From the NCBI RefSeq assembly GCF_028550435.1, contig NZ_JAQQKV010000002.1, positions 372,001-436,000 of the forward strand: a stretch of DNA of 64,000 nucleotides. The letters run 5' to 3'. The notes under the pieces were generated by a model. The model was not told the DNA's origin. It searched no databases and worked only from the letters and a program-made list of their open reading frames with translations. The translations under genes were made by a program, and so were the position numbers. Below, one piece after another: positions 1-64,000 of this stretch. Source of the DNA: Asticcacaulis machinosus. Lineage in GTDB: Bacteria > Pseudomonadota > Alphaproteobacteria > Caulobacterales > Caulobacteraceae. The first letter of the stretch is position 1. Each line of letters opens with the position of its first letter.

Positions 1-1187
1 ATGAGGGATGCGACTTTTGTTTGGTTTCTGAACTTAGTCAGCCTATGGCCTTTATGGGGGTTGAGGGCTTATGGGTCTTTCCGCAGAAAAAGCTGATTCT
101 CTGGTATTGGAATGGATACCCTGAGCGCGACGTAATCCGGCATGTGGCTAGTCTTCTTAGGGGATTACTTCTCAGTGGAGATAAGGTAAGGCATTATCTC
201 GCGACGGATGCAAACAGGAAATTGGCGATTACCGATTTTAACTGTCCGCACATGGGGCACAATTTCTGGAATGTGATGACTGGGTGGTCAAATCTTCTTC
301 AGAATTCGCCCCTTCACCATGCAGATTTCATCGTCGAACATGACAATCAGAACTTCTTCGGATTTATTTCGGAAGTTTTCGGCGACCTCCTTAAAGATGA
401 AGCTTACTTCAAAGCGAATAATGATGAGGAAATGCGAAATTTTCTCTTTTCGAACAATGCATTCTCAATAACAGTTAAAGATGAAAATATATCCGATTTT
501 CTTAATGGAAAGATATTGGCTTATGCACGCACTCAGGTGAGTAAGGAGTTTCTTGAGAAATGCGAATCTCTAAAAAGAAATTCAAAACCTTTACTTTTGA
601 TTACAATTCGCCTCGACAATCGAGCGTGGTTGAATCAAAATGAAGGCTGGGCCGCGCTCATCCTTAAACTAAAAGAAACCTTCCCGATGCTTGCCATTGT
701 GGTCGACGGGCTAAGTAGCGATGCTGTTAAAGGATGGACGACAGGCTGGATGTCTCTGGATGCAGAAGTGGTGATAGCCGACAAGATCGCTGCGGATATC
801 GACAATCAGTTGCCAATTATTTTCGGGGTAGGGCGACCTTTCTTTGAGGGGTTAATCCTATGTGATTACGCGGATGTATATATTGCTCCGCTAGGCACTG
901 GAATGGTTTGCTACAAATGGATTTGTAACAAGCCAGGCATCGCTTTTTCTAATAGTGCCGCATTGAATAATGAACACCAGCAAGCACCTCTGCGGGTATG
1001 GGACAATTTTGGAGAATCGGTTATTCCATCAAACTATCTGCCCATGGATCGGGTAATAGACGTTGAGTTTGTTAGAGATGATCCGACGCGGGCGAACTTT
1101 ACCATGGAATGGGCTGATCTTCACGATTTTGCCCAGCCGCTTCTACGGGCGTGGTTCCCCGAAGCCGTGAAGCCTGAATTGTCATAA
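1..1187 (+). CDS. Glycosyltransferase-like protein, 5' truncated
   Basis: The reading frame is open to the left edge of the window with no stop, so the true start lies outside; the first in-window start-like codon is TTG at 21. About 390 residues are visible. The C-terminal third has a GT-B-like look: a Rossmann-type stretch (LLLITIRLDNRAW, then IVVDGLS) and a late segment DYADVYIAPLGTGMVCYKW, resembling the donor-site region of glycosyltransferases that scan for a polysaccharide acceptor. I do not recognise a specific family. It lies 93 bp before an ABC polysaccharide exporter on the same strand, so a role in building a surface glycan is inferred from context only. Confidence 0.55.
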   Translation, partial: EGCDFCLVSELSQPMAFMGVEGLWVFPQKKLILWYWNGYPERDVIRHVASLLRGLLLSGDKVRHYLATDANRKLAITDFNCPHMGHNFWNVMTGWSNLLQNSPLHHADFIVEHDNQNFFGFISEVFGDLLKDEAYFKANNDEEMRNFLFSNNAFSITVKDENISDFLNGKILAYARTQVSKEFLEKCESLKRNSKPLLLITIRLDNRAWLNQNEGWAALILKLKETFPMLAIVVDGLSSDAVKGWTTGWMSLDAEVVIADKIAADIDNQLPIIFGVGRPFFEGLILCDYADVYIAPLGTGMVCYKWICNKPGIAFSNSAALNNEHQQAPLRVWDNFGESVIPSNYLPMDRVIDVEFVRDDPTRANFTMEWADLHDFAQPLLRAWFPEAVKPELS

Positions 1188-1280
1188 GATGAGCATACTG
1201 CACTAAATAAACTAAATTCTCATCGAATGTTGTGGGTTAGAATGCATCGCTCGCAGCCGTATTAGCAAACCGAGTTAATT

Positions 1281-2057
1281 ATGAACAAAACGATTGCCGA
1301 CTTGATAGCTGGATCTAAACTGTATCCAGTTTGGCTGCATCAGGCATATTATATGCTTAGTGCAAAGTATAAAAGGACAATACTTGGAACAATTTGGATA
1401 GCTGGCAATTTTATAGCCTCTTCTCTGGCTATTGCCGTCGTTTTCGGAGCAATTTTTAACCAGGATTTGCACGAGACGCTTCCCTACACGATGCAAGGGT
1501 TCCTGATGGCCGGGACCTGCATGTGGATCATCACGGAAGCTCCCGAATTGTACGTAGGGCATGCGGGTATAATCAAAAATCACGCTTACCCCTTTACGTA
1601 CTTTGCGTTTGAGGGTGTTGCAAAGATGATAATGCTATTTGCGCATAATCTCATCGTTTTTTACATTTTTATGGTCGCTATGGGTACGGTTACAGTTCCA
1701 TTGTGGCCACTAATACCAGGATTAATTTTAAATATAGTGTGTATGCTGGGTTGGGGCTGCGTCGTCGGAATGATGTCGGCGCGTTTTAGAGATCTTCGCT
1801 TTTTGCTCCCAAGTGCTTCGACGCTCCTTTTCTTCCTGACGCCAGTGTATTGGCGCGCGGAGACACTCGGTTCGCAGCGCTGGATTGCCGATATAAATCC
1901 GCTTTACCACATGATTGCGATCGTCAGGGAGCCGTTCCTAGGGCGATACCCGGCGCCAGAGAACTGGATTTTCGTATCGGGTGTGGCGGTGACGGGGATC
2001 GTCGCTTGGTTTATTGCATTCAGCCTTTTTCGCCGCAGAATTCCGTTCTGGGTATAG
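1281..2057 (+). CDS. wzm: Polysaccharide ABC transporter permease (Wzm/KpsM type)
   Basis: This 258-residue protein is an ABC-2 type membrane subunit that would export a lipid-linked polysaccharide through the inner membrane. It shows the usual plan: a short cytoplasmic N-terminus with an amphipathic YKRTILGTIWI element (about residues 31-43), then about six hydrophobic helices, and a basic C-terminal end (LFRRRIPFWV). The conserved NPLYHMI-VREP segment near residue 210 is typical of Wzm/KpsM/TagG permeases. The ATPase gene follows after 16 bp, which fixes the pairing. The Shine-Dalgarno sequence is weak (GAG before the ATG). The gene symbol is by family and may differ in this organism. Confidence 0.88.
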   Translation: MNKTIADLIAGSKLYPVWLHQAYYMLSAKYKRTILGTIWIAGNFIASSLAIAVVFGAIFNQDLHETLPYTMQGFLMAGTCMWIITEAPELYVGHAGIIKNHAYPFTYFAFEGVAKMIMLFAHNLIVFYIFMVAMGTVTVPLWPLIPGLILNIVCMLGWGCVVGMMSARFRDLRFLLPSASTLLFFLTPVYWRAETLGSQRWIADINPLYHMIAIVREPFLGRYPAPENWIFVSGVAVTGIVAWFIAFSLFRRRIPFWV

Positions 2058-2073
2058 TTAGAAAGCTCACCAA

Positions 2074-2835
2074 ATGTCGCTAATTGAACTCACTGGCGTT
2101 AACTTAACTTATCGGATTTATTCCGTGCGAGCGCAATCGTTGCGTAATGCCATTGCCAATGTGGCCGTAGGCGGGCGCTTGCTGAAGAGCGGGAATGATA
2201 TCGTTCACGTAAACGCACTAAACGGAATCAATTTTTCGCTCAATGAAGGTGACCGTCTTGGAATTATTGGTCATAACGGAGCAGGTAAGACGACGTTGCT
2301 GAAAGTTCTGGCCCGCGTATATGAGCCGGACACAGGCCATGTCCGCATAGATGGTCGTGTGTCTTCAATGATTGATGTATCGTTGGGCGTTGACTATGAA
2401 TTGACGGGGCGAGAAAATCTTATAAATATGGGACGCATCCGTGGTTATTCCACAAAGCAAATTCTTCAGAAAATTCCTGAGATCGTAGAGTTTACGGATC
2501 TAGGACAGTTCATCGACCTTCCAATAAAAACCTATTCGGCGGGGATGGTCACTCGTCTTATATTCGGCGTTGCCACTAGTCTGGAACCGGACATACTTCT
2601 AATGGACGAGTGGATTGGCGCTGGCGACAAATTCTTTGTAGAGAAGGCGACGAACCGTCTTAATGAAGTTTTGAACAAGTCGCGTATTATTGTCTTAGCC
2701 ACGCATAGCTGGTCTTTAATGAGTTCCTTATGCAACAAAGTCTTAGTTCTCAACGCGGGAAGGCAAGTATTCTTTGGCGACATCGCTGATTGGGACGAAG
2801 CGAACAACGAGCCAAGGTCGAAAGCCTTCGGGTGA
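2074..2835 (+). CDS. wzt: Polysaccharide ABC transporter ATP-binding protein (Wzt/KpsT type)
   Basis: This 253-residue ATPase powers the adjacent permease. Walker A is GHNGAGKT (about residues 65-72), the signature loop is TYSAGM (about 152-157) and Walker B is DILLMDEW (about 172-179), followed by the H-loop in LATHSW. The N-terminus is about 45 residues longer than in ordinary importer ATPases, as usual for Wzt/KpsT/TagH proteins. There is no C-terminal carbohydrate-binding domain of the E. coli O9a Wzt kind, so export would not depend on recognition of a terminal cap by this subunit. It sits 16 bp after the permease gene. The odd YSAGM in place of LSGGQ is normal for the polysaccharide-export branch. 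Confidence 0.9.
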   Translation: MSLIELTGVNLTYRIYSVRAQSLRNAIANVAVGGRLLKSGNDIVHVNALNGINFSLNEGDRLGIIGHNGAGKTTLLKVLARVYEPDTGHVRIDGRVSSMIDVSLGVDYELTGRENLINMGRIRGYSTKQILQKIPEIVEFTDLGQFIDLPIKTYSAGMVTRLIFGVATSLEPDILLMDEWIGAGDKFFVEKATNRLNEVLNKSRIIVLATHSWSLMSSLCNKVLVLNAGRQVFFGDIADWDEANNEPRSKAFG

Positions 2836-3168
2836 TAAAAGCTGCATTAGTCGGCGGACGTTAGCTTAGCTGCACTTAATTTAATGAGAGAGTATATCTT
2901 TATCAGGATATACGGGTACGGGTTTTTGGGTTTCCCCCGCTGCATCGTAATGCCTCAGCGCACTCACCGGTCGCATTGGATGGTACCGATTGAATTATAG
3001 GTGGGGATAGCCGATGCGTGTTGACTGCCATATGGGTTTTTTCTATTGGTAAATCTCATTTAGATATCGTGTATTGCATAGATAGCTTTTTACGTGGCGC
3101 GAAATTAATAGAATAACGGCTCTGCAGGCGGTTTCGCAGGAAGTGGCGAGAAGGTATAAAGTGGGAAT
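2836..3168 (+). other. Intergenic region before the heptose genes
   Basis: A 333-bp stretch without a convincing gene. It holds a 7-bp inverted repeat (2892-2898 with 2907-2913) shortly after the exporter, too AT-rich to call as a terminator, and a good promoter-like pair further on (3021-3049). The last 40 bases carry purine-rich sequence ahead of the ATG at 3169. Confidence 0.5.
3021..3049 (+). promoter_or_regulatory. Candidate sigma-70 promoter for the heptose operon
   Basis: TTGACT at 3021-3026 and TATTGG at 3044-3049 are separated by exactly 17 bases. The pair lies about 120 bp before the kinase gene at 3169, in a non-coding stretch, and would drive the five following co-directional genes. 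No transcription data, so this is a pattern call. Confidence 0.4.
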
Positions 3169-4203
3169 ATGATTATCGTCAGGACGCCGCTTAGAGTCTC
3201 TTTTTTTGGCGGAGGGACCGATCATCCGACTTGGTTTAATACAGGGGAAAAAGCCGCTGTTCTTTCCACGACCATTGATAAATACATATACGTAACCCTG
3301 CGACGCCTACCTCGAGTGTTTGATTTTAATTATCGCGTCGCTTGGCGCATCATAGAAGAGACACAAAGCCTTTCTGAAATTAAGCATCCGATCGTGCGAT
3401 CTGTACTCGAATATTACGGACAGGACGATGATAGCGGGTACGAGGTATTATATAATGCAGACCTCCCAGCCCAGTCCGGGCTTGGATCTAGTTCCGCATT
3501 TACTGTCTCTATGCTAAAGGCTTACATGGGTAACCTCCACAGACTAGAGTCGAAACGATACTACGCCGAGCAGGCCATTCACATTGAGCAGAATTTGCTT
3601 AAAGAACCAGTTGGCTCTCAAGATCAAATAGCTGCGGCATACGGTGGTCTAAACCGGATCGACTTCAAGGCCGGCGGAGATTTTCATGTAGAACCCGTGC
3701 TAATCGCAGGTGATCGCAAGCGGGAACTGAATAGTCGCTTGATGATGTTTTTCACTGGATTCACTCGCTCCGCAAGCAAGATCGAAGGTGAAAAGATCAA
3801 AAGCTTTTCCGACAAGACAGCCGAATTGCGTGAAATGTACCAAATGGTCGATGAGGGGATGTCGATTCTTCAGAATCCGAGCATTGACCTCAGCGAGTTT
3901 GGCCGACTGCTGGACAGGGGGTGGCAAGCGAAACGCCGTCTTTCCCAGAGCGTCTCGACCAGCGATCTCGACGACGCGTATGAAGCGGCGATTAAAGCTG
4001 GTGCGACAGGGGGAAAGCTTCTAGGTGCCGGAGGCGGCGGCTTTTTGCTCTTTTATGTCGAACCGGAGTATCAGAGCGCTGTCCGGTTCGCTTTATCATC
4101 GATGCTAAACATGCGATTTGGCTTTGAAGATCATGGTTCTTCGGTGGTTTTATATAACCCTGATTTGACTGCGAACTACGATTTTGCCAGCCGAAAGGCT
4201 TGA
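3169..4203 (+). CDS. hddA: GHMP-family D-glycero-D-manno-heptose 7-phosphate kinase
   Basis: A 344-residue GHMP kinase that would phosphorylate D-glycero-alpha-D-manno-heptose 7-phosphate at C1. The N-terminus MIIVRTPLRVSFFGGGTD is the sugar-kinase start of this family, the ATP-binding motif is AQSGLGSSSAF (about residues 101-111) and the C-terminal motif is GGKLLGAGGGGF (about 283-294). Length matches HddA. The assignment over other GHMP sugar kinases (fucokinase-like) rests on the neighbours: a GDP-sugar dehydratase and a nucleotidyltransferase-phosphatase fusion that complete the GDP-heptose route. No gmhA isomerase gene is seen in the window, so sedoheptulose 7-phosphate isomerisation must be encoded elsewhere. 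Confidence 0.82.
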   Translation: MIIVRTPLRVSFFGGGTDHPTWFNTGEKAAVLSTTIDKYIYVTLRRLPRVFDFNYRVAWRIIEETQSLSEIKHPIVRSVLEYYGQDDDSGYEVLYNADLPAQSGLGSSSAFTVSMLKAYMGNLHRLESKRYYAEQAIHIEQNLLKEPVGSQDQIAAAYGGLNRIDFKAGGDFHVEPVLIAGDRKRELNSRLMMFFTGFTRSASKIEGEKIKSFSDKTAELREMYQMVDEGMSILQNPSIDLSEFGRLLDRGWQAKRRLSQSVSTSDLDDAYEAAIKAGATGGKLLGAGGGGFLLFYVEPEYQSAVRFALSSMLNMRFGFEDHGSSVVLYNPDLTANYDFASRKA

Positions 4204-4274
4204 TTGTAATCCAATTGAAACGGCGCGGCACTGACTGATGCCATGGCGATTATTGAAATATAGGATCCGTCAAA

Positions 4275-5222
4275 ATGACAGAAAAGCTCACTAACGGTGC
4301 GGTGGTATTGGTTACAGGGGGGCGAGGGCTAGTTGGGCGCGCGTTACAAAATCGTCTTGCTGAAGCAAATGTAAAGGTTGTGGCCCCAACCAGTTCGGAA
4401 CTCGATCTAAGAGATCCAAATGCTACTCATGCTTTTTTTCGGGAGGTTTCACCCGATTATGTGTTCCACCTAGCCGCACGAGTGTACGGCATTATGGGCA
4501 ACATCATGAATAAGGGTGTTTCGATCTATGAGAACGTCATGATCAACACCAATGTCATCGAGGGCTCGCGGCTGGCTGGTGTAAAGAAAGTCGTCAGCAT
4601 GGGTTCCGGTTGCGTTTATCCGTACCCACCTCCCGCAGAGCACCTCACGGAAGACATGATCTTCCGGGGAGAGCCACATTCGTCTGAAGATTCCTATGCG
4701 CATTCCAAGCGATTGATGTACGCCATGCAAAAGGCGTATCAGGAGCAATACGGTCTGGACTATGCATTTGTAGTTTCAGGGAACCTTTTCGGGCCACATG
4801 ACAGCTTCGATTTCGAAAGTGGTCATGTTATTCCGTCATTGGTGCATAAGTTCTACAATGCTGCGCGGGAAATGACGCCCATTGTTGCATGGGGCACCGG
4901 AAAGGCGCAGCGAGATTTCACCTACTCTTCAGATGTAGCGGAAGCGCTGACTTTCATTATGGAGGGCGGCCAAGGTGCCATCAACATGGGCTCTGGCCAG
5001 GTTCACAAAATTCATGACATCATCGAATGCTTGGCTGAAGTCAGCGGTATTGGCATGGATGCCGTTCAGTTTGATACGTCCAAACCAGATGGTCAAGAAT
5101 ATCGTTACTACGACGTATCCAAATTGCAAGCTCTTGGTTTCAAGCCCCGCGTGACGCTCGCAGAGGGGCTGCAGAAGACTTATGATTGGTTCGTCAAAAA
5201 CTATGATCAAGCCAGACTATAG
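4275..5222 (+). CDS. NAD(P)-dependent epimerase/reductase, GDP-fucose synthase-like
   Basis: A 315-residue short-chain dehydrogenase of the extended SDR class. The cofactor motif is VTGGRGLVG (about residues 13-21) and the catalytic set is Ser in MGSGCVYP and YAHSK (Tyr-xxx-Lys, about 142-146). The MGSGCVYP segment and the HVIPSLVHKF stretch are typical of GDP-L-fucose synthase (Fcl/WcaG). In the GDP-heptose setting a plausible role is reduction, with or without epimerisation, of a GDP-4-keto-6-deoxy-heptose made by the next gene's product, as in capsule modified-heptose pathways; GDP-fucose synthesis is the alternative. A start at 4275 is supported by AGGAT upstream. Confidence 0.78.
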   Translation: MTEKLTNGAVVLVTGGRGLVGRALQNRLAEANVKVVAPTSSELDLRDPNATHAFFREVSPDYVFHLAARVYGIMGNIMNKGVSIYENVMINTNVIEGSRLAGVKKVVSMGSGCVYPYPPPAEHLTEDMIFRGEPHSSEDSYAHSKRLMYAMQKAYQEQYGLDYAFVVSGNLFGPHDSFDFESGHVIPSLVHKFYNAAREMTPIVAWGTGKAQRDFTYSSDVAEALTFIMEGGQGAINMGSGQVHKIHDIIECLAEVSGIGMDAVQFDTSKPDGQEYRYYDVSKLQALGFKPRVTLAEGLQKTYDWFVKNYDQARL

Positions 5223-5297
5223 TTAGCAAAAACGTCCGTAATTGCCGCGATTTCGCGGCTATAACTGCCATCGGTTAAATATTGGAGACCGAAAGAA

Positions 5298-6317
5298 ATG
5301 AGTTCAAAAGCCAGATGTTTCATTACTGGTATTACCGGCATGGTAGGGTCGCATCTTGTTGATTTCCTGCTTGAGAACACCGACTGGGAGATATATGGCC
5401 TTCTTCGGTGGCGCAGCCCTCTCGATAACATATACCATCTTTTGCCGCGCATAAATGCTAGAGACCGCATCCATCTCATTTATGGCGATCTTCGTGACTC
5501 GCTGTCGATGGACAGTGCCGTTCGCGAAGCAAAGCCGGATTTCGTCTTCCATTTGGCTGCCCAAAGTTTCCCCAAAACGTCATTTGAATCTCCGATTGAA
5601 ACCTACGACACCAATGTCGAGGGCACCGAACGTTTGTTGGCAGCCCTACGCAAGCATGCACCTCAAGCCATAATTCATGTGTGTGCCTCGTCGGAAGTTT
5701 TCGGTCGTGTCCCGAAGGAAAAGTTGCCGATCGACGAAGAGTGCACATTCCATCCAGCCTCCCCTTATGCCATTTCAAAAGTGGGGACGGACCTAATCGG
5801 CCGTTATTACGGTGAGGCTTATGATATGACTGTCATGACGACTCGCATGTTCACCCACACGGGACCGCGCCGTGGTGACGTTTTCGCAGAATCGACCTTC
5901 GCCAAACAAATTGCTATGATCGAGGCCGGGTTAATCCCGGCAGTTGTGAAAACTGGAAATCTGGATTCCCTTCGGACATGGGCTGATGTGCGCGATGCGG
6001 TACGTGGTTATTATATGCTGGTGACCATTAATCCAATCAAGGGTGCCTACTACAATATCGGCGGCTCTTATACGTGTTCAGTCAAGGATATGTTGGATAC
6101 TCTAATCTCGATGTCACCGAAGGCGAACCAGATTTCGGTCGAAATCGATCCGGAAAGATTACGCCCCATCGACGCCGACCTGCAAGTTCCGGACACGCGG
6201 AAGTTCAAAGCTGTAACCGGTTGGGAGCCCACAATTCCCTTTGAGCAAACCATGAGGGATTTGCTCGATTACTGGCGTGACCGTATTAAACAGGGCGGTC
6301 GCTTCCTGACACGATAA
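5298..6317 (+). CDS. GDP-sugar 4,6-dehydratase (GDP-mannose/GDP-heptose dehydratase family)
   Basis: A 339-residue SDR enzyme of the GDP-mannose 4,6-dehydratase family. The Rossmann motif is FITGITGMVGSHL (about residues 8-20); FHLAAQSFPKTSFESP and SSEVFG follow, with YAISK (about 157-161) as the Tyr/Lys pair. The variant sequences around the active site resemble the heptose-active branch (DmhA/WcbK) as I remember it, and the genomic setting with heptose kinase and heptose guanylyltransferase agrees. It would make GDP-6-deoxy-4-keto-heptose, feeding the preceding reductase. GDP-mannose itself remains a possible substrate. The start has GGAGACCG upstream at a suitable distance. Confidence 0.8.
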   Translation: MSSKARCFITGITGMVGSHLVDFLLENTDWEIYGLLRWRSPLDNIYHLLPRINARDRIHLIYGDLRDSLSMDSAVREAKPDFVFHLAAQSFPKTSFESPIETYDTNVEGTERLLAALRKHAPQAIIHVCASSEVFGRVPKEKLPIDEECTFHPASPYAISKVGTDLIGRYYGEAYDMTVMTTRMFTHTGPRRGDVFAESTFAKQIAMIEAGLIPAVVKTGNLDSLRTWADVRDAVRGYYMLVTINPIKGAYYNIGGSYTCSVKDMLDTLISMSPKANQISVEIDPERLRPIDADLQVPDTRKFKAVTGWEPTIPFEQTMRDLLDYWRDRIKQGGRFLTR

Positions 6318-6391
6318 GGTACAATTTATCTCTTGTTTTCCTATCGTTCGAATGGCCCTGGCTTTCGCCTGAGTTCTGAAAAGGTAATAAC

Positions 6392-7630
6392 TTGTCTTAT
6401 CGTGCGCCCGTTCCGGTTAAGCAGTGCTTAATCCTCGTCGGAGGAAAAGGTACGCGCTTGGGTGATCTCACGAAGGGTACACCAAAACCGCTTCTTGAGA
6501 TCAGTCCAGGCCTCAGGTTTCTAGATGTCGTTATCCGAAATATAAGCCGGCAGGGATTTACAGATATTATTCTGTTGGCCGGTTATCTGGGGGAGCGGGT
6601 TTCAGAAATCTACGACGGGCAAACGGTTCTCGGTGCGAAGGTACGGGTTTTTATTGAGACCGAACCGCTCGGAACGGGAGGCGCTATTGCGACGGTCGCC
6701 GATCATCTTGATGAGTGGTTCGTCCTGATGAACGGTGACTCGCTCTTTGATATAAATTTTCGGGATTTCTCGGCAGCTCCACCCACCACCGCCATCGGTC
6801 GGCTAGCCCTTCGCGCGGTCGATGATGCATCCCGTTACGGCAGCGTCGAGTTCGTGGGCGAAAGGATTACCGCGTTTCGGGAAAAGCACGAAAGCATGGG
6901 TGGCTCTGGTTACATTAACGGTGGGATTTATCTGTTAAGTCGAGATGTGTTGGCCTATATTGATGGTGAAACATCGATCGAACGGGATGTTTTTCCGCAG
7001 ATCGTGGCCGAAGGGCGGTTAACCGCTAAGCTCTATCAAGGGTATTTTCTGGATATGGGGCTTACCGACACGTTTGCTCAGGCTCAGCGTGAAATCCCTC
7101 ACTTCCTGGATCGCCCGTGTCTCTTTCTAGACCGTGATGGGGTCATCAATGAAGATAAGGGTTATACCCATCGTCCCGAAGACCTGAAATTCATAAATGG
7201 TGCTCCGGAAGCGATAAAATTTGCCAACGACAATGGCTTCTTCGTTATCGTCGTCACCAATCAGTCAGGTGTCGCGCGCGGACTGTATAGCCTCTGTGAA
7301 GTTGACAAGTTTCATCAGGAAATAAACAGGCGTCTGGCTGCAACCGGAGCTTACATAGATGATTTCTATAACTGTCCTTATCATGAAGACGGGATCGTTC
7401 CCGAATATGCAGTTGCCAATCATCCCGACAGGAAGCCCAATCCGGGCATGATTTTGCGTGCGAAGAGGGACTGGAATATTATCGACGCCCAAAGCTTCAT
7501 GGTCGGTGACAAACCAAGTGATATCGAAGCCGCTGTGGCTGCGGGCATTAAGGGTGTGCTGTTTACAGGGATTGATCTGCAAGGCCTTATAAATAATCAA
7601 ATAAAAATCAGATTAGCGCAGAAGATGTAA
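6392..7630 (+). CDS. Fused heptose 1-phosphate guanylyltransferase and heptose bisphosphate phosphatase
   Basis: A 412-residue two-domain enzyme. Residues 10-230 form a sugar nucleotidyltransferase (LVGGKGTRLGDLTKGTPKPL; MNGDSLFD at 113-120; the metal-binding region near LDMGLTD), matching HddC. Residues 240-400 form a HAD-IIIA phosphatase matching GmhB: LDRDGVIN (246-253), VVTNQSG, RKPNPGM and GDKPSDIEAA. Two consecutive-pathway activities are therefore joined, removing phosphate from C7 and attaching GMP at C1. The phosphatase keeps CPYH, but the second zinc-ligand pair of E. coli GmhB (CDC before RKP) reads HPD here, so zinc binding is doubtful. The start is TTG at 6392 behind GAAAAGGT; no in-frame ATG precedes the GGKGTRL motif. 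Confidence 0.85.
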   Translation: MSYRAPVPVKQCLILVGGKGTRLGDLTKGTPKPLLEISPGLRFLDVVIRNISRQGFTDIILLAGYLGERVSEIYDGQTVLGAKVRVFIETEPLGTGGAIATVADHLDEWFVLMNGDSLFDINFRDFSAAPPTTAIGRLALRAVDDASRYGSVEFVGERITAFREKHESMGGSGYINGGIYLLSRDVLAYIDGETSIERDVFPQIVAEGRLTAKLYQGYFLDMGLTDTFAQAQREIPHFLDRPCLFLDRDGVINEDKGYTHRPEDLKFINGAPEAIKFANDNGFFVIVVTNQSGVARGLYSLCEVDKFHQEINRRLAATGAYIDDFYNCPYHEDGIVPEYAVANHPDRKPNPGMILRAKRDWNIIDAQSFMVGDKPSDIEAAVAAGIKGVLFTGIDLQGLINNQIKIRLAQKM

Positions 7631-7635
7631 ATCCA

Positions 7636-8760
7636 ATGAAAACCGTTAAACAGATTCAGAACGAGGCACGGGACTGGCTTTTTGGCGCCGCGGCACCGCT
7701 ATGGAGCACAACAGGTGTGCTAGAAGATGGCATGTTTGCGGAAGCCTTGCATCACGACGGCTCGATTATGCGCGGTCCAAGGCGGCTGCGTGTTCAGGCG
7801 AGGCAGATCTACAGCTTTTGTGAAATCGGCCGTCTTGGTTGGGACGGCCCTTGGCGCAAGATTGTAGAAGACGCGCTGCCGGCATTTGTCTCTCGCGGTG
7901 TCAGCGAAGAAGGCGTGTTTATCCATACCTACGACGACAAAGGGGACGTTTCCAACAAAAGCCTCGATCTATACAATCAGGCTTTTGGGCTTTTTGCACT
8001 AGCTCACGCCGGGAACGCCTTGTCCAAGCCGGAATTATTTGCTCTGGCAGGCACTGTAATGGACCGGATAGATGCAGACTGGGCACGCCCGGAAGGTGGT
8101 TATTGGGAGGGCGTACTGACGCCATGCCCACCTTACCGTCAAAACCCTCACATGCATATGTTCGAGGCCGCCACCGCACTCTACAGATTCACAAACGACC
8201 CACGTTGGGGCGCGATAGCGGGTGCGCTTTCTTTGCTTTTCAGATCAAAGTTCCATGATCGTGCCACAGGCGCTGTCACAGAATACTTCGACCAGAGCTG
8301 GAACCCGTTGAATGACGAGACGGGAAGTATAGTTGAGCCCGGACATTGCCTGGAATGGGCATGGCTTTTTGGCACGAACGCTAAATCTCAGGATGAAATT
8401 GATACCAGTGACGGCTTGTCCGCATTCGCGCGCCGTTATGGTTTGTGCGGGCGCCGGGGCGTGGCCATAAATGAGGTATCTTTGGATGGAGCGGTCATAA
8501 ATAACAATGCCCGCCTCTGGCCGCAAACCGAGCGCCTTAAAGCTGCGGCTGACAGCTTCAGACGCCAGAACGCGATAGACAGCGAACAAGAAATTATCGC
8601 AGCTTATGAAGGTTTGGCCAAATACCTCGTTACTGATATCGCTGGCTTGTGGCATGACAAGATGAAGCCGGACGGTACATTCTTGGATGAACCCGCGCCA
8701 GCCAGTTCCTTTTATCATATCGTATGTGGTCTGAGTGAGCTGCTTCAGTTGGAAATTTAG
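7636..8760 (+). CDS. AGE-family sugar epimerase/isomerase
   Basis: A 374-residue (alpha/alpha)6-barrel enzyme of the N-acylglucosamine 2-epimerase / mannose isomerase family. Family marks are RRLRVQARQIYSF (about residues 50-62), the NPHMHMFEA helix (about 173-181) with catalytic His, and EPGHCLEWAW (about 235-244) with the second His. It follows the heptose fusion gene by only 5 bp and is surely co-transcribed. The real substrate cannot be read from sequence: mannose/fructose 6-phosphate, GlcNAc/ManNAc or a heptose are possible, and its operon position suggests a step in sugar supply for this glycan. Confidence 0.8.
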   Translation: MKTVKQIQNEARDWLFGAAAPLWSTTGVLEDGMFAEALHHDGSIMRGPRRLRVQARQIYSFCEIGRLGWDGPWRKIVEDALPAFVSRGVSEEGVFIHTYDDKGDVSNKSLDLYNQAFGLFALAHAGNALSKPELFALAGTVMDRIDADWARPEGGYWEGVLTPCPPYRQNPHMHMFEAATALYRFTNDPRWGAIAGALSLLFRSKFHDRATGAVTEYFDQSWNPLNDETGSIVEPGHCLEWAWLFGTNAKSQDEIDTSDGLSAFARRYGLCGRRGVAINEVSLDGAVINNNARLWPQTERLKAAADSFRRQNAIDSEQEIIAAYEGLAKYLVTDIAGLWHDKMKPDGTFLDEPAPASSFYHIVCGLSELLQLEI

Positions 8761-9388
8761 ACACATCTATCCCTTTTTCTAATGCATCCTCAAACGCCAC
8801 CATGATAGAGTATCAAAGTAAAGCAATTATTCACAGTTACCCACTAGCAGATCTGAACGTGAATATACCGATCTCTCTAGCGCAAATAATTACGATTCTT
8901 TAAAATATTCGGCATTTAAGAAACGTCCGAAGAATTCGCAACCAAAAAAAAATGCGAATTTTAAAATTAAATTCGATGATAAAATCATTGATATATGGAA
9001 AATTTTTAACGTACTTAATTTACTAAACCACACATCTTACTGTGTTTTAATATTTATACAGAATTTAGTCCTCATAAATATATATAACAAATAATTACGT
9101 CAGAAGTATTTTCCATTTCAATGCTCAATATTTATTTTTTGCGCATATTCTCAAGCATGGAACCTTTCCTATCATAGAACCGCCCCCCCTCCTTAAACCA
9201 ATAAATAGGGTGAGGATACTTCCAGTTTTCAGCTGATAGGCTAAGGAGCTAATTCGATTGGATTATACAAGACGCAGCTTCCCTGAGAAATTTAAATCCG
9301 CTTTAGAGAATCTTCCTTTCTATGAAAAATTTCGAGAAACTCTTAAGCTAAATCTTTGCGAATTGAACAATAAACTCAAGAGGAACCC
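8761..9388 (+). other. AT-rich intergenic region with a weak hairpin and a doubtful small reading frame
   Basis: This 628-bp gap is the most AT-rich part of the window. A hairpin with arms at 8933-8940 and 8953-8960 and an A-rich loop is followed by TTTTAAAA and may end the heptose operon. A possible small reading frame starts with TTG at 9258 behind TAAGGAG and runs to 9554, overlapping the next gene by 166 bp; its first 45 codons look protein-like (charged, helical) but the rest is a shadow of the methyltransferase gene. I see no other gene. Confidence 0.45.
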
Positions 9389-11371
9389 ATGCTCGAAGCT
9401 TTACGAACTCGGTTCAACACGCTTTGGCAGACAGATGAAGCCTTTAACGATCCGGGGCATGCGTCTGACGACGCAGAAACTATTTTGCGGGTGGCAGGGC
9501 ATGGGCGTGCACTTGATGTCGGATGCGGCAATGGCAGTCTTGTCCGAGCCTTAATTAGACAGGGAATGGATGCTTTTGGAATTGATATTTCCGATGTAGC
9601 GATTAAACGCAGCGCGCTTTTGACGCCCGACCGTTTCTTTGAAGGTCAAGCACAGGACTTGCCGTTTGAGGACGGCCGGTTTGACGTTGTGTTCTCTCGT
9701 TTTTGCCTGGATGAATTGGATGAGAATGCGCTCACTAAAGCACTAGCCGAGATGAAGCGTGTGTGTAGTGGCCCACTAATCCTTGTCGTGCGTACTTCGG
9801 CCCATGCCAACGCCGACACACTTCCTCGATTCATGGATCGCAACCAATGGGAAGAATACTTACTTGCGGCCAGCTTTCGCAAACATCCAGATCATTACGT
9901 GCTGAACCATTTGCTAAACCTTCATAATGGGATGCCGGAAGCGTTCTTCATAATGGAGCGTGGATTGGAGGACGAAAGCTTCCTATGTATGGCGGGCATT
10001 GAAAGTGATGCTCGCGCCTTCTTGGCGCATCGTGCCGCCCTGTATGTCAGGCCGCATGATGTAGTGGCAGTGGCAGATACAGATGCTGCCACTGCCTATG
10101 TGGTAGCCCGGCGCACCCGCGCTGCCACTGTTATAGCTATTGCAGAAAGAGCACAGGCCGCAATGAAGGCCTATAGCCTGCCTGAACTGCCCCTTCATTT
10201 CACTAACCAAGATGCAAACGTGATAGCTGATACGGCCATCGTATATACATCAAGGAATGTAATAGACGAGCTAATAACTCCGAGGTGGCAACTGACACCG
10301 GGCGGCCGTTTGATCCTTTTCATTTCCGGACGGCCAGATCTTGAGATTGTCTCGGTAGCCTCTTGGAAACTTGAGACTTGGTTGAGTCTGGATGTTCCAG
10401 CTAAAGGGCCACCTCGCATCTTAGACAGACTCCAATCAGAAACCGCCGAAAGACTTTGTGATGAGTGCTTGCATTTTCTGGTGTTTAGCCTGACGCCCTT
10501 TTTCCCCCTTCCCTTAGGACTGGATCGCCAACCTGCTCCCTTTAAGGGCACGCCAATGGAAAATTACCTTAATCCGTGGCTCATGCGCGCTCTTATCGTC
10601 ATTGGTTCCAGGGTGGAAAATGCAGATATTCGCAAAGATTGGGCAAACCATACCCTTGAAACTTTGCCTTGGCAAAGTCCCGATGTCGGCGCCGCTCTGT
10701 GTAACTTAATCTACATGCAGCTAGAAGATGTAGAGATGGACGCTAATCTATTTGAAAAAGCGCGAAATTATCTAACATGTGCGCCGGCGAATACTACTGT
10801 ACTTCGCTGGCAAATTTCCATTGCATACGCTTTGGCACTAAGGAGCCGAAACCACGGGCAATTTTTTGAAATGGAACAGTATCTTGAATATGTTCTCGAT
10901 CGACCCGCGCAAGATTACTCACCTCTTCTGTTGACGAAAACCGTCGGGGCAGCCTTGATGTTAGCTATGCTCCAGTTGGCAACCGGTAGGCAAATTGAAG
11001 CTGCATCATTGCTTGAGAAAACCTACTTTGAAGTGCGGAAGTTGGTCGGCAACGCCTTAGTAGGAAGTAATGAATTGCCGGAAGCCTATGAAACATCCGA
11101 AATTGTTCAAATAATTAACGGATTGGGAGAGATGGCGGCAATGGCTGCTAATCTTCGCCAACGCATTGTCCGCTCAAGTTTATTATATGAACAGAAGCCT
11201 AATTCAATGGAAATAGAGCTTGAAAAATCAAAACAGCAGATCGCCAAAATTTCGGCTGAATTCCAATCTACCATAGATTATCTCGCTAAGGTTACTGAGG
11301 CGCGTGATTTTTTTCAGGGTCTCTATTCCGTGACGGCAGCAAGATTGAAGAGCCTGAATGCGTCTGAGTAA
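9389..11371 (+). CDS. SAM-dependent methyltransferase with large uncharacterised C-terminal part
   Basis: A 660-residue protein. Residues 30-150 are a class I methyltransferase domain: LDVGCGNGS (motif I, about 42-50), GIDIS (motif II), DLPFEDGRFDVVFSRF and a weak motif IV. From about residue 200 to 330 a second Rossmann-like stretch without the glycine-rich loop follows, then an all-helical part and a short coiled coil near residues 610-640 (EIELEKSKQQIAKISAEF). The coiled coil suggests a docking partner. AAGAGGA precedes the ATG. It is the first gene after the AT-rich gap and probably modifies a sugar in the glycan; the methylated substrate is unknown. Confidence 0.75.
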   Translation: MLEALRTRFNTLWQTDEAFNDPGHASDDAETILRVAGHGRALDVGCGNGSLVRALIRQGMDAFGIDISDVAIKRSALLTPDRFFEGQAQDLPFEDGRFDVVFSRFCLDELDENALTKALAEMKRVCSGPLILVVRTSAHANADTLPRFMDRNQWEEYLLAASFRKHPDHYVLNHLLNLHNGMPEAFFIMERGLEDESFLCMAGIESDARAFLAHRAALYVRPHDVVAVADTDAATAYVVARRTRAATVIAIAERAQAAMKAYSLPELPLHFTNQDANVIADTAIVYTSRNVIDELITPRWQLTPGGRLILFISGRPDLEIVSVASWKLETWLSLDVPAKGPPRILDRLQSETAERLCDECLHFLVFSLTPFFPLPLGLDRQPAPFKGTPMENYLNPWLMRALIVIGSRVENADIRKDWANHTLETLPWQSPDVGAALCNLIYMQLEDVEMDANLFEKARNYLTCAPANTTVLRWQISIAYALALRSRNHGQFFEMEQYLEYVLDRPAQDYSPLLLTKTVGAALMLAMLQLATGRQIEAASLLEKTYFEVRKLVGNALVGSNELPEAYETSEIVQIINGLGEMAAMAANLRQRIVRSSLLYEQKPNSMEIELEKSKQQIAKISAEFQSTIDYLAKVTEARDFFQGLYSVTAARLKSLNASE

Positions 11372-11483
11372 AGCGCCTGTTACCGTACTTAGGGTAGCGT
11401 CTTTGGTAGAATCGTTAAGTGTGACCGATGGCTGGGCCAAATCGCCGGGTGAAAATCAGTAAAGAAAGTTGTGAGGATTATTT

Positions 11484-12119
11484 ATGACATTTGACTTCTA
11501 CGCCTCCCTTGGAGAGAACTGCGAAGGAGCCTTTCAGATACGGCGCGTACTTGGCCAAGACGATAGCTGTTTCTTCAGTTGGAATATTACGCCGCCGGCC
11601 GCGTTAATAGCGCTTCTAGACGGTGACTTTCAAGACATTATGCAACCGGAAGCCATGGTGCGCCATTCGACAGATCTGATCCGCGATTCAAAATACAACT
11701 ATATGTTTCATTCTGACTTTCCCAGCGACGAAGATATTAGATTCGGGGAATATCCAGACATTGTAGCGAACCACCAGCAGAAGGCACAATACCTGATTGC
11801 AAAACTTAGGGGCAACGCTGCGGACGAGACTAAAAAGACGGCTTACTTTTATAAAACGCAGGAGCCTGCAGATAAGGAAAAGGCGGTTGAGATGCTTGAA
11901 AGTTTGAAAACATTACACAACAACAACGAGAACTTCGTCCTCGTATTCCTACAACCTGAAGAGAAGGCTGAATCAGACTGGAATATTGCACAACTGAAGA
12001 ACCGCTACCTAAAACGGATAGCGTCATATGCTGACGCCACTGATGGCCATGTGTCCAGCTGGGACAGAATATTCAGCGAATTTCCGCACATAAAACCCTT
12101 ACGGTTGTCGGGTTATTAA
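11484..12119 (+). CDS. DUF1796 (papain-like cysteine peptidase-like) protein
   Basis: A 211-residue protein whose N-terminus (FYASLGENCEGAFQIRRV, then FFSWNITPPAALIALL) fits the DUF1796 family, described as putative papain-like cysteine peptidases. The Cys in LGENCE at residue 14 would be the nucleophile. Members of this family often occur inside polysaccharide gene clusters beside glycosyltransferases, as here. The gene ends inside the last codons of the convergent glycosyltransferase gene, overlapping it by 21 bp. A proteolytic role is not shown; an alternative is that the fold has been adopted for sugar or acyl transfer. Confidence 0.7.
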   Translation: MTFDFYASLGENCEGAFQIRRVLGQDDSCFFSWNITPPAALIALLDGDFQDIMQPEAMVRHSTDLIRDSKYNYMFHSDFPSDEDIRFGEYPDIVANHQQKAQYLIAKLRGNAADETKKTAYFYKTQEPADKEKAVEMLESLKTLHNNNENFVLVFLQPEEKAESDWNIAQLKNRYLKRIASYADATDGHVSSWDRIFSEFPHIKPLRLSGY

Positions 12120-14213
12120 GCTCCCCGCCTCTTGAAGCAATTCCGCCGTACCGGGCAGGCGCGGCGGAAAAGCGAAGCTCATATCTTCGTCCGAAAGCGT
12201 AAGGTTGGGATTATAGGCCGGATCATTCATCAGGCTTTCGCCATAACGTGATCGCAAAATGTTTACTTCTCTTAGGTCTCGAGCCTTTTGCTCCCGAGTC
12301 CTGTCCTTTCCGCGTGACGCGGATTCGTGGTGGGCCATTTCTGCATAAGGCGTATAGACATTGCGATAACCTGCATCCCGCACTTTCAAGCAGAAATCGA
12401 CATCGTTAAATGCAACAGCCAGGCTTTCGTCCAGCCCACCCACTTCTTCGAAAATTCGCCTTTTAACCAAAAGGCAAGCCGCTGTTACAGCACTTAGGCT
12501 TTGATGGAGAGCGGCTCGATGATTGCGGCCTGTGTCGCCTTTCTTCAGCAGTTTGTGGACATGACCGGCGGCCCCGCAATAGCCTAACAATACTCCGGCA
12601 TGTTGCAACCGGCCATCCGGGTACCACAGCCGCGCGCCAACGCATCCGACATCCGGCTGCGCCGCAAAGGAAACCATCTCCTCAAGCCAATCCCAGGTTA
12701 GTATTTCGATGTCGTTATTCATTAGGCAAATGAACTCGCCAGTGGCTTCACGCACGGCAGCATTATTCAGGGCGGAATAGTTGAATGGCCTCGGATCGCG
12801 CAGAACCCTGACTACGCCTGCAAGCTCAAGATCCTCAAGGTATTCCAGTGTCTCGGCTTCTACGGATCCGTTGTCAATCACCAAGATTTCGTAATTTCGG
12901 TAAGTCGTCTTTTCCAGTAGAGATGAGAGGCAGGTCTTCAGCAGGTCTGGCCGGTCTCGCGTCGGAATGATGATCGAAACTAAAGGCAGTTTTTCGGGCA
13001 ATGCAAAGCGGACGCGGCTATAGCCGGCGACTTCCGCAGCCATTAACTGAGCGTCAGCGCGACCGGTTCGGGCTAGATGCTTTTCTACGGCCTGTTGAGG
13101 ACTTGCATTTGTTACACGCGGACCGTGTCGGTGATAAAGAATCCGCGGAATATGAACGACTTGCGTGTGAGGAAAGGTTTCAATAATGCGGAAGGCCAAG
13201 TCATACTGAGCTTCATCAAGATTGGCAAAGGTTGTGTCAAAACCGCCTACGCGAAGAAAGGCCTGCCGATCATATGTTGTGAACCGCCCGATGTAGTCGT
13301 GGGTTAACAGCAATTCATAATTCAACTGAGGCTTGAAATATGGGTTTTCGCGGCGCCCCGCGTGTATTTCGTCCTCATCGCCGTAGAATAGGACGGCATC
13401 GATGTGAGTACGCCGGCTCACCGCAAGCCACATCATCGTATCCGGGTGAATTTCATCCCCCAACGGCACGGTGGTGAAAAAGGGGTAGAGCGCCTCTTCC
13501 GCCAACCGATTGATCATTACCGTTAGCGTTGAGTCCGGTAGTTCGATGATGCGGATGCGATTGTCTTGAACCGCCGCTGCGAGTGCCCGGTCGCGCACAT
13601 CAACAGACACGTTAGCTGATAAGCCAATTACGATCTCGTAAAACACAAAGCTTTGCGACTGCACAGATACTAAAGTTCGGTTGAAGGCCCGCAGCTCGGA
13701 ATCGAATGGTACCACCAACGAAATACAAACCATGGCATGTAGATCAAGACCTTTAGTCAAAGCAGCGGCATCTGGCCGATGGCTTGGCGATTCATACTCA
13801 GCAAGCCATTCCGCGTAGCTTGGAGGCGGGGGCGTATAGATGCTGGAGTTTACATAGAAAAATCTTGCTGGTCGCCGTTCGGCACGTCCAAATTTCAGAT
13901 AGTGCGCGTAGGCATCTACCGACAACGGCCCAATATCGCTTGAATTAGCGAGATACCACCTGGCGTCGAAGAAACGGGCCACCCGCTCCTGATCGATACC
14001 TTGAAAGAAAAAATGCCGGACTGCACTGTTTTCGTTCAGGTTGAGTTCTGGATACTGAGCCACGTACCATTCCCAATCGAAAACTTGCCCCGTCAGAAAA
14101 AGAGTTTGACGCTTCGCGCTGGCGCCCAGCCAATATGCATGCATGAGACGGGAAAAAAACCCAATAACGTAACGATGCACTGTGTGCAGCTTACGAAGGA
14201 AGGTATTGAACAT
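12099..14213 (-). CDS. Two-domain GT2 glycosyltransferase with N-terminal FDxxxY repeat modules
   Basis: A 704-residue protein. Residues 45-118 hold two copies of a short aromatic module (FDWEWYVAQYPE...AVRHFFFQG and FFDARWYLANSSD...AYAHYLKFG). Residues about 160-370 form a first GT2-like domain (ISLVVPFDSELRAF; FYGDEDEI) and residues about 405-640 a canonical GT-A domain (VSIIIPTRDRPDL; LMNNDIE as the DxD-like site; FNDVDFCLKVRDAG). The first domain is degenerate at its nucleotide-binding start and may be structural or have another specificity. The same aromatic module occurs in the 1349-residue glycosyltransferase downstream. Likely a cytoplasmic enzyme extending the surface polysaccharide. 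Confidence 0.85.
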   Translation of the reverse strand: MFNTFLRKLHTVHRYVIGFFSRLMHAYWLGASAKRQTLFLTGQVFDWEWYVAQYPELNLNENSAVRHFFFQGIDQERVARFFDARWYLANSSDIGPLSVDAYAHYLKFGRAERRPARFFYVNSSIYTPPPPSYAEWLAEYESPSHRPDAAALTKGLDLHAMVCISLVVPFDSELRAFNRTLVSVQSQSFVFYEIVIGLSANVSVDVRDRALAAAVQDNRIRIIELPDSTLTVMINRLAEEALYPFFTTVPLGDEIHPDTMMWLAVSRRTHIDAVLFYGDEDEIHAGRRENPYFKPQLNYELLLTHDYIGRFTTYDRQAFLRVGGFDTTFANLDEAQYDLAFRIIETFPHTQVVHIPRILYHRHGPRVTNASPQQAVEKHLARTGRADAQLMAAEVAGYSRVRFALPEKLPLVSIIIPTRDRPDLLKTCLSSLLEKTTYRNYEILVIDNGSVEAETLEYLEDLELAGVVRVLRDPRPFNYSALNNAAVREATGEFICLMNNDIEILTWDWLEEMVSFAAQPDVGCVGARLWYPDGRLQHAGVLLGYCGAAGHVHKLLKKGDTGRNHRAALHQSLSAVTAACLLVKRRIFEEVGGLDESLAVAFNDVDFCLKVRDAGYRNVYTPYAEMAHHESASRGKDRTREQKARDLREVNILRSRYGESLMNDPAYNPNLTLSDEDMSFAFPPRLPGTAELLQEAGSLITRQP

Positions 14214-14250
14214 GAGGCGTCGCCTTCAAAGTAATTCGGAAAGCCGCATC

Positions 14251-15102
14251 TTACGCGGTCAGGATGGAATTCAAGCGCGCTACTTCGGCCTTTACTTCTT
14301 CATAGCGTTCCAAGATTTTCACGTCCTTCACGTCGTTTCTGTTGTGCCCAACAAACGATTCATCGTTGTACCAAAACTTGAGTTCCGGCTTATTGTCTCC
14401 AGCGCCTCCTTGGCCGCGGGCTTTCTTTAACTCGTACTCTTCTGGGGTCTTAGTATAGTAATGATTGATCTGAGCGACATCCAGTTCCACTTTTTCAGAT
14501 AATCCCCAATTCAGCATGGTCAAGGGTTCACCTGAGGGGTGCACCATTTTACCCTTGGTGGCACAAGCATGCATATGCACCATGCCTGAGAGTGATGCGA
14601 CCCGAGAGAAGCTTTTTAGATGGGTATTGACAACAAAATCAGGTTCTGCCGCGAGCGTAAAACGTTCCATGACCGGACGCCCATCATTGGTCAGCAGGCC
14701 CGCGCTGCCGAAAATTCTCCAGTTTACACCGATTGCGGAGACTTCCTTTCGCGCATCCAGTGGAGCGAGGAACGCCTTGACGGAAGTTTCGTTTTGCAAC
14801 ACCAAGAACTCATCGGCGTCAATGAAAAGAATCCAATCCGTTTTTACCTTACGCAGGGCATCCTGATACGCCGTAATCTGAGGAGACTCGTTACGGCCCA
14901 GCGTCCACTTCCTATGAGTGACCTTACCCGCTCCGGCAAGCTTTCGAAGTATAGTGTCGGAGTCGTCGGTGCTGTTATTCTCATAGATGACAATTTCATC
15001 GAAACCAAGGACTCGATGATAGGCCAGCCACTCGACCAGGTAAGGACCTTCGTTCTTCGCGATCATTACGACCGTAACCGTTGCACTCACAGCAATATCC
15101 AT
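14251..15102 (-). CDS. GT2/GT92-like glycosyltransferase
   Basis: A 283-residue enzyme beginning with VTVVMIAKNEGPYLVEWLAYH (about residues 9-29), followed by ENNSTDDSD and the metal site FIDADEFL (about 93-100). This is the pattern of the family usually listed as glycosyltransferase family 2 (Glyco_tranf_2_4), related to GT92. The C-terminal NHYYTKTPEEYELKKARG segment is also typical. It lies 37 bp upstream of the 704-residue glycosyltransferase on the same strand, so the two likely form a transcript. Donor and acceptor sugars are unknown. Confidence 0.82.
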   Translation of the reverse strand: MDIAVSATVTVVMIAKNEGPYLVEWLAYHRVLGFDEIVIYENNSTDDSDTILRKLAGAGKVTHRKWTLGRNESPQITAYQDALRKVKTDWILFIDADEFLVLQNETSVKAFLAPLDARKEVSAIGVNWRIFGSAGLLTNDGRPVMERFTLAAEPDFVVNTHLKSFSRVASLSGMVHMHACATKGKMVHPSGEPLTMLNWGLSEKVELDVAQINHYYTKTPEEYELKKARGQGGAGDNKPELKFWYNDESFVGHNRNDVKDVKILERYEEVKAEVARLNSILTA

Positions 15103-15494
15103 TGGTTAAATTTGCTAGGTTAGTAGATGAAATCGTATTTTTAGGCAATGCTCAAACGCTGCAAAGCATAGCCACAGACTCTGGTAAACCCGGTTTCGCT
15201 GTTGACGACAGTCTGATCCACTTAGCAGGAATGACTCTGGAGAGTCCGGGCCTCTTATGAGCCACCTATCACCCTCACAAGAAGTCCTGCTCCAGATGAT
15301 TTATAGGAACAATCCTTGGCGGCAAATTGCAACCTCGCCAAACCCAGGAATAAAGGGTGGCTCCGCGTCGAATGGCCCGAAGGTAGCCATACCACATTCA
15401 GATATATTCTCATTTACGCAATCGACTGGGCAGCAAGCCTTGCCTTATCCCGGATTAATGATATTTCACCTCAAAATGCGTCGAGGAGCAGGGC
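15103..15494. other. Divergent intergenic region
   Basis: This 392-bp gap separates two divergently transcribed genes and must hold both promoters. No gene-like frame with sensible composition is present; a frame from 15257 is largely a shadow reading into the methyltransferase gene. GAGGAG at about 15484 is the ribosome-binding site for the methyltransferase at 15495. Confidence 0.45.
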
Positions 15495-16664
15495 ATGACC
15501 AAACATCACGATATGGATTATCTGCATCACGTAACCGGCCATTTCGGTCTGGCCAGACTCGCCGGGGATGGCTCACATATCACGGCATTTGCATCCGTCG
15601 GCGGTATTTTTACACCGGTAATCATAGATGCGCGTTTGGAATTAAATTGCGGAACATATACAAATCCTACACTCGATCCTGGCTCCGCTCCCGCCCTGAC
15701 ACATATTTTGTTTCTCCCTGCGCGTGATCTCCCCGAGCTTCAAAGGCTTGTGACTATGCATATTGAGACTCATCGTCCGGAGAATGTTGCCCTGATAGGC
15801 ACCTATCAATCACCTGACGCCCACTTAAACTTATACGGTGATGAAAGAACCGTTCTGCAAGATCATATTATCGACCTTGGCTACGCCAGACATCCAGCAG
15901 ATTGCGCACAGCTTTCCGACTACAATCGTCTGGATTGTGGACCTTTGTTCGTCGCCATTTTACGCGCCCGTTCTGAAGCCTCCTTGCAACAGTGGCCCGT
16001 TTCTGAAGTCAGGAAAGAACGGGATTTACACATGGATATGTTGCTGGAAGGAAACCGTAGGGCGGATGCGCATACAATTCGCTATGTATTCGCGTCATGC
16101 TTTGTCTCAACGGGAGATAAGGTTGTAGATGCAGCTTGCGGCATGGGTTACGGGGTTGAGATAATCCGAACACTTAGTGACCCTGAAAACATTACGGGCG
16201 TCGATATTTCAGATTTCTCCTACCGCATCGGGTCAGCGCTTCATCTCATTCATCCCAATGACAGAATTGTATGTAGCGGCGCGGAGCAAATGCCATTTAT
16301 TGAGAACGAGAGCATTGATGTAGTCGCGAGTTTCGAAACCATTGAGCACGTCATAGACTGCGACACTCTGTTGCGAGAGTTTCATCGCATACTCCGCCCT
16401 GGGGGGAAACTGGTGGCCAGCGTTCCTAATGTATGGGTTGATGAGTCAGGTAAGGATCCTAATCCCGACCACCACCACATATTTTATTGGCAAAGCTTCT
16501 ACAATCTGATTGAGCGAACTGGCTTTTCGGTGGAGAGTGCCTGGTCACAAAATGCTGGCGGCGCCCTTAAGGAGCCCTTCAGGCTTAGGCAATTTGGTGA
16601 AGTGCGTGTTACAGCACCGCCGGAGACTTCAGAGTGGTGTGTAGTCTGCGCTATCCGTAAATAA
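15495..16664 (+). CDS. SAM-dependent methyltransferase (Methyltransf_11 type)
   Basis: A 389-residue protein. The class I methyltransferase domain occupies about residues 190-330: VVDAACGMGYG (210-220), TGVDIS, then VVASFETIEHV and LRPGGKLVASVPN. The preceding 180 residues are an uncharacterised N-terminal domain without a clear motif, perhaps acceptor-binding. A strong GAGGAG ribosome-binding site supports the ATG. It stands alone in orientation between two glycosyltransferase groups and probably methylates a glycan or its precursor. Confidence 0.82.
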   Translation: MTKHHDMDYLHHVTGHFGLARLAGDGSHITAFASVGGIFTPVIIDARLELNCGTYTNPTLDPGSAPALTHILFLPARDLPELQRLVTMHIETHRPENVALIGTYQSPDAHLNLYGDERTVLQDHIIDLGYARHPADCAQLSDYNRLDCGPLFVAILRARSEASLQQWPVSEVRKERDLHMDMLLEGNRRADAHTIRYVFASCFVSTGDKVVDAACGMGYGVEIIRTLSDPENITGVDISDFSYRIGSALHLIHPNDRIVCSGAEQMPFIENESIDVVASFETIEHVIDCDTLLREFHRILRPGGKLVASVPNVWVDESGKDPNPDHHHIFYWQSFYNLIERTGFSVESAWSQNAGGALKEPFRLRQFGEVRVTAPPETSEWCVVCAIRK

Positions 16665-16916
16665 GCTGTCTTTTCTCAATAACTTAGAGGTCTTTTAAAT
16701 GACTCATCCGGCAAAGTAAGCCCGGAAATAGTCTATGGCCTCTCGAAAGCAAGCCTCGAGACCGACTTTGGATCCCCAATTGAGTCCGACTTGGCTAAGC
16801 TAATGTCGGGCTTACGCTATTTCAGGTCACTTTGGGGAAAAGGACGGTAGCGGCAGGCAAGCGTCCGACCTTGAAAGGAGCGACAAGACCGCGAGCTATG
16901 ATGAAATCTCCTCACG
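16665..16916. other. Convergent intergenic gap
   Basis: 252 bp between converging genes. I see no gene and no clear terminator. Confidence 0.35.
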
Positions 16917-17792
16917 TCATTCAGATACCTTCTGTGCACTCCAGGCAGCCGTTTTGCGTGAGTTATTCCGGGGTGAGCTTGAGGATTTTGAGGAGCTTCG
17001 CTTCTCCTCGACCATATTTTCGGCTTCTATCCCACAAACTGCATGACTCGACGCCCCAGCCTTGGAGCGACTCGCTGGCACTTTCCAACGGAAATCCGAT
17101 AATTCTGAAGTGCGCACGAAAGAGTCGCTCTTATCGACCTGAGCCATCTGGGAGCCGGGACGGCGGCGTTTGAAATGCACTGTTCCGGGGACCGGTCGAT
17201 GCGCTATACCTTTCTCAAGGGTAAGGTTATTCCAATGCCAGTCTTCATGACCAAAGCCTTCAGAAAGAGCATTCCTCTCAAATGGAATCTCCTTGTATAT
17301 TCTACGCAGTCCAAACGACATGGCATCCCAATAATTCGCAATTCGCTGGTAAGATACATTAAAGTCTTCAGCTTTTGAATCGGCGTGAAACCACAACTGA
17401 CCGCCAGCGCCAAAGACAACATTGAGTTCGGAATGTGCGATTGTGTCGTCCACTTCAGCCTCGCAAAAGCGGAAAGCTTCAGTTAGCCAGTTAAAGCTCC
17501 ACATATCATCAGCGTCGAGGAAGGCAATGTAATCTCCCTTCGCTGCATCCACACCAGCATTGCGGGTAAGGCCGGGGTCACCTCCCGTCGTTAAGATTAG
17601 TTCATGACTGGCCCGTGCAAAATTCTCGAAGAACTGCCGAGTGAGTGTATCGGGCTTATCAAGTATTACCAACGTATCGACCGTCAAGCCCGCTTTGCGC
17701 GCAAAGGTTACAGTCTCTTCAAAACTTGCGACAGCGGGGCCTGCGAGGAACCCCTCGCGATGTCCTGTAATAATAGCGGTAATATTCGTCAT
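16917..17792 (-). CDS. GT2-like glycosyltransferase with a probable frameshifted C-terminus
   Basis: A 291-residue GT-A protein: ITAIITGHREG at the start, LTRNAGVDAAKGDYIAFLDADD (residues about 76-97) with the DxD metal site. The start overlaps the stop of the preceding 1349-residue gene by 4 bp (ATGA), so translation is probably coupled. After about residue 235 the sequence turns into a low-complexity Ser/Arg/Lys tail. The neighbouring frame over the same bases, entered near 17070, reads a more protein-like end (LQGWGVESCSLWDRSRKYG and so on) and stops at 16963. That suggests a one-base indel, either real or a sequencing error. Confidence 0.72.
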   Translation of the reverse strand: MTNITAIITGHREGFLAGPAVASFEETVTFARKAGLTVDTLVILDKPDTLTRQFFENFARASHELILTTGGDPGLTRNAGVDAAKGDYIAFLDADDMWSFNWLTEAFRFCEAEVDDTIAHSELNVVFGAGGQLWFHADSKAEDFNVSYQRIANYWDAMSFGLRRIYKEIPFERNALSEGFGHEDWHWNNLTLEKGIAHRPVPGTVHFKRRRPGSQMAQVDKSDSFVRTSELSDFRWKVPASRSKAGASSHAVCGIEAENMVEEKRSSSKSSSSPRNNSRKTAAWSAQKVSE

Positions 17793-20700
17793 GTCGAGGC
17801 CTTCTCTAAGGCAGCTTTCAGCGTGGTGATGTACTGGGCGCGTGAATGGCGGTCTTGGGTACGCTCGTACAGCAACTTACACTTCCCATTGCGTAAGGAT
17901 CTATCGCCGATCGCCTCATCAATAGCCGACACATATGCAGAAATGTCTTCTATGTCCTCGATGAGCCAACCCGATTCTAAATTAATGAGTTCAGGCACAC
18001 CACCAACGGCGCTTGCTACTATAGGCATGCCACGAGCGCCTAGCTCAATAAGTATGGTGGGCAACCCCTCCCACTCCGCAGTAAAGAGCCATACATCGCA
18101 ATGCTCCAACGGAAGCTCATCGTAGCTCTTAAAAGGAGGATTAAGTCTGAGATTTTTAGGTGCCCGCCTCATATCAGGCGCCTCTCTCTCAAGCACTGCC
18201 GCTCCCCAGCATTCGAAATCTACATGAGGCATCGCCTTAGCGACTTTCAGAACGAGATCAAAACGTTTCTGCGGATCCAAACGAGCTGCCCACAAAACCT
18301 TTGGACGAACATTGTGAACCTCGTCGGTGATAACCATTTCAGGCGGTTTACCGCGAATTGGAGTATGCAAAGGATATATCCGGTTGCCATATTCGACTGG
18401 CGGCGCAAACATCCGTATGAGTTCATTCTTGAGATAAGCCGTATCCGTGAACAAACCGGTGAGATATGCCGCTGTGGTCGGATAGAATTCACTTGGATAC
18501 CCGGCGCGCACCCCATTGGCCATGTCCCAGCAAAATAGATAGGCGTACAGTTTGGTTTGCAGTGAAAGACGCCGCCCAAATCGCCGCAGCGTCGTCCACG
18601 TCAAACGACTATTTATATTGAAAACTCGCTTAGGCGTTAAGCCTGTCAGCGCACCGTAAAGGAGAAGCTCCGCGGCTGAGGGAGACTGCCCCTGAATTAT
18701 ATCCGAGATATCGACAATGTCGACATTGTCCGGAAGCCAGTCGGGACGTTCAAAGTTGGGATAATCGACACGAAGTATCAGATTGCGCTCATTCGGATAG
18801 ACTTCCTTCAGGCTTTGCGCCAGCAAGCAAGCGACTAGATCAGCGCCTCCCATCCGAATCCAGGGAACGCAAATGATATTATCGTAGTGCAGTTGTGAGA
18901 AGCGGCTCTGCAATGCAGTCTGCAGGAAGCCCATCTGATCGTGTAACGGTGCCAAAATTATCTCATTGTAGAGCTTAGGCTGACCGATTTCTGGATCATG
19001 AAACTGTGCTCGGGCAATAACATCCGAAAAAACAGCCGATTTTAGTACACTATCTATCCGCTCTTTAAGCGACACCATCGTCGCAACACCATCAACCGTA
19101 ACTGTAAGCCGAGCGTAATTACGCCAGAATCGGTGCCAATGGATTACAAAGGCTGGCAGGTCCGTTTCTGAAAAGCCTGGAGCTAAAGCCAGCATACAGC
19201 TCTGGTTTGGAGACCGGCCCTCATAAATTCCGTACAGCACAAAGTGCAGGTAGGGCCAGATATTCGCTTCATTTATGTCGCTGTAAGCTGCCAGATAAGC
19301 CTTTGCATCAAATAATGGCGCAGGTTGAATCTCTTCTAAAATCCCTACACGCAAAAAATGCTGAAGCAGACCCTTTGTACCCTTCTTGAGTTTAGCTGCG
19401 CGGCCATAGTAGTCTGGATCGAAAAGCGCGCTCGAATAATATCCACCTGAAATCACGTTCTCGATATGGGCCTTGAACTGGTCGAAAGCCGTTTCCGTTT
19501 TAAATGCAGTTGTCGTCTCAGAAGATTCTATTGCATTCATGTCGGGGACAAAAAGCGAAATTGCAAACTGCACCGCCGCAATTCCATACTCACGCGTCAG
19601 CGGTCGAAGACAAACAAGAAGATTTTCGTAGAGCGCGATAGTCACCTCGGCTGGATCGTGTGCAAGGCATGCAACCATCCTACAAGGCGTAAAGTTTGTT
19701 TGCTCATTGAAAGCCGCGTAATGGAGCAGAAGAGGCATCTCATCGATCGCATAATGGTCCTTGGCCTGATAGCGATACCAATGAGGATCGAATAGAGGGT
19801 TTGCAACACGGTTTTCATATACACCATGTAAATAAAAGTGCTCAAACAACGGGAAAGCTGCGTCTATCAGATCGCCGTTACAGTTTCGGTAGCAGGCTTC
19901 ATCGAAAAGCGCAGTCGGAATTATATTTTTACGACGTCCGACGAAAAGCCAATGAAGGAATAAGGGACCGCTTATTGGCACCTCCAAGGCCTTTGCAACT
20001 AAAGCCTCGCGATAGTATTTGTGAGAAAATAACGGATTGGACGGCCTGCCCTGCCACATACCCTCGCAGAGAAAGTCAATGAGCAAATCCGACTTCGCTT
20101 CATCCTTTTTCGTATAGTAAAATGGTACAGCGGAATGACCTAGAATATTAAAATCTTCTGCAGAAATATTTCCATATCGATCATATAGTGGCGCGATGCA
20201 TTTCTCATACAAGCGCAACGACTTGATATGCTCGCCGAGGTGCGGTCGGAGAGTCTCCAAGGCAGCGTTTGGCGTAAATCCTTCCCACAGGTGATGGCAA
20301 AAGAAAAAGATCAGGTTGTGTCGGGAATCTTCTGGACTATACCATTTTCTGTCCAGCCATGCTGCAGCTTCGCGACCTTCAAATTGACCATGCAAAATAA
20401 AATGCTCGAAACCGAACAGACTTCCTTTGGCAAGGTCACGATTGGTGGAAAAATAGTAATCGTTAGAAAAAAGGGTTGTCGGAACGATCTGCTTCTCTAC
20501 CCCGTGGAATAACCAATGCAACACGGCAGGCTCACCGTCTGCGACATCCACAATTCCAGCTTGAGCCGCACGTTGACGGTACGTGTCGTCATTGAACAGA
20601 GGTGAAAACGGCGTATTCGCCGTTAAGCCTGTAGAAAGGAAGTGATCGTAGAGATCAGTCGGGGAGCGCGTAATCGGTAGGTTTGCATGCCGAGCGTAGA

Positions 20701-21838
20701 AATCCGGTTGAAACAAATTCTCAAGAATTGCTCGCTGCTGTTCATCTAGCCGTTTTAGCGCGGGAGATTTAAAGTAAGTCGTATTAGTCGTTTCGATAGC
20801 GTTACGAAAAACCCGGACCTTACTCCGAACAGTTTTGTCGGCCTTTTTGCCGTACCGACCTTCCGTTAGCCAATACCAATACACTGGCTGGATTTGAGGG
20901 TCTCCGCTAGCCAAGGCAGTAGAGTAGATTTCCGGCGAGAAATCAGGCGATGGAGAAAGATTCCGCCACACGCCTTCGCTGAGGAAATGTAGTGCCAGTT
21001 GCTTTTTACTCGAGCTGGAATCGAAGCGGCCCTTTAATCTATAGTGGGACTCTGAAAACGAGTTCCAAAATTTAACAAAGTCATTCGCTTCAAATTCATG
21101 CTGGAGCGGAAGATAGACATCTGCGATATTGGACAACACTTCACATTCCGGTATTCCGGAAATTTTACTAAAGGGTTTGAATAAGCTCAACCCATCGGCA
21201 AGGAATGCTTGATAGAGGGGCTCGCTACTTTTTGCTTGGAACCATTTGTATTTGACCGGATCGAACCAGCTCAGCGCCCGACGATCTTCGGCAAGACCAT
21301 GGCGGACAAAGTGTTCAAATGCCGGTATACCCGACGCCTTCACATCGGGGTATTGCTCGAGATAAAATTCTGTATCGAACCATTTTGTCGGAACAACCTG
21401 CTTTGATCGCCCCTCCCGGAGCCAGTGTAGAATCGAAGACTCATCAGTGGGAACGTCTGCAACGATCGAACGGTAGTATTCAACATCGAAGAAGGGAGAC
21501 GGAGATACATCTCTAGTCAATCCCGCACCTAGAAAATGCTCAAAAATGGCTTCATTGCGGGTACGGCGCATCCCAAGTTGGTCGCTGTAATAACTGGGGC
21601 TAAACATGCAGCACAGAAGCTGATATTCGTCCATGCCAGTAGGGACGCCTGCCTTTTGGTTCAATAGCTGCAGGAAGGCTTCAGCTTTGGTCGCCTGACG
21701 TTCGCAGATGGCTTCCCAGTACGACAGATTTGAACGGGTAAATTTCGTACGCAGCTTTTTAATCGTATCGCGCACCTTGCTACGAAGCGTTCGAAGTCGT
21801 TGTCGAGTTGCGATAGGAAGAAAGTTCAGTCCATACAT
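17789..21838 (-). CDS. Giant repeat-rich glycosyltransferase (GT4 catalytic domain)
   Basis: A 1349-residue protein. Residues about 985-1345 are a GT-B enzyme of family 4: VLWAARLDPQKRFDLVLKVA, then LFTAEWEGLPTILIELGARG and VGGVPELI as the donor-site EX7E region. Residues 76-880 are an array of 35-45-residue modules with the pattern FDxxYY...HFLxxG. These are grouped into larger blocks at about 76-220, 371-525, 565-720 and 795-880, each repeating the order FxPxYY/HFL, FDxxYY/HWLxxG/VPT, FDxxFY/FEHFxxHG and FDPxxY. A basic N-terminus (RQRLRTLRSKVRDTIKKLR) may bind membrane or nucleic acid. No signal peptide or transmembrane helix is seen. Confidence 0.85.
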   Translation of the reverse strand: MYGLNFLPIATRQRLRTLRSKVRDTIKKLRTKFTRSNLSYWEAICERQATKAEAFLQLLNQKAGVPTGMDEYQLLCCMFSPSYYSDQLGMRRTRNEAIFEHFLGAGLTRDVSPSPFFDVEYYRSIVADVPTDESSILHWLREGRSKQVVPTKWFDTEFYLEQYPDVKASGIPAFEHFVRHGLAEDRRALSWFDPVKYKWFQAKSSEPLYQAFLADGLSLFKPFSKISGIPECEVLSNIADVYLPLQHEFEANDFVKFWNSFSESHYRLKGRFDSSSSKKQLALHFLSEGVWRNLSPSPDFSPEIYSTALASGDPQIQPVYWYWLTEGRYGKKADKTVRSKVRVFRNAIETTNTTYFKSPALKRLDEQQRAILENLFQPDFYARHANLPITRSPTDLYDHFLSTGLTANTPFSPLFNDDTYRQRAAQAGIVDVADGEPAVLHWLFHGVEKQIVPTTLFSNDYYFSTNRDLAKGSLFGFEHFILHGQFEGREAAAWLDRKWYSPEDSRHNLIFFFCHHLWEGFTPNAALETLRPHLGEHIKSLRLYEKCIAPLYDRYGNISAEDFNILGHSAVPFYYTKKDEAKSDLLIDFLCEGMWQGRPSNPLFSHKYYREALVAKALEVPISGPLFLHWLFVGRRKNIIPTALFDEACYRNCNGDLIDAAFPLFEHFYLHGVYENRVANPLFDPHWYRYQAKDHYAIDEMPLLLHYAAFNEQTNFTPCRMVACLAHDPAEVTIALYENLLVCLRPLTREYGIAAVQFAISLFVPDMNAIESSETTTAFKTETAFDQFKAHIENVISGGYYSSALFDPDYYGRAAKLKKGTKGLLQHFLRVGILEEIQPAPLFDAKAYLAAYSDINEANIWPYLHFVLYGIYEGRSPNQSCMLALAPGFSETDLPAFVIHWHRFWRNYARLTVTVDGVATMVSLKERIDSVLKSAVFSDVIARAQFHDPEIGQPKLYNEIILAPLHDQMGFLQTALQSRFSQLHYDNIICVPWIRMGGADLVACLLAQSLKEVYPNERNLILRVDYPNFERPDWLPDNVDIVDISDIIQGQSPSAAELLLYGALTGLTPKRVFNINSRLTWTTLRRFGRRLSLQTKLYAYLFCWDMANGVRAGYPSEFYPTTAAYLTGLFTDTAYLKNELIRMFAPPVEYGNRIYPLHTPIRGKPPEMVITDEVHNVRPKVLWAARLDPQKRFDLVLKVAKAMPHVDFECWGAAVLEREAPDMRRAPKNLRLNPPFKSYDELPLEHCDVWLFTAEWEGLPTILIELGARGMPIVASAVGGVPELINLESGWLIEDIEDISAYVSAIDEAIGDRSLRNGKCKLLYERTQDRHSRAQYITTLKAALEKAST

Positions 21839-21912
21839 ATTATTATCTTAGCAGAGTCTGAGGTTCAGGTTTGCAGACGAAATGCACCAAAGGCGTTGAG
21901 ATACTGAATGTG

Positions 21913-22830
21913 TCATGGATAGTGGCTTTGATACCATTTTGCGAGTTTAAGAATTCCCTCGCTTAAAGACTCACTTGCCTGCCAGCCAAGATCGATCTTG
22001 GCGCGCCGACAATCTAGAATATTTATATTAACGTCGAATGCGCGTGCGGGGCGATAAGACACCTTTGCCGTCAACCCCGTCGCAGCATTTATTGCAGTAA
22101 TTATGTCGTTAATTGAGGAGCCAACGCCGGACCCTATATTGTAAATTTTATGCGGTGCCGCCCCTTCTATCAGCGTAAGAACGCCGCCCACAGCATCGTC
22201 AATATAAATATAATCCCGCACGGCCTCGCCATCTCCGAACACTTCCAGGGGCAGTCCGTTAAGAACCCTATTGATAAAAATGGGAATAATACCCTGTTGT
22301 CGATTGAGCGCCTGCCCGGTTCCATATGGATTTGAAAGACGCGTTACGGCATAGTCCAAACCGTAAGAATGATTAAAGTATTCCAAATATTTCTCTATGG
22401 AAAGCTTAACTATACCATACGCACTTATTGGATCCGTCGGATGATCTTCACTGATAGGATGATACTTCGGAACACCATATATCGTCCCACCGGAAGACAA
22501 AAATACTAGACGCTTAACACCTTGGGTAACGCAGGCGCGCATAAGATTTATTGAGCCCAAAAGATTAGTGGAAATATCGAATTCAATATTGTCTGCCGCA
22601 GTTGACGGAATTGTCGACGTCGCCGCATGCACACACACGTCTATACCGCTCAGCGCACCGCAAAGCCCATCCACATCAAGCAGATCTCCGCAAAAATATT
22701 CTGCCTCCTCCGATAATTTTGCGTGAGAAACTGATCGTGACAGTATGCGGACCTTGTGTCCGTTGCTTTGCAAAGCTTTGGTCAAATGCCGTCCGATGAA
22801 GCCGGTTCCCCCGACCAGAAGTACATACAT
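21913..22830 (-). CDS. NAD-dependent epimerase/dehydratase, GalE-like
   Basis: A 305-residue extended SDR protein. The cofactor loop is LLVGGTGFIGRHL (about residues 4-16), the catalytic Ser lies in LSSGGTIYG and the Tyr/Lys pair in YGIVK (about 138-142). SNPYGTGQ and VRDYIYIDDAV are hallmarks of nucleotide-sugar 4-epimerases such as UDP-glucose/UDP-N-acetylglucosamine 4-epimerase. It is shorter at the C-terminus than E. coli GalE (338). It stands 74 bp upstream of the giant glycosyltransferase on the same strand and likely supplies its donor sugar. Confidence 0.82.
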   Translation of the reverse strand: MYVLLVGGTGFIGRHLTKALQSNGHKVRILSRSVSHAKLSEEAEYFCGDLLDVDGLCGALSGIDVCVHAATSTIPSTAADNIEFDISTNLLGSINLMRACVTQGVKRLVFLSSGGTIYGVPKYHPISEDHPTDPISAYGIVKLSIEKYLEYFNHSYGLDYAVTRLSNPYGTGQALNRQQGIIPIFINRVLNGLPLEVFGDGEAVRDYIYIDDAVGGVLTLIEGAAPHKIYNIGSGVGSSINDIITAINAATGLTAKVSYRPARAFDVNINILDCRRAKIDLGWQASESLSEGILKLAKWYQSHYP

Positions 22831-23243
22831 AATTATTGTGCATCCGGCTGTCTTGAAGCTTGTTTCTAAAATTCTTAGTTACTATTTCCATTCACGGCAA
22901 GTTGCAATTAGAGCCAGTTCATGCACATCCACCGAAAGCGCGCTCGCGGCGTTTCGGACAGCCTGTGCTGCTGTTACCGTGCTCGGCTTCCAAGCTTGAG
23001 AAGATATCACCGAAAGCCTCGACGCCATTCCCTGCAGGTTCCGAATGAGGTAGTACGTCCGGGAGAAGCTCAAGTGCCGGATTGGGAAGGCTTAAGGAGC
23101 TAGCTTCAAACTCCTAAATGTAGCGCTAACGCCGAATGGACGCACATCATATTGTTTACGAACAGCTTTTGAAAACCGGTGTTTAAGTGGGAACTGATGG
23201 TTGATATAAGAACCCACTTATGATTATTGCAGTTTTACTGCAA
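22831..23243. other. Intergenic region at the accessory/rml boundary
   Basis: 413 bp between the epimerase start and the rmlA stop. Small frames exist on both strands, one ending in VDVHELALIATCREWK on the minus strand, but none has a convincing start and I cannot name any. It may be decayed coding DNA. Base composition shifts from AT-rich to mixed here. Confidence 0.4.
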
Positions 23244-24128
23244 TCAATATTTGGCTCCACTGCGTTCGGCAAGACATTGTCGTAAATATCGTCCATAGTC
23301 GCTTTTGCCAAAGCAATCAGCCAATGCGTTAAGCTGTTGACTATTGATAAAACCTTTCCGCCAGGCAATTTCTTCGGGGCAAGCGATTTTGAAACCCTGA
23401 CGTTTTTCAAGGACACGTACGAATTCTGCGGCATCAAGGAGGCTATCGGGTGTGCCGGTATCGAGCCAAGCATAACCCCGCCCGATAGGCTGAACCGTGA
23501 GTTCGCCCTTTTCGAGATAGACACGGTTGACATCGGTGATCTCATATTCGCCCCGCGCCGAGGGTTTAATATTGGCTGCGATATCCACCACATGGTGATC
23601 GTAGAAATAAAGCCCCGTAATCGCCCAGTTGGATTTTGGCTGAAGTGGTTTTTCTTCAACCGAAAGCGCCTTCATATTGGCGTCAAACTCGACCACACCG
23701 TAGCGTTCAGGATCGGAGACCTGGTAGGCGAAGACACTGGCTCCAGATGTCAGTTTTGCCGCGTTCTCAACGAAGACCGGCAAGTTGGCGCCGTAATAAA
23801 TGTTGTCGCCCAAGATCAGGCATGACGGCTCTGAACCGACAAAGTCGGCGCCAATCATATATGCTTGGGCCAGACCGTCCGGCGAAGGCTGCTCCGCATA
23901 GCTCAGCGAGATGCCCCACTTCTGACCATCCCCCAGAAGTTTCTGAAACAGAGGCAGGTCGTGAGGGGTTGAGATGATCAGGATGTCACGGATCCCCGCC
24001 ATCATCAGGGTCGAGAGCGGATAATAAATCATCGGCTTATCATAGATCGGCATCATTTGCTTGGAGACGCCAATAGTCATCGGATGGAGCCGGGTGCCGG
24101 ATCCGCCGGCAAGGATAATACCCTTCAT
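23244..24128 (-). CDS. rmlA: Glucose-1-phosphate thymidylyltransferase
   Basis: A 294-residue enzyme that makes dTDP-glucose from dTTP and glucose 1-phosphate, the first step to dTDP-L-rhamnose. [18 protein letters not shown] at the start is the nucleotide-binding signature, followed by [28 protein letters not shown] (catalytic Asp) and [13 protein letters not shown]. Length is the usual 290-295. The start overlaps the rmlD stop by 4 bp (ATGA), and it is the last gene of the rmlCBDA operon. Confidence 0.96.
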
Positions 24129-25042
24129 AATTGTTTGCCTTTAATAAATCGCTTTTTGTCAGGCTGGGCGATTAAAGCGTCAAGACATTCCTCCAGAGAA
24201 GTCTGCCACGGCGCCAACCTGACGCTATAGGTTTTAAATAATTTTTCTCCACTCAAACGAGAGTTTTTGGGCCGTTTCGCAGGCGTTGGATATTCAGTCG
24301 ACGAAATAGAGTTGACATGGACAAGCTTGCGTCCGCGCCTATGCGCTTCATCAAAGATAACCGTAGCGAACTCAGCCCATGTGGCTTCGCCCTGACCTGT
24401 CAGATTGAAGATGCCGCGAAGTGTCAAATCATCGCTTCGGGTAACGGTCTTGGCGACCTCGACTAGCCCCCTGGCGATTTCAAGAGCGGACGTCGGGCAT
24501 CCGCGCTGATCGACCACTACATCGAGACTCTCACGCGTTTCACCAAGGCGTAGCATGGTCTTGACGAAGTTGTTGCCATAGGGGGAATAAACCCAGGCAG
24601 TGCGCAAGATGACATGGTTGGGGGTTGCTTTGGCGATTGCCAACTCTCCCTCAAGCTTGGTCTTGCCATAAATGCCAACCGGGTTTGTCTTATCCGTCTC
24701 AACATAAGGGTCTGATTTTTCACCATCGAAGACATAGTCGGTCGACAGATGCAAAATGGGAATGTCGAGTTGGTTGGCGATGCGCGCAAGCTCGCCCGGC
24801 CCCTTAACATTGACGGCCTCAGCCAGTTCAGCTTCAGACTCAGCTTTATCAACAGCCGTATAGGCAGCGGATGAGATAATGACATCCGGTTCGATGGCTA
24901 CAATTGGTGCTTCAAGAGACTGTGGGTTTGCAAGGTCACCTTCTGGCCGCCCAAAGGTGAGAATTTCCACACCCGTTTCAGCCCCAATGACCTTTAAGGC
25001 CGTCGCCACCTGCCCCTTTTTACCCGTCACCAGGATACGCAT
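24125..25042 (-). CDS. rmlD: dTDP-4-dehydrorhamnose reductase
   Basis: A 305-residue SDR enzyme for the last step of dTDP-L-rhamnose synthesis. It has GKKGQV in the cofactor loop, the [17 protein letters not shown] block, LSTDYVFDG and YGKTKLEGE (Tyr-xxx-Lys). The C-terminal [12 protein letters not shown] is typical of RmlD. It starts 2 bp after the rmlB stop and overlaps rmlA by 4 bp. Confidence 0.95.
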
Positions 25043-25044
25043 GC

Positions 25045-26115
25045 TCAGACCTTTGTCTCGGACACAAGGACGCCCAGCCGCTCTCCGGTATAGACGTCAC
25101 CGCGCAGAGGACGCCACCAGGCTTCATTATCGAGATACCAGCGCACCGTCTTTTCAATGCCGGTATCGAAATTTTCCTGCGCCTTCCAGCCGAGCTCCGT
25201 TTCAAGCTTGGTTGCATTGATCGCATAGCGATAATCGTGGCCTGGGCGATCGGTGACAAAAGTAATCAGTTTGTCGTGGGGCGCGTTTTGGGGACGCAAC
25301 TCGTCCATGACGGCGCAGATACGCTTAACCACATCGATATTCCTGCGCTCATTGCGACCACCAACATTATAAGTATCACCTAAGCGGCCCTTAGAGCAAA
25401 TCAGGTGAAGCGCGCGGGCGTGGTCCTCAACAAAGAGCCAGTCGCGAATGTTGGAGCCATCACCGTAAACCGGCAAAGCTTTGCCTTCCATGGCATTGAG
25501 GATGTTAAGCGGGATAAGCTTCTCCGGAAAATGGTAAGGCCCATAGTTGTTAGAGCAGTTGGACACAACAACCGGCAAGCCATAAGTGCGGTGCCAAGCC
25601 TTGGCCAAGTGATCGGACGCAGCCTTTGACGCCGAATAAGGCGATGACGGATCATACGGCGTTGCCTCTTCAAAGAGACCGTCTTCACCCAACGATCCAT
25701 AAACCTCATCGGTCGAGACATGCAAGAATCGGAAATTCGCCTTTTGATCTCCTTCAAGCGAAAGTAAGAACTTGCGAGCGGCCTCCAGCATGTTGAAGGT
25801 GCCGATCACATTAGTCTCGACAAAATCTCTGGCGCCCGTGATTGATCGATCGACGTGGCTCTCAGCCGCGAGATGCATGATATGGTCTGGCTTGAAGTCG
25901 GCGATAGTTAAAGCCACAGCTTCATAGTCGCAAATATCAACCTTAGCAAAGTTATAGAGCGGCGAGCCTTCAACAGGCGCCAAAGATTCCAAATTACCCG
26001 CATAAGTCAGGTTATCAATATTTAAAACCTCCGCATGAACTTCAGAGACCAAATAACGCACGACGGCAGATCCGATAAAGCCCGCGCCCCCCGTGACTAG
26101 AACCCTCAACGTCAT
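25045..26115 (-). CDS. rmlB: dTDP-glucose 4,6-dehydratase
   Basis: A 356-residue SDR enzyme converting dTDP-glucose to the 4-keto-6-deoxy sugar. [16 protein letters not shown] (about residues 7-22), [21 protein letters not shown] and [11 protein letters not shown] (catalytic Tyr and Lys) are all present, as are [17 protein letters not shown] and YNVGG. Its start overlaps the rmlC stop by 4 bp (ATGA). Length matches the family. Confidence 0.97.
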
Positions 26116-26669
26116 ATCTCGATACCTCCGTTCAGATCAGCCAGCTTCGGCTGAACCTTGTCCTTGTCTGATAGCACGGCCTCAGCCAAATCGATGGGCC
26201 ATTCAATCCCGATCTCAGGATCATCGAAGGCCACCCCCTTATCGTGTTCGCGGCTATATGGGTTAGTGACCTTATAGAAGACTTCAGTATTGGGCTCCAG
26301 TATGCAAAAGCCATGGGCGAAGCCATCAGGCACCCAAAGTTGTTCGCCACCTTCAGCAGTCAGGTTTGCCCCGATCCATTGGCCAAAAGTCGGCGAATCT
26401 TTACGTATATCGACGGTAACATCAAAGATAGCGCCCTTGAGCACCCGCACCAACTTACCCTGGCCAAATGGTGCAGACTGATAATGAAGGCCGCGAATCG
26501 TGCCAACCTGAGCTGACATGGATTGGTTATCCTGGACGAACGTCACATCTTCGACGTTCTCGCGAAACCAATCAGCTTTGAACGCTTCCACAAAATAGCC
26601 ACGATGATCGCCGATCCGGTTGGGAGTGATTAAGGCTGGGCCCGGAACATCGAAAAATTTAGATTGCAA
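26112..26669 (-). CDS. rmlC: dTDP-4-dehydrorhamnose 3,5-epimerase
   Basis: A cupin-fold epimerase. [29 protein letters not shown] (catalytic His) and [11 protein letters not shown] are family marks. An upstream in-frame start at 26756 would add 29 residues without similarity to RmlC. I prefer TTG at 26669: it has AAGGA seven or so bases upstream and gives 185 residues, the normal size. It is the first rml gene; the glycosyltransferase gene before it (stop at 26760) is probably co-transcribed. Confidence 0.94.
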
Positions 26670-26759
26670 CGGAAATATCCTTAACCCACGTTGAACATCA
26701 ACAGAAACCGATTCGAACTTCAACGACTCCGAGTGAACTGAATACCCCCTACACACAAC

Positions 26760-28688
26760 CTATTTAAACTGGCAAGTCTCTGTTTTACGGCTAAAAACGA
26801 CAGGAAAAAACAAGTCTCCTCTCACACCCCACCGTTGAGAAAATTGCAAAAGCTCTAGGCCGCGACGGAATGTTTTTCCAGCGCTATCATCATCGCCGCG
26901 GCTCTCTCCTTCAAGATGATACAGCACAGCCTTTGCACTAAAGATATTGTACCATCCCCGTTCTTCAAATTTTCGACAAAGGTCAACATCATTCAAAGTC
27001 ACTGGAAATGCCACCTCATCGAAAGCGCCAACCTTTTTAAACTTTTCTTTGGAAACACACAGGCAGGCTCCCGTAACTGCTGAACGCAAAGAACTATATT
27101 TCAATCGCGGCTCGTCACCCTGCTCATCCGTGCCGGCCCCCCGCCATAGATGACCGCACAACTGCGTAAGCCCCAGCATCACCCCCCCATGCTGCAACCG
27201 ACCATCACCGTATAATAGCTTCGCCCCCACAGCGCCAGCCTCTGGCATGATCGCAAGTTCCATCAGCCGTTCCAGCCAATCGGGCTGATGCAAAACAACG
27301 TCGTTATTTAAGAAAACAAGGTAATCATATATTGCAGCTTCGGCACCGAGGTTACACAGGGTTGAGAAGTTAAAGTCAATATCCGCCCGGATAATCCGTA
27401 GGCCTTTTCCGCCATATTCCTTGAAGAGAGCAAACGTCTCTAACTGAACTGAGCCATTATCGACCACAATAACCTCATGCGGCCAAGGTGTGTTCTCAAA
27501 CAGCCCGGCTAGACATGCCGACAACAAATCGGCGCGGTCACGGGTTGGGATGATTATGCTGCACGCCGGTTGACTGTTCGCGCACATATCCATCGGACGG
27601 GGAAACTCCCTGTAAAATTCATCCATGTTCGTAGACGCCACTGGCACGCTGACAATAGCGCAATCGCCTTGATTATCAAACCGCATCAGAGGCTGATGGG
27701 CACCCGCGCGATAAACATAGGGCGTCGGCAGGCCGCCATTATAAAGAATGGGATCCCACGCCACATGGGCGGTCGGCACATCCCCGACCCATTTATCGGC
27801 CAGAAACAGTGTCTTTGACGGATCAGCCGCCAAGGCCTCGGCAAACAGCATTAAGGCATCCGGCGTCAGGCGATCGCCTTCACCCAGCACCACAACCGCA
27901 TCATGGGCCTGAGCCGCATCCCGCGTGAAATGCGGATATATCTGGCTATCCAGACCGTCCGGCGTATGGCCTTCAATCAAAAACACCGGCCCCGGCACCA
28001 ACGCAGCCAACCGATCAGCATACCGTGACGGATCAGGCCTTATCTCGCGCTGCGCCAGATCATAACGCGCATGGGGCCCAAGATGATCGGTCTCGACCTT
28101 TGCCTGTGCCCGCAGGCCATAGGTTTTGTTCTTCGCCAAGGCCAGCCGGATAAGGGCCGTAATACGCCCCAATGACATACCCTGACGCAGCGCCTGAAGC
28201 AGCCGTCCGGCCAGCAAACCGAACCGCCGCCATTGCGGTAAAACCTGAAAACTCGCGGCTTCAAAAGCATATATCCCCGGTCGCCCACCCGCGATAACGG
28301 CCGGATCATAGACACCGCCCGATAATCGCAGATAGGCCGGCTCATCCTGAGTGGCCTGCAACTCTATCAGCCGAAAATGTTCAGGCTCATAGAGCTGTAA
28401 CGTCAGGGGCGACGGCCCGGTGACCGTGAATTCATACCATCCGGGCTTTAAGGTCACCTGTGGCAGTTTATATTGCCCCCACGGCGTGATGACTTTGATG
28501 CCGGCATCGACCGGTCTGGCCTCCTCTTTGGCCCCCTCTTCGGTTACGGAAGCGTTTTGAAGCAGATTAATCGCGGGCGGCATGGCAATCCATAAACTAT
28601 GCGGTTTCAAACCTGTAGGCGCTGATATCCGGATGCGCAACGGATTTGGCCACAAAAGCCCAATCCTTTGACCAAACGACATTCGCAT
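26760..28688 (-). CDS. GT2 glycosyltransferase with N-terminal accessory domain
   Basis: A 642-residue protein. The C-terminal part from about residue 375 is a GT-A glycosyltransferase: CSIIIPTRDRADLLSACL, VIVVDNGS, FLNNDVVL as the DxD-like site, and TLNDVDLCRKFEERGW. The region about 50-150 looks beta-rich (WGQYKLPQVTLKPGWYEFTV) and may bind carbohydrate; residues 180-350 contain a degenerate second GT-A-like stretch (DAVVVLGEGDRLTPDALMLF). It precedes rmlC by about 90 bp, so a rhamnosyltransferase role is a reasonable guess. The start codon among nearby ATGs is uncertain. Confidence 0.83.
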   Translation of the reverse strand: MRMSFGQRIGLLWPNPLRIRISAPTGLKPHSLWIAMPPAINLLQNASVTEEGAKEEARPVDAGIKVITPWGQYKLPQVTLKPGWYEFTVTGPSPLTLQLYEPEHFRLIELQATQDEPAYLRLSGGVYDPAVIAGGRPGIYAFEAASFQVLPQWRRFGLLAGRLLQALRQGMSLGRITALIRLALAKNKTYGLRAQAKVETDHLGPHARYDLAQREIRPDPSRYADRLAALVPGPVFLIEGHTPDGLDSQIYPHFTRDAAQAHDAVVVLGEGDRLTPDALMLFAEALAADPSKTLFLADKWVGDVPTAHVAWDPILYNGGLPTPYVYRAGAHQPLMRFDNQGDCAIVSVPVASTNMDEFYREFPRPMDMCANSQPACSIIIPTRDRADLLSACLAGLFENTPWPHEVIVVDNGSVQLETFALFKEYGGKGLRIIRADIDFNFSTLCNLGAEAAIYDYLVFLNNDVVLHQPDWLERLMELAIMPEAGAVGAKLLYGDGRLQHGGVMLGLTQLCGHLWRGAGTDEQGDEPRLKYSSLRSAVTGACLCVSKEKFKKVGAFDEVAFPVTLNDVDLCRKFEERGWYNIFSAKAVLYHLEGESRGDDDSAGKTFRRGLELLQFSQRWGVRGDLFFPVVFSRKTETCQFK

Positions 28689-28753
28689 CGTGAGCGCCCT
28701 TTAATCCGTCAAATTTAGCTGATATACCGCCCGCCACAATCTGGAGCGCCGAC

Positions 28754-29407
28754 ATGCAATTATTCGCTGATACTGCCGACACCAAGGTGCTGGCTGACCT
28801 TATGGACACCGGTCTAATCGACGGGGTCACGACCAACCCGACCATTATCGCCAAGTCCGGCCGCAATATGTTCGAGGTGATCAAGGAAATCTGCGACCTG
28901 GTGCCCGGCCCGATTTCGGCTGAAGTGGTATCAAACGACGCTAAGAATATGATCCTTGAGGGCGAAAAACTAGCCAAGATCGCTACCAACGTCGTCGTCA
29001 AGGTGCCGCTGACGGTTGAGGGTCTGAAAGCCACTAAGGAATTGTCAGCGCAAGGGCTGATGACCAATGTCACCCTGTGTTTTTCGGTATCGCAAGCCAT
29101 GCTGGCCGCCAAGGCGGGCGCTACGTTTGTGTCGCCGTTCATCGGTCGGCTGGATGACCACGGCGCCGACGGCATGGGCCTGATCCACGATATCCGTCAC
29201 CTCTATGACATGCACGAGTTTGATACCGAAATTCTGGCCGCGTCCGTGCGCAACTCAAAGCACGTCGCCGATGCGGCTCTGGCCGGTGCGGACTGCGCCA
29301 CCCTGCCGCCGTCGGTGTTTATGGAACTGTTCAAGCATCCGCTGACCGATAAGGGCCTTGACGCCTTTATGAAGGACTGGGCGTCGACGGGGCAATCAAT
29401 TCTTTAA
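28754..29407 (+). CDS. Transaldolase / fructose-6-phosphate aldolase family protein
   Basis: A 217-residue TIM-barrel enzyme of the small transaldolase group (TalC/Fsa type). [22 protein letters not shown], the Schiff-base lysine in VVVKVPLT (about residue 86), [17 protein letters not shown] and FIGRLDDHG are all typical. It would exchange dihydroxyacetone units in the non-oxidative pentose phosphate pathway; separating transaldolase from fructose-6-phosphate aldolase activity needs biochemistry. GGAG precedes the ATG. It may also supply sedoheptulose 7-phosphate, the precursor of the heptose made upstream. Confidence 0.9.
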
Positions 29408-29410
29408 AAC

Positions 29411-29443
29411 AAAAAGCCGCCTGAGACGATCAGGCGGCTTTTT
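29411..29443. terminator. Bidirectional terminator between transaldolase and the NifU-like gene
   Basis: GCCGCCTGA pairs with TCAGGCGGC around a 5-base loop, with A-runs on the left and T-runs on the right, so it works on both strands. The NifU-like gene stops within its right arm. Confidence 0.85.
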
Positions 29444-29852
29444 CTATGGCGGCGACCGTGGCTTCAAACGCCAGTTGGGTCGAGGTATGGCGGGCCGGGA
29501 AATCCCTGACCGATTTCAGGATCGCCAGATCGGCAAAGCGTTCAGGGAATGTGACCTCATCGCCCTTAAGCATGGCTTTGAGCGCATCGCGGGCGGCGGT
29601 GATTTCGGCAGCGGTAGCGCCAATCACATGCTGGCTAAGGATGGCCGCACTGGCCTGCCCCAAGGCGCAGGCTTCGACATCGTGGGCAAATTCGGCCACC
29701 ACATCGCCGTTCATTTTCACGTCCACGACGATATGGCTGCCGCACAGTTTTGAGGTGCGCTCAGCGGTGCCGTCCGGGGCCTCAAGCCGCCCGACGTGCA
29801 TAAGTTGCGTCGTGCGTTTCAGGATTTCGCGGGAATAGAGTTCGTCGATCAT
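29430..29852 (-). CDS. NifU/IscU-like iron-sulfur scaffold family protein
   Basis: A 140-residue protein of the SufU/IscU N-terminal family. Two of the three conserved cysteines are present, in SKLCGSH (about residue 37) and VEACALGQASAAILS (about 61). At the place of the third (the KCA motif of SufU/IscU) the sequence is FPARHTSTQLAFEA, without a cysteine. It may therefore be a carrier or a degenerate scaffold rather than a full one. No other suf or isc genes are in the window; the SRPBCC gene lies 5 bp upstream on the same strand. Confidence 0.8.
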   Translation of the reverse strand: MIDELYSREILKRTTQLMHVGRLEAPDGTAERTSKLCGSHIVVDVKMNGDVVAEFAHDVEACALGQASAAILSQHVIGATAAEITAARDALKAMLKGDEVTFPERFADLAILKSVRDFPARHTSTQLAFEATVAAIEKAA

Positions 29853-29857
29853 ACTTA

Positions 29858-30295
29858 TCAGGTCGTGCTCTCGACGCGGTTTTTCAAGGCCGTGGCCATA
29901 GCCTCAAAGCCTTTGCGCAGATGCGGGCGGTAAAGTTTGCCCTCGCGTTCGGAAAAATAGCCGCTGAACAAGGCGCCGACCGCAAAGCTGGAGCCGGTTT
30001 TGGACAGCTCTTCCATCTCGAAATAGCGGGTCAGGCTGCCTTCCCAAAAGCGCTTGGGTACGCCGATATGGAGGTGCGACAGGGGCGACCAGTCGGACAG
30101 GAAACCCTTGACTTCCCAATCGCCCAGACCTTCGTAATGCTCAATGACATGGAACGGCCCGCCAAATTTCAGGGTCGCTTCGGCATGTTTATGGATCGGC
30201 GACCACTGCGGCCAGTTGTTGATGTCGGCAATGACCTCATAGACGTGATCGACCGGGGCGGCAATGCCGATACGATATTCAACCTTAACAGCCAC
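29858..30295 (-). CDS. SRPBCC (START-like) family protein
   Basis: A 145-residue protein of the helix-grip SRPBCC fold, with the family start VKVEYRIGIAAPVDHVYEVIADINNWPQWSP-like and the C-terminal helix (LRKGFEAMATALKNRVE). Such proteins bind hydrophobic ligands or act as cyclases. It lies 2 bp after cysS and 5 bp before the NifU-like gene, so the three are one transcript. No ligand can be assigned. Confidence 0.82.
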   Translation of the reverse strand: MAVKVEYRIGIAAPVDHVYEVIADINNWPQWSPIHKHAEATLKFGGPFHVIEHYEGLGDWEVKGFLSDWSPLSHLHIGVPKRFWEGSLTRYFEMEELSKTGSSFAVGALFSGYFSEREGKLYRPHLRKGFEAMATALKNRVESTT

Positions 30296-30297
30296 AG

Positions 30298-31734
30298 CTA
30301 TACTCCTGCCTTGAGTTTCCAGGTAGCACCCGTGGGTGAATCCATCACCTCGACCTTGAGCGCGTTCAGTTCATCACGGATGCGGTCGGCCTCGGCCCAG
30401 TTTTTGGCGGCGCGCGCCTCTGTGCGGGCGACCAGCAAAGCCTCAACCCTGGCGGTGAGATCGTCCGACGCGCCGCCCTTAAACCAGACTTCAGGGTCTT
30501 GTTGCAGAATGCCGAGGATATTCGCCAAGAGCAACAGATCCCCTTTAGTGAACGAGGCCGCCTCCGATTCCGACTTTACTAGTTGGTCGAGTTCGCGGGC
30601 CAATCCAAAAAGAGATGTAATAGCACCTGGCGTGTTCAAATCATCCAGTACTTCGTCAAGTAATTGCGTGTGCTCCGCGAGCGGTTGCGCCTTAACTTTT
30701 TTAGCACGCTGCAAAACCCCGTATAGCCGGTCAAGAGACGCCTTGCTCTGTTCAAGCAGTTCCGTTGTCCAATTAAGTGGCGAGCGATAATGACCACTCA
30801 GCAAAGCCCAACGAATAACTTCACCCGGATATTGCTTGGTAAGGTCGTGAACCAGCACCACATTGCCCAAGCTCTTTGACATCTTCTCGCCGGACATATC
30901 GAGGAAACCATTGTGCATCCAGTAGCGGGCATAGGCCGCCGGATCGTCATGGCCGTGGGTCGCGCAGGACTGGGCAATCTCATTGGTATGGTGCGGGAAG
31001 ATCAGATCCTGACCGCCGCCATGAATATCAATCGGCAGGTGCAGCACCGCTTCGCTCATGGCCGAACATTCAATGTGCCAGCCCGGCCGACCCGGCAGAA
31101 CCGCTCCGGTTTCAGGGTTGCGTGGCCCCGGCCAGACCGGCTCACCGGGCTTTGATGGCTTCCAGAGCACAAAGTCGGCGGCATCGTCCTTGTTTTCGGC
31201 GACCTCGACCCGCGCGCCGGCAATCATGTCATCCAATGATCGCCCCGACAGCTTACCATAGCGGCCTGAGCCGGCATCATAATCCGCCACCCGAAACAGC
31301 ACTTCGCCATCGTCCGTGACATAGGCCGCTTTGCGTTCGATCAGTTTTTCGATCATCGCCACCATGTCGGCCATATGATCAGTCGCGCGCGGCTGATAGG
31401 TCGGCGGCAGCGCATTTAACGCGGCCATATCGGCATTATAAATATCGGCGAATTTATTGGTGATGACGGAAATATCGACGCCCTCATCCATCGCCTTTTT
31501 GTTTATCTTATCATCGACATCGGTGATGTTGCGGGCATAGACAACATGGTCTTCGCCGTAGATATGACGCAGCAGTCGATAGAGTACATCAAACACCACG
31601 ACCGGTCGGGCATTACCGATATGGGCGTAGTTATAGACCGTCGGCCCGCAGACATAGAGGGTAACCCGCTTAAGGTTTTTCGGTTCAAACTCGCGCTTTT
31701 TCCGCTCAAGCGTGTCGTAGATCGTTAGTTTCAT
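30298..31734 (-). CDS. cysS: Cysteinyl-tRNA synthetase
   Basis: A 478-residue class I aminoacyl-tRNA synthetase charging tRNA-Cys. LYVCGPTVYNYAHIGNARPVVVFD contains the zinc cysteine and the HIGH-like HIGN motif (about residues 38-41), GWHIECSAMS holds another zinc ligand, and KMSKSLGN (about 277-284) is the KMSKS loop. The length and C-terminal helical domain are normal. It is the first gene of a three-gene minus-strand unit. Confidence 0.97.
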   Translation of the reverse strand: MKLTIYDTLERKKREFEPKNLKRVTLYVCGPTVYNYAHIGNARPVVVFDVLYRLLRHIYGEDHVVYARNITDVDDKINKKAMDEGVDISVITNKFADIYNADMAALNALPPTYQPRATDHMADMVAMIEKLIERKAAYVTDDGEVLFRVADYDAGSGRYGKLSGRSLDDMIAGARVEVAENKDDAADFVLWKPSKPGEPVWPGPRNPETGAVLPGRPGWHIECSAMSEAVLHLPIDIHGGGQDLIFPHHTNEIAQSCATHGHDDPAAYARYWMHNGFLDMSGEKMSKSLGNVVLVHDLTKQYPGEVIRWALLSGHYRSPLNWTTELLEQSKASLDRLYGVLQRAKKVKAQPLAEHTQLLDEVLDDLNTPGAITSLFGLARELDQLVKSESEAASFTKGDLLLLANILGILQQDPEVWFKGGASDDLTARVEALLVARTEARAAKNWAEADRIRDELNALKVEVMDSPTGATWKLKAGV

Positions 31735-31881
31735 AAGCCAGACTTAATCAGAATATAAGTTTTTTTCGGTTGTAATCACCGCCATTCGCCCCATATAGAC
31801 GCGGTTAGGTCATGACTGCACGCAAATTTTGGCGCTGATTTCATCTAAATGGGCAGCGTTAGCGTAAGTTCATAGACCCAA

Positions 31882-31935
31882 GAGGGATGCCACGCGTCAT
31901 TTCCGGGCCCATCGGTCCGGCGCCACTCGGCCCTC
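31882..31935 (+). ncRNA. Candidate structured leader of folE (THF-II/folE-motif type)
   Basis: An outer helix GAGGG (31882-31886) with CCCTC (31931-31935) encloses a strong 7-bp hairpin, CCGGGCC (31903-31909) with GGTCCGG (31914-31920, one G-U). The structure ends 13 bases before the folE ATG at 31949, next to its ribosome-binding region. Alphaproteobacterial folE genes are known to carry a tetrahydrofolate-sensing RNA (THF-II, folE motif). I cannot confirm the conserved binding-pocket bases from memory, so the class is inferred from position and shape. Confidence 0.45.
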
Positions 31936-31948
31936 AGTGAGAGAAGTA

Positions 31949-32596
31949 ATGGACAGTTTTGACCCCAATCATGGCTCCGTTGAAAACGCCGCCAATGACC
32001 TGACCCCAACCGCCCAAGCCAAAAAATCCCGCCCCAGCCGTGATGAAGCCCTTTCGGCTGTGCGCACGCTTCTGGCCTGGGCCGGTGACGACCCCACCCG
32101 CGAAGGCCTGATCGATACGCCTAAGCGCGTCGTCGATGCCTATGACGAGTGGTTTCAGGGCTATGCCGCCGACCCGAAGAAGGAACTGTCGCGCACCTTT
32201 GAGGACGTGCAGGGCTATAATGACATGGTCATGCTGCGCGATATCGACGTCGAAAGCCACTGCGAGCACCATATGGCGCCGTTTCTGGGCAAGGCCTATG
32301 TCGCCTATGTGCCGACCGATAAGGTCGTGGGTATCTCCAAAATCGCCCGCGTGGTCGAAATCTTCTCCAAGCGTTTGCAGACTCAGGAAACCCTGACCAA
32401 GCAGATCACCGAAGCGCTTCAGGAGTCACTGAACCCGCAGGGAATCGCCATCCTGATCGATGCCGAGCATCAGTGCATGACCACCCGCGGCGTGCACCAC
32501 AAACATGTCTCGACCATCACCACCAGCTTCACCGGTGTGTTTGAGACCAATCTGGCCCTGCAGGAACGCTTTATCCGCCTGAGCCAGTCACGTTAG
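31949..32596 (+). CDS. folE: GTP cyclohydrolase I
   Basis: It converts GTP to dihydroneopterin triphosphate, the entry to folate and related pterins. The core is canonical: DTPKRVVDAYDEWFQGY, SHCEHHMAPFLGKAYVAYVP (zinc Cys and catalytic His), VVGISKIARVVEIFSKRLQTQE, and AEHQCMTTRG with the second zinc Cys. A GTG at 31937 is in frame, but ATG at 31949 behind GAGAGAAG is preferred, giving 215 residues. It is transcribed alone and ends in a good terminator. Confidence 0.95.
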   Translation: MDSFDPNHGSVENAANDLTPTAQAKKSRPSRDEALSAVRTLLAWAGDDPTREGLIDTPKRVVDAYDEWFQGYAADPKKELSRTFEDVQGYNDMVMLRDIDVESHCEHHMAPFLGKAYVAYVPTDKVVGISKIARVVEIFSKRLQTQETLTKQITEALQESLNPQGIAILIDAEHQCMTTRGVHHKHVSTITTSFTGVFETNLALQERFIRLSQSR

Positions 32597-32620
32597 TTAT
32601 AAAGTTTTAATGAATTTTAG

Positions 32621-32655
32621 CGCCCTGTGGAATATTCCGCAGGGCGTTTGTATTT
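32621..32655 (+). terminator. folE terminator
   Basis: CGCCCTG pairs with CAGGGCG, with TGGAATATTCCG closing the top of the stem-loop, followed by TTTGTATTT. It lies 25 bases after the folE stop. Confidence 0.8.
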
Positions 32656-32819
32656 AAGGGCTTGCGCTATCCGATTAAAATAATTTAATCTCATCACATG
32701 AGGTTACAGATATAGGGCTTTATGGGCTTTACAAACGCCTGTTAATTATCCTAAATCGCAAACCTGAGATTTAAGATGCCCCACGGGCTTTGCCAAACGG
32801 GCTTTTAGGGAGTGTGCAT

Positions 32820-33257
32820 ATGGGCGCGAAGCTCGGTGGCGGTGGCGGTTCACGCTATACTGTCGAACAGAATTCTGACATCAACGTGACGCCCTTCGTG
32901 GACATCATGCTGGTGCTTCTGATCATCTTCATGGTGTCGGCGCCGATGGCGACCGTGTCGATCAAGCTGGACCTGCCGCCCGCATCGGCGCCGCTTAATC
33001 CGCTCGAAGAAAAGAAAGACCCTGTGTTCGTGTCCATTCAGGACAAGGATCTTTATTATGTCGGCACCAAGCAGGTGACGATTGAAACCCTGGCCGCTGA
33101 TCTGGCCGCCGCCCTGCAAAGCTCAAACCCGACCGACGAGCGTGTTCTGGTGCGCGCCCAGCCGGACGTTGAGTATGATGAGTTCATGAAGGTTCTCAAC
33201 GAGCTTCAGGAAAATGGTTACTTCAAGATCGGCCTGATCAACGAAGACATTTCGTAA
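32820..33257 (+). CDS. exbD: ExbD/TolR-family biopolymer transport protein
   Basis: A 145-residue inner-membrane protein. NSDINVTPFVDIMLVLLIIFMV (about residues 18-39) is the single transmembrane helix with the proton-path Asp of ExbD/TolR, followed by a periplasmic domain ending DEFMKVLNELQENGY. The ATG at 32820 has AGGGAG upstream; an in-frame TTG at 32790 is less likely. It normally works with ExbB and TonB (or TolQ/TolA), but no exbB or tonB lies next to it, and a terminator follows directly. Confidence 0.9.
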   Translation: MGAKLGGGGGSRYTVEQNSDINVTPFVDIMLVLLIIFMVSAPMATVSIKLDLPPASAPLNPLEEKKDPVFVSIQDKDLYYVGTKQVTIETLAADLAAALQSSNPTDERVLVRAQPDVEYDEFMKVLNELQENGYFKIGLINEDIS

Positions 33258-33285
33258 TTCATTCAGATAATTGAATGATAAGTTT

Positions 33286-33317
33286 AAGCGCCGGAAGTCC
33301 TCTTCCGGCGCTTTTTC
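33286..33317 (+). terminator. exbD terminator
   Basis: AGCGCCGGAAG pairs with CTTCCGGCGCT around TCCT, followed by TTTTTC. It ends 16 bases before the next gene. Confidence 0.88.
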
Positions 33318-33332
33318 GATTAAGCTGCATAT

Positions 33333-34370
33333 ATGACACCCCACCACGACATAGACGAAGACATTGATGATGATCTGCCGGAGGCTACGGCTCAAAGTGA
33401 AGGACAGGTTGTCGACCTGAACCTCTCACCTGATGCCGCCGGTGAACGGCTGGATCGGGCGCTGATGGCAGTTCTTGGTGAAGCAGCCCCCGACATTTCG
33501 CGCGCGCGCTTGCAGGCCCTCATTGCCGAAGGCCGCCTGACCTTTGAGGGCCACCCCATTCCTGACGGCAAGCATAAGGCTAAGGCGGGTCAGTACAGCC
33601 TGACCGTACCCGCGCCGATTGCCGCGATCCCGCAACCGCAAAACTTAGCCCTCGAAATCCTTTATGAAGATGCCCACCTGATTGTGGTCGTCAAACCCTC
33701 CGGCATGGCCGCGCACCCGGCACCCGGCACGCCAGACGGCACCTTGGTCAACGCCCTGCTCCATCACTGCGGCGATACCTTATCGGGCATAGGTGGGGTG
33801 CTGCGGCCCGGCATCGTCCACCGCCTAGATAAAGATACATCCGGCGTTATGGTCGCCGCCAAGTCCGATGCCGCCCATCACGGCTTAAGTGCGCTGTTTG
33901 CCAAACACGATATTGGCCGCGCCTATCTGGCGATTGTGCGCGGTACGCCCAAGGCCACAAAGGGCACGGTGACGACCCAGATTGGCCGTTCCCACCATGA
34001 TCGCAAAAAAATGGCGGTACTCAGGGCCGGTGGCCGCGAAGCCACGACCCATTATACCGTTCAGGAAACCTATGGCGGCACCAAACCTGTGGCATCGCTT
34101 ATCCGCTGTGAGCTGGAAACCGGCCGCACCCATCAGATCCGCGTCCACATGGCCCATCTGGGCGCCCCCTGCCTTGGCGATCCGGTCTATGGCTCCGCCG
34201 CTCCGGCCGCCCCCGTTCAGGCCTTGCTGCGGGAACTGAGTTTCAGCCGTCAGGCGCTGCACGCCACCCATCTGGCCTTCATTCACCCGATTACCGGTCA
34301 GGCTTTGAGCTTTGACGCTCCCCCACCGGCTGATTTTCAAAGCCTGCTCACCGGCCTCACAGATTTGTGA
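33333..34370 (+). CDS. RluA-family 23S rRNA pseudouridine synthase
   Basis: A 345-residue enzyme. An S4-like RNA-binding domain (AGERLDRALMAVL...SRARLQALIAEGRL, about residues 35-75) precedes the catalytic domain with the signature HRLDKDTSGVMV (Asp nucleophile, about residue 167) and LETGRTHQIRVHMAHLG. The plan is that of RluD/RluA-type enzymes that modify large-subunit rRNA. A 30-residue acidic N-terminal extension (HHDIDEDIDDDLPEA) is unusual. The exact target uridines cannot be read from sequence. Confidence 0.92.
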   Translation: MTPHHDIDEDIDDDLPEATAQSEGQVVDLNLSPDAAGERLDRALMAVLGEAAPDISRARLQALIAEGRLTFEGHPIPDGKHKAKAGQYSLTVPAPIAAIPQPQNLALEILYEDAHLIVVVKPSGMAAHPAPGTPDGTLVNALLHHCGDTLSGIGGVLRPGIVHRLDKDTSGVMVAAKSDAAHHGLSALFAKHDIGRAYLAIVRGTPKATKGTVTTQIGRSHHDRKKMAVLRAGGREATTHYTVQETYGGTKPVASLIRCELETGRTHQIRVHMAHLGAPCLGDPVYGSAAPAAPVQALLRELSFSRQALHATHLAFIHPITGQALSFDAPPPADFQSLLTGLTDL

Positions 34371-34667
34371 TCAGATCACGCTCTTGAAAACACCTGTTAT
34401 ATATCGCCTTTTTATCGTATAAGATGTGGAAATTACCGACGACACATACCTTAAGCTGATGACCATCGCCCACTAATTTCTATTTTATGCAGCTTCGCAT
34501 AAAAATAATCCTTCATTCGGGGGATGACCCCTTTTAATTCATTTAGCCCATACCTACATCTGAGTACGAGCGTTGATCGTATCTTGTGATGCACGCCATG
34601 TAATTGCCGCGAGGTTCAGGTAGAACCCAAGGCTATTACCGGGGGCTGGCTTTAAAGGACACGCATC
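34371..34667 (+). promoter_or_regulatory. Upstream region of rpoH
   Basis: 297 bp without a gene. CTTGAAA at 34383-34389 is the sigma-32 -35 consensus, though no clear CCCCAT-type -10 follows at the right distance, and TATAAG at 34418-34423 resembles a sigma-70 -10. The rpoH gene is autoregulated in some alphaproteobacteria, so the region merits mapping. These are weak pattern calls only. Confidence 0.3.
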
Positions 34668-35624
34668 ATGGCAGACACAAACGAGGCCCAGATCACCTAT
34701 GGCGACGGGCCGGTCAAGGATACGCAGATGAGCACTTCCGTAGCTATTCCAAACCCATCGGTGCTTTCACCCGATGGCGGCCTGAACCGTTACCTGTCCG
34801 AAATCCGTAAGTTCCCGATGCTGGCCAAGGACGAAGAGTTCATGCTGGCCAAAAGCTGGCAGGAGCATCAGGATCCGAAATCGGCCCATAAGCTGGTGAC
34901 GTCTCACCTGCGTCTGGTGGCCAAGATCGCTATGGGCTATCGCGGCTATGGCCTGCCGATGGGCGAAGTAATTAGTGAGGGCAATGTCGGCCTGATGCAG
35001 GCAGTCAAGAAGTTCGATCCCGACCGCGGCTTCCGTCTGGCCACCTATGCCATGTGGTGGATCAAGGCCTCGATTCAGGAATATGTTCTGCGGTCATGGT
35101 CGCTGGTCAAGATGGGTACAACTGCGGCTCAGAAAAAACTGTTCTTCAACCTGCGCAAGGTGAAATCTGAAATCTCGGCCCTCGAAGACGGCGACCTGAA
35201 ATTCGATCAGGTTGAACAGATCGCCACCAAGCTGGGCGTCTCCAATGAAGACGTCATCAGCATGAACCGGCGCATGTCGTCACCGGATTCTTCGCTCAAT
35301 GCCCCGTTGCGCGCCGCCGAAGGTGACTCAGAATGGCAGGACTGGCTGGTCGACGACAAGGTTGAGAACCAGGAAACGGTTCTGGCTGAGTCCGAAGAAC
35401 ATTCCCTGCGCATGGGCCTGCTCGAAGAAGCTATGGTTGAACTGAATGACCGTGAGCGTGAAATCCTGACCGCCCGTCGGCTCAAAGATCAGCCGGTAAC
35501 GCTTGAGGAACTGGCCGAACGGTTCGGCGTCTCGCGCGAGCGGGTACGTCAGATCGAAGTCCGCGCTTTTGAAAAGCTGCAAAAAGCGATGATGGAAGCT
35601 GCCCGTTCGCAACAACTGGCCTAA
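34668..35624 (+). CDS. rpoH: RNA polymerase sigma-32 (heat shock) factor
   Basis: A 318-residue sigma-70-family factor. Region 1.2/2.1 starts with LNRYLSEIRKFPMLAKDEE, region 2.4 has TYAMWWIKASIQEYVLRSW, and AAQKKLFFNLRKVKSE is the RpoH box. Region 4.2 ends VSRERVRQIEVRAFEKLQKAM. This combination separates it from RpoD. The N-terminus is about 20 residues longer than in E. coli. AAGGACACGC precedes the ATG. Confidence 0.95.
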   Translation: MADTNEAQITYGDGPVKDTQMSTSVAIPNPSVLSPDGGLNRYLSEIRKFPMLAKDEEFMLAKSWQEHQDPKSAHKLVTSHLRLVAKIAMGYRGYGLPMGEVISEGNVGLMQAVKKFDPDRGFRLATYAMWWIKASIQEYVLRSWSLVKMGTTAAQKKLFFNLRKVKSEISALEDGDLKFDQVEQIATKLGVSNEDVISMNRRMSSPDSSLNAPLRAAEGDSEWQDWLVDDKVENQETVLAESEEHSLRMGLLEEAMVELNDREREILTARRLKDQPVTLEELAERFGVSRERVRQIEVRAFEKLQKAMMEAARSQQLA

Positions 35625-35646
35625 AAACAGATGGCCTAAAAACAGA
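35617..35646 (+). repeat. 15-bp tandem duplication at the rpoH stop
   Basis: The unit TGGCCTAAAAACAGA occurs twice in a row (35617-35631 and 35632-35646) and includes the rpoH stop codon. The second copy lies in the 3' untranslated region and leaves the protein unchanged. Confidence 0.85.
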
Positions 35647-35660
35647 TGGCATGAAACAAG

Positions 35661-35689
35661 ACATCGGCCTGATAGCATCAGGCCGATGT
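35661..35689 (+). terminator. rpoH terminator hairpin
   Basis: ACATCGGCCTGAT pairs perfectly with ATCAGGCCGATGT around a 3-base loop. The T-rich tail is weak, so release may be inefficient or serve both strands. Confidence 0.7.
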
Positions 35690-35699
35690 ATCTATGTTG

Positions 35700-36065
35700 T
35701 CAGGAAATCTCACGCGGTCGCTTCCACCACCGCACACTGACGACGCGCCCTGCTTTGGTATGGACTTCAACATAACCGAAACTGGATACACCATCTTTGC
35801 GATAGGTGGCGATGGTGTCCACCATCTGGCACAGTGCGCTCTGGTCGGTACAGCCGTGCGTCCCTTTCAACCCAAAACCTTGAGTGATTAGTGCCTGATC
35901 GGCTTCGGCCTGAGTCATGCCGATCGTCACACCCAAAGCCTCCCCCGCCGTCTGGGTCTGGACGGTTTCTGCACCCCTAAAAACTTTAGGTAGTGGTGAG
36001 CAGGCACTAACAAGGCACGCCAATGACGCCGAAATATACCAAATGTACTTTTGTTGGAAGTTCAT
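35700..36065 (-). CDS. Small lipoprotein of unknown function
   Basis: A protein of about 121 residues with a lipoprotein signal peptide: MNFQQKYIWYISASLACLVSAC, where LVSAC is the lipobox. The mature part contains the GVTIGMTQAEADQALITQGF helix, similar to a SmpA/OmlA-like motif, and two later cysteines (HGCTDQSALC) that could form a disulfide. I choose the ATG at 36065 because GGGGCGG lies six bases upstream; in-frame starts up to 36092 would give a signal peptide with an odd N-terminal extension. Function not recognised. Confidence 0.72.
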   Translation of the reverse strand: MNFQQKYIWYISASLACLVSACSPLPKVFRGAETVQTQTAGEALGVTIGMTQAEADQALITQGFGLKGTHGCTDQSALCQMVDTIATYRKDGVSSFGYVEVHTKAGRVVSVRWWKRPREIS

Positions 36066-36145
36066 GCTCATCCGCCCCATTAAATTGAACATTGTTCATT
36101 TTAATATCACAGGACTTACCATATGGCAACACTACACCAAAACAC

Positions 36146-36175
36146 AAAAAGCCCGGAGACATGTCCGGGCTTTTT
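36146..36175. terminator. Bidirectional terminator
   Basis: GCCCGGA pairs with TCCGGGC across a 6-base loop, with AAAAA before and TTTTT after. It directly follows the response regulator stop on the minus strand. Confidence 0.85.
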
Positions 36176-36181
36176 ATGTTT

Positions 36182-36979
36182 TTAAGCGACCGCTTCGCTT
36201 TTGGGCGGATCATCGATGCGGAACAGCTTGGCCAAGGTCGCGACCGGCCCGCGCAAGGTATCGCCGCTTAGGGTGCCGCCTTTGTAGGCCATGAAAATTT
36301 CAGTGACAGCCCCTTTGAAGCCGGGATCGGTAATGGCTTTGCACGCCGGCACCAGCACTTCGAGCTGGGCGACAATCGCGCGATTGGCCTGTTTGCGGTC
36401 AACATCAAACTGATCGGCGGCGGCGCGTAAGATTCGCACGCTCTGCTCAATCCGCTTCATACCGTCCGACATGGTCTCAGGTGCCCGTTTACGCGGCCCG
36501 GCGCCGGAGTTGAACCGGCGGCGATCAGGGCCGACATACATGACCGCCTCAATCCACGGCGGCGACTTTGTCACCACATGTTCCAAGCGTTTCAACAGGT
36601 CGCCTGACGCAAACGGCTTTTTCATGAATTCATCGGCGCCGCAGTCACGCGCGTCTTTGAGTGTTTCAGCCGTATCGTTCGACGCCATCATGATGATCGG
36701 GATCTTGCGGCATTTCATTTCGGATCGGCGCAAGGCCGTCACGAACTTCGCGCCTTCAAGATTTTGCGCTTTCAGGTCACAAAAGATCAGTTGTGGATTC
36801 AGATCATCGCAGAGCATCATGGCGCGCCGATCATCGGTCTCCACAATGGTTTTCTCGGTGCCCAGAACCCGCAGCATATCCGTGAGGATACGTGCATAGG
36901 CCTGATTGCTTTCCAGCACCAGCACCCGCTTGACGTGGGGCTTAATTTTGGCTTCGAGCTTTGGGTCGAGAGAAAACAC
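36182..36979 (-). CDS. Response regulator with receiver domain and helical C-terminus
   Basis: A 265-residue protein. Residues 18-140 are a CheY-like receiver: VLVLESN at the acidic pocket position (one acid replaced by N/S), phospho-acceptor Asp in LIFCDLKAQN (about residue 68) and KKPF (Lys, about 120). No DNA-binding or enzymatic output domain follows; instead there is YVGPDRRRFN and a helical region. The acidic pocket looks weakened (LESNQ rather than DD), so phosphorylation may be altered. The start is GTG at 36979 and is less certain. No sensor kinase gene is adjacent. Confidence 0.82.
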   Translation of the reverse strand: MFSLDPKLEAKIKPHVKRVLVLESNQAYARILTDMLRVLGTEKTIVETDDRRAMMLCDDLNPQLIFCDLKAQNLEGAKFVTALRRSEMKCRKIPIIMMASNDTAETLKDARDCGADEFMKKPFASGDLLKRLEHVVTKSPPWIEAVMYVGPDRRRFNSGAGPRKRAPETMSDGMKRIEQSVRILRAAADQFDVDRKQANRAIVAQLEVLVPACKAITDPGFKGAVTEIFMAYKGGTLSGDTLRGPVATLAKLFRIDDPPKSEAVA

Positions 36980-37062
36980 AGTGTTCCAGGCCGTAGTGAA
37001 TATGACCGCACTCTACGCCTTATTAGTAAAAATAGATTTTATGTCAGCGCTGTCTTTGAAAA

Positions 37063-37088
37063 GAAAAAAGGCCCTCATCTCTGAGGGC
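37063..37088 (-). terminator. purA terminator (minus strand)
   Basis: On the minus strand GCCCTCA pairs with TGAGGGC and is followed by CTTTTTTC. It lies about 60 bases after the purA stop. Confidence 0.82.
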
Positions 37089-37113
37089 GCTAACATTAAT
37101 CGCTAGCCAATTT

Positions 37114-37138
37114 CTCCTCCCCACTACGTAGGGAGGAG
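37114..37138. repeat. Short CTCCTCCC palindrome after purA
   Basis: CTCCTCCC (37114-37121) pairs with GGGAGGAG (37131-37138). The arms match the outer ends of the longer palindromic repeats in the leu/ilv gaps, so it may be a minimal copy. Confidence 0.5.
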
Positions 37139-37146
37139 AGAGATAA

Positions 37147-38436
37147 TTAATCCTGAAACGGATCGCGCATCAAAATGGTGTCTTCGCGCTCTGGCGAGGT
37201 CGACAGCAGCGCCACCGGCGCCCCGATCAGTTCCTCGATTCGGCGGACATATTTGACGGCATTACCAGGCAGGTCTTTCCAGGAGCGCGCCCCTTGGGTC
37301 GATTCCGACCAGCCCTCTAATTCCTCATAGACCGGCTCGATCACGCTTTGGGCTTTGATGCCCGACGGCAGATAGTCGATGACTTCGCCGTTCAGTTTAT
37401 AGCCGACGCAAATTTTCAGGGTCTCGATACCATCCAGCACATCCAGCTTGGTCAGGGCAATGCCGTCAATGCCGTTAATGGCGATCGACTGGCGCGCCAG
37501 CACGGCATCCAGCCAGCCACAGCGACGGGCACGACCGGTGACGGTACCAAATTCATGACCGACGCGGCCAATGCGCTCACCGATCTCATCGAACAGTTCG
37601 GTCGGGAACGGGCCGGAACCGACGCGGGTGGTATAGGCCTTGAGGATACCCAGCACATAGCCGGCCGAGCGCGGGCCCATGCCGGAACCGGCTGCCGCCT
37701 GACCGGCCACCGTATTGGAGGAGGTCACAAACGGATAGGTGCCGTGGTCGATATCCAGCAATGCCCCCTGCGCCCCTTCAAACAGGATACGCTTGCCGTC
37801 TTGCTTTGCCTTATCAAGCACGTACCAGACCGGCTTGGCGAACGACAGCAGGCGCGGCGCGATCTCTTTCAGACCGGCCAGAAGTTCAGCCTTATTGACT
37901 TCAGCCAGATCAAGCCCGCGACGCAGGGCATTATGGTGGGTCAGCAGACGATCCAGCTTCGCATCCAGCGCCTCGAAATCTTCAAGGTCACCCACGCGGA
38001 TAGCCCTGCGGCCGACCTTATCTTCATAGGCCGGGCCGATACCACGGCCGGTCGTGCCGATCTTGGCAGCCCCCGCCGCCACTTCACGGGCGGCGTCCAG
38101 TTCCCGGTGAATCGGCAGGATCAGACAGGCATTGTCAGCCAGTACCAGCAATTCGTTGGTGATGTTCAGGCCTTGGGCCTCGACACGGGCAATTTCGTCA
38201 AACAGCGCCCACGGGTCAACCACCACGCCATTGCCGATCACCGACAGCTTACCCTGCACCACACCGGACGGAAGGAGTGACAGTTTATAGACCTTACCGT
38301 CGACCACCAGGGTATGACCGGCATTGTGACCGCCCTGAAAGCGCACGACCACATCGGCGCGATTGGACAGCCAGTCAACCAGCTTACCCTTACCTTCGTC
38401 GCCCCATTGGGCGCCCACAACGGTCACATTGGCCAA
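37147..38436 (-). CDS. purA: Adenylosuccinate synthetase
   Basis: A 429-residue GTP-dependent ligase joining IMP and aspartate in AMP synthesis. [17 protein letters not shown] at the start holds the P-loop-like motif and catalytic Asp, [12 protein letters not shown] carries the catalytic His, and [13 protein letters not shown] and [21 protein letters not shown] follow. Length is normal. A minus-strand terminator hairpin lies only about 17 bases before its start codon, which is unusual. Confidence 0.97.
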
Positions 38437-38452
38437 GGTTCACGTTCTCCGC

Positions 38453-38493
38453 AAAAAAGCCCGCCGGAAAGCGTAAAAACCTCCGGTGCGGGC
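38453..38493 (-). terminator. Terminator/attenuator-like hairpin just before purA
   Basis: On the minus strand GCCCGCACCGGA pairs with TCCGGCGGGC and is followed by TTTTTTGC. The T-run ends about 17 bases before the purA ATG at 38436. It could end the acyltransferase transcript or control read-through into purA. Confidence 0.7.
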
Positions 38494-38531
38494 AGCACTA
38501 CATAATTCAGGCGGTTGCAGCCATTGATCGG

Positions 38532-38580
38532 ACGCGCATCTGTACCCGAAAACCGCTCACACTTTTCGGGATGCGCTTTA
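38532..38580. repeat. Dispersed palindromic repeat common in alphaproteobacteria
   Basis: GCGCATC and GATGCGC bracket an inner pair CCCGAAAA / TTTTCGGG with AGTGTGAGCGG on the minus strand. Very similar palindromes recur in intergenic regions of many Rhizobiales and Caulobacterales genomes. Only this copy is seen here. Confidence 0.7.
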
Positions 38581-38686
38581 GACCATTAAACGCGACAATG
38601 AAACCGCTAATTGGATCACAATCGGGTTTGCCACTGGCAGAGCGGATTTTTAAAGAACATGGGACTTAAAATCACAGAACCGCCAA

Positions 38687-39835
38687 TTAGTTTCCATCGA
38701 AACCAACCTGCGATTTCTGCAACCTGTTATGTTTATCACGAACCATAAGGCCGGAAGACAGGAATTTATGACGGAGATAGTGCCGCACAGGCTGGTCATA
38801 GAACCTGAGCATGAGGTAGGCAACTAAGACGCACCCGGGCAAAACTATGATGCCCAGCCACACGATCGGCAGGTTCGGAAAGAGTTTATGCAACACCGCG
38901 CGCATGGCCCACATGATCGGCAGATGGGTAACATACAAAGGGTATGATATGTCGCCAAGGAATTTGGATATGGCGCCATAGCGGCCGGTGATATTTTCGC
39001 GGATGGCTGACGAAAGCATATAAGGAAAGACAATCAGTACAATAAACAGACACGCCCACCAAGGCAGGATGCCTGCGGGCTGAACGAAAATCAGCAGGCA
39101 TATCAGCGGTAAAAACACGGCGGGAATCGGTGGCACGGCGTTTAACCGTGGCAGCCCACGAAAGATCATAACCCCCAAAAAGAACGACAGGCTAATCCGC
39201 GACAGATCGGCCACAAAGCCCTGTTTAAGGAACCCAAGCCCTGCCGGTGGGGTTGGTGCAGCCCCAAAATTGAAGACGACCCAACCGGTGACACCTATGG
39301 CGCCGACCACAATAACCGGAACAAGCCAGCGTGTCTTTGCCCTGGCAAACACCAGCCCATAGGCGGCATAGGCCACAAGCTCAAAAAACAGCGACCACAG
39401 CACCAGATTAAGCGGAAACATCGCCATGTCCTGATCCCAGGTCACGACCGGAATCATAAACAGGTTCATGAACAGATAGGTGACGAACTGAGGCGCCGAG
39501 AAGGTTTGCTCTCCCGTAATCAACCAGTCGAGTGCAAACCAGCCCGCGCCAAATCCGATCCCGATCAGGATCATCGGGTAAAGCCGGATCAGGCGGGCAA
39601 TGAAGAAGGCCCAAAACGACAGACCGGCTTTGAGGCGGGCATCATAGGCATAGGCCAGCACAAAACCGCTCATTAAAAAGAACAGATCGACCGCCAGGCG
39701 GCTGTGCTGAAACAGGGACGATCCGGCTTCGATGTGCCAGTGAAAGGCCATGACCGAGACGGCGGCAATACCGCGCAAACCATCGAGCGTATTCAGATGG
39801 GCTGGTTTCGGTGCCGCAGATGCCACAGATGCCAT
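38687..39835 (-). CDS. Acyltransferase family 3 (OafA/YrhL-like) membrane protein
   Basis: A 382-residue integral membrane protein with about ten hydrophobic helices. LDGLRGIAAVSVMAFHW (about residues 17-33) contains the conserved RGIAA and catalytic His, SRLAVDLFFLMSGFVLAYAYD follows, and RLIRLYPM is the conserved basic motif. Such enzymes O-acetylate or otherwise acylate surface polysaccharides and lipids. It lies far from the glycan cluster but could modify the same product. Confidence 0.87.
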   Translation of the reverse strand: MASVASAAPKPAHLNTLDGLRGIAAVSVMAFHWHIEAGSSLFQHSRLAVDLFFLMSGFVLAYAYDARLKAGLSFWAFFIARLIRLYPMILIGIGFGAGWFALDWLITGEQTFSAPQFVTYLFMNLFMIPVVTWDQDMAMFPLNLVLWSLFFELVAYAAYGLVFARAKTRWLVPVIVVGAIGVTGWVVFNFGAAPTPPAGLGFLKQGFVADLSRISLSFFLGVMIFRGLPRLNAVPPIPAVFLPLICLLIFVQPAGILPWWACLFIVLIVFPYMLSSAIRENITGRYGAISKFLGDISYPLYVTHLPIMWAMRAVLHKLFPNLPIVWLGIIVLPGCVLVAYLMLRFYDQPVRHYLRHKFLSSGLMVRDKHNRLQKSQVGFDGN

Positions 39836-39978
39836 GTCGATCCCCCTTGACGAAGATCAACTTATAGCAGCGTTATGTGAACGTATAGAAATATCCCCCA
39901 ATGATTGTTTGCGGCGCAATATATGCGTCACGCCCCGTTAGAAGGGGGCTGTTTGTAAAGATGCTGGATGATTTTAAG

Positions 39979-40054
<76 letters not shown>

Positions 40055-40214
40055 TTGTCCATGACAAAGTGTGGTTTTTAATAAGCCAAGATATGAGCCT
40101 GTCAAGCGCTCCTTAACCTGTCACGCTTACTTGTTTGACACAGCCAAATCATTATATGGATATAATTATACGCGCGCTCAAAGCTGCGCCGCCCGATCCC
40201 AGTTAAGGACACGC

Positions 40215-40520
40215 ATGACCGGTTTTGTTATTTTTATTCTCGACGGCATTCTGGGCATCGCCTATTGGGCCATCATCATCAGCGCCATTATGAGCTGGCT
40301 GATCGCCTTTAATGTCATCAATACCCATAACCGCGTCGTCTATAACATCCACTATACGCTGGACCGGATCACCGGCCCGATCCTTGAGCCGTTCCGGCGT
40401 CTGATCCCCACGCTTGGCGGCATCGACATCAGCCCGATTTTTGCGCTGCTGATTATTTCGGGTATGCGTCGCTTCCTGATCCCGATGGCGTATAACGGCC
40501 TGCACCCCATTCTTGGTTAA
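40215..40520 (+). CDS. yggT: YggT family membrane protein
   Basis: A 101-residue protein with two hydrophobic helices (FVIFILDGILGIAYWAIIIS and ISPIFALLIISGM) and the RITGPILEPFRRLIP motif of the YGGT family. The ATG at 40215 has AAGGAC upstream; an in-frame frame extending to 40071 runs through tRNA-proximal DNA and is unlikely. Family members influence osmotic and cell-division phenotypes, but the biochemical role is unknown. The DUF167 gene overlaps its end. Confidence 0.9.
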   Translation: MTGFVIFILDGILGIAYWAIIISAIMSWLIAFNVINTHNRVVYNIHYTLDRITGPILEPFRRLIPTLGGIDISPIFALLIISGMRRFLIPMAYNGLHPILG

Positions 40521-40788
40521 GCTGGTTGTTCGCCTGACGCCCAAGGCTGCCCATGACCGGATCGACGGCTGGGATTTGGATGAGTTTGGGCGCCAGATTT
40601 TGAAAGTGCGGGTGAAAGCCCCGCCGATTGAGGGCCGCGCCAATGCGGCCCTTTTGGCGTTTCTGGCCAAAGAACTGGGACTTCCGAAATCACGTCTGAC
40701 CCTGATGTCGGGGGATACGTCGCGATACAAACTGGTAAGTGTCGACGATTTGGAAGAAGATGAACTAACTAAGCTGGGGGCATCATGA
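40513..40788 (+). CDS. DUF167 (YggU) family protein
   Basis: A 91-residue protein with the DUF167 marks VRLTPKAAHDRIDGW, KVRVKAPPIEGRANAALLAFLAKELG and SRLTLMSGDTSRYKLV. The likely start is TTG at 40513, overlapping the yggT stop by 8 bp; this yggT-yggU pairing is widespread. The gene after it overlaps by 4 bp (ATGA). Function unknown. Confidence 0.87.
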   Translation: MVKLVVRLTPKAAHDRIDGWDLDEFGRQILKVRVKAPPIEGRANAALLAFLAKELGLPKSRLTLMSGDTSRYKLVSVDDLEEDELTKLGAS

Positions 40789-41663
40789 AAAATTTGAGGA
40801 TTATCGCCTTTGTGTTTTTGGCGGGAATAACGCATGCGATGGCGGCACAGGGGCAAATCGCCTTCCCCGATCAGCAACAGCTTATACTTCGACATTCTGT
40901 TCCCGTGCGTATTGAGGTTCGCAAAGACACGGACTTACGAGCCGCCTGGGCACTAATAGATGCTGGAAATTATGAAGAAGCCCGTGAGCACCTTGAAAAG
41001 GCTGCGCACCGAGACCGAGTTGTAGCCTTTTATGTATTGGGACTGTTTTATCTTAGAGGTTATGGTGTCGATGCGGACGCCGACATCGCCATGTCGTATT
41101 TTCAGAAAGGTGCGGCTCGAAACCACGGTCTGTCCAAGATCATGATGGCTGAGATGTATTACCGGGGTTACAAGGGAAAGCCTGACCTTTCGGAAGCCAT
41201 CCGGTTGCTGAAAGATGCAGCCAAACACGAAGGTAAGGCGATGTTCTTGTTAGGTCGGCTTTATGCCGCTGGCGAGGGCCTTCCCAAAAGCACTAATAAA
41301 GCCATGAACTATTATGAGCGCGCCGCGCGTGCAGGCTATTATCCGGCAGCCACCTACCTTGGTCACATATTCTACCAAAACGGTGGCGGAAAGGATCTCA
41401 AAAAAGCCCGTTCATGGTTTCAGCGTAATGCCAATGCCGAAGGTGATCCGGAGGGGCTATATTATTACGGCATTATGCAGGCCCGTGGTGAGGGCGGCCG
41501 CGTTGATCTGCAAGGCGGATATATCGCTTTGGCGTTAGCCTATGCGCTCGGTTACGAAGCCGCCTTGCTTGAGCGCGACCAACTGGCAACCAAATTGACG
41601 CCAGAGCAGAGAGCCATTGGCGACAGGTTTGTTCGGGAACTGATAGCAGACACGTTAAAATAA
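40785..41663 (+). CDS. Sel1-repeat secreted protein
   Basis: A 292-residue protein with a signal peptide (IIAFVFLAGITHAMAAQG, cleavage probably after AMA) and four to five Sel1-type TPR-like repeats of about 36 residues, for example FYVLGLFYLRGYGVDADADI, MMAEMYYRGYKGKPDLSEA and FLLGRLYAAGEGLPKSTNKA. Such solenoids act as protein-interaction scaffolds in the periplasm. The start overlaps the DUF167 stop by 4 bp. No partner can be named. Confidence 0.88.
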   Translation: MKNLRIIAFVFLAGITHAMAAQGQIAFPDQQQLILRHSVPVRIEVRKDTDLRAAWALIDAGNYEEAREHLEKAAHRDRVVAFYVLGLFYLRGYGVDADADIAMSYFQKGAARNHGLSKIMMAEMYYRGYKGKPDLSEAIRLLKDAAKHEGKAMFLLGRLYAAGEGLPKSTNKAMNYYERAARAGYYPAATYLGHIFYQNGGGKDLKKARSWFQRNANAEGDPEGLYYYGIMQARGEGGRVDLQGGYIALALAYALGYEAALLERDQLATKLTPEQRAIGDRFVRELIADTLK

Positions 41664-41692
41664 AAACCCATCAGGTCGAAACCTGATGGGTA
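41664..41692. terminator. leuB terminator, shared with the Sel1 gene
   Basis: ACCCATCAGGT pairs perfectly with ACCTGATGGGT around a CGAA loop. On the minus strand it is followed by TTTTTA, so it ends the leu/ilv transcript; on the plus strand it ends the yggT transcript less strongly. Confidence 0.85.
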
Positions 41693-41724
41693 AGTGATCC
41701 GGATACTCCACGCGCACTAAAAAC

Positions 41725-42792
41725 TTAGGCCGCTACGTTAGCCTGAATACGGATTTGGTCAGCAACGGCTTTTGATACCTGAGAACCGGAGGCGGTGCCG
41801 CCGAGGTCGCGAGTTAAGATACCGGCCTTGATCACCGCCTCAATGGCGGCATCCAGCGTATCGGCCTCTTTGGAAAGGTTCAGGCTGTGACGCAACATCA
41901 TCGAAACTGACTTCAGCGTACCCATCGGGTTGGCCAGATCCTTACCGGCAATATCAGGGGCCGAGCCGTGGATCGGCTCATAAAGACCTTTGCCGGTTGA
42001 ACCGAGCGAGGCCGAGCCCAGCAAACCAATTGAACCCGGCAGGACCGAGGCCAGATCGGACAGGATATCGCCAAACATGTTCTCGGTCAGGATCACGTCG
42101 AAATCCTTGGGGCGGGTCACCAGGTGCATGGCCATGGAATCGACCAGAGCGTGCTCCAGTTCGACATCCGAATATTCAGCCGCATGCAGTTTGTTGACCG
42201 TCTCCCGCCACAGGCGCGAGGTTTCAATGACATTGGCCTTATCGACGCTGGTGACCTTATTGCGGCGCTTACGGGCGGCCTCAAAGGCCACACGGGCGAC
42301 GCGCTCGACTTCTTCTACCGTATAGAGGCACTCGTCAGTGGCGGTCGTCTCGGTGCGGGTACGCTTACCAAAATATAGCCCGCCGGTCAGTTCGCGCACA
42401 ATCAGCATGTCGGCGCCGGAGACGATGTCTTCTTTCAGGGGCGAGCGGAACGCCTGAGAGGGGGCCACATCCATCGGGCGCAGGTTCGCAAACAAGCCCA
42501 TCGATTTGCGCACGGCCAGCAGGCCTTGCTCAGGACGCTTAGGCTTTAAGTCCCACTTCGGGCCACCCACGGCGCCGAGCAAAACCGCATCGGCGGCCAG
42601 ACAGGCCGCGTCAGTATCGGCCGGATAGGGATCATCCACGGTATCGATAGCGATGCCGCCGATCATCTTTTCTTCAAAAGTGAAGTCGTGGCCGAACACG
42701 TCGCCCACGGTTTCCAGCGCTAAGCGGCCAGCGCCGGCGACTTCGGGGCCGATGCCATCACCGGGAAGGATTACGATCTTAAAGGCGCTCAT
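41725..42792 (-). CDS. leuB: 3-isopropylmalate dehydrogenase
   Basis: A 355-residue NAD-dependent decarboxylating dehydrogenase, third step of leucine synthesis. VILPGDGIGPEVAGAG at the start, RELTGGLYFGKR (substrate binding), KANVIETSRLWRE, DILSDLASVLPGSIGLLGSASLG (metal Asp residues) and EPIHGSAPDIAGKDLANP (NAD site) are canonical. The start overlaps the leuD stop by 4 bp. It is the last gene of the long minus-strand BCAA unit. Confidence 0.97.
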   Translation of the reverse strand: MSAFKIVILPGDGIGPEVAGAGRLALETVGDVFGHDFTFEEKMIGGIAIDTVDDPYPADTDAACLAADAVLLGAVGGPKWDLKPKRPEQGLLAVRKSMGLFANLRPMDVAPSQAFRSPLKEDIVSGADMLIVRELTGGLYFGKRTRTETTATDECLYTVEEVERVARVAFEAARKRRNKVTSVDKANVIETSRLWRETVNKLHAAEYSDVELEHALVDSMAMHLVTRPKDFDVILTENMFGDILSDLASVLPGSIGLLGSASLGSTGKGLYEPIHGSAPDIAGKDLANPMGTLKSVSMMLRHSLNLSKEADTLDAAIEAVIKAGILTRDLGGTASGSQVSKAVADQIRIQANVAA

Positions 42793-43379
42793 GCAGCATG
42801 CTCATTTTCATAGGTTTCAATGGCGGGCAGGCGGTTGATCAGCCAGCCCATAGCGTCGACGCCTTCCAGCAGGCACTGGCGCGCAAACGCTTCGATTTTA
42901 AATATAAAGACCGTGCCGTCTTCGAGGCGCAGTTCGTTGGATTCAAGGTCAATGGTCACGCGCTGTTGCGGGTTTTTCAGCAGGTTCTCATGAATTTCCG
43001 GCGTCACAACAATCGGCAACAGACCGTTTTTAAGGCTGTTCGAGGTGAAGATATCGGCGATCTCGGTCGAAATCACAGCCTTGAAACCATAATCGGTCAG
43101 AGCCCAGGGCGCATGCTCACGCGATGAACCGCAGCCGAAATTATTGCCGCCAACCAGCACGCGGTGCTCTTCGGGGTCGATGGTGTTGAGGATAAAGTCG
43201 GGCTTGGGCGTGCCGTCCTTTTCGTAGCGCCAGTCGTTAAATGCCGCGACGCCCAGACCTTTGCGCGACGTGGTCGTCAGAAAACGCGCCGGAATGATCT
43301 GGTCGGTGTCGATATTGGCTTCGGGCAGCACGGCGATGCGCGAGGAGAAGGTGTTGATCGGTTCTTGGTTACTGGCCAT
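42789..43379 (-). CDS. leuD: 3-isopropylmalate dehydratase small subunit
   Basis: A 196-residue swivel-domain subunit that pairs with LeuC to isomerise 2- to 3-isopropylmalate. It has NIDTDQIIPARFL, ILVGGNNFGCGSSREHAPWAL and the FTSNSLKNGLLPIV block, all standard. Length is close to the usual 200. It is coupled to leuB by a 4-bp overlap and separated from leuC by a palindromic repeat. Confidence 0.97.
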   Translation of the reverse strand: MASNQEPINTFSSRIAVLPEANIDTDQIIPARFLTTTSRKGLGVAAFNDWRYEKDGTPKPDFILNTIDPEEHRVLVGGNNFGCGSSREHAPWALTDYGFKAVISTEIADIFTSNSLKNGLLPIVVTPEIHENLLKNPQQRVTIDLESNELRLEDGTVFIFKIEAFARQCLLEGVDAMGWLINRLPAIETYENEHAA

Positions 43380-43393
43380 TTAGGTTCCTTAAT

Positions 43394-43525
43394 CTCCTCC
43401 CCTGTTTACGGGGGAGGTGGCAGGACAAATTTTTTGGACTGACGGAGGGGGCAATTACGGTGGGGCTGCCCCCTCCGTCTTTTGCTAAAGCAAAATCCAC
43501 CTCCCCCGCTATGCAGGGGAGGAGA
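43394..43525. repeat. GC-rich palindromic repeat, copy A (leuC-leuD gap)
   Basis: About 130 bp made of nested inverted repeats: outer CTCCTCCCCTG with CAGGGGAGGAG, next GGGGGAGGTGG with CCACCTCCCCC, and inner GACGGAGGGGGCA with TGCCCCCTCCGTC. A segment of about 40 bp reappears inverted in copy B at 44974-45012. It fills the entire gap between leuC and leuD. Confidence 0.85.
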
Positions 43526-43527
43526 AG

Positions 43528-44934
43528 CTAGGCACTTTGTAAATAGGTTCTGGGGTCGGTGATGTGGCCCGCAATAGCCGACGCCGCGGCGGTAGCCGGT
43601 GAGGCCAGAACGGTCCGCGCCCCCGGCCCCTGACGACCCTCGAAATTGCGGTTGGAGGTCGATACCGCCAACTGGCCAGGTTGCACAAAATCGCCGTTCA
43701 TGGCGATACACATCGAACAGCCCGGCAGACGCCATTCGGCACCGGCATCAGTGAAGATCTTATCCAGCCCTTCGGCCACCGCTTCGGCGCGCACCTGCTC
43801 AGAGCCCGGCACGACCAGCATCCGCACGCCTTCGGCGATATGGCGGCCCTTCATAATCTCAGCCGCCGCCCGCAGATCCGCCATACGGCCATTGGTGCAG
43901 GAACCGATAAAGACGACATCGACCTTGGCCAGCCCACGGGCGTCACCGCCACCAAAGTGCATATATTTCAGAGCCTTGGCTTCGTTCTCATTCGACGCCA
44001 CCGGCACAGCCTGAGAGATGGGCGCGCCCTGATCTGGCGTCGTGCCCCAGGTCGCCATAGGCTCAATTACAGACCCGTCGATGGTGATTTCGTCATCGAA
44101 TACAGCACCGTCGTCGGATTTCAGCTTCAGCCACTCAGTGGCGGCGGCCTCATAGTCGGACGGGACGTAAGCCCGCCCGCGCAGCCACTCAATCGTCTTT
44201 TGATCGGGTGCTATCATGCCACAGCGGGCGCCGGCTTCGATCGACAGGTTACAGACCGTCATGCGCCCTTCCATATCGAGCGCGTCGATCACCGGCCCGC
44301 AATATTCCAGCGCATAGCCGGTGCCACCACCGAAACCGAGGCGATTGATGATGGTCAGCGCCACGTCCTTACCCGACACACCGGCCTGCAATTCACCGGT
44401 CACGGTAATCCGCATGGTCTTGGGCTTGCGCTGGGCCAGACACTGGGTCGCCAGAACGTGACCGACCTCAGAGGTGCCGATGCCAAAGGCGATGCAGCCA
44501 AACGCGCCGTGGGTCGAGGTATGGCTGTCGCCGCACACCACCGTCATGCCCGGCTGGGTCAGGCCCATTTCCGGTCCCATGACGTGGACAACGCCGCGGT
44601 TTTCCGAGCCCCAGCCAAACAGCTTCACACCGTGATTTTTGGTGTTGCGCTCCAAGGTTTCGACCTGATTTTTGGCGTCTGCCGTGAAATAGGGACGCTC
44701 ACCTTTTTCATTGGGCGGCAGGGTCGGGGTCGAATGGTCGAGTGTGGCAAAGGTACGATCCGGACGGCGGACTTTTAAGCCTCGTTCTTCGATCGCCGAA
44801 AAGGCCTGCGGTGAGGTGACCTCGTGGACAAGATGCAGGTCGATATAAAGCACAGCCGGGCGGTCAGCGCTTTCATCCTCGACTATGTGTTTTTCCCATA
44901 CCTTATCAAATAAGGATTTTGGCTGGTCTGACAT
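43528..44934 (-). CDS. leuC: 3-isopropylmalate dehydratase large subunit
   Basis: A 468-residue aconitase-family [4Fe-4S] enzyme. LFDKVWEKH at the start, [36 protein letters not shown] (cluster Cys) and [11 protein letters not shown] (two further cluster Cys) are typical. I place the start at ATG 44934 ([10 protein letters not shown]); a frame extending to 44997 reads through a palindromic repeat ([10 protein letters not shown]) and is not protein-like. Confidence 0.97.
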
Positions 44935-44954
44935 CTTGGATCGTCCTGATATTT

Positions 44955-45113
44955 CTCCTCCCCTGCATCGCGGGGGAGGTGGATTTTGCGTTAGCAAAAG
45001 ACGGAGGGGGCACTACTCGCGCAAATGCCCCCTCCACCACTTCGTGGTCCCCCTCCCCCGCAACATTCAAGTGCGCTATCGCTTCGCTACTTGAGCGCTG
45101 CGGGGAGGAGAAG
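44955..45113. repeat. GC-rich palindromic repeat, copy B (ilvE-leuC gap)
   Basis: About 160 bp with outer arms CTCCTCCCCTGC and GCGGGGAGGAG, internal GGGGGAGGTGG / CCCCCTCCCCC and GGAGGGGGCA / TGCCCCCTCC. It also contains a TTCAAGTGCGC hairpin near its end. The 44974-45012 part matches copy A in inverted orientation with few differences. Confidence 0.85.
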
Positions 45114-45118
45114 AGGAA

Positions 45119-46048
45119 TTAGTTTACCGGCGCTAACCAGTTCCACTTGTCCTCGGTCTCGCCGGTGAACAGGCCGTGGAAGCGCTTTTGGATCAGCTTG
45201 GTGACGTCGCCGGGGCCGCCGACGCGGGTCGGTATACCGTCAACCGAGCGGATCGGTGTGACTTCGGCCGCGGTACCGGTCATGAACACTTCGTCGGCCA
45301 GATAGAGCATCTCGCGCGGCAGAACCTGCTCGATGACTTCGATGCCTTCCGCGCGGGCCAGTTGGATCACGGTGTCGCGGGTGATGCCGCCGAGGATCGA
45401 CGCGGCCAGAGGCGGCGTATAGATCTTGCCCTTCTGGATCAGGAACAGGTTTTCACCGGCCCCTTCGGACAGCAGGCCATCACGGCCCAGACCCAGACCT
45501 TCGGCAAAGCCGCGCTCACGGGCTTCATAGCCGATCAGATAGGACGACAGGTAGTTACCGCCCGCCTTAGCGCCGGTCGGAATGGTGTTCGGTGCCGCGC
45601 GGTTCCAGGACGAAACGCAGACATCAACCCCTTTGAGCAAGCCTTCTTCGCCCAGATAGGCGCCCCACGGGAATGCGGCGATGGCGACATCAACCGAGAC
45701 GTTTTCCTTTTTCGGGGTTACACCCATGCCGCATTCGCCCAGGAAAGCGATGGGGCGCAGGTAAGCGCTTTTGAGGTTGTTGGCGCGGACAATTTCGCGG
45801 CAGGCATCGTTGATCTGATCGACCGTATACGGCAGTTGGATATGATAAATCCGGGCCGAGTCGATCAGGCGCTGGGAGTGCTCATTCAGGCGGAAAATAA
45901 CCGGGCCGTTGGGCGTGTCATAGGCGCGCACGCCCTCAAAAACCGAGGTGCCGTAGTGCAGGGCATGGGTCATGACGTGGATAGTGGCGTCTTCCCACGG
46001 GATCAGCTTGCCGTTGAACCAGATCGTATCAGCGAGTTTCTTATTCAT
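45119..46048 (-). CDS. ilvE: Branched-chain amino acid aminotransferase
   Basis: A 309-residue PLP enzyme of fold class IV, the last step for Leu, Ile and Val. WFNGKLIPWEDATIHVMTHALHYGTSVFEG, RLIDSARIYH, the PLP lysine in TGAKAGGNYLSS (about residue 158), LLSEGAGENLF and GITRDTVIQLA are standard. It lies between the acetolactate synthase genes and leuC on the minus strand. Confidence 0.96.
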   Translation of the reverse strand: MNKKLADTIWFNGKLIPWEDATIHVMTHALHYGTSVFEGVRAYDTPNGPVIFRLNEHSQRLIDSARIYHIQLPYTVDQINDACREIVRANNLKSAYLRPIAFLGECGMGVTPKKENVSVDVAIAAFPWGAYLGEEGLLKGVDVCVSSWNRAAPNTIPTGAKAGGNYLSSYLIGYEARERGFAEGLGLGRDGLLSEGAGENLFLIQKGKIYTPPLAASILGGITRDTVIQLARAEGIEVIEQVLPREMLYLADEVFMTGTAAEVTPIRSVDGIPTRVGGPGDVTKLIQKRFHGLFTGETEDKWNWLAPVN

Positions 46049-46237
46049 TTGGAATATTCCGTATTCGGAGAATTAATTTAAAGGCAGTGTGAGAGGCTTA
46101 AAATCCACTGCCTACGGAACCGGGGTCGCGACGACGACCCCGCATACCTATTTCCCGAAAAGATGGCGCAGCTTTAAAGCCGGTTGCTGTGGCAACGTCT
46201 TTAATCCCGCTTTTCATAGGTTTCAAGTCGCGCATAA
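46049..46237 (-). other. Gap between ilvE and the acetolactate synthase small subunit gene
   Basis: 189 bp. It contains a GGGGTCG / CGACCCC palindrome at about 46121-46140 without a T-run. No gene is seen; the strand arrangement allows read-through. Confidence 0.35.
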
Positions 46238-46504
46238 TCAGGCCGTCAATTTCTGAGCGGCGGCGGCTTTGCGCGGTTCGGCTACGCGTTTAAGACCATA
46301 CAGGCGGTCGATCTGCGCGTGCAGGGTTTCAATGCGGCGATGCGATTCCTTTGGGCGGGCCGTTACCGTCAGACCGCGGGTCTTTTCATCGATTGGATAC
46401 ATTTCGATCGCATCGATGAAAAAACCGCGCCGCTCAATGAGGCCCAGAACCCGCAGGAGTGTGCCGTCGAGATCGTCAATCTCAATATGAATCAAGTGGC
46501 TCAT
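46238..46504 (-). CDS. Acetolactate synthase small subunit (short ACT type, IlvM-like)
   Basis: An 88-residue single ACT-domain protein: HLIHIEIDDLDGTLLRVLGLIERRGFFIDAIEMYP and RGLTVTARPKESHRRIETLHAQIDRLYGL. It is half the length of IlvN/IlvH and resembles enterobacterial IlvM. It would bind and stabilise the large subunit; valine feedback through such short subunits is often weak. It overlaps the end of the large-subunit gene by 23 bp, so the pairing is firm. Confidence 0.88.
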   Translation of the reverse strand: MSHLIHIEIDDLDGTLLRVLGLIERRGFFIDAIEMYPIDEKTRGLTVTARPKESHRRIETLHAQIDRLYGLKRVAEPRKAAAAQKLTA

Positions 46505-48170
46505 CCCAACGCTCCTCCATCATTTCCGCATTCGACGCGCCCGGCGGCACCAGCGGCCAGACGTTTTCGCGCGGATCAATCAAAATATGCAACAAGGTCG
46601 GCTTATCCGCCGCCAACAGGCGATCCAGCGCGCCATCGACCTCATCGCGGCTGGTGATACGGAAGGCATCAAGGCCAAAGGCCTGCGCCACCACCACGAA
46701 ATCCGGATTGTCGGAAAGGTCGATTTCCGAATAGTTTTCTTCGTAAAACAGACGCTGCCACTGACGCACCAGCCCCAGGGACGAATTATCCAGCAGGACG
46801 ATCTTCAACGGAATACCGTAACGACGAAGCGTCGCCATTTCCTGAATGTTCATCATGAACGAACCGTCGCCGGACACCGTCACCACATGGTGATCCGGCA
46901 GGGCCAGCTTGGCGCCCAGACCGGCGGGCAGGCCATAGCCCATCGCCCCTGAACCACCTGAGGTCAGATGGGCGCGGTTTTGCAGGAACTGGCAATGCTG
47001 CGCGACCCACATCTGATGCTGACCGACATCGCAGGCGGCGACGAATTTCTCACCGGCCTTTTCAGACAGCAGTTTCAGCAGGGCCGGCGCATAGATGCCG
47101 GTGCCCGGTGCATCATAGCGGAAAGCGTGTTTTTTCTTGTCGGACTTGCACTTGGCGACCCACAGGGAGATGTCCTGCATCTTGGGGTGCAGGCCGTCCA
47201 GAACGGTTTTCAAGTCGCCGACAATACCGACATCGGCTTTACGCAGCTTGTTGATTTCGGCGGCGTCGATATCGACATGAACAATCTTGGCATGGGGCGC
47301 AAAGGCCGACAGCTTACCTGTGGCCCGGTCATCAAAGCGCGCGCCCAGAACGATCAGCAGATCGGAGTCTTGCACGGCAATATTGGCCGCGCGGGTGCCG
47401 TGCATGCCCAACATGCCGAGGAACAGATCATCATTGGTCGGTATAGCCCCCAGCCCCTTCAGGGTCGAGACGACCGGAATACCGGTGCGGTCCATCAGAG
47501 CGCGCAGTTGCGGCACAGCAAAGGCCATTTCGACCCCGCCGCCGATATAGAACAGCGGCTTATGGGCCTGAGAAATCAGTTTCTCGGCGGCCTTGATATC
47601 GGCCTCTTCCGGTTGCGGCGGCTGCCACGACGGGAACTCACCGGTGGTCGGCACGTCCTTGACAAAGGCGGCGGCGACGTCCTTGGGGATATCAACCAGA
47701 ACCGGGCCCGGACGGCCTTCCTGAGCGATCTGGAAGGCGCGCGACAGAATGGCGGGGATTTCCGCGGGATCACGAACCAGCCATGAGTGCTTCACGATCG
47801 GCAGGGTCAGGCCCAGGATATCGACTTCCTGAAAGCCATCGGTGCCCAACAGGTGCGTGCCGACCTGACCGGTAATGCAGACCATCGGCACCGAGTCCAT
47901 ATAGGCGTTAGCGATGCCGGTAATCAGATTGGTGGCGCCGGGACCGGAGGTGGCCATGCAAACGCCGACCTTACCCGTCGCGCGGGCATAGGCATCGGCG
48001 GCAAAGGACGCGCCCTGTTCGTGGCGAACCAGAATGTGCGTGAGGCCGGAGCCTGCCAACGCATCATAGATCGGCATGATCGCCCCGCCGGGATAGCCGA
48101 ACAGGATATCCACGCCGAGAGCCCTCAGCGTCGAAATTACCAATTGTGCTCCGGTCGGTTGGTTTATCAT
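46482..48170 (-). CDS. ilvB: Acetolactate synthase large subunit
   Basis: A 562-residue thiamine-diphosphate enzyme making acetolactate or acetohydroxybutyrate. LFGYPGGAIMPIYDAL, RHEQGASFAADAYARATGKVG (catalytic Glu), SGPGATNLITGIANAY, GARFDDRATGKL (FAD region) and the ThDP motif SGDGSFMMNIQEMATLRRY ... LDNSSLG are present. Size and pairing with a short ACT subunit recall IlvG-IlvM. The symbol is by family. Confidence 0.95.
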   Translation of the reverse strand: MINQPTGAQLVISTLRALGVDILFGYPGGAIMPIYDALAGSGLTHILVRHEQGASFAADAYARATGKVGVCMATSGPGATNLITGIANAYMDSVPMVCITGQVGTHLLGTDGFQEVDILGLTLPIVKHSWLVRDPAEIPAILSRAFQIAQEGRPGPVLVDIPKDVAAAFVKDVPTTGEFPSWQPPQPEEADIKAAEKLISQAHKPLFYIGGGVEMAFAVPQLRALMDRTGIPVVSTLKGLGAIPTNDDLFLGMLGMHGTRAANIAVQDSDLLIVLGARFDDRATGKLSAFAPHAKIVHVDIDAAEINKLRKADVGIVGDLKTVLDGLHPKMQDISLWVAKCKSDKKKHAFRYDAPGTGIYAPALLKLLSEKAGEKFVAACDVGQHQMWVAQHCQFLQNRAHLTSGGSGAMGYGLPAGLGAKLALPDHHVVTVSGDGSFMMNIQEMATLRRYGIPLKIVLLDNSSLGLVRQWQRLFYEENYSEIDLSDNPDFVVVAQAFGLDAFRITSRDEVDGALDRLLAADKPTLLHILIDPRENVWPLVPPGASNAEMMEERWDEPLDSY

Positions 48171-48192
48171 GACTTAACTCTCTAAAATTAGA

Positions 48193-48346
48193 ACCTCCCC
48201 TCTTGGAGGGGAGGGGAACCGCAAGCCCGCTCCTGTGCGGGCTATGCGGTGGTGGGGTAAATCCACAAGCGCGAGCCTGGGAGGCTACCCCCTCTGACAT
48301 CAAAATCAGATTTTAATGTCAGCTCCCCCTGCAACAGGGGGAGTTC
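48193..48346. repeat. Palindromic repeat, copy C (ilvC-ilvB gap)
   Basis: About 150 bp with paired blocks: CCTCCCC with GGGGAGG, AGCCCGC with GCGGGCT, CTGACAT with ATGTCAG and CCCCCTG with CAGGGGG. The sequence differs in detail from copies A and B but has the same building plan and occupies the same kind of position, a gap inside the operon. Confidence 0.65.
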
Positions 48347-48352
48347 TTTTAG

Positions 48353-49354
48353 TTAGCCGTTGCCCTTATCCTGCAACCAAGACATGCGCGAACGCAGGTC
48401 ACGGCCGGTGTGCTCGATCGGGTGATCCAGATCCTGACGCATCAGAGCGGTGTAGCGCGGACGGCCGGCCATGTTCTCAAGAATCCAGTCGCGGGCAAAA
48501 TCGCCGGACTGAATGTCGTTGAGGACTTCCTGCATACGCTCACGGGTTTCTTCGTTGATGATGCGCGGGCCGGAAACCAGATCGCCGTACTTACAGGTCT
48601 CGGACACGAACGAGTGCATCTTGGCGAAACCGCCTTCGTACAGCAGGTCAACGATCAGCTTCAGTTCGTGCAGAACTTCAAAGTAAGCGATTTCCGGACG
48701 GTAACCGGCTTCGACCAGGGTTTCAAAGCCCATCAGAACCAGCTCGGTCGTGCCACCGCACAGAACGGCCTGTTCACCGAACAGATCGGTTTCGGTTTCT
48801 TCCTTGAAGGTCGTCTCGATAACGCCACCAACGGTGCCGCCGATGCCACGGGCATAGCCCAGAGCACGTTGAGCGGCCTTGCCGGTCACATCGCGATCAA
48901 CGGCGAACAGCGACGGCACGCCGCGGCCACGTTGATATTCACGGCGCACGAGATCGCCCGGGCCCTTCGGCGCCACCAGAATAACGTCGAGGTCGGCACG
49001 GGCATCGACGCGGCCGTAGAGGACCGAGAAGCCGTGGGCGAAAAGGATCGACGCGCCCTTAGCGGCGTAAGGGGCGATGTCATTGGTGTAGATTTCGGCA
49101 TGGCTCATGTCCGGCGTCAGGATGGCGATGATGGTCGCGTCCTTAACGGCATCCTTGATTTCTGCGGTCGGCAGACCGTCATGCTTGGCCTTTTCATAGC
49201 CAGCGCCGCCGGTGCGCACGCCGACGATGACGTCAACGCCGGAATCGCGCAGGTTCTGGGCGTGAGCGCGGCCTTGTGAGCCGTAGCCAACGATGGCGAC
49301 GCGTTCGCCCTTCAAGCTGTCGGCGGAAACGTCGTCATTAGTATAGATTTTCAC
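48353..49354 (-). CDS. ilvC: Ketol-acid reductoisomerase
   Basis: A 333-residue class I enzyme of valine and isoleucine synthesis. [22 protein letters not shown] is the NADPH site, with [45 protein letters not shown] and [12 protein letters not shown]. The start is GTG at 49354 (KIYTNDD follows) with CAGGAGTA upstream; an in-frame start at 49393 adds a sequence outside the family. The IlvD-domain gene lies 93 bp upstream. Confidence 0.96.
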
Positions 49355-49447
49355 GAAGATACTCCTGAAAGTTCGTGTAGCGTTTTTAGACAAAGTGGGT
49401 GGATGGTGTTTATGGTGAGGGCCATAAATACGAAAAAACCGGGCCTG

Positions 49448-50029
49448 TTAAGAGGCCGCGGTCATAACACGTGCATATTTTTCAAGCGCCGGATGGCCCT
49501 GATAGCCACGGGCCGGGGCCGTGAAGCTGGATTTACGGCCGGACAAGTCCGCCGCAGTGTCGATACGGCGCGATGCAGCATCGATGGTGATGATGTCACC
49601 GTCGCGCAAACGACCGATAGCGCCACCCGCCTGCGCCGCCGGGGCACAGTTGCCAACGATCATGGCGTGCGAGGTCGAACCTGCGATATGGCCGTCGCTG
49701 ATCAGGGCGATGCCGGTGATGCCGGACTGCTCAATGGCGTCAACGATATCGCGCAGATCGGTTTTGTGGCGAATGATGATGGCGGTGCCGGACGCGATCT
49801 CACCGGCGCGGATAGCGGCAATGGCCGTCATCTCGTCCTCGAAAACGCGGGCAGCACCTTCGAAGCGCTCACCAAAGCCCGACAGCTTCAGAATGCCGCC
49901 GACCGGGGCAATGCTGCCATGAAGAATCGCAAAGCCTGACGATACTACCGCTTGGGCAACCGTAAGCGGCGCCGTCATAAAGACAGTGGCTTCGGTGGCG
50001 GTCGGGGTCATCTTGATTTGCGCGTTCAT
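49448..50029 (-). CDS. Stand-alone IlvD/Edd C-terminal-domain-like protein
   Basis: A 193-residue protein aligned over most of its length with the C-terminal swivel domain of dihydroxy-acid dehydratase. AILHGSIAPVGGILKLSG matches the domain entry, FEGAARVFEDEMTAIAAI matches [11 protein letters not shown]-type sequence in the full IlvD at 50671, and LISDGHIAGSTSHAMIVGN matches [18 protein letters not shown]. The catalytic Ser and the Arg of GRFSG are replaced (GHIAG), and the iron-sulfur domain is absent, so dehydratase activity is not expected. It is the first structural gene behind the leader peptide and attenuator and 93 bp ahead of ilvC. The ATG at 50029 has GAAGAG upstream. Confidence 0.8.
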   Translation of the reverse strand: MNAQIKMTPTATEATVFMTAPLTVAQAVVSSGFAILHGSIAPVGGILKLSGFGERFEGAARVFEDEMTAIAAIRAGEIASGTAIIIRHKTDLRDIVDAIEQSGITGIALISDGHIAGSTSHAMIVGNCAPAAQAGGAIGRLRDGDIITIDAASRRIDTAADLSGRKSSFTAPARGYQGHPALEKYARVMTAAS

Positions 50030-50068
50030 GGGGCAGCTCTTCAAAGGGTTTTAGGGGTGGTCAGATAC

Positions 50069-50098
50069 AAAAATCCCCGCTTCCGGGGGCGGAGCGGG
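50069..50098 (-). terminator. Attenuator terminator of the ilv-leu operon
   Basis: On the minus strand CCCGCTCC and GGAAGCGGGG form a GC-rich hairpin followed by ATTTTTG. It lies 40 bases after the leader-peptide stop and 40 bases before the first structural gene, the classical attenuator position. Confidence 0.72.
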
Positions 50099-50138
50099 AG
50101 ACTGATTTAGGCCATTGATTTGGTCTGAAACCGTGTGG

Positions 50139-50273
50139 TCACCACTCCGCGATCATGGGGCGTACCACGCCCACGATAAGTAGCGATACAATAGATACCA
50201 ATGAGACGAGCGACATCGCCAGCGCCTTGCGGCCCTCGGTCTTGTCCATCGCTATAGCAATAGCTTTCGTCAC
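50139..50273 (-). CDS. ilv leader peptide
   Basis: A 44-residue frame from GTG at 50273 (GGAG ten bases upstream), or 36 residues from ATG at 50249. Its end carries SLVSLVSIVSLLIVGVV: thirteen of sixteen codons from the first Leu on are Leu, Val or Ile. This is the control-codon pattern of ilv leader peptides, and an intrinsic terminator follows at the right distance. Ribosome stalling under branched-chain amino acid shortage would allow read-through into the IlvD-domain gene and ilvC. A small membrane protein is the alternative reading. Confidence 0.65.
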   Translation of the reverse strand: MTKAIAIAMDKTEGRKALAMSLVSLVSIVSLLIVGVVRPMIAEW

Positions 50274-50670
50274 AGCAGGTAAACTCCATCTGGCCTCAGC
50301 ATATATAGCTTTGGCTTGGGATGACTATATGCCTGATCGGTTTTAAAAAAGCAAAGGAAAAAGTGGAAAAATTTTTCTTAAAAAATCGCATCCCCGCGAT
50401 GTTTTGGAATTAATTTTTCAAATTACGCCATATTGAGAAATTATTTTTCCAATAAGGACATCATTCATGCCAAAACGTGCGCGACTCTGCGGCTTTGTGA
50501 AAGGCTTTTTCGCGCCGCAAAATGCGCCGGCAGACTGCATTCTGCTTCATCATCATACATCAGTCTTGCCAACTTGACCATTAGGCTTATATGCCAGCCT
50601 TAAAAGGCTTATAATGCCTTGGATTATTTGCGAATTGATCTCACCTCGCCGCAGTTAAGGAATCTGGATC
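50274..50670. promoter_or_regulatory. Divergent control region of ilvD and the ilv-leu operon
   Basis: 397 bp, AT-rich between 50340 and 50470. On the minus strand TATAGT (50329-50324) with TTGCTT (50354-50349) is a weak promoter candidate with a long 19-base spacer. On the plus strand a 36-codon frame starts at ATG 50467 behind AAGGA and ends at 50577; it may be a leader of ilvD or chance, and is not rich in branched-chain codons. Confidence 0.4.
50467..50577 (+). CDS. Possible small leader ORF upstream of ilvD
   Basis: A 36-codon frame with AAGGA eight bases before its ATG. The peptide is basic at the start (MPKRARLCGFVKGFF) and contains three histidines in a row near its end. No similarity is recognised. 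Its place 93 bp before ilvD fits a leader or a spurious frame equally well. Confidence 0.25.
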   Translation: MPKRARLCGFVKGFFAPQNAPADCILLHHHTSVLPT

Positions 50671-52536
50671 ATGCCTGCCTATCGTTCCCGCACCACCACT
50701 TTTGGCCGCAATATGGCAGGCGCACGCGCGCTATGGCGGGCGACCGGTATGACCGATTCTGATTTCACCAAGCCGATTATCGCGGTCGTCAACTCCTTCA
50801 CCCAGTTCGTGCCGGGCCATGTGCATCTGAAAGACCTGGGGCAAATGGTGGCGCGTGAGATCGAAAAAGCGGGCGGCGTCGCCAAGGAATTCAACACCAT
50901 CGCGGTCGATGACGGTATCGCTATGGGCCACGGCGGCATGCTCTATTCCCTGCCCTCACGCGACCTGATCGCTGACAGCGTCGAATATATGGTCAATGCC
51001 CACTGCGCCGACGCGATGGTCTGTATCTCCAACTGCGATAAGATCACGCCGGGAATGCTGATGGCCGCCATGCGCCTCAATATTCCGGCTGTATTCGTCT
51101 CCGGCGGGCCGATGGAAGCCGGTAAGGTCGTGTGGCCCGATAAGGACGGGGTGGCTAAAACCCACGCGCTTGATCTGGTCGATGCGATGGTGCAGGCCGC
51201 CGATGACAATATCTCGGACGCGCAGGTCAAGGCCGTCGAAGAAGCCGCGTGTCCTACCTGCGGGTCGTGTTCGGGCATGTTCACCGCCAATTCGATGAAC
51301 TGCCTGACTGAGGCATTAGGATTATCGCTCCCCGGCAACGGTACGGTTCTGGCCACCCACTCAGACCGCGAGCGCCTGTTTAAAAATGTCGGTCAGATGA
51401 TCGTCGATATCACCAAGCGCTATTATGAAGGCAATGACGAGTCGGTCTTGCCGCGCTCGATTGCCTCCTATGCGGCGTTTGAAAACGCCATGCGCCTTGA
51501 TGTGGCGATGGGTGGGTCGACCAACACGGTTCTGCACCTGCTGGCGGCGGCGTCCGAAGCCGGTGTCAATTTCAAGATGGCTGATATCGACCGGATTTCG
51601 CGCACCACGCCGTGCCTGTGTAAGGTGGCACCGGCTACGTCAGATGTGCATATCGAAGATGTTCACCGCGCCGGCGGCATCATGTCGATCCTCGGCGAAC
51701 TGGCGCGTGGTGGCTTGTTGAACACGGAATTGCCGACAGTGCATTCCCCGACACTGGGCCATGCGCTGGCCTATTGGGATATCCGGGTCACCAATGACGA
51801 AGAGGTCGATACCTTCTTCAAGGCCGCCCCCGGTGGCGTGCGCACCACTCAGGCGTTCTCGCAATCCAAGCGCTGGCCGGACCTCGATAAAGACCGCGAA
51901 AAGGGCGTCATCCGCTCGGTCGAGCACGCCTTTACCAAGGACGGCGGGTTGGCGGTGCTCTACGGCAATATCGCCGAAAAAGGCTGCATCGTGAAAACGG
52001 CGGGGGTCGATGAATCGATCTGGAAGTTCTCTGGCCGCGCCCGGGTGTTTGAATCTCAGGAAGACTCGGTTGACGCCATCCTGAAGAACCAGATCAAGGA
52101 GGGCGATGTCGTCGTCATCCGTTATGAGGGCCCCAAGGGCGGGCCGGGTATGCAGGAAATGTTGTACCCGACCTCCTACCTCAAATCCAAGGGCATGGGT
52201 AAGGTGTGTGCGCTTCTGACCGACGGGCGTTTCTCCGGCGGCACGTCCGGCCTTTCCATCGGTCACGTCAGCCCGGAAGCGGGCGAAGGTGGGGCGATCG
52301 CCCTGGTCGAAGAAGGCGATACCATCGACATCGATATCCCCAACCGCACCATTGATCTGCGCGTGACTATGGAAGAACTGGCCCATCGTCGCGCCAAGGA
52401 AGAAGCCCGTGGCCAGGAGGCCTTTACGCCCAAGAACCGCGAGCGCTATGTGTCGGCGGCCTTGCAAGCCTATGCAGCCCTGACCACCTCAGCCGACACC
52501 GGCGCCGTGCGCGATTTGAGCCAGTTGAAGCGGTAA
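50671..52536 (+). CDS. ilvD: Dihydroxy-acid dehydratase
   Basis: A 621-residue iron-sulfur enzyme for the common Val/Ile/Leu step. [55 protein letters not shown] (cluster Cys), [36 protein letters not shown] and [23 protein letters not shown] (catalytic Ser) are all intact. It is transcribed away from the rest of the ilv-leu operon. Length is in the usual range. Confidence 0.97.
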
Positions 52537-52542
52537 GTTAAT

Positions 52543-52593
52543 CCCTCCCCTAATTTTAGGGGAGGTACGCCCAAAGGGCGGGGTGGGGTTAAA
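52543..52593. repeat. Left inverted-repeat element flanking the DUF559 gene
   Basis: A 51-bp element: hairpin CCCCTAATTTTAGGGG, then GGTACGCCC, AAAGGGCG and GGGTGGGGTTAAA. It is the inverted counterpart of the element at 52984-53040 with about four differences. Two of these, at the base of the hairpin loop, are compensatory (A-T here, G-C there). Confidence 0.88.
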
Positions 52594-52622
52594 TTTTGCG
52601 CTGATACCTGTTATTTAACCTC

Positions 52623-52988
52623 ATGGTCGCCCAACCCCAACGCCAATTCGCGCGTAAACTCCGCCAAGATATGTCCCTGCCTGAGCGCTTGATCTGGAGC
52701 CGGATCAAGACGCGGCAAGAAGGCTTGCCCGCCTTTAAGCGGCAGTATCCGTTCGGCCCTTATGTGTTCGATTTTTACTGCGCCAAGGTAAAGTTAGTCA
52801 TCGAGATTGACGGTATGGCGCACAGCATAGGCGACCGTCCCGAACGCGATCAAATAAGAGACGATTTCCTGCGGGAACGCGGCTTTGATATCATGCGCAT
52901 CAATGCTCATGACATACTTGCCGATGTGGATGAAGCCGCCGATGGCATTTATCGGTATGTAACGGCCAGACTGAGCGGAACACTTTAA
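52623..52988 (+). CDS. DUF559 endonuclease-like protein
   Basis: A 121-residue protein of the DUF559 family, related to very-short-patch-repair and PD-(D/E)XK nucleases. LRQDMSLPERLIWSRIKTRQ, FKRQYPFGPYVFDFYC (Asp of the active site) and KLVIEIDGMAH (E-x-D) are the family marks. It stands alone, and its stop codon lies inside the right flanking repeat. The substrate is unknown. Frequent association of such genes with palindromic repeats in related genomes is my impression, not something checked. Confidence 0.88.
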   Translation: MVAQPQRQFARKLRQDMSLPERLIWSRIKTRQEGLPAFKRQYPFGPYVFDFYCAKVKLVIEIDGMAHSIGDRPERDQIRDDFLRERGFDIMRINAHDILADVDEAADGIYRYVTARLSGTL

Positions 52989-53040
52989 CCCCACCCCGCC
53001 CTCTGGGCGTACCTCCCCTGAAATCAGGGGAGGGGTTTAA
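52984..53040. repeat. Right inverted-repeat element flanking the DUF559 gene
   Basis: Inverted counterpart of 52543-52593, with hairpin CCCCTGAAATCAGGGG and the GGGCGTACC and CCCCACCCCGCCC segments. It supplies the TAA stop of the nuclease gene at 52986-52988. Confidence 0.88.
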
Positions 53041-53226
53041 GGGATTGCGCGAATCGAAGAGCGTGGTATTCATACAAGTACATTGATGAAAAAAGCGGTG
53101 CTTTTATCATGGGTTAATTTGAGCGGTGCTCGTTAACTAAAGACGATTTGAAGGCGGTGCCTCAAATTACCTTCTTTGTAAAACCCCGACAATTTCACCT
53201 CAGCTTCCGCTGATCGGAGTCATGCA
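53041..53226 (+). other. Non-coding stretch before a small membrane-peptide gene
   Basis: 186 bp following the inverted repeat, with no gene seen; it should hold the promoter of the small frame at 53227, but no convincing hexamer pair stands out. Confidence 0.3.
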
Positions 53227-53313
53227 ATGAAGATATTCTTCATCACAATAACTGTAGATGCGGCTATGTGCCTGATCGCTTTTGCGATTATCATTACGGC
53301 TCTAACCACATAA
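53227..53313 (+). CDS. Small hydrophobic peptide (28 residues)
   Basis: ATG at 53227 has GGAG eight bases upstream and the frame ends at 53313. The product is a single transmembrane helix (CLIAFAIIITAL in its second half) with one Lys and one Asp. It resembles type I toxin-like or regulatory small membrane proteins in size and shape, but has no named match. The following hairpin belongs at least partly to the convergent cysNC transcript. Confidence 0.35.
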   Translation: MKIFFITITVDAAMCLIAFAIIITALTT

Positions 53314-53360
53314 AAAATCCAAACCAAAGTATTTCGGCCAACGGCCGGAAACTTTGGTTT
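53314..53360 (-). terminator. cysNC terminator
   Basis: AAACCAAAGT pairs with ACTTTGGTTT, with TTCGGCC / GGCCGGAA inside. On the minus strand it is followed by GGATTTTTT. It lies 6 bases after the cysNC stop. Confidence 0.8.
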
Positions 53361-53365
53361 GAGGC

Positions 53366-55288
53366 CTATATACTCCAATCTCCGTCATACATGCTGAACA
53401 GGTCAGACGCGCGCAGGCGCTCGATAATTTGACCTGCCGCTTCGGCGGCGGTCATGCGCTCGGTCTTGACAACTATTTCGGCATTATCAGGCGCTTCATA
53501 GGGACTGTCGAGGCCGGTAAAGTTCTTAATCTCGCCTTTAAGCGCCTTGGCATAGAGGCCCTTGGGGTCGCGGTTGATGCAGTCCTCAAGCGGGGTGTCG
53601 ATAAACACCTCAAAGAACTCACCGTCCTCGAACAGGTCGCGCACCATCTGGCGATCCGAGGCAAACGGCGAAATGAATGAACATAGCACCACCGTACCGG
53701 CATCGACGAACAGCTTGGCGACCTCACCGACGCGGCGGATATTTTCCACCCGGTCAGCATCAGCAAAGCCGAGGTCTTTGTTGAGGCCGTGACGGATATT
53801 GTCGCCATCCAGCATCATGGTGCGGATGCCACGGGCGTGCAGCTCAGACACCACCAGATTGGCAATGGTCGATTTACCCGACCCCGACAGGCCAGTCAGC
53901 CACAGGGCCGCTGATTTATGGCCGTTCAGTTCCTGACGCGCTTGCTTACCGACCGTCAGATCCTGACGGTGGACATGGGTGGCGCGGTTAAGCCCCTGGG
54001 TGATCATGCCCGCACCGGCCGTCGCATTGGTAAAGCGGTCGATCAGGATGAATGAACCGGTATGGCGGTTAAGCTCATAGGCATCAAAGGCCGTCGGTGA
54101 GGATAGCCGCACATGACACAGGCCGATCTCATTCAGATCAAGCTTATGGGCGCCTTCGTGTTCGAGCGTATTGATATTGATCTTGTGCTCGATACGGGTG
54201 ACGCGGGCCGGAATATAGTTGTGGCCGAGCTTAATCAGATAAGGCCGGTCAACCTGCAGGGCCTCATCGGTCATCCACAGGATATGGGCGGCAAAGCTGT
54301 CGGAGACTTCGGGGCGGGCCTGCGGATGCGCAAACGTATCGCCACGCGCCACGTCAATTTCATCGTTTAACACCAGCGTTACCGCCGTACCGGCGCGGGC
54401 CTCGCTCAGGTCACCATCGGCGGTGACAATGCGCTTTAGCACCGACGATTTACCCGAACCGGCCACAACCAGTTCATCGCCGGGACGGATCACACCCGAA
54501 TGGATCGTGCCGGAAAACCCGCGGAAATCGAGGTTCGGGCGATTGACCCACTGTACACCCATGCGGAACGGTTTCTGGGCATCAACGCTTTCGACATCGA
54601 CGGATTCGAGATGCTCCAGCAGGCACGGGCCGTCATACCACGGCATCAGGTCTGAGCGGGTGATCATGTTCTGACCAAAGCGCGCCGACAGCGGGATGGC
54701 CTGAATAGAGGTGAAGCCAAGCTGATCGGCAAATTCACGGTAAGCCGTCAGGATTTCTTCAAACCGGCCCTGATCGTAATCGACCAGATCGATCTTATTG
54801 ACCGCCACGACCACATGCTTAATGCCCAGCAGGGATGCGATAAACGAATGGCGGCGGGTCTGCGGCAGCACGCCTTTGCGGGCATCGATCAGGATAATGG
54901 CTAGGTCGGCATTGGACGCGCCGGTGGCCATATTGCGGGTATATTGCTCATGGCCCGGCGTATCGGCGACGATGAACGAGCGCTTCGGCGTGCTGAAAAA
55001 ACGATAAGCGACATCAATGGTGATGCCTTGCTGGCGCTCGGCCTCAAGGCCATCGACCAGCAGCGCGAAGTCAATATCTTCGCCGGTTGTGCCGTGCTTT
55101 TTAGAATCGCGCTCCAGCGACTGAAGCTGATCGTCAAAGATCAGCTTGGTGTCGTACAGCAACCGCCCGATCAGGGTCGATTTGCCATCATCGACGGAAC
55201 CGCAGGTCAAAAAGCGCAACAGGCTTTTCTCGGTCGCGGCCGCATTTGTGACGGCAGTGGCGGTTAAGGTGGCGGTCTCAAGCGACAT
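53366..55288 (-). CDS. cysNC: Fused sulfate adenylyltransferase large subunit and APS kinase
   Basis: A 640-residue protein. The N-terminal two thirds are an EF-Tu-like GTPase (GSVDDGKSTLIGRLLYDT, DTPGHEQYTRNM, NKIDLVD), activating sulfate with CysD. From about residue 440 an APS kinase follows (LTGLSGSGKSTIANLV, LDGDNIRHGLNKDLGF, GLYAKAL), making PAPS. The fusion is common in alphaproteobacteria. The start lies 74 bp after the cysD stop. PAPS would feed sulfate reduction or sulfation of the surface glycan. Confidence 0.96.
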   Translation of the reverse strand: MSLETATLTATAVTNAAATEKSLLRFLTCGSVDDGKSTLIGRLLYDTKLIFDDQLQSLERDSKKHGTTGEDIDFALLVDGLEAERQQGITIDVAYRFFSTPKRSFIVADTPGHEQYTRNMATGASNADLAIILIDARKGVLPQTRRHSFIASLLGIKHVVVAVNKIDLVDYDQGRFEEILTAYREFADQLGFTSIQAIPLSARFGQNMITRSDLMPWYDGPCLLEHLESVDVESVDAQKPFRMGVQWVNRPNLDFRGFSGTIHSGVIRPGDELVVAGSGKSSVLKRIVTADGDLSEARAGTAVTLVLNDEIDVARGDTFAHPQARPEVSDSFAAHILWMTDEALQVDRPYLIKLGHNYIPARVTRIEHKININTLEHEGAHKLDLNEIGLCHVRLSSPTAFDAYELNRHTGSFILIDRFTNATAGAGMITQGLNRATHVHRQDLTVGKQARQELNGHKSAALWLTGLSGSGKSTIANLVVSELHARGIRTMMLDGDNIRHGLNKDLGFADADRVENIRRVGEVAKLFVDAGTVVLCSFISPFASDRQMVRDLFEDGEFFEVFIDTPLEDCINRDPKGLYAKALKGEIKNFTGLDSPYEAPDNAEIVVKTERMTAAEAAGQIIERLRASDLFSMYDGDWSI

Positions 55289-55362
55289 CTAAAATTCCAT
55301 ACATTCAGCTAAAGGTATCGAGCCTGACAAAAGTACCCAAAGGGCAACTTTTGTCTGAGGGC

Positions 55363-56283
55363 CTAAAAATACCCTTCTTTTTTCTTCTTTTCCATCGAGG
55401 CAGACTCGTCGGAATCGATCAGACGCCCCTGACGCTCGGATGACCGTGAGGCCCGCATTTCGGCAATGATGTCATCCAGCGTATCGGCCTCGGATTCCAC
55501 GGCGGCACTCAACGGATAACAGCCGAGTGAGCGGAAGCGGATATTGCGGATTTCAACCTCTTCGCCGGGATTGAGCGGCATACGCTCATCATCACGCATG
55601 ATCAGCATACCGCTGCGCTTAACCACCGGACGCGGCGCCGAAAGGTAGAGCGGCACAATCGGGATATTCTCGGCGCGGGTATATTCCCAGATATCAAGCT
55701 CGGTCCAGTTGGACAGCGGGAAAACGCGGATGGTCTCGCCCTTATTGATACGGGTATTGTAATGGTTCCACAGTTCCGGGCGCTGATTGCGCGGATCCCA
55801 GACGTGGCCGGCGGAGCGGAACGAAAAGATGCGCTCCTTGGCGCGCGACTTTTCCTCATCACGGCGGGCGCCCCCAAAGGCCGCATCAAATCCATAAAGG
55901 TCGAGCGCTTTTTTGAGCGCTTCGGTTTTCATGATCTGGGTGTGCAGGGATGAGCCGGAATCGATCGGGTTGATGTTGCGCTCTACGCCTTCCGGGTTGG
56001 TATAGACCAGAAGCTTGACGCCATACTTTTCCGCGATCATGTCGCGGTGGCGGATCATGTCGGCAAACTTCCAGCGCGTATCGACGTGCAGAAGCGGAAA
56101 CGGCAGCTTCGACGGATAGAACGCCTTCATGGCCAGATGCAGCATGACGCCGGAATCTTTACCGATCGAATAGAGCATGACCGGGTTCTCGAACGAGGCG
56201 GCGACTTCGCGCATGATCTCGATCGACTCGGCCTCGAGGCGCTTCAGGTGATCTGACACAGGGTAGGTAATAATATTGCTCAT
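55363..56283 (-). CDS. cysD: Sulfate adenylyltransferase small subunit
   Basis: A 306-residue PP-loop ATPase. [17 protein letters not shown] (PP-loop), [37 protein letters not shown] and [15 protein letters not shown] are the family marks. It partners the GTPase part of CysNC to form APS from ATP and sulfate. It begins 3 bp after the cysQ stop. Confidence 0.97.
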
Positions 56284-56286
56284 AAC

Positions 56287-57114
56287 TCAATTCGGCACTT
56301 TGAAGGCGACATCGCCTTGCGCGAAAAATTCGGGGTTGAAAAAGCGGGGCTTGGCATAGATGAGGGGCGTACCGTCACGCGACAAGACCTTGCCGCCCGC
56401 TGCGGTCAGAATGGCGTCACCGGCGGCGGTGTCCCACTCCATCGTCGGCCCAAGGCGGGGATAGAGGTCAGCCTGACCTTCGGCCACCAGACAGAACTTC
56501 AGCGATGAGCCAATGGCGACCCGCTCAGTAACGCCGTAGAGATCAAGATAGGCTTCGGTTTCCGGCGAATTGTGCGACAGGGAGCAGACCGCGGCCAGAG
56601 ACGGCGGCGCGCTGCGCACCTTAAGCGGCGTAAAATCAGCCAGGGTCAGACGGGCAAGGTTCTCGGCCTCGATCCGGTACGCCAGACCCGCTGCGACATC
56701 GCCGATATAGAGCGCTTTGCGCACCGGCGCATAGATGATGCCGTAGGTCGGACGCTGGTTTTCGATCAGGGCGATATTAACGGTGAAGTCCGGGCGGCGA
56801 TTGATAAATTCCTTGGTGCCATCGAGCGGATCAACCAGAAAGAACGATCCGCGCTTCCCTTCGGGAGCATCATGGCTGTCGGCGTCCTCTTCGGACACAA
56901 CCGAAATATGACCAAAATCTTGAACCAGCCCCTCAGCAATCACGGCATGAGACGCCAGATCGGCCTTCGTCAGCGGGCTTTGATCGCCCTTGATCTGGAC
57001 ATCGAACTCGCCTTCATAGACGCGCATGATCTCAGCCCCGGCATCGATAGCCAGTTGGCCAAGCCTGAGCAGATCAGACTCGTTTAAAGTCGTGGTGGCA
57101 AGTTCCGTCGTCAC
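56287..57114 (-). CDS. cysQ: 3'(2'),5'-bisphosphate nucleotidase
   Basis: An inositol-monophosphatase-fold enzyme that removes phosphate from PAP, the by-product of PAPS use. EEDADSHDA, FFLVDPLDGTKEFINRRPDFTVNIALIE (metal-binding DPLDGT) and EWDTAAGDAIL are canonical. The start is ambiguous: GTG at 57114 gives 275 residues, the usual size; an upstream ATG at 57180 adds an unlikely LFTRHFIGCALQVRFVKRD extension. It opens the cysQ-cysD-cysNC unit. Confidence 0.92.
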   Translation of the reverse strand: MTTELATTTLNESDLLRLGQLAIDAGAEIMRVYEGEFDVQIKGDQSPLTKADLASHAVIAEGLVQDFGHISVVSEEDADSHDAPEGKRGSFFLVDPLDGTKEFINRRPDFTVNIALIENQRPTYGIIYAPVRKALYIGDVAAGLAYRIEAENLARLTLADFTPLKVRSAPPSLAAVCSLSHNSPETEAYLDLYGVTERVAIGSSLKFCLVAEGQADLYPRLGPTMEWDTAAGDAILTAAGGKVLSRDGTPLIYAKPRFFNPEFFAQGDVAFKVPN

Positions 57115-57249
57115 AATCCGGTCTCGTTTTACAAAGCGCACCTGTAACGCGCACCCGATGAAGTGTCGCGTAAAAAGCATTTCTGCGCGCCGCGAAAAAG
57201 CGATATATCATTATCTGACAGCTAAGCTTTGCTAATCAGGGGCGGATAC

Positions 57250-58026
57250 ATGCACAACGACCGGCGTGAGATTTTGTGGGGATTGATGGCCTTAGGGCTT
57301 ACAGGGGGGCTTGCAGGTCATGGGGCAGCCAACGCCCAAACCCAGGCCGAGTTAGACAAAGCTCTTAAGGCAGCCGTAGGCAAGACGTCTAAAAAAACCT
57401 CATCCACCGGACTGCCTGTGGGCGTCACCAAGCTTGAGGCCGACAAGGGTATCCGTGAGGCATTATCACAAGGGGCGGTCGCCGCCGTCACCCGCGTCGG
57501 ACGCCATGACGGCTACTGGGGCGATGATTTGATCCGTATCCCGCTGCCGAAGACTATAGCCAAGGTTCAGAAAACCCTGAAACCTCTGGGCATGTCCGGT
57601 GCGCTCGATGAAGTGCATGAAAAGGTCAATCACGCCGCCGAAGTCGCCGCCCCCGTCGCCAAGGATCTGTTTCTGGATGCGATCAAGTCGATTACCCTGA
57701 CTGATGTGGTCGGCATTGTGCGCGGCGGCCCCACATCCGGCACACAATATCTGCAAAAATCGACCACACCCCGCCTGATCACCCTGTTCACGCCGCCGAT
57801 AGGCGAGGCTTTGCAATCGACGGGGGCCGTGCAATCGCTTGATCACGCCATCGAGCGCAACGGTCTTTCGGCCTACATCAAGAAAGACCCCAAAACCTAT
57901 TTGAGCGAATATGCGGTGGGTAAGGCGCTCGATGGCCTGTTCCACTATGTCGGCGCCGAAGAACGCGCCATCCGCACTAACCCCGCCAGCCGCACGACGG
58001 ATCTGCTGCGGGCGGTTTTTGGCTAG
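57250..58026 (+). CDS. DUF4197 exported protein
   Basis: A 258-residue protein with a likely twin-arginine signal peptide (RREILWGLMALGLTGGLAGH, cleaved near ANAQ) and a DUF4197 body: GIREALSQGAVAAVTRVG, IPLPKTIAKVQKTLKPLG, DLFLDAIKSITLTDVVGIVRGG and KALDGLFHYVGAEERAIRTNP. The ATG at 57250 is preferred to an in-frame start at 57229. The function of the family is unknown; members are periplasmic. A strong terminator follows. Confidence 0.88.
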   Translation: MHNDRREILWGLMALGLTGGLAGHGAANAQTQAELDKALKAAVGKTSKKTSSTGLPVGVTKLEADKGIREALSQGAVAAVTRVGRHDGYWGDDLIRIPLPKTIAKVQKTLKPLGMSGALDEVHEKVNHAAEVAAPVAKDLFLDAIKSITLTDVVGIVRGGPTSGTQYLQKSTTPRLITLFTPPIGEALQSTGAVQSLDHAIERNGLSAYIKKDPKTYLSEYAVGKALDGLFHYVGAEERAIRTNPASRTTDLLRAVFG

Positions 58027-58070
58027 ATCATTATGATTTCTGGTAGAAACATAATGATCCAGATTTTTTT
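58027..58070 (+). terminator. Terminator after the DUF4197 gene
   Basis: ATCATTATG pairs with CATAATGAT, with an inner TTTC/GAAA pair, followed by seven T residues. It starts at the base after the stop codon. Confidence 0.85.
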
Positions 58071-58174
58071 AAGTCCCTCGCCGGGCGGTGGCTCCGCCAC
58101 CTTGGCCGCCGCCTCAGTGGCGGCTTGAGCGGAATGATTCCACCAGAAATCATTCCGCTCTAAGTGGCAGAGAT
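58071..58174. repeat. Palindrome cluster between convergent genes
   Basis: A GGTGGCTCCGCCACC hairpin, a GCCGCC / GGCGGC pair and GAGCGGAATGATT (58127-58139) paired with AATCATTCCGCTC (58148-58160) lie in a row. None has a T-run on the minus strand, so termination is uncertain. Confidence 0.55.
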
Positions 58175-59659
58175 TTACGCCGCCAGCACCTCGACATTTG
58201 TCTTGACCTGCTCGGCCGCCAGAGTCACCTGCCGGAAGCTGTGGTCAATACGCACCAGACTGTCTTCGATGCGGTGAATGGCATCGACCGCCGACTGCAT
58301 ATTACCGGAGATTTCGCCAGTGGCGGCATTTTGCTGTTCGATCGCCCCGGCGACGCTGGTCACACTTTCCATTACAATCGTCATGGCGCCTGAGATTTCA
58401 CCGAGCGCATTGACCACATCGGCGGTGACCGTCTGCATGCGAGTGATTTCTTCGGAAATGGTCTGGGTTGAACGCGCCGCCTGATTGGCCAGAGACTTGA
58501 CCTCCGACGCCACCACCGCAAATCCGCGACCGGCTTCACCCGCACGGGCGGATTCGATCGTGGCATTAAGCGCCAGCAGATTGATCTGACCGGCGATGTC
58601 CTGAATCAGCGTCACAATGCCAGTCATGGCCGACGCCGAAGCGTCCAGATTTTTAGCAAAAGCGCTGGCATTTTCGGCGTGCTTGAAGATGCCTTCGACA
58701 TTGTCGCGCGTAACGACCATGCTGGCCGAAATATCGCGCACGCTCTGGCTCAGTTCCTCGGTCGCGGCCGCCACCGAATTGATGATGCCGCTGGTGTCGG
58801 ATGAGGCGCCAGCCACATTGGACGCCATGCCGGCGGCCTCAGTGATTTCACCAATCACCCCGCCCAGATCGTCATTAATATCGCGGCTTAAGGCATCATT
58901 GCGCAACCGGCGCATGACCGCCGCAGTACGATCGGTCGCGAACTTGACGACCTTTACCACCGCCCCCGCCTCATCGAAAATCGGATTATAAGACGCCTGA
59001 ATATAGACCTCACGCCCGCCCTTACCCAGACGCTTATATTCCGCCGCCTGAAACTGACCCGCTGCCAGATCGCGCCAGAAGCTCTTATAGTCTTCAGTCG
59101 CGGCATAGGCGGGATCGCAGAACATGCGGTGATGACGGCCCTGAATTTCATTCAGATCATAACCGACGGCTTTAAGGAAATTCTCATTGGCCGTCAGAAT
59201 GTCACCCGTCGGGGTGAACTCAATCACGGCCTGGGCCCGGTCAATCGCTTTGATCTTGCCCTGATAATCATCATTGCGGGATTTAATTGCGGTGATGTCG
59301 GTGGCGAACTTGATGACCCTGGTGACGCGCCCGGACTTGTCGCGGATCGGATTATAGGTCGCCTGTATCCAGACCGCTCTGCCGCCCTTACCCAGACGCT
59401 TGAACTCATCACTTTTGAAATGGCCCTGTGCCAGATCCTGCCAAAACGACTTGTAGTCGGCGCTGTCGGCATAGTCCGGCATACAAAACAGGCTGTGATG
59501 TCGGCCCTCAATTTCGTGCAGACCATAGCCCATCACCTCACAGAAATTGGCATTGGCTGTCAGTACCTGACCAGATGGTGTAAATTCAATGACCGCCTGC
59601 GACAGGCTTAAGGCATCCATGATGGAGCGATAGTCGGCAGACTGAGCGGCAAAAAACAT
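58175..59659 (-). CDS. Soluble methyl-accepting chemotaxis protein with two PAS domains
   Basis: A 494-residue receptor without transmembrane helix. Residues about 10-115 and 130-235 are two nearly repeated PAS domains, each with VIEFTPSG/TGxxLTAN and GRHHxMFC, followed by a PAC-like SYNPIxDExG. Residues about 255-490 are the signalling domain with the hairpin [47 protein letters not shown]. It should sense a cytoplasmic signal, probably redox or a bound cofactor. No cheA or cheW gene is adjacent. Confidence 0.93.
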
Positions 59660-59799
59660 GATGGCACCTGAAATGTGGGGAGTTCTTTTACGCTACTGCC
59701 CTCAGTTAGTTTCACAGTACGGTTAACCAGCCCTTAAATTAATACCTATCGTATACCATTTTCCGCCCATCCGACACCTTCTGTCATTAGGGCAACGCC

Positions 59800-60573
59800 T
59801 CACGCCGCGTCTTTAAGGCTGTCCATATCACTACGGGCAATCGGGGTGGCGTAGAGTACAACCTTGGTCACCGTACCGGCATCATCAAGCACCGGATTGT
59901 AGCTGGCACTCAAGGCGATCCGGCGGCCATCCTTACCGTAACGGACACACTCACCGTGACGGGCCTGCCCTCTGGCCAATCCATCCCAGAAATCAGAATA
60001 TTCGCTGCTCAAGCCCCGGTCATATTCACATAGCTTGCGGTGCGGACGACCCAGCAGTTCATTCAGGCTATAACCGGTGAGTTTAAGAAAGCTGTCATTG
60101 GCAAACAATATCTGCCCGCGGGCGCAAAATTCGACCACGGCATGAGTATCCGACAGGGCTTTCAGCAGGTTGCGGCTGGCCAGTTCTTTTTGCTTGATGG
60201 CGGTGATATCGCAACCGGCCAGAATGACGCGCTCCATCTTGCCCATCGATGCCCTGACCGGCAGTATACATGCCTGCATCCAGCGGGCAGAGCCATCACG
60301 CGCCTGTAATTTCAGCGTTTCCTGCAAGGTTTCACCCTCGGCCACCCGGCGCCAGATATCTTCGGCGCGGCCATCATCGACGGTCGCCGGATCGCAGATG
60401 ACCGTATAGGGCTTACCGCTCAATTCATTCAGACGCTGCCCCAGCATCGTCAGAAAGTCGGTATTGGCCGATACGATCGTGCCCTTGATGTCAAATTCCA
60501 TCATCGGAATGGCATCATAAAGCGCCTGGCCCAGAACCTGTTCGCGGGTCGAAAACAAGGATGTCAGCATCAT
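59800..60573 (-). CDS. PAS-PAS protein without output domain
   Basis: A protein of about 257 residues made only of two PAS domains (residues about 15-125 and 140-250), similar in sequence to those of the neighbouring receptor (for example RHGECVRYGKDGRRIALSASYNPVLDDAGTVTKVVLYAT). No kinase, GGDEF or MA domain follows. It may be a regulator of the receptor or a remnant of one. The start is taken as the ATG at 60573 with AGGTGA upstream; a GTG at 60585 is the alternative. Confidence 0.82.
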   Translation of the reverse strand: MMLTSLFSTREQVLGQALYDAIPMMEFDIKGTIVSANTDFLTMLGQRLNELSGKPYTVICDPATVDDGRAEDIWRRVAEGETLQETLKLQARDGSARWMQACILPVRASMGKMERVILAGCDITAIKQKELASRNLLKALSDTHAVVEFCARGQILFANDSFLKLTGYSLNELLGRPHRKLCEYDRGLSSEYSDFWDGLARGQARHGECVRYGKDGRRIALSASYNPVLDDAGTVTKVVLYATPIARSDMDSLKDAA

Positions 60574-60675
60574 ACGCACACTCACCTAAACATAGGGGTT
60601 GGTGTATGAAATTACTGTGCAAACCTGAATCGCGACCTAAAACCTATACTGAACAGAGCATTAACCGTATATCAA

Positions 60676-62316
60676 CTACTTACGGGCTGCCGCCGTTTTG
60701 TCGCGGGCGGCCTTGAACTCAGAGGTCTCGCGCCACTGAGGCCACACCGTCGAGTTGGCCAGTTTCGCGCCCAGTTGATAATAGAGCGCCACATCTTCAG
60801 CCAGACCCGACAGATCCCAGTCCGCCGACCATTCGTCGTTGGCCTGATGGTAGCGGTTTTTGCGATAATCTTCATCAAAGGCGCGACCCGCCGCGACCCC
60901 GCCCTCGACCATATCAAGACCAGAAGCCGCATACAGTACCGGCACACCACGCTTGGCCAGCGGGAAGTGATCCGAACGGAAGAAATACCCCGCTTCCGGC
61001 GTTTCATCCGGGGTCAGCACGCGGTTTTGCGTCGCGGCCAGAATTTTCAGATCGTCCTCCAGCGAGGACTGGCCAAAGCCCGTCACTTCGACATTACGAG
61101 TGCGGCCCGACACATTGAGCGCATCCATATTGATCCCGCCTACGGTCTTGGCCAGCGGATAGATCGGGTTTGAGGCATAATATTCCGAGCCCAGAAGCCC
61201 GCTTTCCTCGGCGGTGACGGCGATAAAGGCGACCGTCCGGTCAGGGGCTTTGCCCGACGCCTTAAAGGCACGCGCCAGTTCGATCAGGGCAGCGACACCC
61301 GTGGCATTATCAACCGCACCGTTGAAGATAGCATCACCGTCCGCATCGGGCGTGCCGATGCCGATATGATCCCAGTGCGCCATGTAAAAGACGGTTTCAT
61401 CGGGGCGCTTGGCGCCTTTGAGCTGGCCGATGATATTGCGGCTGACCACCTCAATGGCTGCCACCTTATACCCACCGGAAAGGGTAACGCCGTCGAGCGG
61501 CACGGGCTTGAAATCCTTAGATCGGGCCGCAATTTTGAGGGCATTGAGATCAAGCCCTGCCGCCGCAAATATCTTTTCGGCGGCCTCAGCGCTGATCCAC
61601 GATTCCAGCTTGGGGCTGGTCGCCGATGGGTCGGGGCGGACAATATCGAACTGCGCCACCGACCAGGAGTTTTTGACGGTGTTCCAGCCGTAAGAGGCGG
61701 CCGCACTGTCGTGGATGATCATGACCCCAGCCGCCCCTTTGCGGGCGGCTTCCTCGAACTTATAGGTCCAGCGCCCGTAATAGGTCATGGCCTTACCGTT
61801 AAAGGTCTGGGCGTCCGGCTGATAGAAATCGGGGTCGTTGATCAGAACCACAATGATCTTGCCCTTGACATCAACACCTTTGAAATCATCCCAGCCCCGT
61901 TCAGGGGCGGTCACGCCGTAACCGGCAAACACCAGCGGCGCGTCCCTGAAACTCACCGCGCCCAGAGCCCCGCGTGTCGAGGCCGTGATATCTTCGCCCT
62001 GCACCAGCGGCAGAGTTTGCCCTTTAAGGTTAAGGTTCAGGGCCGGATCACTGACCTGAAATTTGCGTAATTTGACCGTCTGGGTCCAGCCGCCGTTTTC
62101 CCCGCCGGGCGCAAGGCCAGCATCTTTATAGGCCTTAGACACGAAATCGACGACCTTGTCTTCGGCGGGCGTGGCGACCCCGCGACCGGCAAATGCGTCC
62201 GATGACAACACTTTCACGTCCTCGGATATCCGCGCACCACTGATGACCGGCTCAGCACCGGCAGCGCCAGCCAGCGCTACCAGACTTACAGACAGGGCGA
62301 GCGATTTAAAGGTCAT
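60676..62316 (-). CDS. M28 family metallopeptidase (aminopeptidase)
   Basis: A 546-residue exported protein with signal peptide TFKSLALSVSLVALAGAAGA. A PA-type insertion (ARKGAAGVMIIHDSAAASYGW) precedes the M28 zinc domain: MAHWDHIGIGTP (zinc His), NGAVDNATGVAALIELARA (bridging Asp), VTAEESGLLGSEYYA (catalytic Glu) and FFRSDHFPLAKRGVPVLY (zinc His). The ATG at 62316 has GGAG upstream; an upstream in-frame start at 62373 lies before the signal peptide and is unlikely. It would degrade peptides in the periplasm or outside. Confidence 0.92.
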   Translation of the reverse strand: MTFKSLALSVSLVALAGAAGAEPVISGARISEDVKVLSSDAFAGRGVATPAEDKVVDFVSKAYKDAGLAPGGENGGWTQTVKLRKFQVSDPALNLNLKGQTLPLVQGEDITASTRGALGAVSFRDAPLVFAGYGVTAPERGWDDFKGVDVKGKIIVVLINDPDFYQPDAQTFNGKAMTYYGRWTYKFEEAARKGAAGVMIIHDSAAASYGWNTVKNSWSVAQFDIVRPDPSATSPKLESWISAEAAEKIFAAAGLDLNALKIAARSKDFKPVPLDGVTLSGGYKVAAIEVVSRNIIGQLKGAKRPDETVFYMAHWDHIGIGTPDADGDAIFNGAVDNATGVAALIELARAFKASGKAPDRTVAFIAVTAEESGLLGSEYYASNPIYPLAKTVGGINMDALNVSGRTRNVEVTGFGQSSLEDDLKILAATQNRVLTPDETPEAGYFFRSDHFPLAKRGVPVLYAASGLDMVEGGVAAGRAFDEDYRKNRYHQANDEWSADWDLSGLAEDVALYYQLGAKLANSTVWPQWRETSEFKAARDKTAAARK

Positions 62317-62495
62317 AACAAACTCCGGACAACTGGTTTCATTTGACGCTAAATCCTTACGCCACAATGTCAAGGCTGCCAGTGCACATTGGCGGACTTA
62401 CTCGTTTTTTGCGGGCAAATTCATGACCTTACATTTCAACCTTATGGGTTGGCGGCGCATGGTAGGGTAACTCTAACCATTTTCAGGTGCGCGCC

Positions 62496-62696
62496 ATGCC
62501 CGATAATCCCAAACCTGTAGACCCTGTTGTATCACCGAAAACCAGACACGATAGCCGTGATCCGTCGGGCTTTAATGAACCCGACTATCCTGATAATGCC
62601 GCGGATCAGATTATCCCCGACGACCTTGACCATAAGCCCGGAGATGAAGTCTCCGGATTTGATGACCGTAAACCCTCTGACGTCCACAAATACTAA
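62496..62696 (+). CDS. Small acidic hypothetical protein
   Basis: A 66-residue hydrophilic protein rich in Asp and Pro (KPVDPVVSPKTRHDSRD, then PDNAADQIIPDD). It is probably unstructured. No family is recognised. It faces the next minus-strand gene tail to tail. Confidence 0.5.
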   Translation: MPDNPKPVDPVVSPKTRHDSRDPSGFNEPDYPDNAADQIIPDDLDHKPGDEVSGFDDRKPSDVHKY

Positions 62697-62702
62697 AACA
62701 AA

Positions 62703-62942
62703 TTAATAGCTGCTGGGCGGGTCACTGGCCGGAAAGCTGTCTTCGACCATGTGATCAACCTGATCCTCACTCAGATCATCGCGCAGTTTCTTTTCATCTT
62801 TCAGGCAGCGCCTGTACTGATACGGCCCGTGGAAAAAGCCGTCGTAAAACGATTTGAATACCGGCCCCAGAACCAGGGTCGAAAAAACCAGCATAGGCAA
62901 GCCAAAGCTTTGCTCGTGCCGTACACTTGCTGCCTGTGACAT
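62703..62942 (-). CDS. Small membrane protein with SFPASDPP tail motif
   Basis: A 79-residue protein with a hydrophobic stretch (PMLVFSTLVLGPVF), a basic/acidic helix (DEKKLRDDLSEDQVDHMVEDS) and the tail SFPASDPPSSY. That tail motif recurs in unrelated small bacterial proteins of unknown function. The ATG at 62942 overlaps the stop of the upstream gene (TAATG), so the two are coupled. Confidence 0.65.
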   Translation of the reverse strand: MSQAASVRHEQSFGLPMLVFSTLVLGPVFKSFYDGFFHGPYQYRRCLKDEKKLRDDLSEDQVDHMVEDSFPASDPPSSY

Positions 62943-63172
62943 TATTCGCTCTCCCGCCATTGATGATTGGGGCGGTTCTGATCGAGTGTGCCTTCAAAAT
63001 CCGGGTCTTCGCTGCGCTGATGCCGGGCATTGCTGCGCGGATCATAGGACAGGATGTAGTCATTATCGCGGTCGTCATAGGTGCTGCGATTGAGGGCGGG
63101 CGCCGATTCAGACTTCACATTCTTGTCGGATGTGCGCGGGCCAGATGTAGGCAGGTTTGAGCGGTTCGGCAT
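62942..63172 (-). CDS. Small hydrophilic hypothetical protein
   Basis: A 76-residue protein (NRSNLPTSGPRTSDKNVK at the start, DPDFEGTLDQNRPNHQW at the end), polar and rich in Asp, Asn and Arg. The ATG at 63172 has GGAG upstream. It is coupled to the downstream SFPASDPP gene by a one-base start/stop overlap. Function unknown. Confidence 0.6.
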   Translation of the reverse strand: MPNRSNLPTSGPRTSDKNVKSESAPALNRSTYDDRDNDYILSYDPRSNARHQRSEDPDFEGTLDQNRPNHQWRESE

Positions 63173-63478
63173 TTGAACGTCTCCGTTAAATTCCAATCTT
63201 AAAGCCTAATACATGCCCCGTAAGGTTATTATGTTACACGTATGGCCTTAAGTAAAAATATAACAAATAACGCGCTTTGTTTCACCAAAAATAAACGTCA
63301 CGCAACCGAAACTGAGGCGATTGCAGATTCGGAAATCAAATTGTCGTCATTTACAAATGTCACGATTTAAAGACTTCGCTTTTTAATTTAAAATAATGCT
63401 CCATATCCTGCATTTTTATGCACACGGCCTTAGTATTCGTCGCGAACCCCACTTCATTTCGCTTTGAGGAACCGCGCC
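63173..63478. other. AT-rich divergent region
   Basis: 306 bp with no gene. It must contain promoters for the minus-strand pair and for the plus-strand gene at 63479; many A/T runs occur at 63250-63400, but no clear consensus is visible. Confidence 0.35.
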
Positions 63479-63670
63479 ATGTTTAAACGTCTACTGCCAC
63501 GTCCGTCGGTTATGCAAAGGGTGGCTCTGGGCGGGCTTATTGGTGCGGGCATGGCGCTTGCCGCCATCGCCTTGGGCAAACGCTTAAAAAGTGGAGCGCT
63601 CGATGCCCCACATGACCCGGCATCGTTTATCTGCCGGCATCGTTTATCTGAAAGTACAGGGCTTATCTGA
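63479..63670 (+). CDS. Small membrane protein with C-terminus extended by a 17-bp duplication
   Basis: A 63-residue protein (GAGGAA before the ATG) with a basic start and one helix (GGLIGAGMALAAIALG). A 17-bp direct duplication at 63617-63650 shifts the frame, so the end reads CRHRLSESTGLI. Without it the protein would stop after PASFI at 51 residues. Its gene lies 17 bp before a CBS-domain gene. Confidence 0.6.
   Translation: MFKRLLPRPSVMQRVALGGLIGAGMALAAIALGKRLKSGALDAPHDPASFICRHRLSESTGLI
63617..63650 (+). repeat. 17-bp tandem duplication
   Basis: CCGGCATCGTTTATCTG is present twice in direct contact (63617-63633 and 63634-63650), inside the end of a small gene. Confidence 0.9.
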
Positions 63671-63687
63671 AACCACAGGAGGTTATT

Positions 63688-64000
63688 ATGCGAGTCAGAG
63701 ACCATATGAGCACCAGCTTCAAAATCATCGCCCCCGACACGACCTTGCGTCAGGCGGCTGAGATCATGCGCGACCATGATCTGGGTTACCTGCCGATTGG
63801 TGAAAACGACCGGTTGAAAGGGGCGGTCACCGATCGCGATATCGTCGTGCGCGGGCTTGCCACCGGCATGAGTGGCGATGAAAGCGTCATGCGCGTCATG
63901 ACCGATCACATCACCTACTGCTTTGAGGATGATACCATCCGCGAAGCCGCCGAGGTCATGAAGGCCGAGCAGATCCGCCGACTGGTCGTCCTCAATGAGC
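63688..64000 (+). CDS. CBS-domain protein, 3' truncated by window end
   Basis: The frame runs from ATG at 63688 (AGGAGG upstream) to the window end. The visible 104 residues contain one full CBS motif (FKIIAPDTTLRQAAEIMRDHDLGYLPIGENDRLKGAVTDRDI as pattern parts ALDTTLRQAA, DLGYLPI, GAVTDRDIVVRG) and the start of a second (CFEDDTIREAAEVM). CBS pairs bind adenosyl nucleotides. The real end lies outside the window. Confidence 0.85.
   Translation, partial: MRVRDHMSTSFKIIAPDTTLRQAAEIMRDHDLGYLPIGENDRLKGAVTDRDIVVRGLATGMSGDESVMRVMTDHITYCFEDDTIREAAEVMKAEQIRRLVVLNE

Follow-up and report, generated by a model that had tools for sequence, protein, structure and literature searches.

A stand-alone IlvD C-terminal domain at the head of the ilvC-ilvB-ilvN operon in Asticcacaulis, very probably a remnant of the operon's own ilvD

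The window analyzed here, a stretch of 64,000 nucleotides from Asticcacaulis machinosus (positions 372,001 to 436,000 of contig NZ_JAQQKV010000002.1, assembly GCF_028550435.1), contains an operon for branched-chain amino acid synthesis in which a leader, a terminator, a small stand-alone gene, ilvC, ilvB, ilvN and ilvE follow one another, with a divergent full-length ilvD (Table 1). The start of ilvC (GTG at 49354) lies 93 nt downstream of the stand-alone gene, and the start of ilvD (50671) is 641 bp from that of the stand-alone gene. The acetohydroxyacid synthase small subunit has one ACT domain and is fast-evolving, its omega being near that of the stand-alone gene in some clades. In the relatives read, ilvN and ilvE are separated by a LeuA-like (2-isopropylmalate synthase-like) gene (L041, 2870-4453; L055, 2884-4485), which the window lacks at this place. 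An ORF of 121 aa (52623-52988, +), whose product we take to resemble a DUF559-type endonuclease, lies between inverted copies of a GGGGAGGTACGCCC-type repeat at 52541-52600 and 52984-53040; a similar repeat stretch is found at 48191-48350, between ilvB and ilvC.

Table 1. Features of the operon and of the divergent ilvD in the window
Feature	Position	Strand	Evidence
Leader ORF, GTG start, 44 aa, VTKAIAIAMDKTEGRKALAMSLVSLVSIVSLLIVGVVRPMIAEW, Ile/Leu/Val control codons	50139..50273	-	Counterpart leaders in 25/25 genomes
Attenuator terminator, CTCCCGCTCC...GGAAGCGGGGATTTTT, ends 39 nt before the ATG of the stand-alone gene	50069..50101	-	Hairpin and T-run
Stand-alone IlvD C-terminal domain gene	49448..50029	-	Pfam, BLASTP, AlphaFold2, orthologues in 25/25 Asticcacaulis genomes
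ilvC, ketol-acid reductoisomerase, GTG start with AGGAG	48353..49354	-	Pfam KARI_N and KARI_C
ilvB, acetohydroxyacid synthase large subunit	46482..48170	-	Pfam TPP enzyme domains
ilvN, 88-aa ACT-domain small subunit	46238..46504	-	Pfam ACT_5
ilvE-like class IV aminotransferase	45119..46048	-	Pfam Aminotran_4
Divergent full-length ilvD, 621 aa, NF009103/PRK12448 type	50671..52536	+	NF009103, 1171 bits (cut-off 710)

An L/I/V-rich leader is present in the matching position in all 25 Asticcacaulis genomes, and 24 of them carry a hairpin/T-run terminator matching that of the window. Genus-wide, the leader peptide ends in RPMxxEW or a close variant and is followed by a conserved CTCCCGCTCC..GCGGG terminator. 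An Rfam search of the leader region returned no RNA family, and the stability of the region as a whole fold is not unusual (z -1.13); the assignment as an attenuator is therefore based on the leader ORF, the hairpin with its T-run and their conservation. In Caulobacter crescentus, the acetohydroxyacid synthase operon ilvBN is controlled by an attenuator consisting of an Ile/Val-rich leader peptide and a terminator, as in the window operon, whereas no IlvD-derived gene between leader and operon is described in the portion of the source drawn on here (PMC4117421, citing Tarleton et al. 1994).

The stand-alone ORF starts with ATG and encodes a protein of 193 aa, in which a short N-terminal tail modelled with low confidence (residues 1-32) precedes a swivelling beta-barrel domain (residues 33-193). 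Its sole Pfam domain is ILV_EDD_C (PF24877), matched with 100.9 bits (gathering cut-off 27.7 bits) over profile positions 13-187 of 191, which makes the protein a member of this domain family; Pfam gives no match to ILVD_EDD_N (PF00920) in it. Against the curated full-length IlvD models TIGR00110, NF002068 and NF009103 it scores 91.8, 96.7 and 60.4 bits, all below the respective cut-offs of 618, 644 and 710 bits. BLASTP aligns it with residues 426-608 of the neighbouring IlvD (32% identity, E 1e-21), far beyond chance. The initial annotation, which had recognized a stand-alone IlvD C-terminal domain between leader and ilvC, with GRFSG of IlvD replaced by GHIAG and the cluster-binding domain missing, is borne out on each of these points; in addition, the EGPKGGPGM loop that precedes the Mg2+-ligand Glu of the dihydroxy-acid dehydratase (DHAD) family (AtDHAD Glu463, PMC9543379) is deleted, and this Glu is replaced by Asp in the window protein. 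Judged by the full-length models, the N-terminal domain and the catalytic residues, the protein is a non-dehydratase, as the initial annotation had also supposed in suggesting a function other than dehydration for a gene kept under the control of the operon. In the literature searched, we found no account of this gene in Asticcacaulis, nor of any stand-alone IlvD C-domain.

Comparison of the alignment columns of the 25 orthologues with those of 16 order-level IlvDs reveals which parts of the enzyme have been kept. Columns invariant in the enzyme but drifting in the stand-alone protein include the catalytic Ser (A 14, G 8, S 2 and T 1 among the 25 orthologues), the Mg2+-ligand Glu (E 9, D 7, G 6 and A 3), the GPKGGPGM loop, Lys48, Glu66, His127, Glu131 and the C-terminal SKGAVT tail. 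Retained are the fold glycines, V62-F63, I138, D145, R154, D157, D161 and Y185, and F33, I35, H37 and F52 are invariant in the orthologues but not in the enzyme; a strongly conserved pocket is absent from the orthologues. The AlphaFold2 model, with block means of pLDDT of 89-98 over residues 31-170, superposes at Z 21-23 on the C-terminal barrel of the ~560-aa IlvD type (NF002068/PRK00911; 6OVT, 6NTE and AtDHAD 5ZE4/8HS0), at 32-38% identity; unlike these enzymes, the protein has no N-terminal [2Fe-2S]/Mg2+ domain, with its Fe-S cysteines and Asp/carbamylated Lys Mg2+ site, and has lost the SKGAVT tail. The barrel core is kept while the catalytic residues have drifted. Ligand binding, one of the functions first suggested for the protein, is unlikely at the old active site because the drifted residues are those of that site.

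An intact stand-alone gene is found at the same place in each of the 25 Asticcacaulis genomes examined, within a genus-wide order of leader, stand-alone gene, ilvC, ilvB, ilvN, (leuA) and ilvE, with ilvD divergent. In all 25 genomes 29-118 nt separate the gene from ilvC, with no overlap, whereas the distance to ilvD is variable, an esterase-like gene, or an esterase-like gene plus a transposase gene, intervening in some genomes; the gene is therefore tied to ilvC rather than to ilvD. At locus L057 (genome G022) an IS-type transposase gene (9019-10134) lies between the operon and ilvD. At L053 (G018) ilvB and ilvD both look frameshifted (4750-6433 and 10085-11948), probably through sequencing error, and the stand-alone gene is intact. 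Outside the genus, a profile search covering 398 genomes from the order and 289 from the class yielded no stand-alone copy among the matches listed, which are only full-length IlvDs or shortened frames (contig ends likely); these searches report best matches, and the statement applies to the matches listed and not to very divergent copies.

The position of the gene has a counterpart in the outgroups. In 11 of the outgroup loci read, from other families of the order and from the sister genus g3 within the same family, the gene directly upstream of ilvC-ilvB(-ilvN), where the stand-alone gene lies in Asticcacaulis, encodes a full-length IlvD of ~560 aa. In most of these operons ilvD is preceded by an Ile/Leu/Val-rich leader and, at 36-48 nt, by a hairpin/T-run terminator. 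The stand-alone gene follows its terminator at the same spacing (34-52 nt) in the clade of the window and in several other clades, and at 57-69 nt in the remaining genomes. Leaders of a similar kind are found ahead of full-length ilvD in other families (outgroup loci L153-L164). The closest relatives of the stand-alone protein are ~560-aa IlvDs of other lineages (40-48% identity), not the neighbouring 621-aa IlvD, and an RRIDxxAD stretch and a 3-residue gap are common to it and the operon-encoded ~560-aa IlvDs but missing from the neighbouring IlvD and from other IlvDs. In the tree, the stand-alone genes form one clade (99/98) whose nearest row by path is an order-level 560-type IlvD, the 620-aa type being on a separate starred branch; the tree carries a warning of long branches meeting and does not resolve the branching point among the 560-type IlvDs. 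The window IlvC is 67-69% identical to the IlvC of the outgroup ilvD-ilvC operons and 52-54% identical to that of the genera g7, g12, g24 and g25 of its own family, and a GxxVVR stretch before the barrel in several orthologues resembles GQQVV, with which the inter-domain linker of full-length IlvD ends. The stand-alone gene is thus very probably the C-terminal part of the operon's own ~560-aa-type ilvD. Its simplest history, as suggested by arrangement and spacing, is probably an in-frame internal deletion in the ancestor of the genus; no intermediate state of such a deletion was found among the genomes examined.

The stand-alone protein diverges fast, with 35-47% identity across the genus; IlvC and IlvD show 82-90% outside the closest species. 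Nevertheless, omega is about 0.02-0.26 over all the close pairs compared. The group medians for the stand-alone gene are 0.12-0.19; those of ilvC are 0.03-0.05, and ilvN, the gene of the regulatory subunit, has 0.04-0.20. The N-terminal 32 residues evolve faster than the rest in most pairs. Synonymous divergence (dS) is as high as in the neighbouring genes, indicating that the constraint acts on the protein and not on an RNA or DNA element. The initial annotation had called for a search for conserved members next to ilvC and had named absence or decay in relatives, or a recent truncation with stop codons, as findings that would count against it; presence in 25/25 genomes together with the omega values means that neither was encountered. 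It is quite likely that the gene has a function at the protein level.

Several explanations other than a maintained partner protein have to be weighed against these data. The loss of catalytic residues and the origin as a fragment of a larger gene would suit a neutral relic or pseudogene awaiting loss, but the selection tests contradict this and leave it next to no probability: the frame is open in every genome, whereas a neutral simulation for one lineage leaves 2.5% of ORFs open at 0.45 substitutions per site, dN/dS is far below 1 (Fisher tests on single pairs, p 1e-10 to 1e-18), indels among the orthologues are in frame, and stops, frameshifts or an omega near 1 are seen in none of the 25. 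Duplication of the C-terminal part of the ilvD that lies 640 bp away, the origin that the initial annotation implied, would account for the proximity and for the BLASTP similarity to that IlvD; it is highly improbable given the higher identity to the 560-type IlvDs, the placement in the tree and the shared motif and gap, and the neighbouring IlvD, although of the same C-terminal domain family, is a full catalytic protein of another subtype and another ancestry. Stand-alone swivelling domains of two-subunit dehydratases do exist, namely LeuD and the AcnX small subunit, and by analogy with them (a LeuD-type structure, 3VBA, is a weak Foldseek match) the domain could pair in trans with an N-terminal Fe-S domain made separately. 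LeuD and the AcnX small subunit, however, work with a separate large catalytic subunit, while no gene for a solo N-terminal domain was found in the genome of A. machinosus or in 11 relatives. PF00920 matches number exactly four in each of these genomes and lie in full-length genes, apart from one clearly split frame in G018, a probable frameshift; such a split dehydratase is therefore excluded in practice, and across the orthologues neither the base Ser nor the Mg2+-ligand Glu is conserved.

A role as a degenerate C-domain copy that joins, stabilizes or inhibits heteromers of the divergent 620-aa IlvD is quite unlikely. The protein belongs to the domain family of IlvD, and DHAD-family enzymes are oligomeric, being dimers or tetramers (PMC5770437), but the tight dimer interface of the family comes mostly from the N-terminal domain (PMC5770437), the DHAD-invariant residues that the protein has lost belong to the active-site cleft and to the loop facing the N-domain, and the gene travels with ilvC rather than with ilvD. 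The main rival, to which we assign a low probability, is a translated spacer: translation of the ORF after the attenuator would couple RNA polymerase and ribosomes, avoiding Rho polarity, and would set the expression of ilvC-ilvB, so that the product need only fold harmlessly. The invariable location right after the terminator and right before ilvC, the fast divergence and the drifted catalytic residues are all in keeping with such a role, and avoidance of misfolding alone could give an omega below 1. Against it stand the omega of about 0.08-0.18 within the domain over many close pairs, with invariant core residues, and the arrangement of ilvC, which has its own Shine-Dalgarno sequence at a non-overlapping distance; moreover, a short untranslated gap would serve equally well, yet the ORF has been lost in no genome. 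On balance, a regulator or partner appears somewhat more probable than a spacer.

We propose, as a reasonably likely overall explanation, that the remnant of the operon ilvD is kept as a non-catalytic pseudoenzyme partner that tunes a pathway enzyme. The ancestor of Asticcacaulis would have had an operon of the form leader-attenuator-ilvD(560 aa)-ilvC-ilvB-ilvN, from which an in-frame internal deletion would have removed the Fe-S/Mg2+ N-terminal domain, leaving the start region and the C-terminal swivelling barrel in place. The 620-aa-type ilvD beside the operon would have taken over the dehydratase reaction, and the remnant would thereafter have been maintained by purifying selection as a folded, non-catalytic protein. 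As the Ile/Leu/Val-rich leader would stall ribosomes at amino-acid shortage, the protein is expected to be made along with IlvC, IlvB and IlvN, its synthesis rising as under attenuation of the Caulobacter ilvBN kind (PMC4117421). Most likely it would bind a pathway enzyme and tune its activity, stability or assembly, probably via a surface that the C-domain of the ancestral IlvD already had; as cleft residues are lost, binding of a substrate is disfavoured, and so is docking on IlvD as a surrogate C-domain. The partner could be acetohydroxyacid synthase or IlvC, or alternatively IlvD itself; a search for a partner by rate correlation gave a weak excess with IlvB (partial r 0.42, from non-independent pairs). 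RraA, a stand-alone protein of swivelling-domain fold that acts as a protein inhibitor, resembles the model of the remnant (Z 9.4 over 109 residues, 11% identity) and, as a non-catalytic binder, may serve by analogy as a model for how the remnant works, although the two have no sequence relationship, RraA has no ilv linkage and the Z score is near the range of a common arrangement. More tentatively, this genus-specific pseudoenzyme, itself under attenuation control, might now serve branched-chain amino acid synthesis as a new regulatory or structural subunit (e.g. of acetohydroxyacid synthase or ketol-acid reductoisomerase).

Genes of this kind may be labelled dihydroxy-acid dehydratase in annotations although their products are unable to be one. 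The locus offers a natural case of an enzyme gene deprived of its catalytic half within its operon, whose other half has been kept by selection for the whole age of the genus; both the earlier state, with a full-length ilvD at the corresponding site of relatives, and the later one can be read. Should the remnant have a partner, it would show how a metabolic enzyme can become a regulator of the pathway it belonged to, and a contact of IlvD with other pathway enzymes, older than the loss, may come to light.

Follow-up and report, generated by a model that had tools for sequence, protein, structure and literature searches.

The locus described here lies in a 64,000-nt stretch of the Asticcacaulis machinosus genome (contig NZ_JAQQKV010000002.1), referred to below as the window, in which genes of branched-chain amino acid biosynthesis follow one another on the minus strand (Table 1). 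A stand-alone C-terminal domain of IlvD comes first and is followed by ilvC, ilvB, a small regulatory subunit gene, ilvE, leuC, leuD and leuB, an order that had been proposed from the sequence and was confirmed by Pfam and NCBIfam. A full-length ilvD runs divergently from this operon and is the only IlvD match over the TIGR00110 cut-off in the genome; leuA-like genes are found elsewhere in the genome. A short leader ORF and an intrinsic terminator stand ahead of the IlvD fragment.

Table 1. Coordinates of the leader, its RNA segments and the surrounding genes in the window.
Feature	Position	Strand	Basis
Candidate promoter, CTTTGC(TT) -35-like and TATAGT -10-like	50324..50356	-	conserved block, by eye
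Shine-Dalgarno GGAG, 10 nt before the GTG start	50284..50287	-	sequence; GGAG before the start in many relatives too
Leader peptide ORF, GTG 50273 to TGA 50141-50139, 44 codons + stop	50139..50273	-	sequence; kept in 25/25 genomes
Control-codon run L V S L V S I V S L L I V G V V	50163..50210	-	sequence, leader comparison, folding
Segment 1, CUACUU (Leu-Leu codons), pairs with segment 2	50178..50183	-	RNAalifold helix, 95.5% of cells paired
Inner hairpin AUCGUGGGCGU..ACGCCCCAUGAU, nested in the 1:2 helix	50152..50177	-	three pairs changed on both sides, 97% of cells paired
Segment 2, GGAGUGG, over the Glu-Trp codons just before the stop	50142..50148	-	invariant in 25/25 genomes; pairs with segment 3
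Segment 3, CCGCUCC, common to antiterminator and terminator	50091..50097	-	invariant; folding
Intrinsic terminator: segment 3, segment 4 (AGCGGG 50081-50076) and T-run	50069..50098	-	sequence, folding, pair counts
Stand-alone IlvD C-terminal domain ORF (ILV_EDD_C), 193 aa, first gene past the putative attenuator	49448..50029	-	PF24877, E 8e-29
ilvC	48353..49354	-	Pfam/NCBIfam
ilvB (ilvG-type acetolactate synthase large subunit)	46482..48170	-	NF006524, above cut-off
Small ACT-domain regulatory subunit, ilvM/ilvN-like, 88 aa	46238..46504	-	PF13710
ilvE	45119..46048	-	Pfam/NCBIfam
leuC	43528..44934	-	PF00330
leuD	42789..43379	-	PF00694
leuB	41725..42792	-	PF00180
Divergent full-length ilvD, PRK12448 class, outside the operon	50671..52536	+	NF009103, 1171 bits

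The leader ORF encodes VTKAIAIAMDKTEGRKALAMSLVSLVSIVSLLIVGVVRPMIAEW and includes the codon run SLVSLVSIVSLLIVGVV exactly as it was first read on the minus strand, except that the frame was then thought to end at this run; RPMIAEW follows before the stop. No other ORF among the 634 of 25-80 codons on both strands of the window has 10 Leu, Ile or Val codons per 14. Codon choice is also unusual, with GTA making up 62% of the leader Val codons vs 7% in the operon genes, and CTA 19% of the leader Leu codons vs 1%; the choice of CTA and CTT partly serves RNA pairing. At the position of the candidate promoter, TTGC and an ATAT-containing -10 are kept across 24 aligned upstream regions, and a strict consensus promoter scan did not detect this promoter. 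In many relatives (e.g., at loci L009, L011 and L020) a block, TTTTGCTGCA..GCCGTAATA, is strongly conserved upstream of the leader promoter. Its place in the window is about 50395-50430, and the window's own clade is without it. The block may be the promoter of the divergent ilvD or a regulator site.

The terminator, CCCGCTCCGCCCCCGGAAGCGGGGATTTTT, begins 40 nt after the stop codon, where a GC-rich hairpin with a T-run had been noted, and is formed by CCCGCT (50098-50093) and AGCGGG (50081-50076) with the T-run reaching 50069. Three pairings compete in the leader RNA, namely 1:2, 2:3 (the antiterminator) and 3:4 (the terminator), and folding revealed a terminator and antiterminator pair, mutually exclusive and sharing the 5′ arm of the terminator. 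With the alignment as its sole input, RNAalifold returned the terminator, the 1:2 helix CUNCUU:GGAGUGG and, nested within that helix, the hairpin GGGCGU..ACGCCC, in which three pairs have changed on both sides; 97.5% of cells are paired in this structure, compared with 42-58% after sliding by one to three columns. The 2:3 helix GGAGUGG:CCGCUCC is 100% paired in every genome of the genus and has no covariation there because segments 2 and 3 never vary, segment 3 serving two helices. Complementarity of segments 2 and 3 was found in 36/36 leaders, 11 of them from other families, and 26 exceed 95% of shuffles. Outside the genus, the pairing is kept with altered sequence and register (e.g., GGAGCGG, GAGCGGG or GGGAGC against a matching terminator arm). 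Within the small clade to which the window belongs, the 2:3 pairing is not significant against shuffles (p 0.06-0.44) because the tail is GC-rich, and the folding energy of the whole leader has a z of only -1.5.

The effect of a translating ribosome was modelled by removing the RNA beneath it, codon by codon, and folding the remainder. In this in silico analysis, stalls on L-L-I-V-G-V-V led to the antiterminator and positions from the Pro codon onward to the terminator, in the window and in most genomes; in G005, G007-G009, G019 and G020, equilibrium folding at the control codons favoured the antiterminator partly or not at all. A fixed default to antitermination in the free leader was considered and dropped because the untranslated fold differs among genomes and RNAalifold gives the 1:2 helix.

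Within Asticcacaulis the arrangement is kept throughout. All 25 genomes have a leader ORF that carries the Leu/Ile/Val run (9-12 such codons per 14) and ends in EW-stop, and GGAGTGG, CTCCCGCTCC and the GCGGG-T-run are present in each of them. The original prediction had named loss of the codon run among relatives as the finding that would speak against it; the comparison found the run retained in every case. In an alignment of 23 leaders, GGAGTGGT, CTCCCGCTCC, GCGGG and the core of the T-run are invariant. A motif scan of genome contigs matched Asticcacaulis and scattered unrelated genomes; the latter matches are presumed to be chance. Named Asticcacaulis genomes share the motif, and their fragment proteins are identical to ones in the compared set, which places that set in this genus.

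The anatomy of the leader, its conservation, its mutually exclusive pairings and its bias toward rare codons are direct observations, and together with the codon distance they make transcriptional attenuation by charged-tRNA supply, as first proposed, the best reading. Judging from the sequence, it is highly probable that the leader works by ribosome-mediated attenuation, responding to the supply of charged Leu-, Val- and Ile-tRNA and controlling the operon of the IlvD C-terminal domain, ilvC, ilvB and small subunit genes; its control probably extends to ilvE and leuCDB. Shortage of any of these tRNAs would stall the ribosome in the S-L-V-S-L-V-S-I-V-S-L-L-I-V-G-V-V run, where it would cover segment 1 and leave segment 2 free to pair with segment 3; the antiterminator would form and RNA polymerase would read on. 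With a good supply, the ribosome would reach the Pro..Trp-stop codons and cover segment 2, segment 3 would pair with segment 4 and transcription would stop. The stalling, the termination and the response to amino acids in this scheme are what we infer. The mechanism itself is known and ordinary, and the leader is a new member of it.

Part of the peptide is hydrophobic and an AIAIA motif is conserved at its N-terminus, as would be expected if the ORF encoded a real small hydrophobic membrane protein and the terminator were a constitutive one between two units. This is very unlikely, since the last two codons, for Glu and Trp, lie over an RNA segment that never varies and is complementary to the terminator arm, the run uses the rare codons GTA and CTA, and the peptide drifts widely among families whereas the Leu/Val/Ile density and the pairing persist. 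It is scarcely credible that the structured leader, for all its mutually exclusive helices, is a metabolite-binding riboswitch or a protein-binding leader with an incidental ORF, given that the ORF and codon run are kept in every genome and that an Rfam search of the leader, at gathering and relaxed scores, gave no relevant family match, amino-acid leaders included.

The further proposal that every branched-chain gene other than ilvD and leuA is governed from this single point fared less well. Gaps of about 150-190 nt follow ilvC, ilvN, ilvE and leuC, several of them with palindromes or terminator-like sites, and the claim of a single control point is weakened because a second, divergent ilvC, 45% identical to that of the operon, sits on another contig (G000:C4:149330-150268, locus L122). 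Neither this second ilvC nor the distant leuA was seen to have a Leu-rich leader upstream. The contig of the second ilvC also bears an IlvD/Edd-family gene ~11 kb away. On the minus strand, terminator-like hairpins lie at 48194-48214, between ilvC and ilvB, and at 49442-49457, where the IlvD C-domain gene ends; they could lower downstream expression. The intergenic gaps flanking leuC on both sides carry an 83-nt inverted repeat (43444-43526 and 44953-45035, 88% complementary) with GC-rich arms that contain palindromes, which looks like a dispersed intergenic repeat.

The first gene of the operon requires an explanation of its own. Residues 30-192 of the fragment align with the C-terminal domain of the dihydroxy-acid dehydratase (DHAD) IlvD (PF24877; e.g., 6ovt residues 420-593; E 2.6e-23). 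Unlike IlvD, however, the fragment is without the N-terminal domain and the key active-site motifs; ILV_EDD_C is the only domain found, so it does not have the make-up of a functional dihydroxy-acid dehydratase. The GRFSGAS motif is degenerate and the APxAxxGG segment is deleted in one clade. Catalysis by the fragment is unlikely because its active-site motifs are lost or degenerate, and it is probably a non-catalytic protein. The fragments form one group against the full-length IlvD domains of other families (support 99/93), and among 80 sampled Caulobacteraceae genomes clear stand-alone copies are confined to Asticcacaulis, the remaining short frames coming from fragmented assemblies, where several of them abut the end of a contig.

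The origin of the fragment is suggested by leaders outside the genus. When the Asticcacaulis leaders were turned into a covariance model, it matched leaders in other families of the order, with modest E values (1e-4 to 0.1); a second match was seen in the window's own genome (E 0.02). In these families, a Leu/Val/Ile-rich leader precedes a full-length ilvD of 557-575 aa, and ilvC (50-69% identity to that of the window) and ilvB (44-68%) come next; in one further genome, G058, the downstream genes are ordered differently and the leader is weaker. This comparison indicates that the leader descends from an ancestral leader-ilvD-ilvC-ilvB operon, which other families of the order have kept. Because a related leader precedes a full-length ilvD heading the same operon, the fragment is read as the C-terminal domain remnant of that ilvD. 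The simplest account would be that the first gene lost its N-terminal domain once and that the divergent ilvD provides the dehydratase activity. The presence elsewhere in the order of a related leader with a full-length ilvD-ilvC-ilvB operon is new and explains where the fragment came from.

The remnant is kept open in 25/25 Asticcacaulis genomes and is under purifying selection, its dN/dS lying mostly at 0.04-0.2 and reaching 0.28 at most. Its invariant residues include F33, I35, H37, G38 and R61-V62-F63, and its predicted model, of moderate confidence (pLDDT 70, pTM 0.63), resembles the DHAD C-terminal region in the PDB. All of this is at odds with a decaying pseudogene kept merely by its position between leader and ilvC, which we regard as improbable, although the loss of active-site motifs, the deletion in one clade and the fast evolution of the fragment, with only 34-46% identity between clades, are what such decay would produce. 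It is possible, though less likely than not, that the fragment is a functional, non-catalytic protein that arose by truncation of the first gene of the attenuator and was fixed genus-wide. Such a protein might, for instance, bind or regulate the full-length IlvD encoded divergently, or sense intermediates of the pathway.

These findings describe a well-conserved and testable probable branched-chain attenuator in a lineage of stalked bacteria, with a leader and operon unlike the Caulobacter type. The regulatory leader appears to have outlived the loss of a domain from the gene first under its control, and the analysis points to a conserved half-enzyme kept across the genus Asticcacaulis.

Enterobacterial ilv, leu, trp and his attenuators of the Yanofsky type consist of a leader peptide with control codons, segments 1-4 and a terminator before the first structural gene. 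The Asticcacaulis leader likewise has control codons, four such segments and a terminator in this place; it differs from them in being longer, with segment 1 inside the control codons and segment 2 over the last codons of the leader. In Caulobacter crescentus an ilvBN attenuator has been described (Tarleton et al., 1994, as cited in PMC4117421); it belongs to the same bacterial family and has branched-chain control codons and a terminator. The Asticcacaulis leader would work in like manner, but the leader and its operon differ from the Caulobacter type: other Caulobacteraceae have short candidate ilvB leaders, about 11-20 codons with a few Ile/Val/Leu codons and then a terminator, before an ilvB that is about 47% identical and not orthologous to that of the window. 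The GGAGTGG/CTCCCGCTCC motif was not found outside Asticcacaulis in the family sample, and the ilvC upstream regions of other Caulobacteraceae have no comparable leader. At loci L074-L086, short leader-like ORFs (e.g., VRTFLIVLRKRPSAA and VRTALIVLRRRPFSA) followed by a terminator precede the ilvB match by roughly 130-250 nt and make up a second, separate family of candidate branched-chain leaders. Leader peptides of alphaproteobacterial ilvB genes have also been predicted by comparative genomics (Vitreschak et al., 2004, noted in PMC1273637). The same mechanism is predicted there within the class, whereas the Asticcacaulis leader and its relatives precede ilvD or an ilvD remnant.

Follow-up and report, generated by a model that had tools for sequence, protein, structure and literature searches.

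A DUF559 nuclease gene enclosed by inverted triplex-type repeats as a candidate REPIN/RAYT-like unit

The locus and its two arms

The window considered here is the whole 64,000-nucleotide stretch of Asticcacaulis machinosus DNA that was analyzed. Within it, a gene for a DUF559 nuclease-like protein of 121 aa is enclosed by two inverted arms of 54 nt each, which are 93% complementary and lie 390 nt apart (Table 1). A first-pass annotation, made from the letters of the sequence, had described two 51-bp elements in inverted orientation; the inverted pair stands, while the length does not, the arms being longer and shifted by about 3 nt. Its reading of the enclosed frame as a single nuclease-like gene of the DUF559 family was borne out by a profile match of 93.4 bits (E = 1e-26), and the stop codon, TAA at 52986–52988, does fall within the right element. 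The compensatory base pair that it had noted in a hairpin was also recovered, as two of the four differences between the arms turn an A-T pair of hairpin 1 into G-C (CCTCCCCTAATTTTAGGGGAGG / CCTCCCCTGATTTCAGGGGAGG). Folded as single-stranded DNA, each arm forms two hairpins, with energies of −14.5 and −15.4 kcal/mol and z scores of −3.0 and −2.8. The order of features is a gene that we take from its sequence to be ilvD (50671–52536), the left element, the DUF559 gene, the inverted element, and later a presumed cysN-type gene (53366–55288), likewise named from its sequence.

Table 1. Positions of the nuclease gene and of triplex-type elements in the window
Feature	Position	Strand	Description
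Inverted dimer without gene	43393..43525	.	Same architecture; on one side of leuC
Second element array	44954..45117	.	On the other side of leuC; strict element on + strand at 44954-45009, inverted partner found by eye
Two inverted elements, no gene between	48194..48343	.	Gene-less inverted pair
Left element	52540..52593	+	Hairpin 1 at 52544-52565 (CCTCCCC...GGGGAGG), hairpin 2 at 52568-52580
Left element, third purine segment GGTGGGG	52582-52588	+	Mirrors GGGGAGG; oriented toward the gene
DUF559 (PF04480) nuclease gene, 121 aa	52623..52988	+	Profile match and predicted fold
Right element	52984..53037	-	Inverted copy of the left element with 4 differences; contains the stop codon of the gene

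Bracketing of the DUF559 gene by inverted elements exceeds chance in the window: the arm pair scores 91, a value that none of 2000 random placements across the window reached, the highest score elsewhere being 31. Among the 50 window genes, one other has such an arm pair. This is leuC (43528–44997, minus strand; score 119), a metabolic gene whose two flanking gene-less arrays form an inverted repeat of 83 nt. Because leuC is not mobile and is also bracketed, by dimers, bracketing alone is no proof of a single-gene unit, and the case rests on the locus statistics described below. Elements of this kind recur well beyond the locus; their absence elsewhere would have counted against the first-pass annotation. 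The window contains seven strict elements, and a genome-wide search returned 26 forward matches to the first hairpin versus 1 for a reversed-pattern control, together with 18 strict, E. coli-like triplex motifs versus 0 in the control. An Rfam search gave no match close to gathering level.

Architecture of the elements

A triplex motif is defined as a pyrimidine segment (Y), a complementary purine segment (R1), and a third purine segment (R2) that mirrors R1. In each window element, the CCTCCCC / GGGGAGG hairpin is accompanied by another hairpin, which varies, and, closest to the gene, by the purine-rich third segment GGTGGGG. This third segment mirrors the second when A is read as A or T. The same rule governs the genus: among elements with an asymmetric second segment, the third was a mirror only in 60, a direct copy only in 0, both in 18, and neither in 8.

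Repeats of this kind, termed BoxC, PIT, or triplex motif (TM), have been known in E. coli since the 1990s, with 23 copies in strain K-12 and more than 260 genomes reported to carry them (Holder et al. 2015, PMC4666352). The cited part of that report assigns them no gene, function, or mode of spread, and states that neither a functional class among the flanking genes nor a link to mobile elements was found. It does describe polymerase arrest at triplex motifs in vitro and instability of the loci that carry them. The window elements show the Y-R1-R2 mirror that characterizes BoxC/PIT/TM repeats. They do not match the E. coli-type consensus CCCTCNCCC..GGGAGAGGG..GGGTGAGGG, their core being shorter (CCTCCCC) and different. 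Judged by layout, the window element is of the same kind as BoxC/PIT/triplex motifs with a different consensus, its hairpins being computed and its triplex predicted from the arrangement of the segments.

The DUF559 protein

The window protein is a single domain, and its match to PF04480 far exceeds the curated cut-off of 20.6 bits. The other Pfam families returned, MTES_1575 and DUF2726, fell below their cut-offs, and Pfam found no DDE transposase domain in the protein. Each of the conserved residues E21, D50, E61, D63, H67, and D76 is retained in 100 to 102 of the 102 proteins from the genus. In the 15 computable of 17 orthologous pairs, dN/dS ranged from 0.02 to 0.28, indicating that the nuclease is kept under purifying selection.

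AlphaFold2 modeled the protein with a pLDDT of 90.3 and a pTM of 0.82. A Foldseek search with this model placed NGO0050 of N. gonorrhoeae (3hrl), a member of the same family, first and the catalytic domain of I-Bth0305I (3r3p) next (E = 6e-5, probability 1.00), with Vsr lower (E = 0.01). A profile search returned the same first two proteins, I-Bth0305I at E = 0.0013. Based on the model, the window protein is predicted to be a small PD-(D/E)XK/Vsr-like nuclease with a homing-endonuclease-like fold. VsrA, a DUF559 protein of Caulobacter, is genetically responsible for SOS in cells lacking a cytosine methyltransferase (PMC12907096), which implies that a DUF559-type protein acts on chromosomal DNA. 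In the cited part of that work, the authors favor a Vsr-type mismatch repair role.

Association across genomes

Bracketing was tested by comparing the 350 nt upstream of each gene with the reverse complement of the 350 nt downstream, a score of at least 40 counting as bracketed. DUF559 occurs in 23/25 genomes of the genus set, and removal of identical domains reduced 123 hits to 115. Inverted flanks bracketed 81/115 of these domains, compared with 7/360 displaced positions, 39/571 mispaired loci, and 34/115 when tested in direct orientation; the remaining 34/115 domains lie below the threshold. The window genome carries 10 DUF559 genes, most with an inverted hairpin pair of their own that differs by locus. 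Eight of the ten are at or nearly at score 40, with L010 and L004 below.

The whole-genome set contained one genome per species, and DUF559 was present in 125/385 genomes of the class sample and 145/398 of the phylum sample. Among the class and phylum loci, which are the best-scoring ones rather than random draws, 35/57 were bracketed and 22/57 were below threshold, versus 1/109 displaced positions. Loci from a public scan of named genomes, again the best-scoring and not a random draw, were bracketed in 54/76 cases versus 2/284 displaced. This set began as the 80 best loci, of which three were left out for short flanks, and omission of L347 for a run of N changed the count from 55/77 to 54/76. 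The named loci come from Xanthomonas, Dyella, Lysobacter, Mesorhizobium, Legionella, Variovorax, and metagenome bins of other phyla. Among the loci read on named plasmids, 3/7 were bracketed at a score of at least 40 (Sinorhizobium, Sphingomonas, Deinococcus). The flanks of the gonococcal gene NGO0050 carry inverted motifs that score 33, below the threshold.

A complete strict motif was found on both sides of 78/242 loci versus 0/752 displaced positions (genus 36/109 versus 0/358; class/phylum 15/57 versus 0/110; named 27/76 versus 0/284), with 6/115 genus rows and 1/77 named rows left out for short flanks or N. On sides with motifs of a single orientation, the third segment points toward the gene in 153 and away from it in 25. 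DUF559 genes are thus strongly associated with such elements at every level sampled, from the genus through class and phylum to the named genomes; a lack of association would have counted against the first-pass annotation.

Several loci merit separate description. The ycjD gene of E. coli K-12 (L329; 2405-2441, 2596-2620, 2608-2961) was rejected as a bracketed example, as its 5' side fails and both motifs lie 3' only. These two BoxC-type motifs, one of which overlaps the stop codon, enclose an apparent 3' remnant of a second ycjD. At least 80% of the ycjD region is present in 3362/5426 E. coli genomes, and two genomes without it carry a TetR gene and an efflux operon there. In Legionella anisa (L361), the DUF559 arms are about 147 nt, nearly identical, and longer than most, possibly marking a recent copy. 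A tandem cluster (L063/L117, G010:C12) contains several DUF559 genes with elements between them, some in opposite orientation. On a Sphingomonas parapaucimobilis plasmid (L418, 1495-1890), a DUF559 unit is flanked on both sides by a gene for the alpha subunit of NAD(P) transhydrogenase. In several genomes of the genus (loci L001, L044, L048, L079, L137, L047), the unit lies upstream of a deaminase gene that we take to be ribD-like, with in-frame read-through, such that the element encodes a Pro-rich peptide (e.g., PHPNPLP.GGERG) inside a long fusion frame. GIY-YIG genes were dropped as a small-gene specificity control, since they were mostly one long frame per genome, presumably UvrC.

Co-variation and co-occurrence

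Nuclease and element sequences co-vary in the genus. Among the 73 genus genes that scored 40 or more and encode 90 or more residues, protein similarity correlated with element similarity after removal of orthologous loci (rho = 0.239; best of 1000 permutations, 0.169). The correlation persisted when inverted orthologues and same-genome pairs were also removed (rho = 0.241; best permutation, 0.177). For 45/73 genes, the element of the nearest protein ranked in the top tenth.

Gene and motif also co-occur across the class genomes. Defining a strong DUF559 hit by E ≤ 1e-10 and motif presence as at least two strict motifs net of control, motifs were present in 45/97 genomes with strong DUF559 versus 13/288 without it in the 385 class genomes (odds ratio 18, kinship uncorrected). 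Among genomes of at least 3.5 Mb, the corresponding counts were 31/57 versus 7/81 (odds ratio 12.6, kinship uncorrected); the association thus persists in large genomes, and genome size is not its whole cause. Counter-cases occur on both sides, with 52/97 DUF559 genomes lacking a strict motif and 13 motif genomes lacking DUF559. The co-variation of gene and element that the first-pass annotation had proposed to look for is seen at the level of sequence in the genus and of presence in the class.

Alternative alleles, inversion, and dispersal

The flanks of 11 genus units were searched in five close genomes, yielding readable alternative alleles at four sites (A–D). L003, L010, L064, L128, L139, and L089 gave no usable flank pair, and L061 is site A. 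At site A, G000 and G017 carry the unit and G013 carries it inverted, whereas G005 and G020 have one hairpin, AGAACTCCCCCTGTTGCAGGGGGCGTTCT, in its place. At sites B, C, and D, G005 carries the unit; the G000 allele is a lone hairpin at B and D and an array of elements with no gene at C. At a site other than A, the unit occurs in opposite orientations in G003 and G011. A Sinorhizobium plasmid carries a unit between two genes that in Shinella are direct neighbors, without any element. An empty site, about which the first-pass annotation had asked, exists in the form of this clean Shinella allele, as do solo-hairpin alleles (A, B, D). No target-site duplication was identified in the allele alignments of sites A–D.

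No empty allele of the window unit itself was found in this set: in G020, the closest relative, the interval from the presumed ilvD gene to the cysN-type gene contains different cargo, and in G005, G013, and G017 the neighbors differ from those of the window locus. At site A, the sequence distances are most simply accommodated by an old unit that may have flipped once and been lost twice, leaving a hairpin behind, and gene loss fits at least as well as gain. As the simplest history has the unit present in the ancestor of the five close genomes and lost twice, the solo hairpin may be a scar rather than a target.

Among 144 similar genus unit pairs, orthologous units point the same way in 80 and are inverted in place in 3, 1 pair is tandem, and 60 have unrelated flanks. 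The last group shares 67 to 81% identity, so that dispersal has happened, and no recent transposition was seen among the 144 pairs, identity between unrelated sites reaching at most 81%. One apparent case of 90%-identical units at unrelated sites (L086/L090) was rejected, as the two units occupy one site in opposite orientations. The 3' side of a gene that we take to be nrdB is a hot spot in the genus (L222-L246): DUF559 units and unrelated cargo both occur there, G002 has a deletion form that lacks the gene, and G000 has a solo hairpin. Across 25 genomes, in all but 9 of which the gene end was located, this site showed mixed cargo and no clear direction.

Proposed mechanism and alternatives

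We read the 498-bp stretch as probably one unit, consisting of the DUF559 gene and two inward-facing copies of a BoxC/PIT-type triplex motif. The explanation that we favor is a REPIN/RAYT-like selfish element, in which DUF559 would be a homing-type nuclease acting on triplex-motif DNA. The nuclease would recognize its own class of triplex motif and cut or nick the motif DNA. Repair of a break at or next to a motif, either templated by the bracketed copy or guided by short homologies in the arms, would copy, invert, or delete the unit. Templated repair would duplicate the gene, recombination between the inverted arms would flip the unit, and deletion between them would leave one hairpin behind. 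Lone hairpins, inverted dimers with no gene, and arrays would then be non-autonomous products, standing as REPINs do to RAYT genes. We infer both motif cleavage by DUF559 and dispersal driven by that cleavage, since a nuclease acting on the motif is the simplest common cause of paired, inward-facing, co-varying ends, of solo and dimer relatives, of in-place inversion, and of a homing-type nuclease.

A guarding or targeting function appears unlikely in comparison. In this alternative, DUF559 would restrict or remove triplex DNA, or repair blocks at it, and be kept nearby for regulation or by selection, while the motifs would spread by other means, such as replication slippage or recombination. 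Such a function would suit the polymerase arrest and locus instability described in the cited part of PMC4666352, the SOS triggered by VsrA in methylation-deficient Caulobacter, which points to action on the chromosome (PMC12907096, as cited), and the hairpin-leaving loss that fits site A. It has no need, however, for one inward-facing element per side or for matched arms that co-vary with the protein across unrelated sites, and the clean Shinella site set against the Sinorhizobium unit looks like insertion of a whole unit. Guarding explains damage and losses, not paired ends.

Much less probable is that DUF559 genes move by other means and are passengers that land in, or acquire, repeat-rich intergenic hot spots. 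Many insertion sequences land in REP sites; the regions downstream of the presumed nrdB and ilvD genes carry varying cargo among genomes, and elements are dense in this genome, as the seven strict ones in the window illustrate. Against this, displaced positions in the same loci are hardly ever bracketed (7/360, 1/109, and 2/284 in the three sets) and never by strict motifs on both sides, and arms match within a locus better than between loci. Least probable of all is that the hairpins are bidirectional terminators insulating a small gene with no mobile unit: GC-rich hairpins do sit right at the stop codon in many loci, but an earlier study, as related in the cited part of PMC4666352, found neither terminator nor promoter activity for PIT elements, termination needs neither a mirrored third segment nor a matching upstream partner, and alternation with solo hairpins would not be expected.

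On the favored reading of a selfish unit, linking the two partners provides the repeats with a candidate enzyme and DUF559 with a candidate substrate. DUF559 proteins are common and have been proposed as repair enzymes (PMC12907096, in the part cited). Because many unrelated bacteria show this pairing, DUF559 is indicated as the missing partner of widespread and long-unexplained repeats. In a broader and distinctly more tentative form, DUF559 proteins might be the dedicated enzymes of BoxC/PIT repeats across phyla, and the repeats the ends, targets, and relics of a very small selfish element that would move by structure-specific cutting and repair of triplex or hairpin DNA, with no transposase, integrase, or intron. 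The link between repeats and nuclease would itself add a second nuclease class for REP/RAYT-type genome colonists and offer a possible explanation of triplex-locus instability. Both sides can be tested with one protein of about 100 residues, and one family member has a solved structure (3hrl).

Comparison with known systems

Among open-licence papers, we found none linking DUF559 with inverted repeats or with BoxC/triplex repeats. As described in the cited part of PMC4666352, BoxC/PIT/TM repeats share with the present elements the pyrimidine segment, its purine complement, and the mirrored third segment, and they are multicopy, intergenic, often in inverted pairs, and located at unstable loci. 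They were described there without an associated gene, whereas the elements examined here are tied to DUF559 genes. The DUF559/YcjD/VsrA proteins (PMC12907096, PMC1189080, each as cited) belong to the same family as the window protein, and VsrA is tied to the DNA damage response. The difference lies in the role proposed in the cited part of PMC12907096, that of mismatch repair of the Vsr type; neither "inverted repeat" nor "palindrom" occurs as a term in that paper.

With the EDxHD homing endonuclease I-Bth0305I (PDB 3r3p; PMC3943268, in the part cited), the window protein shares the catalytic fold. Unlike that enzyme, the DUF559 unit has neither intron or intein nor an extended DNA-binding region, and its gene is carried by inverted triplex elements. 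A DDE insertion sequence also differs, since the window unit lacks a DDE domain and the site alignments lack a target-site duplication.

The parallel drawn by the first-pass annotation, to REP-associated systems with a different protein family, is upheld by the inverted-pair flanks, the solo and dimer copies, and the presence of DUF559 with no HUH transposase. For the arms inspected by eye, which do not have the CGTC motif as a tag, DUF559 is unlikely to be the missing enzyme of CGTC REPs (PMC3733652, as cited). The REP/REPIN-RAYT systems described in the cited part of the same work differ in that the Y1 HUH tyrosine transposase is absent here, a PD-(D/E)XK/Vsr-like nuclease taking its place, and no GTAG tag was seen. 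They resemble the DUF559 units in their short palindromic repeats, in the inverted pair around a gene, and in the solo and dimer forms found elsewhere.
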